A stretch of DNA of 18,034 bases, taken from an uncultured bacterium (GTDB taxonomy: Bacteria > Bdellovibrionota_C > UBA2361 > CAKMMH01). The translations under genes were made by a program, and so were the position numbers. Below are positions 1 to 18,034 of the stretch, in pieces; position 1 is the first letter of the stretch; each line of letters starts with the position of its first letter. The notes beneath the pieces were generated by a model. The model was not told where the DNA came from, did not search any database, and worked only from the letters and a program-made list of their open reading frames with translations. The stretch covers positions 1 to 18,034 of the forward strand of contig CAKMMH010000011.1 of the NCBI GenBank assembly GCA_927798255.1, in the 5' to 3' direction.

Positions 1-497
1 ACTTCCTCGGATTCATAACGATCACACTGAGCATTTGCTTCATGATCAGAGCTATCCCATAATCTTAAATATATTTTTCCTCTATAATCTACGCTATCAT
101 TACTATTATACTTGACTACAAAATATGTAGAACCATCTTTTGTGAAATCTACTTCAGACATCACTGTACCGTCTTCACATTCCCCCCATGTTATTATTGA
201 CTTTGCAGTTTTTGCATCATCTTGGTTGTGAGAATACTTTCCGGCTGAAAAAACTCCCCTTCCATCTCCACTCAAAACAACTTTACGACAACCACCCACT
301 ACATTTGCTAACTCAACATCATTCCAACTTGTACTATTAGTTGAATCTACGCTTGATTGCAGTCCAAGAGGATTTCCATTATTATCAACATCATTAAAAT
401 CATCAATTAACAATGCATTTCCATTATTTGTTAAAACAATAAATGCAAAACTAAAAACACAACTTAAAAATAATTTTTCTCTTTGTAGCATTTTCAT
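1..497 (-). CDS. Exported protein of unknown function, 3' end outside the window
   Basis: The frame is open from an ATG at 497 to the window edge (165 codons visible, no stop). The first residues form a clear signal peptide: MKMLQREK, then a hydrophobic stretch (about residues 9-23), then a likely cleavage after GNA at residue 28. The mature part starts LLIDDFND and is rich in Asp, Asn and Ser with scattered Cys (VVGGCRK, WGECEDG, AQCDRY). An 'LIDDF' start just after the signal peptide is something I associate with secreted beta-sandwich proteins, including PEP-CTERM-type ones; the C-terminus that would settle this is not visible. AAAGGA at 501-506 (minus strand) lies 3 nt before the first ATG (497) and 9 nt before a second in-frame ATG (491), so either could be the start. 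The protein is probably periplasmic, outer-membrane or secreted. I do not recognise the family. Confidence 0.75.
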   Translation of the reverse strand, partial: MKMLQREKLFLSCVFSFAFIVLTNNGNALLIDDFNDVDNNGNPLGLQSSVDSTNSTSWNDVELANVVGGCRKVVLSGDGRGVFSAGKYSHNQDDAKTAKSIITWGECEDGTVMSEVDFTKDGSTYFVVKYNSNDSVDYRGKIYLRLWDSSDHEANAQCDRYESEE

Positions 498-589
498 AAT
501 TCCTTTACAAAATATTTACGAAACTATTACAAAATTAACAAGAAATAAGAATTTCGACAATATAAAAAATTATGAAACTAAGAGTCGTG

Positions 590-686
590 TTTCAGGAATC
601 AGATAACAAGAAAAGGGTTTCTGGTGTCGGGAACAGGTTTCAGGAAACAAGGGGCAGGTTTCAAGAAACTGGGAACAGATTACAGA
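590..686. repeat. 7-bp degenerate repeat tract, 14 units (NNNCAGG)
   Basis: From 590 the sequence divides into 14 consecutive heptamers that keep a CAGG-like core in positions 4-7 while positions 1-3 vary. Examples are TTTCAGG (590-596, 638-644), GAACAGG (631-637), GGGCAGG (652-658), TTTCAAG (659-665) and AAACTGG (666-672). One unit (625-630) is 6 nt long. The tract ends three bases before the TAA stop of the kinase gene (689-691), so it directly follows that gene in the transcribed direction, where it reads CCTGNNN. It is richer in G than its surroundings and encodes nothing convincing. A second tract with the same unit lies at 3137-3204. Confidence 0.8.
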
Positions 687-688
687 GA

Positions 689-1954
689 TTATCTTCCTAG
701 TAGTTTGTATATCCCTTCAAGCCACACATTTGGCTTTTCGTTTTTTGAAATCCAAGCATCTGCTGACGCATCTTTTGCAAGCGCTTCTAAGTCTTGTTCT
801 GGAATATTCGAAAAAAGTGCTATTTTAAGGCTTGGCATGGTTTGTTTTAACATTTTACACAAATCATTACCGTTAATACTTGGCATATTTATATCTGAAA
901 TCAACAAATCTATTCTTTCTTGGAATAAATAACTATGAAGCGTACTCGGATCATTTGTAGTAAATACTTCAAATCCCTCTTTTGTTAAAATATGGCTAAT
1001 TATATTTAAAATCATCTGATTATCATCAATACATAGAATTTTCGTTTTCTCTTTTTTTTCATCATTTATAACATACGCACCATTATCACCTGAAACTTCC
1101 CCAACGTTTTCACAATTTAAAATCTTTTTACAATCTTGCATAAACATTTCAGCAGTTTGATATCTATTGTTAGGGATTTTTTGTAATGCTTTATTAACAA
1201 TATTAGAAACATCTTCTGGAATGTTTAATGATTCATCAAAAGGAGGAATCGGCTGAGTTAAATGCATTAAAAGCGTTTGAACTATAGTTTCCCCAAAAAA
1301 AGGAACTTTTCCAGCAAGAAGCTCATATAAAACAATTCCAGCCGAATAAATATCAATCCTATGATCAAGATTAGGTTCACCAGCTGCTTGTTCTGGAGCC
1401 ATATATTGAGGAGTCCCTAATGCAGAACCATCTATGGTCTTTGTATCATTTAATTTAATATCTTGCTTCATTTTGGCTATACCAAAATCAAGCACTTTTA
1501 ACTCATCATAATCATCAAAATTTTCATTAAAATTTACTATCACATTTTCAGATTTTATATCCCTATGAACTACCCCTTCTTTATGTGCGCAAGATAGAAC
1601 ATCTAAAATATCAATCATGATTTTAAGAGCTAAATTATAATTAATAGCCCCTCTTTTCTTTACAAGCTCGCTTAATGTAATCCCCTTACAAAAATCAGTA
1701 GTCATGTAATAACGGCCATCATCATTTTTTCCAAAATCTCTTAATCTTGCAGTATTTTTATGGGAAAATTTTTCTAGTAATCTTGCCTCTTTTATAAATC
1801 TTTCTACGACCACATCGTTATTTGAAACTTCCTTTGACAAAAGTTTTAGTGCATATTCTAACTTTAGGTCATTATGCTCTACAAGGTACACTTCCCCAGT
1901 AGCTCCTTTACCTAACAACCTGATAACATTATATTTTCCAGCTATTTGTTCCAT
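689..1954 (-). CDS. Serine/threonine protein kinase with C-terminal receiver domain
   Basis: This 421-residue soluble protein joins two signalling domains. Residues 8-280 are a eukaryotic-type (Hanks/PknB-like) kinase: glycine loop GKGATGEVY (15-23), ATP-anchoring K37, helix-C E56, catalytic loop HRDIKSEN (130-137), metal-binding DFG (156-158) and an APE motif (186-188). All catalytic residues are present, so it should be active. Residues 304-420 form a response-regulator receiver with the acidic pair D310-D311, phospho-acceptor D354 (ISDINMP), S382 at the switch position and K404. There is no transmembrane segment or PASTA domain, so it should be cytoplasmic. A kinase ending in a receiver, with no DNA-binding output, suggests that a histidine kinase tunes the Ser/Thr kinase (inference). 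The ATG at 1954 lacks a clear Shine-Dalgarno. fliN is divergent, and a PP2C gene and a FHA-like gene are nearby. A 7-bp repeat tract begins right after the stop. Confidence 0.93.
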   Translation of the reverse strand: MEQIAGKYNVIRLLGKGATGEVYLVEHNDLKLEYALKLLSKEVSNNDVVVERFIKEARLLEKFSHKNTARLRDFGKNDDGRYYMTTDFCKGITLSELVKKRGAINYNLALKIMIDILDVLSCAHKEGVVHRDIKSENVIVNFNENFDDYDELKVLDFGIAKMKQDIKLNDTKTIDGSALGTPQYMAPEQAAGEPNLDHRIDIYSAGIVLYELLAGKVPFFGETIVQTLLMHLTQPIPPFDESLNIPEDVSNIVNKALQKIPNNRYQTAEMFMQDCKKILNCENVGEVSGDNGAYVINDEKKEKTKILCIDDNQMILNIISHILTKEGFEVFTTNDPSTLHSYLFQERIDLLISDINMPSINGNDLCKMLKQTMPSLKIALFSNIPEQDLEALAKDASADAWISKNEKPNVWLEGIYKLLGR

Positions 1955-1990
1955 ATTTATCGTAAATCTATCAATTAGAACTAATTTTTT

Positions 1991-2019
1991 ATAATACCTA
2001 TAAACCTTGATTATTTCAT
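1991..2019 (-). promoter_or_regulatory. Possible sigma70-type promoter of the kinase gene
   Basis: On the minus strand, ATGAAA (2014-2019, -35) is followed after 17 nt by TATTAT (1991-1996, -10). The -10 matches the consensus in five of six bases and the -35 in four of six. Transcription would start near 1984, leaving a leader of about 30 nt before the ATG at 1954. The surroundings are so AT-rich that chance matches are common. Confidence 0.4.
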
Positions 2020-2064
2020 TTATCGGTAAAATTCAAAGAAAATTTTAAGTAAATATTAAAAATT

Positions 2065-2094
2065 GTGACTTTTTTTAGTCTTTTTTCATATAAT
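2065..2094 (+). promoter_or_regulatory. Probable sigma70-type promoter of fliN
   Basis: A perfect TATAAT (2089-2094) lies 18 nt after GTGACT (2065-2070, four of six matches to TTGACA). Start of transcription is predicted near 2101, giving a leader of about 40 nt. The leader carries a weak stem CTAAG/CTTAG around an A/T-rich loop just before the ATG at 2140. I see no sigma54 or sigma28 signature, although flagellar genes often use those. Confidence 0.5.
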
Positions 2095-2139
2095 TTGCAT
2101 CAAATAAGCTAAGAAAAGTTTTTTACTTAGGTTAAATTT

Positions 2140-2481
2140 ATGGAAGAGCAAAAAAAAGAAAAAGAGAATATTGTTGAATCAGCTTCAATTCAAGATAAAG
2201 TTGGTACACTTCAATTCTTTTATGATGTAGAACTCATAGTATCTGTAGAGCTAGGAAGAGTTGAGTGCACTCTTGATAAACTTATAAAATTAAGAAAAGG
2301 TTCAATTATAGAATTAAATAAACTTCCAGAAGAACCTTTAGATATTAGAGTTAATAATAAATTATTAGCACAAGGTGAAGCAGTAGTAGTAAATGATAAA
2401 TTTGGTATAAGGGTAACTCAGATAGTTTCTCCAGACGGTGAATTAGACGCACTAGCTGCAGCAAGTAATAATTCAAAATAA
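2140..2481 (+). CDS. fliN: FliN-type flagellar motor switch protein
   Basis: The 113-residue protein has a charged, probably disordered N-terminus (1-24) and a SpoA/FliN C-terminal domain (about 26-97). The signature runs YDVELIVSVELGR, TLDKLIKLRKGSIIELNK, PLDIRVNNKLLAQGEAVVV and KFGIRVTQIV. This is the usual FliN length and layout. FliN forms the lower ring of the flagellar C-ring and binds the switch and export machinery. The homologous SctQ C-terminal fragment of type III secretion cannot be fully excluded, but the size fits FliN. It is the only real plus-strand gene in the window and stands alone, with no other flagellar gene nearby; most genomes keep fliN with fliM or fliL-fliP. A weak AGG sits 7-9 nt before the ATG. 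It is divergent from the kinase-receiver gene and convergent with the FHA-like gene. Confidence 0.9.
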   Translation: MEEQKKEKENIVESASIQDKVGTLQFFYDVELIVSVELGRVECTLDKLIKLRKGSIIELNKLPEEPLDIRVNNKLLAQGEAVVVNDKFGIRVTQIVSPDGELDALAAASNNSK

Positions 2482-2506
2482 AAAGTTTAAAATAGTTTCT
2501 TTTATT
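2477..2506. terminator. Weak A/T-only hairpin between convergent genes
   Basis: AATAAAAAG (2477-2485) can pair with CTTTTATT (2499-2506), with one bulged A. It straddles the end of fliN and the gap to the convergent FHA-like gene. T- and A-runs in the arms would let it act in both directions. The stem has almost no G/C, so this is a weak call based mainly on location. Confidence 0.25.
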
Positions 2507-2519
2507 CGCATATTTGCAA

Positions 2520-3083
2520 CTAAGAAAATCTTAATAAAATATCATTTAATATGTAAGAATAGTCGTCTTCTTTTTTAAGACTTCCAGCAACATCGATAAC
2601 TTGTATTTTCTTATCTATATACTTAATTTTAGTATGATAAGGCGCAACAAAATTTTCATCAAGAAAGATAGAAGAAACTTTAGATGAGCCTAAATAATAC
2701 TCAACCCCTTCATATAGTTTTATATCTAATATTTTAAGATTATGATTAATAGTTAACGTAATAAAATCTTTTTCTTTTACTTGAGATAAATCTTTATCAA
2801 AACAAGCATACGATAAACTTTCACATGTAGGTGAAATAGTATAAAAAAAGAAATCCATATTATTGATATTCATTTTATAGTATTTAGGAAGTAATATATT
2901 TTCATCATTAACATTTAGTACATATTCTTCATTTATTGAATAAATTGAAAAATAATCTTCAATAACATTACTATTTGTTATAGTTCCTGTTCTATCTAAT
3001 CCTATTTTACTACCTAAACCTCTAATTTCTAGATATTCATTTTTTAGCGATAAATTGTTCTGATAAGATATTATTACACTCAT
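2520..3083 (-). CDS. Small protein with degenerate FHA-like domain(s)
   Basis: The 187-residue protein has no signal peptide or membrane segment and is predicted to be mostly beta-strand. Residues 125-187 follow the FHA pattern: EYYLGSSKVSSIFLDENFVAPYHTKI, then KIQVIDV and a final LND. In a standard FHA domain the first loop has GR and the second S-x-x-H. Here these are GS (132-133) and A147-P-Y-H150, so the phosphothreonine-binding Arg and Ser are missing. Residues 18-82 may be a second, even more degenerate copy (GSKIGLDRTGTITN then EEYVLNVNDENILL). FHA domains recognise phosphothreonine and often work with Ser/Thr kinases, and a kinase and a PP2C gene are close by. The missing residues mean it may have become only a structural adaptor. 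The assignment rests on pattern alone. There is no clear ribosome-binding site before the ATG. Confidence 0.6.
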   Translation of the reverse strand: MSVIISYQNNLSLKNEYLEIRGLGSKIGLDRTGTITNSNVIEDYFSIYSINEEYVLNVNDENILLPKYYKMNINNMDFFFYTISPTCESLSYACFDKDLSQVKEKDFITLTINHNLKILDIKLYEGVEYYLGSSKVSSIFLDENFVAPYHTKIKYIDKKIQVIDVAGSLKKEDDYSYILNDILLRFS

Positions 3084-3136
3084 ACTATAAAGTTTATCGA
3101 AGAAATATTTAAAAAGTTGCTAATGATTAAATTAAA

Positions 3137-3204
3137 TTTCAGAAAATAGGTTTCAGGGTTCGGGTCTCAGGAAACACTTGAAACCTGTTCCCTGTCACCT
3201 TACC
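3137..3204. repeat. 7-bp repeat tract that flips orientation and overlaps the dprA 3' end
   Basis: The tract uses the same heptamer as the one at 590-686. From 3137 there are five units reading NNNCAGG (TTTCAGA, AAATAGG, TTTCAGG, GTTCGGG, TCTCAGG), then AAACA. From 3177 four units read the opposite way as CCTGNNN (CTTGAAA, CCTGTTC, CCTGTCA, CCTTACC). The inversion gives the tract a loosely paired hairpin form, CAGG against CCTG. The right half runs into dprA: the stop codon (3195-3197) is the variable triplet of one heptamer, and the last residues are encoded in the next. GGGAACAGGTTTCA occurs in both tracts, on opposite strands. Confidence 0.75.
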
Positions 3205-4289
3205 ACATATTCCTCACCAGGCAGTGAATCTATATAATTTTCAGCTTGTAAATTAATAATTATTAATGGTAAATCAAGATCTATAAATTTTTCATATAAT
3301 TCACTTCGTGTAACTTTTTTTCGTTTTTTTATATATTCATAAACTGTTTTTTCAGATTCATTAGTAATGGTACTTTCAATATTATCAAGATTCATATCTT
3401 TTAAATACTCAGGATATAACTTATAAAAATCATCTATATTAGCAATAGGGATTGCTCCTTGAGTAATTAAATTATTTGAACCTTCAAATCCTTCGTCATA
3501 CACTGGGCCAAGAACAGCTAAAAGATCCCTTCCCTGTTCAAGAGCATATCTAGCTGTAGAAAGTGCACCACTTTTCATAGCAGCTTGTGCAACAATTATA
3601 ATTTTTGAAAGACCTGAGATCACTCTATTCCTATCTAAAAAATTATATGGAAGTGGCGAAGTGTCGGGTAAAAAATGACTTAATATTACCCCACCTTCTT
3701 CAATTATTTTATGTGCTAAATATTTATGCACAGATGGATAAATATAATTTACCCCGCTTCCTAAAACTGCAATTGTTGGAAATAAATTTGAAGGATTACC
3801 AAGAGCTCCTATATGAGATGCCGCATCAATCCCTTGAGCTAAACCACTAACTATACAAATGTTAGAATAACTTAAACTTTTTGCAAGCTCACTAACAAAT
3901 TTAGATTGCATCAAACAAGCCTTCCTAGACCCGACAATAGCAACCGAGTTATTATAATCATAATCCTTTTTCCATATTCCTTTATAAAATAAAACTAGTG
4001 GCGGATTAAAAATACTTTTTAATGATATTGGATAATCATTAGTACCTAATAATAAAAATTTTATCCCTTGGCTTTCCCATTTTGATATTTTATTCATTAT
4101 AGTTTCTTTAACTAATTTATTCTGAAACTTTTCAATTATCTTAGGAAAATTTTTTGAAATTAAATTTATACTATTTTCCTTTTCATAAATATTTTCATTT
4201 GATAAAAACAAACTAAACTCCCTACTTTCGCTAGGCTTTAATTCCATAGCAATTAATGATAAACATAAATAATCATAAAAATTTTTCAT
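3195..4289 (-). CDS. dprA: DNA processing protein DprA
   Basis: DprA binds incoming single-stranded DNA during natural transformation, protects it and loads RecA. The Rossmann-like core is complete; numbering is from an upstream TTG at 4301. The motifs are VAIVGSRKA (120-128), SGLAQGIDAASH (152-163), VLGSGVNYIYP (179-189), FLDRNRVISGLS (221-232), KSGALSTARYALEQGR (243-258) and EGSNNLI (273-279). A SAM-like helical region precedes it, and a winged-helix domain (about 310-368) follows, so length and layout are normal. I prefer the ATG at 4289 (364 residues); the frame opens with a TTG at 4301, and neither has a good Shine-Dalgarno. A MITE-like element separates it from the upstream phosphatase gene, and the last codons lie in the heptamer tract. 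DprA alone does not show competence, because many non-competent bacteria keep it. Confidence 0.95.
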   Translation of the reverse strand: MKNFYDYLCLSLIAMELKPSESREFSLFLSNENIYEKENSINLISKNFPKIIEKFQNKLVKETIMNKISKWESQGIKFLLLGTNDYPISLKSIFNPPLVLFYKGIWKKDYDYNNSVAIVGSRKACLMQSKFVSELAKSLSYSNICIVSGLAQGIDAASHIGALGNPSNLFPTIAVLGSGVNYIYPSVHKYLAHKIIEEGGVILSHFLPDTSPLPYNFLDRNRVISGLSKIIIVAQAAMKSGALSTARYALEQGRDLLAVLGPVYDEGFEGSNNLITQGAIPIANIDDFYKLYPEYLKDMNLDNIESTITNESEKTVYEYIKKRKKVTRSELYEKFIDLDLPLIIINLQAENYIDSLPGEEYVVR

Positions 4290-4319
4290 AATAAAAACCA
4301 ATTAATAGAAAATTAAAAT

Positions 4320-4523
4320 TAAGGAAACACTGATTAATGCAAAATTTTAGTCGACCCCTTACACGATGTTTTGAATTAATCAGTGTTTTCTTTAAATTAC
4401 TAAAAAATAAAATAGCTTCATATAAAATTCTTCGAAAAAAATATAATTTATGTTGCTATATAGGAATAGGATTTTAGATAATAGGCTTCTGCGAGATATT
4501 TTGAATTAATCAGTGTTTCCTTA
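4320..4523. mobile_element. MITE-like element with three copies of one terminal repeat
   Basis: TAAGGAAACACTGATTAAT at 4320-4338 recurs as its exact reverse complement at 4505-4523, giving 19-bp inverted ends around about 200 bp. A near-identical third end in the second orientation lies inside, at 4375-4394 (ATTAATCAGTGTTTTCTTTA). The two right-hand ends also share upstream bases: both follow an ATTTTAG about 30-35 bp earlier and both read TTTTGAATTAATC. The structure is therefore either a 75-bp element (4320-4394) plus a solo end, or one element with a duplicated end. No coding frame lies inside. It fills the gap between the start of dprA and the stop of the phosphatase gene. I see no target-site duplication and do not know the parent transposase. 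Confidence 0.6.
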
Positions 4524-4549
4524 GAAATATTATGAGTCTACCACATTAC

Positions 4550-6292
4550 TTAAGATTTGCTTACTCTTTGCTTTAATGTATTAATTTTTGCCTCAAAATC
4601 TTTTAATTTTTCTTCTTCATTATCAACTAATAATTTTGCATATTGCATTTTTAAATCAACAATTGAAAGATTAAATTGATTACTAAGCAATTTATCTTGC
4701 ATAGACTTTATTTGAATTTCATATTTAGAAATCTTATCATAAAAATAGCTCTCAACTTGCTTATATAACCTAGTTAATTTTTCTTCTTTGATTTTATTAT
4801 AATCATTTTGATTTAAATCATTATTAAGAATATCATATGAAAAACTTAAAAAATCATCTGATAATTTTTTAACATTTTCATCATTTTCTGATATCTCGCG
4901 TGCAATATCTAATAAATTCTTGTTATTATATTCTCTAATATCATTTATCTTTTCTGACAATTTATTAATTTGTGATTCTATAGCCTTATTACTATCTAAT
5001 AATATTTTTTTTTGCCTTAACAATTTTTCTTCTGATAAACTTTCTCTCTTTTCAACAATATCCAATATCTCATTATAAGCTATAATTTCTCTTTTAGAAT
5101 AATCTATAAACTTATCATTATCGTCATACTTTTTATCTTCAAAATTCAACCTAAACTTATAATCATCTTCTGTAACTTTAATATTGCCTATTTTATCCTC
5201 AAATTTATCTTCTTGAATTTGCTTAGAAAGTTTAACACTGTTATTAGGAATTACAAAAATACAACCTAAAACTATCAATACAACTAAAATAATTAAATGG
5301 CTTAATACTCTTAAATCACTACTAGACACATCAACTTTTTCATTGTTATTGTGGTCAGTAACTGTTTTATTCCATAATTTCTTATATTTGCCATCATCAC
5401 TATTTTTAAATTCCTCAAACCTTTGAGTAAGCTTATTGTAATCTATATTATTTGATATCTCTTGTGGTTTTACGACCCTTGCTTTTGATTGTTCAATTAA
5501 GCTATTTTCTTCTTCATCAGATAATATTCTTTGGTTAAATACACCTACAAGCATCGCAGTAATATTATCTATTCCACCATTATCATTAGCCTTTTTTATT
5601 AACCCTCTGACACCTTCTTTAACATCATTATTGCTTATTATTTCCATGATTTCATTATCAGAAACCATATTATATAAGCCATCTGAACATAAAATAAATC
5701 TTTCCCTATAATCTAAAAATCCGAGTCTCGTTGTTTCAATCTCAAGACTTTTTCCCTGTCCGATAGTCTTAGTAAGCATATTTGAAATGGGATGACTTTT
5801 TGCTTTTTCCTGAGATATAACACCAGATTTTATAAGCTCATTTAAAACTGTATCATCTTCTGTAATTTGACTTATCGTATCGCCAAAGATTTTATAAACT
5901 CTTGAATCACCAACATTTAAAGTCCATGAACTTTTTGGCATCACAAGTAAACTTGTTATTGTTGTACCTAGGCCTTGAACTTCTTTATGTTCCATGCCAT
6001 ATTCGAAAACTCTCTCATTAGCTTCATATACTACTTTTTTTACATCTTCAATGTCGCTTATTTTTTTACCTTTTAATTCAGAATCTATATAAGAAACCGT
6101 CATCTGGGAAGCGATTTCTCCGCCATCAGTTCCGCCCATACCATCACAAACGACATAGTATATGAAATTTTCACCATAAACGACGATAAAATTATCTTGA
6201 TTAGTTTCTCTCTTTGCGCCAATATCTGTTACTACGTAATGACCAATACGTGATAATATGTCTTTGTTAGGTTCTAATAAAGAGTTGCTCAT
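4550..6292 (-). CDS. Membrane-anchored PP2C-family protein phosphatase with coiled-coil tail
   Basis: The 580-residue protein begins with a complete PP2C/Stp1-like phosphatase domain (about 14-252). Its metal-binding motifs are TNQDNF (30-35), VVCDGMGGTDGG (47-58), GDSRVY (128-133), CSDG (202-205) and the final GGIDNIT (239-245). It should remove phosphate from Ser/Thr using two Mn/Mg ions. A linker leads to one hydrophobic segment (about 331-349) and then about 230 residues of charged, Lys/Glu/Asp/Asn-rich sequence with coiled-coil character. With a cytoplasmic phosphatase, the coiled coil would be periplasmic. A membrane-anchored phosphatase with a large outer tail resembles the PrpC/PstP idea of a partner to a Ser/Thr kinase, but that tail is unusual. 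The kinase-receiver gene 2.6 kb downstream is the natural candidate partner (inference). No clear Shine-Dalgarno precedes the ATG. Confidence 0.92.
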   Translation of the reverse strand: MSNSLLEPNKDILSRIGHYVVTDIGAKRETNQDNFIVVYGENFIYYVVCDGMGGTDGGEIASQMTVSYIDSELKGKKISDIEDVKKVVYEANERVFEYGMEHKEVQGLGTTITSLLVMPKSSWTLNVGDSRVYKIFGDTISQITEDDTVLNELIKSGVISQEKAKSHPISNMLTKTIGQGKSLEIETTRLGFLDYRERFILCSDGLYNMVSDNEIMEIISNNDVKEGVRGLIKKANDNGGIDNITAMLVGVFNQRILSDEEENSLIEQSKARVVKPQEISNNIDYNKLTQRFEEFKNSDDGKYKKLWNKTVTDHNNNEKVDVSSSDLRVLSHLIILVVLIVLGCIFVIPNNSVKLSKQIQEDKFEDKIGNIKVTEDDYKFRLNFEDKKYDDNDKFIDYSKREIIAYNEILDIVEKRESLSEEKLLRQKKILLDSNKAIESQINKLSEKINDIREYNNKNLLDIAREISENDENVKKLSDDFLSFSYDILNNDLNQNDYNKIKEEKLTRLYKQVESYFYDKISKYEIQIKSMQDKLLSNQFNLSIVDLKMQYAKLLVDNEEEKLKDFEAKINTLKQRVSKS

Positions 6293-6446
6293 TTAAAGTA
6301 AAACATAATAAAATTCTTAAAGCCTTAATTCTTATATCACTAAAAACTACAAAACATCATTAAATATTATTTCGGATATTTTACAAAAAATACTTAATAC
6401 CAATTTTTTAAAAATTAATAATATTTAAAATTATCTTTAATAACAA

Positions 6447-7805
6447 CTACTTAACATCTCTTACGAATGGCTGAGAATTAATATAAGGTTCCCTTCGTAT
6501 TTGATCAACCATTCTAGTTGCATGTTCCCTAGTATCTTCAGGACCAGCAAGAACCCTATAATATCTCGAACCTCCAACTACTGATTGTTCAACTACCACT
6601 TTAAAACCAGACTCTCTAACTTTTCTAGATAATAACGCAGCCTCTCCCTCATTAGTTGTTGCTGCTATTTGAACATAAAATCCTCTAGGAATATGAGATG
6701 TACTTGAAGCAGTAGGTACATTTACTTCTCCCTGATTTCCTTGATTAATAGCACCTTGATACCCCATTGGTCGATTAATATCAGCTTGGTTATTATTATT
6801 TGGTAGATTGTTACCAGGAACACTATTAACACTATTTCCACTTGGCAATTTTGGTAAAATTCCACTTTGCGTATTTGGATTACTTGGCTTTTCTTGAATA
6901 TTTAAATGTTGTACCTCAGGACGCTTGATATCATTATTTGGAACAATAACATTTGTAGGCTCAAGTTTAATTTTTGTATCATTTTCATTAATAGCAATTG
7001 TTTCTATTTTTTCAACCTTTGCTTTTCCATCCTGATTTACAGGTAACTTTAAATTATTTCCATTTGGCCTCTGAACTTCAATAATCTTATTATCTTTTGC
7101 AACAATTTTTATTGAAGCTTCTTTTTCATCTATTAATTTCTGCTCCTTTGGACTATCTATCTTAGGCAAAACTGGCTTAATATCATCTTTATTAACATCT
7201 TTTTCCTTTTTTAAATGTTCATCGATTTTTTTCTTTACATCTTTAATCTCTGCTTTAATATCCTCACTCTCTGTGTCAACGCCATCTACTACTAAAGCTA
7301 CGTCCTCTTTATCTTCATCACTTCCTTTAATAATATCTTTTTTAACTTTTTGGCCATCATCACCATCTGCAAAATTGATATCTTCTACATATTCCCCGAT
7401 AGCCTTTTTATTTCCACCAACCACATCAGGTACTTCATCATTACCAAGAATATTTATTTTATCTCCTTTATCATTTTTACCATTATCTTCATTTTGATTA
7501 ATATCTTCTGCAATTTTAGCAAGTGTTGGAAGATCATTATCAAAATCTTCATTTAAACTATCTTTTTTCAATTTCTCATAAACTTGATTTACAGTTTTTT
7601 CATCAACATCATCTTTTCCTGTATCTGATAAATCAATAGGAACCTTAGCTAAATTTTCTCTACTTTCATTCATCGCATTTTCGAAACCAATTTTATTTCC
7701 GAAATAGACACCTAAATAAAACGCAAGTAACATGCACCCCATTACAATTCCACTTAGTGACACTACTTGGAACATACTCATTCTATACTCTTTAAAAGGT
7801 ACCAT
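6447..7805 (-). CDS. Single-pass membrane protein with C-terminal SPOR domain
   Basis: The protein has 452 residues. Residues 1-12 are a short cytoplasmic tail, 13-36 a transmembrane helix (VSLSGIVMGCMLLAFYLG), and 40-370 a long low-complexity region. That region is first very acidic with Lys/Asp/Glu repeats, then rich in Pro, Asn and Gln. Residues 374-450 form a SPOR domain (GFYVQIAATTNEGEAA, RKVRESGFKVVV, SRYYRVLAGPEDTREHA). SPOR domains bind denuded septal peptidoglycan, so the protein probably reaches from the inner membrane to the wall at the division site. AAGGAG lies 11 nt before the ATG. The gene has its own predicted promoter and lies 128 nt after the ArgS-like gene. The amidase two genes further upstream could generate the denuded glycan such a domain recognises (inference). 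Confidence 0.92.
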   Translation of the reverse strand: MVPFKEYRMSMFQVVSLSGIVMGCMLLAFYLGVYFGNKIGFENAMNESRENLAKVPIDLSDTGKDDVDEKTVNQVYEKLKKDSLNEDFDNDLPTLAKIAEDINQNEDNGKNDKGDKINILGNDEVPDVVGGNKKAIGEYVEDINFADGDDGQKVKKDIIKGSDEDKEDVALVVDGVDTESEDIKAEIKDVKKKIDEHLKKEKDVNKDDIKPVLPKIDSPKEQKLIDEKEASIKIVAKDNKIIEVQRPNGNNLKLPVNQDGKAKVEKIETIAINENDTKIKLEPTNVIVPNNDIKRPEVQHLNIQEKPSNPNTQSGILPKLPSGNSVNSVPGNNLPNNNNQADINRPMGYQGAINQGNQGEVNVPTASSTSHIPRGFYVQIAATTNEGEAALLSRKVRESGFKVVVEQSVVGGSRYYRVLAGPEDTREHATRMVDQIRREPYINSQPFVRDVK

Positions 7806-7862
7806 TTAACAATAGACTCCTTGCAAAAAATTTTTTAAAGTAACAAAAAGAAAGGAAACCTC

Positions 7863-7891
7863 ACTATAAAATTTTTAAAAAGGTACGACAA
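7863..7891 (-). promoter_or_regulatory. Probable sigma70-type promoter of the SPOR gene
   Basis: On the minus strand, TTGTCG (7886-7891, four of six) is followed after exactly 17 nt by TATAGT (7863-7868, five of six). Transcription would begin near 7856, leaving about 50 nt before the ATG at 7805 with an AAGGAG in between. It lies in the only sizeable gap between the ArgS-like and SPOR genes. Confidence 0.5.
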
Positions 7892-7933
7892 TAAAAATTT
7901 TCATAAAAAATACATATTTATTTAAATATTACA

Positions 7934-9154
7934 CTACTTTAAGAAATCTTGAAATAGGTCTAAAATAAAATTAAAGACAAACTTATCCTTAATACTAACA
8001 GTATTTGATTGAGAATCAGTAATTAACAAACCAGTATTTACCTTTGAATTATTAGTAAGTTTATAGCGAAAATTAGGACTATTTAAGACAAAATTAACTT
8101 CCCTTAAAAGATTATCTACCCCCTGAATCCATGTCCCAATATCTCCAGAAATCAAAGAGTCATACAAAGTAACCTTGAATAAATAACTTCTAAGTATTAT
8201 GTTTCTTAATTTATCATCTCTTAAAAATTCAAATTCACTTGATGAGGTATTATCAATCTTTGTAAAAAATTTGTTAATCCTATTATAGGTTAAATTTAAA
8301 AAATATATAAAATTCTCTTGAGTATTAATTCGTGAATCTTCAAAGTTTATTTCTTTAAAATCTAAATCTTTTGAAAGCATATATGTTAAATTCATAAATG
8401 TAGTGTAACTATCGATACTCTTTATAAAATCACATAGCTTATGCTCATCTTCCTTATAAACATTTCCCCAATCTTTTGAATGAAATTTAAAAACAAAATG
8501 ATTTTGTCCTTGTATTGTTTTAAAAAATTCTTTAGATAACTCCCTTTGATAATAGGTATTAGGGCCTAAAAGAGTAATAAATAAATCTTCATTGTTATTT
8601 TTAGTTATTGTATTAATTATATTAATGATATCTTTATCACTTATACATTTATTATAAACATCCTCTAATGTATTAAGAAAACTCTTATAGTCATCAAAAT
8701 TAATACAATACTGATTATTTCCTAAATATAACTTTGAATTAACATTAAAATTTTTAAATAAAATACTATTAAGAAGTCCTTTAAAAGCTAGTCTATAAAA
8801 CAAAGATTTAGAATATGTATTAAGTACAGGAACATAAACAATCGAATGATTAATTTTTACATCAGGATTCATTGGCGTTACATCTTTTAACTTAAAACTT
8901 TTAAGTCTTATATTTACATAATCCCCGACTAAAGATATATCACAATTCTCACAAGTAAAGTCCTTTGTAATATTATCAAATATTTCGTTTACATTTTTTT
9001 TATATTTTTTTGCTAATAAAATCAAAAAATCAGAATAGAAATCTCCTATTGATAAATTTAAAGAAGGTTTAAATACAATATCAATATTTGAAACATCATA
9101 AAAATTCTTTGCACTTTTTATAAGCTTATTGGTAATATCTGAAATATTTAACAT
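7934..9154 (-). CDS. ArgS-family protein lacking the catalytic signatures (pseudo-synthetase)
   Basis: The 406-residue protein keeps the outline of class I arginyl-tRNA synthetase but is 140-170 residues shorter than usual. Residues 26-92 match the ArgS N-terminal domain: GDFYSDFLILLAKKYKKN, then VGDYVNIRLKSF. Residues 103-150 align with the start of the catalytic fold, where ArgS has N-x-x-K-x-x-H-x-G-H; here the stretch reads NTYSKSLFYRLAFKG, so the HxGH ATP-binding motif is absent. I see no KMSKS-like motif. The middle is shortened, and residues 280-405 look like a DALR anticodon-binding domain (FIYFLNLTYNRINKFF, then a helical C-terminus). It therefore probably cannot activate arginine but may still bind tRNA. 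An intact frame and a good AAAGGA 6 nt before the ATG, overlapping the upstream stop, indicate an expressed protein rather than a decayed pseudogene. I cannot see whether a normal argS exists elsewhere. Confidence 0.7.
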   Translation of the reverse strand: MLNISDITNKLIKSAKNFYDVSNIDIVFKPSLNLSIGDFYSDFLILLAKKYKKNVNEIFDNITKDFTCENCDISLVGDYVNIRLKSFKLKDVTPMNPDVKINHSIVYVPVLNTYSKSLFYRLAFKGLLNSILFKNFNVNSKLYLGNNQYCINFDDYKSFLNTLEDVYNKCISDKDIINIINTITKNNNEDLFITLLGPNTYYQRELSKEFFKTIQGQNHFVFKFHSKDWGNVYKEDEHKLCDFIKSIDSYTTFMNLTYMLSKDLDFKEINFEDSRINTQENFIYFLNLTYNRINKFFTKIDNTSSSEFEFLRDDKLRNIILRSYLFKVTLYDSLISGDIGTWIQGVDNLLREVNFVLNSPNFRYKLTNNSKVNTGLLITDSQSNTVSIKDKFVFNFILDLFQDFLK

Positions 9155-9164
9155 GATTTATCCT

Positions 9165-9929
9165 TTAAATTACTGCACCAAAAAAACTTTCAAAATCTTG
9201 TAAAATTAATTCCGCATTTTGTTCATTTCTAATCTTTTCAATTTCTTTTAATATGCGACTTTTAGAAATATTATCAAGTAACTTTTTATCCCTTGCATCT
9301 TTTAAAAGCTCTTTTGTATCATTATCAAAATCTCCATTAATTTTATACTTATATCTATATCCTCTTAAAATCCTTGTTGGATCATCATAAAAACTTCTAA
9401 AGTGAAGCACTCTTAATACTCTATTTTCTAAATCTTCTAAACCTTTTTGACTATTAATGATAAACTTGCTAAGAAGTCCCTTATCTAAATTTTTTGTATC
9501 ATCATTAAAAGACTTTAAAAAGTCCTTTAGTTTAATGGCAAGAGTGTTTATACTATAATCTCTTCTTTTTAAATCCTCTAAAATATCATCTGTACTTTCA
9601 ACTTTTGGAAAAGCTCCATCTTTTTCATAGACTTCTTTTCTTAACCCTGCAAAATCAATTTGATGAATAATATTTAATGAAGGAATATCTGAAATTTTAG
9701 ATGTTAAGAAAGATTTAAACTCTGTAACTTTACCACCATATTCTTTTATAAATTTATTTACTAAATTTTTAGCATCGCCTTTTACTGCAAAATCTACATC
9801 ATTTGAACAAAACTCATTATTTATAAACCAATCTCTCAAAAATCCGCCAACAAGATAAATCTCTAGATTTCCATCGATCGAAAATTCATATATGCTGTTA
9901 AAAAAATTTTTAAACTCTTTATAGCACAT
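9165..9929 (-). CDS. Short poly(A) polymerase / CCA-adding-type nucleotidyltransferase
   Basis: This is a class II polymerase-beta-like nucleotidyltransferase, the family of tRNA CCA-adding enzymes and bacterial poly(A) polymerases. Numbered from an upstream TTG at 9935, it shows LVGGFLRDW (28-36), the metal-binding DVD (46-48), a third acidic residue D94 (HQIDFAG), RRDYSIN (124-130) and the neck motif DDPTRILRGYRY (184-195). It ends after about 256 residues, where family members usually run to 370-480, so the tail domain that holds the tRNA body is mostly absent. Substrate preference (CCA, A-only, or other) cannot be read from this. The frame opens with TTG at 9935, but the ATG at 9929 is the likelier start. 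The gap to the amidase stop is about 28 nt, and 10 nt separate it from the ArgS-like gene, so it is translated within the mutS operon. Confidence 0.85.
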   Translation of the reverse strand: MCYKEFKNFFNSIYEFSIDGNLEIYLVGGFLRDWFINNEFCSNDVDFAVKGDAKNLVNKFIKEYGGKVTEFKSFLTSKISDIPSLNIIHQIDFAGLRKEVYEKDGAFPKVESTDDILEDLKRRDYSINTLAIKLKDFLKSFNDDTKNLDKGLLSKFIINSQKGLEDLENRVLRVLHFRSFYDDPTRILRGYRYKYKINGDFDNDTKELLKDARDKKLLDNISKSRILKEIEKIRNEQNAELILQDFESFFGAVI

Positions 9930-9957
9930 TTTCAATTTTATTTATAAAAGACTAACT

Positions 9958-11259
9958 TTATTTCTCGTCAAAAAAGCGAAGGATTGCAACATAAAGAGCA
10001 TGCGCGACATCCTGTCTAAAATTTTCATTTGATAATTTCTTAGCATCTTGATAATTATCAATAAATAATGTTTCAACTAATATGCATGGCATGTGTGCGC
10101 CAACAAGTACATAAAAAGGTGCCTTTTTAACACCTAAATTTTTTATTCCACGCCATCTTTTATCTAAATGCTTTATTAATTCTCTTTGAACATTATTTGC
10201 AAGTACTATTGATTCTTCTTGCTTAGCACTTTGAATTAAATCACTAAGCATGAACTGTAAATCATCAATTTTTCCATTTCCAAATGTTAACGACTTATTC
10301 TCTCTCTCTGCTAATTTTCTACTAGATTTATCGTCTGTATTATCAAGATAATATGTTTCTATTCCATACGCGCTCTTATTAGGACTTGCGTTTATGTGTA
10401 AGCTTATAAAAAGGTCTGCTTGCTTTGCATTTGCAAATTCTGTTCTTTCACCTAAAGAAACGAATTTATCTGTTCTTCTTGTAAGATATACATTAAATCC
10501 TGTGTTTTGCTTTAAAATCCTTTCAAGTTTTAGAGCCATATCTAGCGTTAAATCCTTTTCCATAAGGCCAGAATTGTTTTTTGCACCGCCTTCTTCTCCA
10601 CCATGACCTGGGTCAATTACAATTACGAAATTTGAATTTGTAAATTTATCCTCTCCACCATTATTTCTTACCTGTTGACCAATAAAATTTGAAGTAGTGT
10701 TATTATTCTTTTTATCTAAAATTAATTTAATTCTTGCTTTTGCAAGTTCATACATATCACCTTGATTATAATTTTTCATTACTTCATTGTAACAATCTTT
10801 AGACTTTTCATAATCATTTAGCAAAAAAAGATATATATCACCTTTTTTAATTAATATATCATCTGCTAAATAATGATTAGAGTAATCTTTTAAAAATTTT
10901 TCTATAATAATAAATGCTCTATCTAAATATTTTTCAGATTTAACTTTTTTATATAACTCTTCGTACAATATTGTAGCGTCATACATTCCTTGAGCACTTT
11001 GGCTTAATCTTTCATTTTTGTCAAAAAATATCTCAAACTTTCTTGCTAATGTTTCCCACTCATTAATTCTTTCAACTTGTGGATCCTCATTTCTTAATTT
11101 TAAAAATTCATTTTCTAAATTTTCAAACACTTTAATGCTAATATTTGCATTGTTATATGAAGTAATATCACTTAATGCATATGATGGTGTAGAATTAAAG
11201 GATAAAACTAGACAAAGAAGACATATTAAAGTTAAAAATATTGATTTTATCTTTTTCAT
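9958..11259 (-). CDS. Exported N-acetylmuramoyl-L-alanine amidase with TPR-like N-terminus
   Basis: The 433-residue protein has a signal peptide (hydrophobic 6-21, likely cut after A28). A helical TPR-like segment follows (about 40-185), then a linker, then an amidase_3 (AmiA/AmiC-type) catalytic domain (about 210-432). Zinc ligands are H219 (DPGHGG), E234 (GLMEKD) and H288 (SLHINA), with catalytic E396 (CILVETLFI). It cleaves the bond between MurNAc and the stem peptide in the periplasm, typically at septa. The insertion between about 300 and 350 may include the autoinhibitory helix of AmiB/C enzymes. It follows mutS by 5 nt and precedes the nucleotidyltransferase by about 28 nt, so the three are surely co-transcribed. 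A TPR-like N-terminus on an amidase_3 enzyme is an arrangement I associate with deltaproteobacteria. A membrane-anchored SPOR protein is encoded three genes downstream. Confidence 0.93.
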   Translation of the reverse strand: MKKIKSIFLTLICLLCLVLSFNSTPSYALSDITSYNNANISIKVFENLENEFLKLRNEDPQVERINEWETLARKFEIFFDKNERLSQSAQGMYDATILYEELYKKVKSEKYLDRAFIIIEKFLKDYSNHYLADDILIKKGDIYLFLLNDYEKSKDCYNEVMKNYNQGDMYELAKARIKLILDKKNNNTTSNFIGQQVRNNGGEDKFTNSNFVIVIDPGHGGEEGGAKNNSGLMEKDLTLDMALKLERILKQNTGFNVYLTRRTDKFVSLGERTEFANAKQADLFISLHINASPNKSAYGIETYYLDNTDDKSSRKLAERENKSLTFGNGKIDDLQFMLSDLIQSAKQEESIVLANNVQRELIKHLDKRWRGIKNLGVKKAPFYVLVGAHMPCILVETLFIDNYQDAKKLSNENFRQDVAHALYVAILRFFDEK

Positions 11260-11264
11260 AAAAA

Positions 11265-13955
11265 TTATTCTTTTATTAAAGTTACGTTATTTTTTAAATT
11301 ATTTAAAAACTCCAATGCGTTTAAAGGTGTCATAGAATTAATATCTACATTTTTTATATTTCTTGCAAGCTCTTTTAATGCATCATAATCCTCAGGAAGC
11401 TCTAACTTTTCATCTTCTTTAAATAATTCCGTTATATTTTCATTACTATTCCCTTGAAGCTCAAAAAATGATAACTGAGAATTTGAAGATATATTACTTT
11501 TTCTTTCCATATCATCTAATATTTGCGAAGCACGATTTAAAATCCCTTTGTTTATACCTGCAAGTTTTGCTACATGGATACCATAAGATTTTTTTGCAGC
11601 CCCAGAAACAATTTCATGAGTAAAAACGACCTCACCACTTGTCTCTATTGAACCAACCGACAAATTTTTTAATTGTTTATATTTGTAAGCAAGCTCTGTA
11701 AGCTCATGAAAATGTGTTGCAAATATCGTTCGACATTTTATTTTTAAAAGCAAGTATTCTAAAATTGCCTCAGCAATTGAAAGACCATCAGTGGTCGCAG
11801 TTCCCCTCCCTATTTCATCTATAAGGACAAAAGACCTACTTGTAGCATTTGATAAAATATTAGAAGCTTCTCTCATTTCTACCATAAAAGTAGACTCGCC
11901 TTCTTCCATATCATCAGATGCGCCAAGACGGGCAAAAATTTTATCGACAATTCCTATCTTTGTTCCTTCTCTTGCAGGAACAAAGCTTCCAATTTGCGCC
12001 ATAATCACAATAAGTGCGCATTGTCTTAAATAGGTAGATTTTCCACCCATATTAGGACCTGTAAGGACAGCTAAAGTTTGCAAAGTAGATAATGATAGTG
12101 AATTTGGAATAAAATCACTTTTTAATACTCTTTTTAAAATTGGATGCACGCCATCTTTAATTTCTAGTATTTCTTCATCGACTATTTGAGGTCTAGTTAA
12201 CGCTTCTTGTTCTGCAAGTTCAGAAAGAGAAGCGTAAAGGTCAAGAAGTGATATAGTTTCTGAAAGACTTCTTAAGATCGGAAGATACTTCATTAAGTCA
12301 TCTTTTAGTTTTGAAAAGATATCTCTTTCTAAAGAGAAAAGCTTTGCTTCAGCACCTAAAACTTCTTTTTCTCGTTCTTTTAATTCACTTGTAATAAATC
12401 TTGTAGTATTTGTTGTGTTTTGCTTTAAAATATAATTGCTTGGAACCTTATTTGCATTACTTTTTGTAACTTCTATAAAATAACCAATAACATTATTAAA
12501 CTTTATTTTAAGTGTGTTTATTTTACTTAATTCTCTTTCTTTTGCTTCTAAGTCTAAAATCCAAGAACACCCATTTTGTCTTACATAGCGAAGCCTATCA
12601 ACTTCTTCGTCATACCCTTCTCTTATTATATTTCCCTCATTTATAGAATTACTTGGATTCTCAATAAGTGTATCCTTTAAAAGTGTTAAAAGTTCTTTTG
12701 GATAATTTAAATTTTCTAGAATACGTTTTAAATTGTCAGGTAATTTATTTTCTAATTCATCAATATCATTTTTAAATAATAATAAGATCTTTGGAATATC
12801 ACTTAAACTATCTCTTAACGCCCCTAGTTCTCTTGGTGTAACTATTGACATTTCTAGTCTTGATGCAATTTTAGAAAAATTACATATATATTTAAAAATA
12901 TTTCTTATTTCATAACGAATAGAAACTTCATCTAGTAAAAATTTTACACTATCTTGTCTTTTACATATTTCATCTTTATTTAAAAGAGGTGCTAAGATCC
13001 AACTTCTTAAAAGTTTTTCTCCCCCTTTTGTTACAGTCATATCCATATAATCAAAAAGGGTATTTTTTTTACTTGCATCTTTTTGATTAGAAATAAGCTC
13101 TAAGTTCGTCCTAGCGCTTGCATCAAGCCCCATAATGCTTTCATAGTTACATTTTGTTATTTCTTCAATTTGCAATGTTTTCTCTACAGTTACTTCATCA
13201 ATATAGTTAAAAAACAATCTTGTAGCTTTTTTAGTAACGTTTGATAAGCTTGCGTAACCTTTTATATCTCCAAATTTTCTAAGTGGATTTAAATCAATGC
13301 TTATGTAAGTTTCTGGTTTAATCTTTATAACTGCGTCGCTTAAGTTTCTTTCTATATCTCTAAACCAAAGAGCACGTCTGTCGATCTTTTTACCACCTAA
13401 GTTTTGAAGAAGAATTATTTCTTTTGGAGAAATTCGGCTAAGTTCTGATTTTAAATTTTCTATATTAATATTTTCTCTATAATATAATTTTTCGCTTTGG
13501 ATATCTGAAAAAACAATTGAAATATTTTTTTCGTTATCAAAATACAAGCAAGCAACAATTGATGATTCTGATTTATCACTTCCAAGAAGTCTAACAGCTG
13601 GTGTTATAATTCTTTCTAGTTTTCGTTTAACCATTCCTTTAGCTTCAGAGGCAAGCTCTGCTTGACTAACTATCGCTACAGAGAAACCAAGATCGACGAG
13701 TCTATCTATATATCCATCTATTACGACAATTGGCACACCACACATTGGGATTGGGTTTTCAGAATTTTTATCTCTAGAAGTTAAGGTTAAATTTAAAGTT
13801 TTTGCAACGACTTTCGCGTCATCAAAGAATAATTCATAAAAATCACCTACTTGACAAAAAATGAGGCAATCTGGATGCTCATTTTTATATTCTATATATT
13901 GCTCAAGCATTGGAGGAATATTACTGTATGAATTAAGGTTAAATGCGGTAGCCAC
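11265..13955 (-). CDS. mutS: DNA mismatch repair protein MutS
   Basis: MutS recognises mispairs and small loops and starts mismatch repair. At 896 residues it is a full-length MutS1. The mismatch-reading motif GDFYELFFDD is at 37-46 (F39 and E41 contact the mispair). Walker A (TGPNMGGKST) is near residue 632, encoded around 12033-12062. It is followed by the MutS signature (DDMEEGESTFMVEM), Walker B (LIDEIGRGT) and the ATHFHEL motif. All regions expected for connector, lever, clamp and ATPase are present. The start is a GTG at 13955. An AGGAG at 13969-13973 lies 13 nt upstream, longer than ideal, and no better in-frame ATG or GTG exists. A near-consensus promoter (13989-14017) makes it the first gene of its operon. 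No mutL is in the window. Confidence 0.97.
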   Translation of the reverse strand: MATAFNLNSYSNIPPMLEQYIEYKNEHPDCLIFCQVGDFYELFFDDAKVVAKTLNLTLTSRDKNSENPIPMCGVPIVVIDGYIDRLVDLGFSVAIVSQAELASEAKGMVKRKLERIITPAVRLLGSDKSESSIVACLYFDNEKNISIVFSDIQSEKLYYRENINIENLKSELSRISPKEIILLQNLGGKKIDRRALWFRDIERNLSDAVIKIKPETYISIDLNPLRKFGDIKGYASLSNVTKKATRLFFNYIDEVTVEKTLQIEEITKCNYESIMGLDASARTNLELISNQKDASKKNTLFDYMDMTVTKGGEKLLRSWILAPLLNKDEICKRQDSVKFLLDEVSIRYEIRNIFKYICNFSKIASRLEMSIVTPRELGALRDSLSDIPKILLLFKNDIDELENKLPDNLKRILENLNYPKELLTLLKDTLIENPSNSINEGNIIREGYDEEVDRLRYVRQNGCSWILDLEAKERELSKINTLKIKFNNVIGYFIEVTKSNANKVPSNYILKQNTTNTTRFITSELKEREKEVLGAEAKLFSLERDIFSKLKDDLMKYLPILRSLSETISLLDLYASLSELAEQEALTRPQIVDEEILEIKDGVHPILKRVLKSDFIPNSLSLSTLQTLAVLTGPNMGGKSTYLRQCALIVIMAQIGSFVPAREGTKIGIVDKIFARLGASDDMEEGESTFMVEMREASNILSNATSRSFVLIDEIGRGTATTDGLSIAEAILEYLLLKIKCRTIFATHFHELTELAYKYKQLKNLSVGSIETSGEVVFTHEIVSGAAKKSYGIHVAKLAGINKGILNRASQILDDMERKSNISSNSQLSFFELQGNSNENITELFKEDEKLELPEDYDALKELARNIKNVDINSMTPLNALEFLNNLKNNVTLIKE

Positions 13956-13988
13956 GACTAAAATTAAACTCCTATAAACAATAGAAAG

Positions 13989-14017
13989 ATTATAAAAAAG
14001 ATAAGCATAATTTTCAA
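13989..14017 (-). promoter_or_regulatory. Strong sigma70-type promoter of the mutS operon
   Basis: Read on the minus strand, TTGAAA (14012-14017, five of six) is followed after exactly 17 nt by a perfect TATAAT (13989-13994). Transcription should begin near 13982, leaving about 27 nt before the GTG start with an AGGAG inside. It is the best promoter match I found in the window, and it separates the mutS operon from the hairpin region and the miaB operon upstream. Between it and the hairpin cluster (14018-14120) I see nothing definite. Confidence 0.7.
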
Positions 14018-14120
14018 TAAGTGGGGGAAAAAATGAGCTAAATCAGGGATGTAGTAACGTGTATCAGCCCCCTAACTCTTATATGTGTCGTACTAAATAC
14101 TGTTTATGCTTTTTTTACTT

Positions 14121-14298
14121 AGGGCACCCGCAAGGGGTGCTGTTTTGATGGTGATTCTCATACAACCAAGTATCCTTCACAATTTTGCTACAGCAAAATT
14201 GCTCGTCTGCTTGGCCATCCACACATTCGTGTGTCTACGTAACGCCCTATGCCGCTTCGCTTACGCTCGCTCTAGTTTACCCTTTGGGTAATGACCAT
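14121..14298. other. Cluster of perfect short hairpins, GC-rich for this genome; possible structured RNA or element
   Basis: Four perfect stem-loops lie in 178 bp. GCACCC/GGGTGC (14124-14129 and 14135-14140) has loop GCAAG. CAATTTTGC/GCAAAATTG (14180-14188 and 14193-14201) has loop TACA. ACACA/TGTGT (14221-14225 and 14230-14234) has loop TTCG. TTACCC/GGGTAA (14277-14282 and 14286-14291) has loop TTT. Two longer pairings could close them into a branched fold: CCAAG/CTTGG (14166-14170 and 14210-14214) encloses the second hairpin, and ATGGTGAT/ATGACCAT (14148-14155 and 14291-14298, one mismatch) encloses all but the first. The stretch is richer in G and C than any neighbouring intergenic DNA. 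It could be a structured RNA on either strand, or a REP/palindromic mobile element. I do not recognise the family. Confidence 0.5.
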
Positions 14299-14333
14299 AT
14301 AAACTTTTGATAGTCATCTTAGATGCATTGGCG

Positions 14334-14467
14334 ATTAAAAAATTAGTGAGGCGCCAAGAGTGCGTGGCATTTTAAGGGGGGCAATCGGAAGCGTACTCAT
14401 GCTACGATGAGCATTGCCCCCCCTTAAAATAACAAAGCAATCTTGGATACATCACTAATTTTTTAAT
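14334..14467. repeat. 134-bp nested palindrome overlapping the end of the YfgM-like gene
   Basis: Outer arms ATTAAAAAATTAGTGA (14334-14349) and TCACTAATTTTTTAAT (14452-14467) are perfect 16-bp inverted repeats. Inside them, CCAAGA (14354-14359) pairs with TCTTGG (14441-14446). ATTTTAAGGGGGGCAAT (14369-14385) pairs with ATTGCCCCCCCTTAAAAT (14413-14430) apart from one extra C. At the centre CTCAT (14396-14400) pairs with ATGAG (14407-14411). The stems are separated by small internal loops, so the whole folds as one long interrupted hairpin on either strand. The right arm encodes the last four residues (LLKN) and the TAG stop of the YfgM-like gene. It may serve as a terminator for the miaB operon or be a MITE-like insertion. 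No target-site duplication is evident. Confidence 0.75.
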
Positions 14468-15249
14468 AGTTCAGATTGTTCAGGAGCCTTACTCAACAAC
14501 TCTTCTTTTAACTTCTTAAGCTCTTCTTCTTCCTCACCTTTAGCAATTATTGACAACGTATTAAAAGCTACCACGTTAAAATATTTACCATCTTTTATTA
14601 AATTAGTTAGTAGTTCTTTAGCATTTGAAATTTTCGTTTCATCATCTAAGTAGGCCTTTGCAATAATAATGCTCGCTAGCTCCTTGTAAAATCTTGATTG
14701 TTCATTACTTTCATTTTTATAATTATTAAAATCTATTTTATTTATATCTTCTTCAAAACCTTTTTGGTCTCCTGTATTTTTCTTTAATAAAGCAGAATAC
14801 AACTTAGAAATAGTGCTATAATATTTACTTGTAGCTAATGGCTTAATACGACTTTGTGCCTCACTTAATGATTTTGTTAAACGTTCTTTTAGCTCATTTA
14901 AATCTTTTTCTTTTCCTTTAGTATCTTTTTTCTCATTAGTATCTTTTTGAATTTCTAACTCTTTTTGCTTAATATCCTTACTTAAGGTAATAATATTTGC
15001 GTATATAGGTCTAAACTCTTCAAATAAATCTGCATCACTTTTTTGTTCATTTATTCTAATATCAGAATATTTATTATAACCAAAATAGCAAGCAATTATA
15101 ACAACAAGACCCCAGAAAATAACATTCTGCCATTTTTTAAAAAATCTAAATAAAGGATCTTCAACAAATGTTATTTCAATTTCTGATTGTGGTTCATTTG
15201 TTTTTTTTATATCGACATTATTATTTTCTATAATATTTTTTTTATTCAT
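14455..15249 (-). CDS. Membrane-anchored YfgM-like coiled-coil/TPR protein
   Basis: From the ATG at 15249 the protein has 264 residues: a polar cytoplasmic N-terminus (1-38), one transmembrane helix (about 41-59, VIFWGLVVIIACYFGY), and a large charged helical domain likely outside the inner membrane. The domain has a Lys/Glu coiled coil (about 85-125) and TPR-like helices (KYYSTISKLYSALLKK, FYKELASIIIAKAYLDD, NAKELLTNLI). The layout, including the DPLFRFFKKWQN lead-in to the helix, resembles the tetratricopeptide-like YfgM family, an ancillary SecYEG-associated group, but similarity is by layout only. The frame extends to a TTG at 15270, but the AAAGGA that would drive translation lies inside that extension, which decides for the ATG. 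miaB ends 31 nt upstream. The last codons lie in the 134-bp palindrome, so the C-terminus may have been reshaped by insertion (inference). Confidence 0.7.
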   Translation of the reverse strand: MNKKNIIENNNVDIKKTNEPQSEIEITFVEDPLFRFFKKWQNVIFWGLVVIIACYFGYNKYSDIRINEQKSDADLFEEFRPIYANIITLSKDIKQKELEIQKDTNEKKDTKGKEKDLNELKERLTKSLSEAQSRIKPLATSKYYSTISKLYSALLKKNTGDQKGFEEDINKIDFNNYKNESNEQSRFYKELASIIIAKAYLDDETKISNAKELLTNLIKDGKYFNVVAFNTLSIIAKGEEEEELKKLKEELLSKAPEQSELLKN

Positions 15250-15258
15250 AAACAAAAA

Positions 15259-15264
15259 TCCTTT
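15259..15264 (-). promoter_or_regulatory. Shine-Dalgarno that fixes the start of the YfgM-like gene
   Basis: AAAGGA on the minus strand lies 9 nt before the ATG at 15249. It falls within the codons that would follow an upstream in-frame TTG (15270), so the ATG is the better start. Confidence 0.7.
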
Positions 15265-15280
15265 ATACAAAAATTTAAAA

Positions 15281-16582
15281 TTATGCTTTTAACGTCAATC
15301 TTGAAATATCTTTAACTTCAACATCTATGATACTACCAAGTTTAACATTTGAATAGTCTTTAGAAAGATTAACTGTAATATTCTGAGAGTTTGTCCCTTT
15401 TAAACATGTTTTATCTTTTTTAGAATAACCATCTACTAAAATACTAGTAGTTTTACCAATAAAATCTTTTAACACTCTAGCTGAAACCTCATATTGTCTA
15501 TCTTGTAAAAAATTAAGCCAACCAAGTTTTTCACTATAAGAGATATCATCTTTAAGTTCTAGCGATTTTGTATTAGGTCTAGGTGAATACACAAAAGAGT
15601 AGCTATTTACAAATCCAACCTTTTCAACAACTCCAACTGTTTCTAAAAAATCACTTTCTGTTTCAGTTGGGAAACCAACTATAATATCAGTAGTAAAAGC
15701 CATATCAGGAACTTTCCTTCTTATTTTTTCAATAATTTCTAGATAATGTTCCTTTGTATATTTTCTATTCATTAACTCTAAAATTCTATTACTTCCCGCC
15801 TGAAGTGGAAGATGAACATGTCTACAAATTTTAGGATTAGAACATACTAAATCTATGAATTCATCTGTAATATGTTTTGGATGAGGGCTAGTAAATCTTA
15901 TTCTTTCAAGTCCATTAATTTTGGAGATTTTATCAAGAAGTTTCTCAAATGTAATATCTTCATCTAAATCACTTCCATAAGAATTAACACATTGACCTAA
16001 AAGAAGGACTTCTTTTGTTCCTTGCTCAACTGATAGTGAAATTTCATCTATAATTTGACTTGATGGTCTTGAAACCTCAGGGCCTCTTGTTTGAGGGACA
16101 ATACAATAAGCGCATCTATTATTACATCCTCTACTTATTGCAACAGAAATTGACAATGCTCCGTTATAAGGGTTAGTTACAGGCAGATCCTCCCATTTTT
16201 CCCTATAATCAACTTTTACATTATTAGCACATTGACTATCTTTTATAAATTCAGGAATTAACGATAAATTATGCGTCCCGAAAACAAAATCGACATGAGG
16301 GACTCTTTTTATTATTTCGCTTCCATATTGTTGCGCGACACATCCCCCTACTCCTATTATTAGATTTTTATTTTTTTGTTTTAATGGTTTTAGTGTTCCT
16401 AAGACTGCAAAAAGTTTTTCTTCAGGTTTCTTTCTAACACTACAAGTATTAATAATTATAAGATCTGCATCTAGTGTTGTATCTGTTTCTTCATAATCCT
16501 GAGAAAGCATCTGTTTGATTCTTACAGAATCGTATGCATTCATTTGGCAACCATACGTTCTTACATATAATTTTTTTTTCAT
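15281..16582 (-). CDS. miaB: tRNA-2-methylthio-N6-isopentenyladenosine synthase MiaB
   Basis: MiaB adds a methylthio group to N6-isopentenyl-adenosine 37 of tRNAs reading UNN codons, using two [4Fe-4S] clusters and S-adenosylmethionine. All six cluster cysteines are visible. C12 (RTYGCQMN), C47 (INTCSVR) and C81 (GGCVAQ) are in the N-terminal UPF0004 domain; C153, C157 and C160 are in the radical-SAM motif CNNRCAYC. A TRAM domain closes the protein (about 370-433). The 433-residue length is normal. MiaB is favoured over RimO and MtaB by the MNAYDS motif and the overall pattern. The ATG at 16582 has no clear Shine-Dalgarno. It lies 27 nt after the lipoprotein gene and 31 nt before the YfgM-like gene, in one operon. 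Confidence 0.96.
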   Translation of the reverse strand: MKKKLYVRTYGCQMNAYDSVRIKQMLSQDYEETDTTLDADLIIINTCSVRKKPEEKLFAVLGTLKPLKQKNKNLIIGVGGCVAQQYGSEIIKRVPHVDFVFGTHNLSLIPEFIKDSQCANNVKVDYREKWEDLPVTNPYNGALSISVAISRGCNNRCAYCIVPQTRGPEVSRPSSQIIDEISLSVEQGTKEVLLLGQCVNSYGSDLDEDITFEKLLDKISKINGLERIRFTSPHPKHITDEFIDLVCSNPKICRHVHLPLQAGSNRILELMNRKYTKEHYLEIIEKIRRKVPDMAFTTDIIVGFPTETESDFLETVGVVEKVGFVNSYSFVYSPRPNTKSLELKDDISYSEKLGWLNFLQDRQYEVSARVLKDFIGKTTSILVDGYSKKDKTCLKGTNSQNITVNLSKDYSNVKLGSIIDVEVKDISRLTLKA

Positions 16583-16609
16583 ATACTATTTTGAAATTAA
16601 AAAATTTAA

Positions 16610-17470
16610 TTAATTAAAACTTACTATTTTAATTACTGGTTTATAAATATTGGCATCTTGGCTATTTAAGATAGTTTCAAGCTCCATTTCAAATTTCTTA
16701 GAACTTTTAGGATTAAGACCTACGCTTTTTATATCTAGAAATTCATCTTCATTATTTAATTTATTATCACTTAATTTACTCTTAAAAGAAACAGCTAGTG
16801 AAATATCATTTATAACTTTATCTGATAAATTTTCAAATTCTCCAGTAATTACAAAATAATATTGCGGATCTTTAGCATTAACTTTTGCTATTTTTTTCTC
16901 AAATTGTAAATTTACCATTTTAAAAGCTTCACTACGATTTATATTGCTAGGTGTAGTTATATTAGAATTAACCTCAATCTTATTATTTTCACCAATAACA
17001 TTATTAGTTAAATTAGCTTCAGTATTTTGAGCTAAAATATTATTGTTTCCCCAAGAAAGCTCTAATTGAAAATCTGTAGGATTATTAAAAATATATAATG
17101 TAGAATCTATAACGATTAAGAATTTTTTAGGTTCATTTTTTTCAAAAAATTCACTTTTATCTTTTCCCATCAAGTTAGCAAATTTGTAAGTTTCCTCATT
17201 TATAATATCACCATTTTGTCCCATTAATCCTAATTTTAACAAAACTAAGCTTACAGGAAATTTTTGACTTGATGATGCTTCACCTAATATATAAATTTTT
17301 TCTCCATCATTAATTTTTTCCAAAATTTTTAATGAGAATGTAGCTTCAGTAAAATTCTCATTTATATTATTTTGTTTATTAAAAAAACCATTAAAATTAC
17401 ATGCTGATAAGCAAAAAAGTAAAATTACTACCAAACTAAAAAAGATTATTTTAATACTAAACTTATTCAC
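16610..17470 (-). CDS. Putative lipoprotein with C-terminal beta-sandwich-like domain
   Basis: The 286-residue protein begins with a lipoprotein signal peptide: MNKFSIKII, a hydrophobic stretch, then LSAC with the lipid-bearing C24. The next part (about 40-150) is beta-rich and the middle is Asn-rich and probably flexible. Residues 175-286 (YYFVITGEFENLSDK, ISLAVSFKSKL, VGLNPKSSKKFEMEL) resemble the 'FxLYD'/DUF3426-type domains that follow membrane anchors in deltaproteobacterial proteins; this is similarity of pattern only. The start is a GTG at 17470, with GAGG about 10 nt upstream, and it overlaps the end of the preceding gene by 8 nt, so translation is probably coupled. It lies just upstream of miaB. 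Function unknown; probably attached to the periplasmic face of the inner or outer membrane. Confidence 0.75.
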   Translation of the reverse strand: MNKFSIKIIFFSLVVILLFCLSACNFNGFFNKQNNINENFTEATFSLKILEKINDGEKIYILGEASSSQKFPVSLVLLKLGLMGQNGDIINEETYKFANLMGKDKSEFFEKNEPKKFLIVIDSTLYIFNNPTDFQLELSWGNNNILAQNTEANLTNNVIGENNKIEVNSNITTPSNINRSEAFKMVNLQFEKKIAKVNAKDPQYYFVITGEFENLSDKVINDISLAVSFKSKLSDNKLNNEDEFLDIKSVGLNPKSSKKFEMELETILNSQDANIYKPVIKIVSFN

Positions 17471-17909
17471 TTACTATAAACCTCTCTTTTATTTTCCAAT
17501 TTCCCATATTAAAATACCATGTTTCATTTACCACTTCATCTACTACGATGTATTGTGGAATTTTATAATATTTTACAATAACATTAACATTTGCTTCTTT
17601 TGAAGAATTTAGGAATGTAACATCATCTGTTTTCATAGTAACAATTTTTACTTCTTTATATCTATTCAATGATTTCTTAATATCTAATCCCCTTTCTTCG
17701 TCAGCAAAAGATAAAGCATTATTATATTGCCCCCAATAAATATAGTCTTGGAAATTTTTTAATGTTTTTGCTAGAAGTGCTTGCCTGTCACCTTCCGTCA
17801 CTCCCATTTCTTTATATGAATCAATGAATGGCACTAGAACGCATGCATCTAAGCAAAGAACCAAAATAAAAAATGATAAAAGTATCCTTGCACTAAATTT
17901 TTTTAACAT
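17463..17909 (-). CDS. Small exported protein, possibly a lipoprotein, NTF2-like
   Basis: From an ATG at 17909 the 148-residue protein starts with a signal sequence (MLKKFSARILLSFFILVLC) ending in LDAC. The Asp before the final Ala is unusual for a lipobox, so lipid attachment is uncertain. The mature part pairs a helical start (LAKTLKNFQDYIYWGQYNNAL) with strands ending in ETWYFNMGNWKIKERF. That is the look of an NTF2/SnoaL-like cone fold, in which such 'W-x-F-x-x-G-x-W' ends are common (inference). The frame stays open to another ATG at 18008, but the extra 33 residues are polar and would bury the signal peptide, and that ATG has no Shine-Dalgarno. The gene overlaps the following lipoprotein gene by 8 nt and seems to be the first visible gene of the miaB operon. 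Family not recognised. Confidence 0.75.
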   Translation of the reverse strand: MLKKFSARILLSFFILVLCLDACVLVPFIDSYKEMGVTEGDRQALLAKTLKNFQDYIYWGQYNNALSFADEERGLDIKKSLNRYKEVKIVTMKTDDVTFLNSSKEANVNVIVKYYKIPQYIVVDEVVNETWYFNMGNWKIKERFIVSE

Positions 17910-18034
17910 AAACGTATATGCTCTTACTTTTATATAATCAAATTTTTTAATTTTAGATGATCTATAAAAACTGCTATATTTTATATTACTATTTAAATTA
18001 CCAGCCATTTCAAAATTATCATAAATAGTCTTAA

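Follow-up and report, generated by a model that had tools for sequence, protein, structure and literature searches.

To our knowledge, inactive or diverted relatives of the aminoacyl-tRNA synthetases mostly retain the catalytic fold. HisZ keeps the fold of the catalytic domain without the tRNA-binding parts, and SLIMP derives from a class II enzyme. A published account (PMC9437257) describes HisZ as a histidyl-tRNA synthetase paralog that acts as the regulatory subunit of HisG, GluQ-RS as the catalytic core of GluRS without the anticodon domain, and both GluQ-RS and SLIMP (an insect SerRS paralog) as synthetase-derived proteins with other roles. In open-licence papers on synthetase paralogs without a catalytic domain, on ArgRS-like proteins and on Bdellovibrionota ArgRS, we found no description of the family reported here.

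Here we describe a synthetase-derived protein encoded in a stretch of DNA of 18,034 nucleotides (the window) from an uncultured bacterium of the GTDB lineage Bdellovibrionota_C; UBA2361; CAKMMH01. It has in common with ArgS (PF03485 + PF00750 + PF05746) the N-terminal D-loop-binding and C-terminal anticodon domains, in the same order, and its gene stands before a SPOR gene, as argS does in a number of genomes outside the phylum. Unlike ArgS, the protein and its relatives are without the catalytic domain and its HxGH motif and are 316–439 aa long rather than about 575, and a complete ArgS is encoded elsewhere in the genome. Like HisZ, which serves another enzyme (PMC9437257), it is a catalytically dead relative of a synthetase, although the loss is the reverse of that in HisZ, with the catalytic domain gone and the tRNA-binding parts kept. 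Synthetase homology, loss of the catalytic parts, a complete synthetase elsewhere and conservation by selection were all found, and we class the protein with the dead synthetase paralogs, among which it stands out for having kept the recognition ends rather than the catalytic fold. The adjacent gene encodes a tRNA nucleotidyltransferase (NTase) that resembles the A-adding tRNA NTases (Aquifex, Geobacter) in that the A-adding enzyme gives its best NCBIfam match, but at 256 aa against a model of 880 positions it scores far under the cut-off.

The ArgS-like gene and its family

The gene lies at positions 7934..9154 of the window on the reverse strand. It is an open reading frame of 406 codons with an ATG start, and AAGGA, the likely ribosome-binding site (9161..9165, reverse strand), is six bases upstream of the ATG, which agrees with the intact frame and ribosome-binding site reported in a preliminary description of this DNA. 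A search with the single sequence found relatives in the order that are about 400 aa long, and the profile of this order type finds family members in 21 of 28 order genomes, a count that leaves out a match in genome G002 to an ordinary ArgS frame of 688 aa. In the rest of the class, the slot between the NTase and SPOR genes holds a protein of 316–368 aa (the class type) that the order-type profile missed; the class-type profile detects it in 14 of 17 genomes, in one of which a contig end truncates the gene. The ArgS-like family is thus present in 35 of the 45 class genomes, with uncut members of 316–439 aa, and the loss is no one-off event but is shared by a family; a protein peculiar to the window is ruled out by the same count. 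In the genome set compared, where kinship steps directly from the same class to the same domain, the phylum seems to be made up of this class alone.

Six genomes (five of family f4, and G002) have the NTase gene and then the SPOR gene with no ArgS-like frame between them, the gaps being −4 to 391 nt. G039 has SPOR behind a fragment of an NTase gene, the two f14 genomes show a different context, and G010 is counted with neither pattern. The ArgS-like gene of G011 is split over two contig ends (loci L037 and L054), which is an assembly break. Relatives in sequence records come from one Bdellovibrionota bacterium and from 11 loci labelled delta proteobacterium, Deltaproteobacteria, Proteobacteria or bacterium, several of these 11 being from lakes or bays as judged from isolate names. 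Where the sources name family members they are called 'hypothetical protein', and this is an un-named protein family.

The supposition that selection maintains the gene holds up well. A pair of ArgS-like genes in G015 differs with dN 0.053 and dS 0.55, a dN/dS of 0.097 over 394 codons; these are two copies in one genome bin (contamination 9%), probably from two strains. Residues G37, S41, R121, W229, R292 and P360 are invariant in 32 of 32 order-type rows. No internal stop occurs in any listed order-type profile match, and among the class-type members only that of G037 was flagged, where the match merely overruns the gene's own stop by about three codons. There is purifying selection in the one close pair, and the family is conserved across the class at one gene position. 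The gene looks like that of a kept protein rather than a broken gene, because its relatives hold the same spot in most of the class genomes checked, usually right behind the NTase gene.

Domain make-up and tRNA-contacting residues

Pfam finds Arg_tRNA_synt_N (PF03485) at residues 8–84 of the window protein (E 1.8e-5, above the curated cut-off) and no other domain, and PF00750, the catalytic Rossmann domain, is without a match. Against the NCBIfam argS model (TIGR00456) the protein scores 19.9 bits, below the equivalog cut-off of 261.65. The C-terminal anticodon region is undetected in the single window sequence and becomes visible in the family profile only.

The family alignment was cut into pieces, and each was compared by hhalign with 26 ArgS from outside the phylum. 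Order-type columns 1–95 match these with a probability of 97.6% (E 4e-12) and columns 251–406 with 92.5% (E 5e-7), and columns 96–250 show no match (0.4%). Against the class's own ArgS, columns 1–95 match at 93.4%, with columns 251–406 (0.8%) and 96–250 (0.1%) undetected. The whole class-type profile aligns to ArgS positions 6–554 (98.4%, E 4e-15); its N-terminal and C-terminal ends match outside ArgS at 97.9% and 96.6%, its middle at 0.1%. Controls were made with end pieces only, comparing the four end pieces of both family types with the NTase and SPOR alignments, and all eight gave 0.3% or less. The C-terminal parts of the order and class types also match each other directly by profile (88.7%, E 2.6e-6), and the two types are linked by this match, by their common slot and by their joint match to ArgRS.

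Searches of known structures and domains point the same way. The order-type profile matches PDB entries 2zue (E 1.2e-7) and, at profile positions 270–387, 3fnr (E 1.3e-3), and the PDB sequences matched by the order-type and class-type profiles at E up to 10 are ArgRS only (4 of 4 and 11 of 11). PF03485 matches 17 of the 32 order-type members and 7 of the 16 class-type ones with E no higher than 0.01, and DALR_1 matches none of the 32 and one of the 16; in these 48 proteins there are no Pfam domains other than those of ArgRS, and PF00750 is absent too. None of the 48 family rows has HxGH where the motif would be expected (31 of 32 order-type and 16 of 16 class-type rows are without any HxGH), the sole instance being HRGH at residue 373, in the C-terminal part of one order-type row. 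All 24 class ArgS have HxGH.

Both ends are ArgS-homologous and the catalytic domain is missing, with a signal far beyond chance. In the window, all on the reverse strand, the ArgRS N-terminal domain (residues 1–95) is encoded at 8870..9154, the place of the catalytic domain (residues 96–250) at 8405..8869, and the C-terminal, DALR-type anticodon-binding region (residues 251–406) at 7937..8404. The preliminary description was right that the N-terminal domain is recognisable and that HxGH is lost; its DALR-like region stands when the family profile is compared with outside ArgS, but neither in the single sequence nor against the class's ArgS. It was also right that the catalytic part is lost, but not that the middle is 'shortened'; we write instead of no recognisable catalytic domain, because columns 96–250 match no ArgS. 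A residual catalytic domain in this region was considered, as a whole-profile hhalign alignment ran to residue 216; none is claimed, because the pieces gave no match when tested alone.

The N-terminal domain of ArgRS binds the D-loop of the tRNA. In E. coli ArgRS, residues F36, Q40, A78 and N84 hold A20 of the D-loop, which also stacks on F82, and N84 corresponds to Thermus N79 (PMC8975779). Residues Y79 and N81 of the window protein (codons Y79-V80-N81 at 8912..8920, reverse strand) align with E. coli F82 and N84, with a transfer of numbering that we infer from the alignments. The places of F36 and Q40, anchored on a shared GD, hold I36 and Y40 and are not kept. All 16 class-type rows have the Asn of the pocket; among 20 order-type rows this place is N in 7, V in 10 and another residue in 3, with the aromatic residue kept in 19, and the Asn is lost in family f12 of the order. 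The A20 pocket would thus be partly kept, most clearly in the class type, because the aromatic and Asn places persist while F36 and Q40 are replaced. Read by eye, four of the five tRNA-Arg genes read in the window genome have A after GG in the D-loop.

The working ArgS of the class and the SPOR slot

The order argS–SPOR, which the preliminary description had called familiar, is real: by coordinates read by eye, at least 24 of 80 genomes from outside the phylum have argS in front of SPOR and on its strand, and a script found SPOR adjoining argS in 15 of these 24 and in two further genomes. In the window the SPOR-domain protein is encoded at 6447..7805 on the reverse strand (Pfam SPOR E 2.8e-11, and alignment), as a neighbour of the ArgS-like gene in the manner of the argS–SPOR arrangement. 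Spacing to SPOR is looser than that to the NTase gene, reaching 316 nt and once 2,044 nt, and in G037 and G038 the NTase/ArgS-like pair is present with no SPOR match found. In many genomes SPOR and N-acetylmuramoyl-L-alanine amidase genes flank the pair. As read from the sequence, in the window (3195–6292) the SPOR and PP2C-type phosphatase genes are followed by a DprA-like gene, where many relatives have purH and purD instead, and positions 689–1954 encode a protein in which a protein kinase domain is joined to one that resembles a response-regulator receiver.

A search of the genome for a complete argS, as had been suggested, located the working gene on contig C30, which is not the window contig; its product of 574 aa rules out the ArgS-like protein as the sole ArgS. 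All 20 class genomes with a completeness of 90% or more and a contamination of 5% or less have an ArgS match, that of G018 being a piece only, and the ArgS family cut-off is passed in 38 of the 45 class genomes. No SPOR or NTase gene lies in the short flanks of the class ArgS loci examined. M-K-T-R occurs in 9 of 24 class ArgS rows in the stretch that we take to be the KMSK region; ArgS frames of family f12 are 574–617 aa in some genomes and 718–728 aa in others; and the f4 genomes G003 and G019 have two ArgS each.

A tree of 79 ArgS, made by a quick method, contains a long, fully supported branch with all 17 script-confirmed argS–SPOR sequences on one side and all 28 class ArgS plus five outsiders on the other, a split that is partly one of sampling because most outside rows were chosen for matching the class-type profile. 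In the PDB the class ArgS profile matches yeast ArgRS best, with 530 bits, and that of E. coli with 424. Judged from its sequence, the working ArgS of the class is of a deep type. The ArgS-like profiles give higher scores to outside ArgS than to the ArgS of the class, and this holds too for loci that were not chosen by score, although a more varied outside set may score higher through its variety alone. In a tree of 77 rows both ArgS-like types are on very long branches outside both ArgS types, the class type with a support of only 41; in a reduced tree of 73 rows, made without L166, P0016, P0011 and P0012, a branch with support 97 sets the two types together apart from the rest. Descent of the ArgS-like ends as copies of the class's present ArgS is not rejected (AU p 0.18, 73-row set).

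The profile scores thus favour an origin from the original argS of the SPOR slot over a copy of the class's present argS, and the tree does not decide between them; with such long ArgS-like branches and an AU p of 0.18, it cannot prove a history of displacement. In that history the argS before SPOR would have become redundant once another type of ArgS took over charging, and it would have lost its catalytic domain in place, with only the tRNA-gripping parts kept. Such a displacement may have occurred, and it fits both the profile scores and the argS–SPOR order outside the phylum.

The neighbouring nucleotidyltransferase and possible roles

The NTase gene (9165..9935, reverse strand) encodes a short class-II tRNA nucleotidyltransferase of 256 aa (Pfam PolyA_pol E 2.2e-17), and ends in a stop codon 10 bases ahead of the ArgS-like start. 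Among NCBIfam models it matches the A-adding tRNA NTase best (E 4.9e-29; 101 bits, the cut-off being 1440), and three relatives match that model at E 4.6e-39 to 5.6e-47, each far below the cut-off. The residues GG..RD, D.D, RRD...N and DDPTR, which we take to be its catalytic signatures, are invariant in 11 of 11 aligned rows. In 29 of the 30 loci with sequence upstream, the ArgS-like gene is behind an NTase gene within −79 to +60 nt, spacings that use the starts of the longest frames. A fused NTase/ArgS-like protein was not seen among the loci listed. In G005 (L050) the ArgS-like and SPOR genes are kept with no adjacent NTase gene, and two PP2C-type genes follow.

The NTase of the window lineage stops about 100 residues short of most aligned relatives in the order: it has 256 aa in the window, and P0020, which is nearly identical, and the five uncut matches that come next have 254–262 aa, whereas uncut NTases elsewhere in the class have 279–375 aa. 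Four of these short matches lie on contigs equal in length to contigs of ArgS-like relatives. In the relative from a Bdellovibrionota bacterium the locus tags of the short NTase and the ArgS-like gene adjoin. The part absent from the window lineage would presumably be the body and tail, which in class-II NTases bind the body of the tRNA. These enzymes are described as built of head, neck, body and tail (PMC3925840).

The genome encodes two further NTase-type enzymes, assigned from sequence: one of 448 aa that is PcnB-like, and one of 443 aa similar to CCA/CC-adding enzymes that have an HD part. Distinct CC-adding and A-adding enzymes alongside a poly(A) polymerase are known from delta-proteobacteria (PMC8208693). 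CCA addition is needed in this genome, because only 10 of the 33 tRNA genes read (from 30 of its 40 tRNA matches) encode CCA. Contig G000:C82 has eight tRNA matches, one of them low-scoring; seven tRNAs were read and assigned there without encoded CCA, and the cluster could be a phage-like tRNA array.

Our preferred reading, which we hold tentatively and at somewhat less than an even chance, is that the two tRNA-contacting ends of ArgRS, their catalytic domain lost, are kept as a stand-alone tRNA-binding protein that holds tRNA for the NTase. A D-loop-binding domain at the N-terminus and a helix bundle for anticodon binding at the C-terminus would have been retained as a tRNA grip, and the protein would hold the tRNA while the neighbouring short NTase works on its 3' end. 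The two retained domains and the Asn suggest tRNA binding, and the tight class-wide linkage together with the shortened NTase of the window lineage points to service to the NTase. The idea in the preliminary description of a repurposed tRNA-binding protein that may partner the NTase is consistent with these data. Against the preferred reading, just 7 of 20 order-type rows retain the Asn, 10 having V in its place, and f12 has lost it. Nor is co-occurrence obligatory: the five f4 genomes and G002 have the NTase alone, and G005 has the ArgS-like gene with no NTase gene adjacent. The NTase does not, then, always need the ArgS-like protein, since six genomes keep it without that gene. That the two proteins complement each other could be argued for the window's lineage at most, because the NTases of most relatives have 279–375 aa. 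We regard as possible but doubtful a split tRNA-tailing enzyme, in which the window-lineage NTase would have lost most of its C-terminal part and would supply catalysis while the ends of a displaced ArgS supply the elbow and anticodon grip.

The same homology and conservation would equally serve a tRNA-binding protein whose role is independent of the NTase: it might be a chaperone of tRNA, might sense the supply of tRNA-Arg, or might regulate through tRNA. The locus of G005 is in keeping with this, and HisZ is a named precedent for a regulatory dead synthetase paralog (PMC9437257); however, the NTase gene is immediately upstream in 29 of 30 loci and Pfam finds only ArgRS domains in the 32 + 16 family members, and we consider such a role unlikely, though a serious contender. 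The ArgS origin of the protein, and the ArgS match in all 20 class genomes of high completeness (in G018 a piece only), could also suggest a non-catalytic partner of the working ArgS, either a pseudo-subunit or a protein that hands over tRNA. This we think quite improbable, since the working argS of the window genome is on another contig, the class ArgS loci examined have no SPOR or NTase gene in their short flanks, the class ArgS is of a deep type less similar to the ArgS-like ends, and f4 and G002 manage without the ArgS-like protein.

It is also conceivable that the ends no longer bind tRNA and that the fold now serves as a scaffold, possibly one for the membrane or cell-wall neighbours (the SPOR protein and the amidase), whose genes flank the pair in many genomes, and the loss of the A20-pocket Asn in f12 would agree with this. 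G037 and G038 nevertheless keep the pair although a SPOR match was found in neither, and all 16 class-type rows have the Asn. Ordinary argS outside the phylum is linked to SPOR as well, so that SPOR linkage by itself is a poor guide to function; we rate a scaffold as improbable. A decaying argS pseudogene without function could be imagined from the lost catalytic domain and from the absence of the gene at the same place in six genomes, but the data already contradict it. The frames are intact with no internal stops in the listed matches, dN/dS is 0.10 in the G015 pair and six residues are invariant in 32 of 32 rows, and we reject this possibility as having next to no chance of being correct.

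Most sampled genomes of the class keep the tRNA-recognition ends of a synthetase without its catalytic domain, beside an enzyme of the tRNA 3' end. If the partnership is real, it would amount to a two-part tRNA nucleotidyltransferase and to a traceable fate of a displaced essential gene. A split enzyme, if true, would mean that a gene displacement was recycled in place, with the operon slot and the RNA-binding domains kept and the chemistry alone lost.
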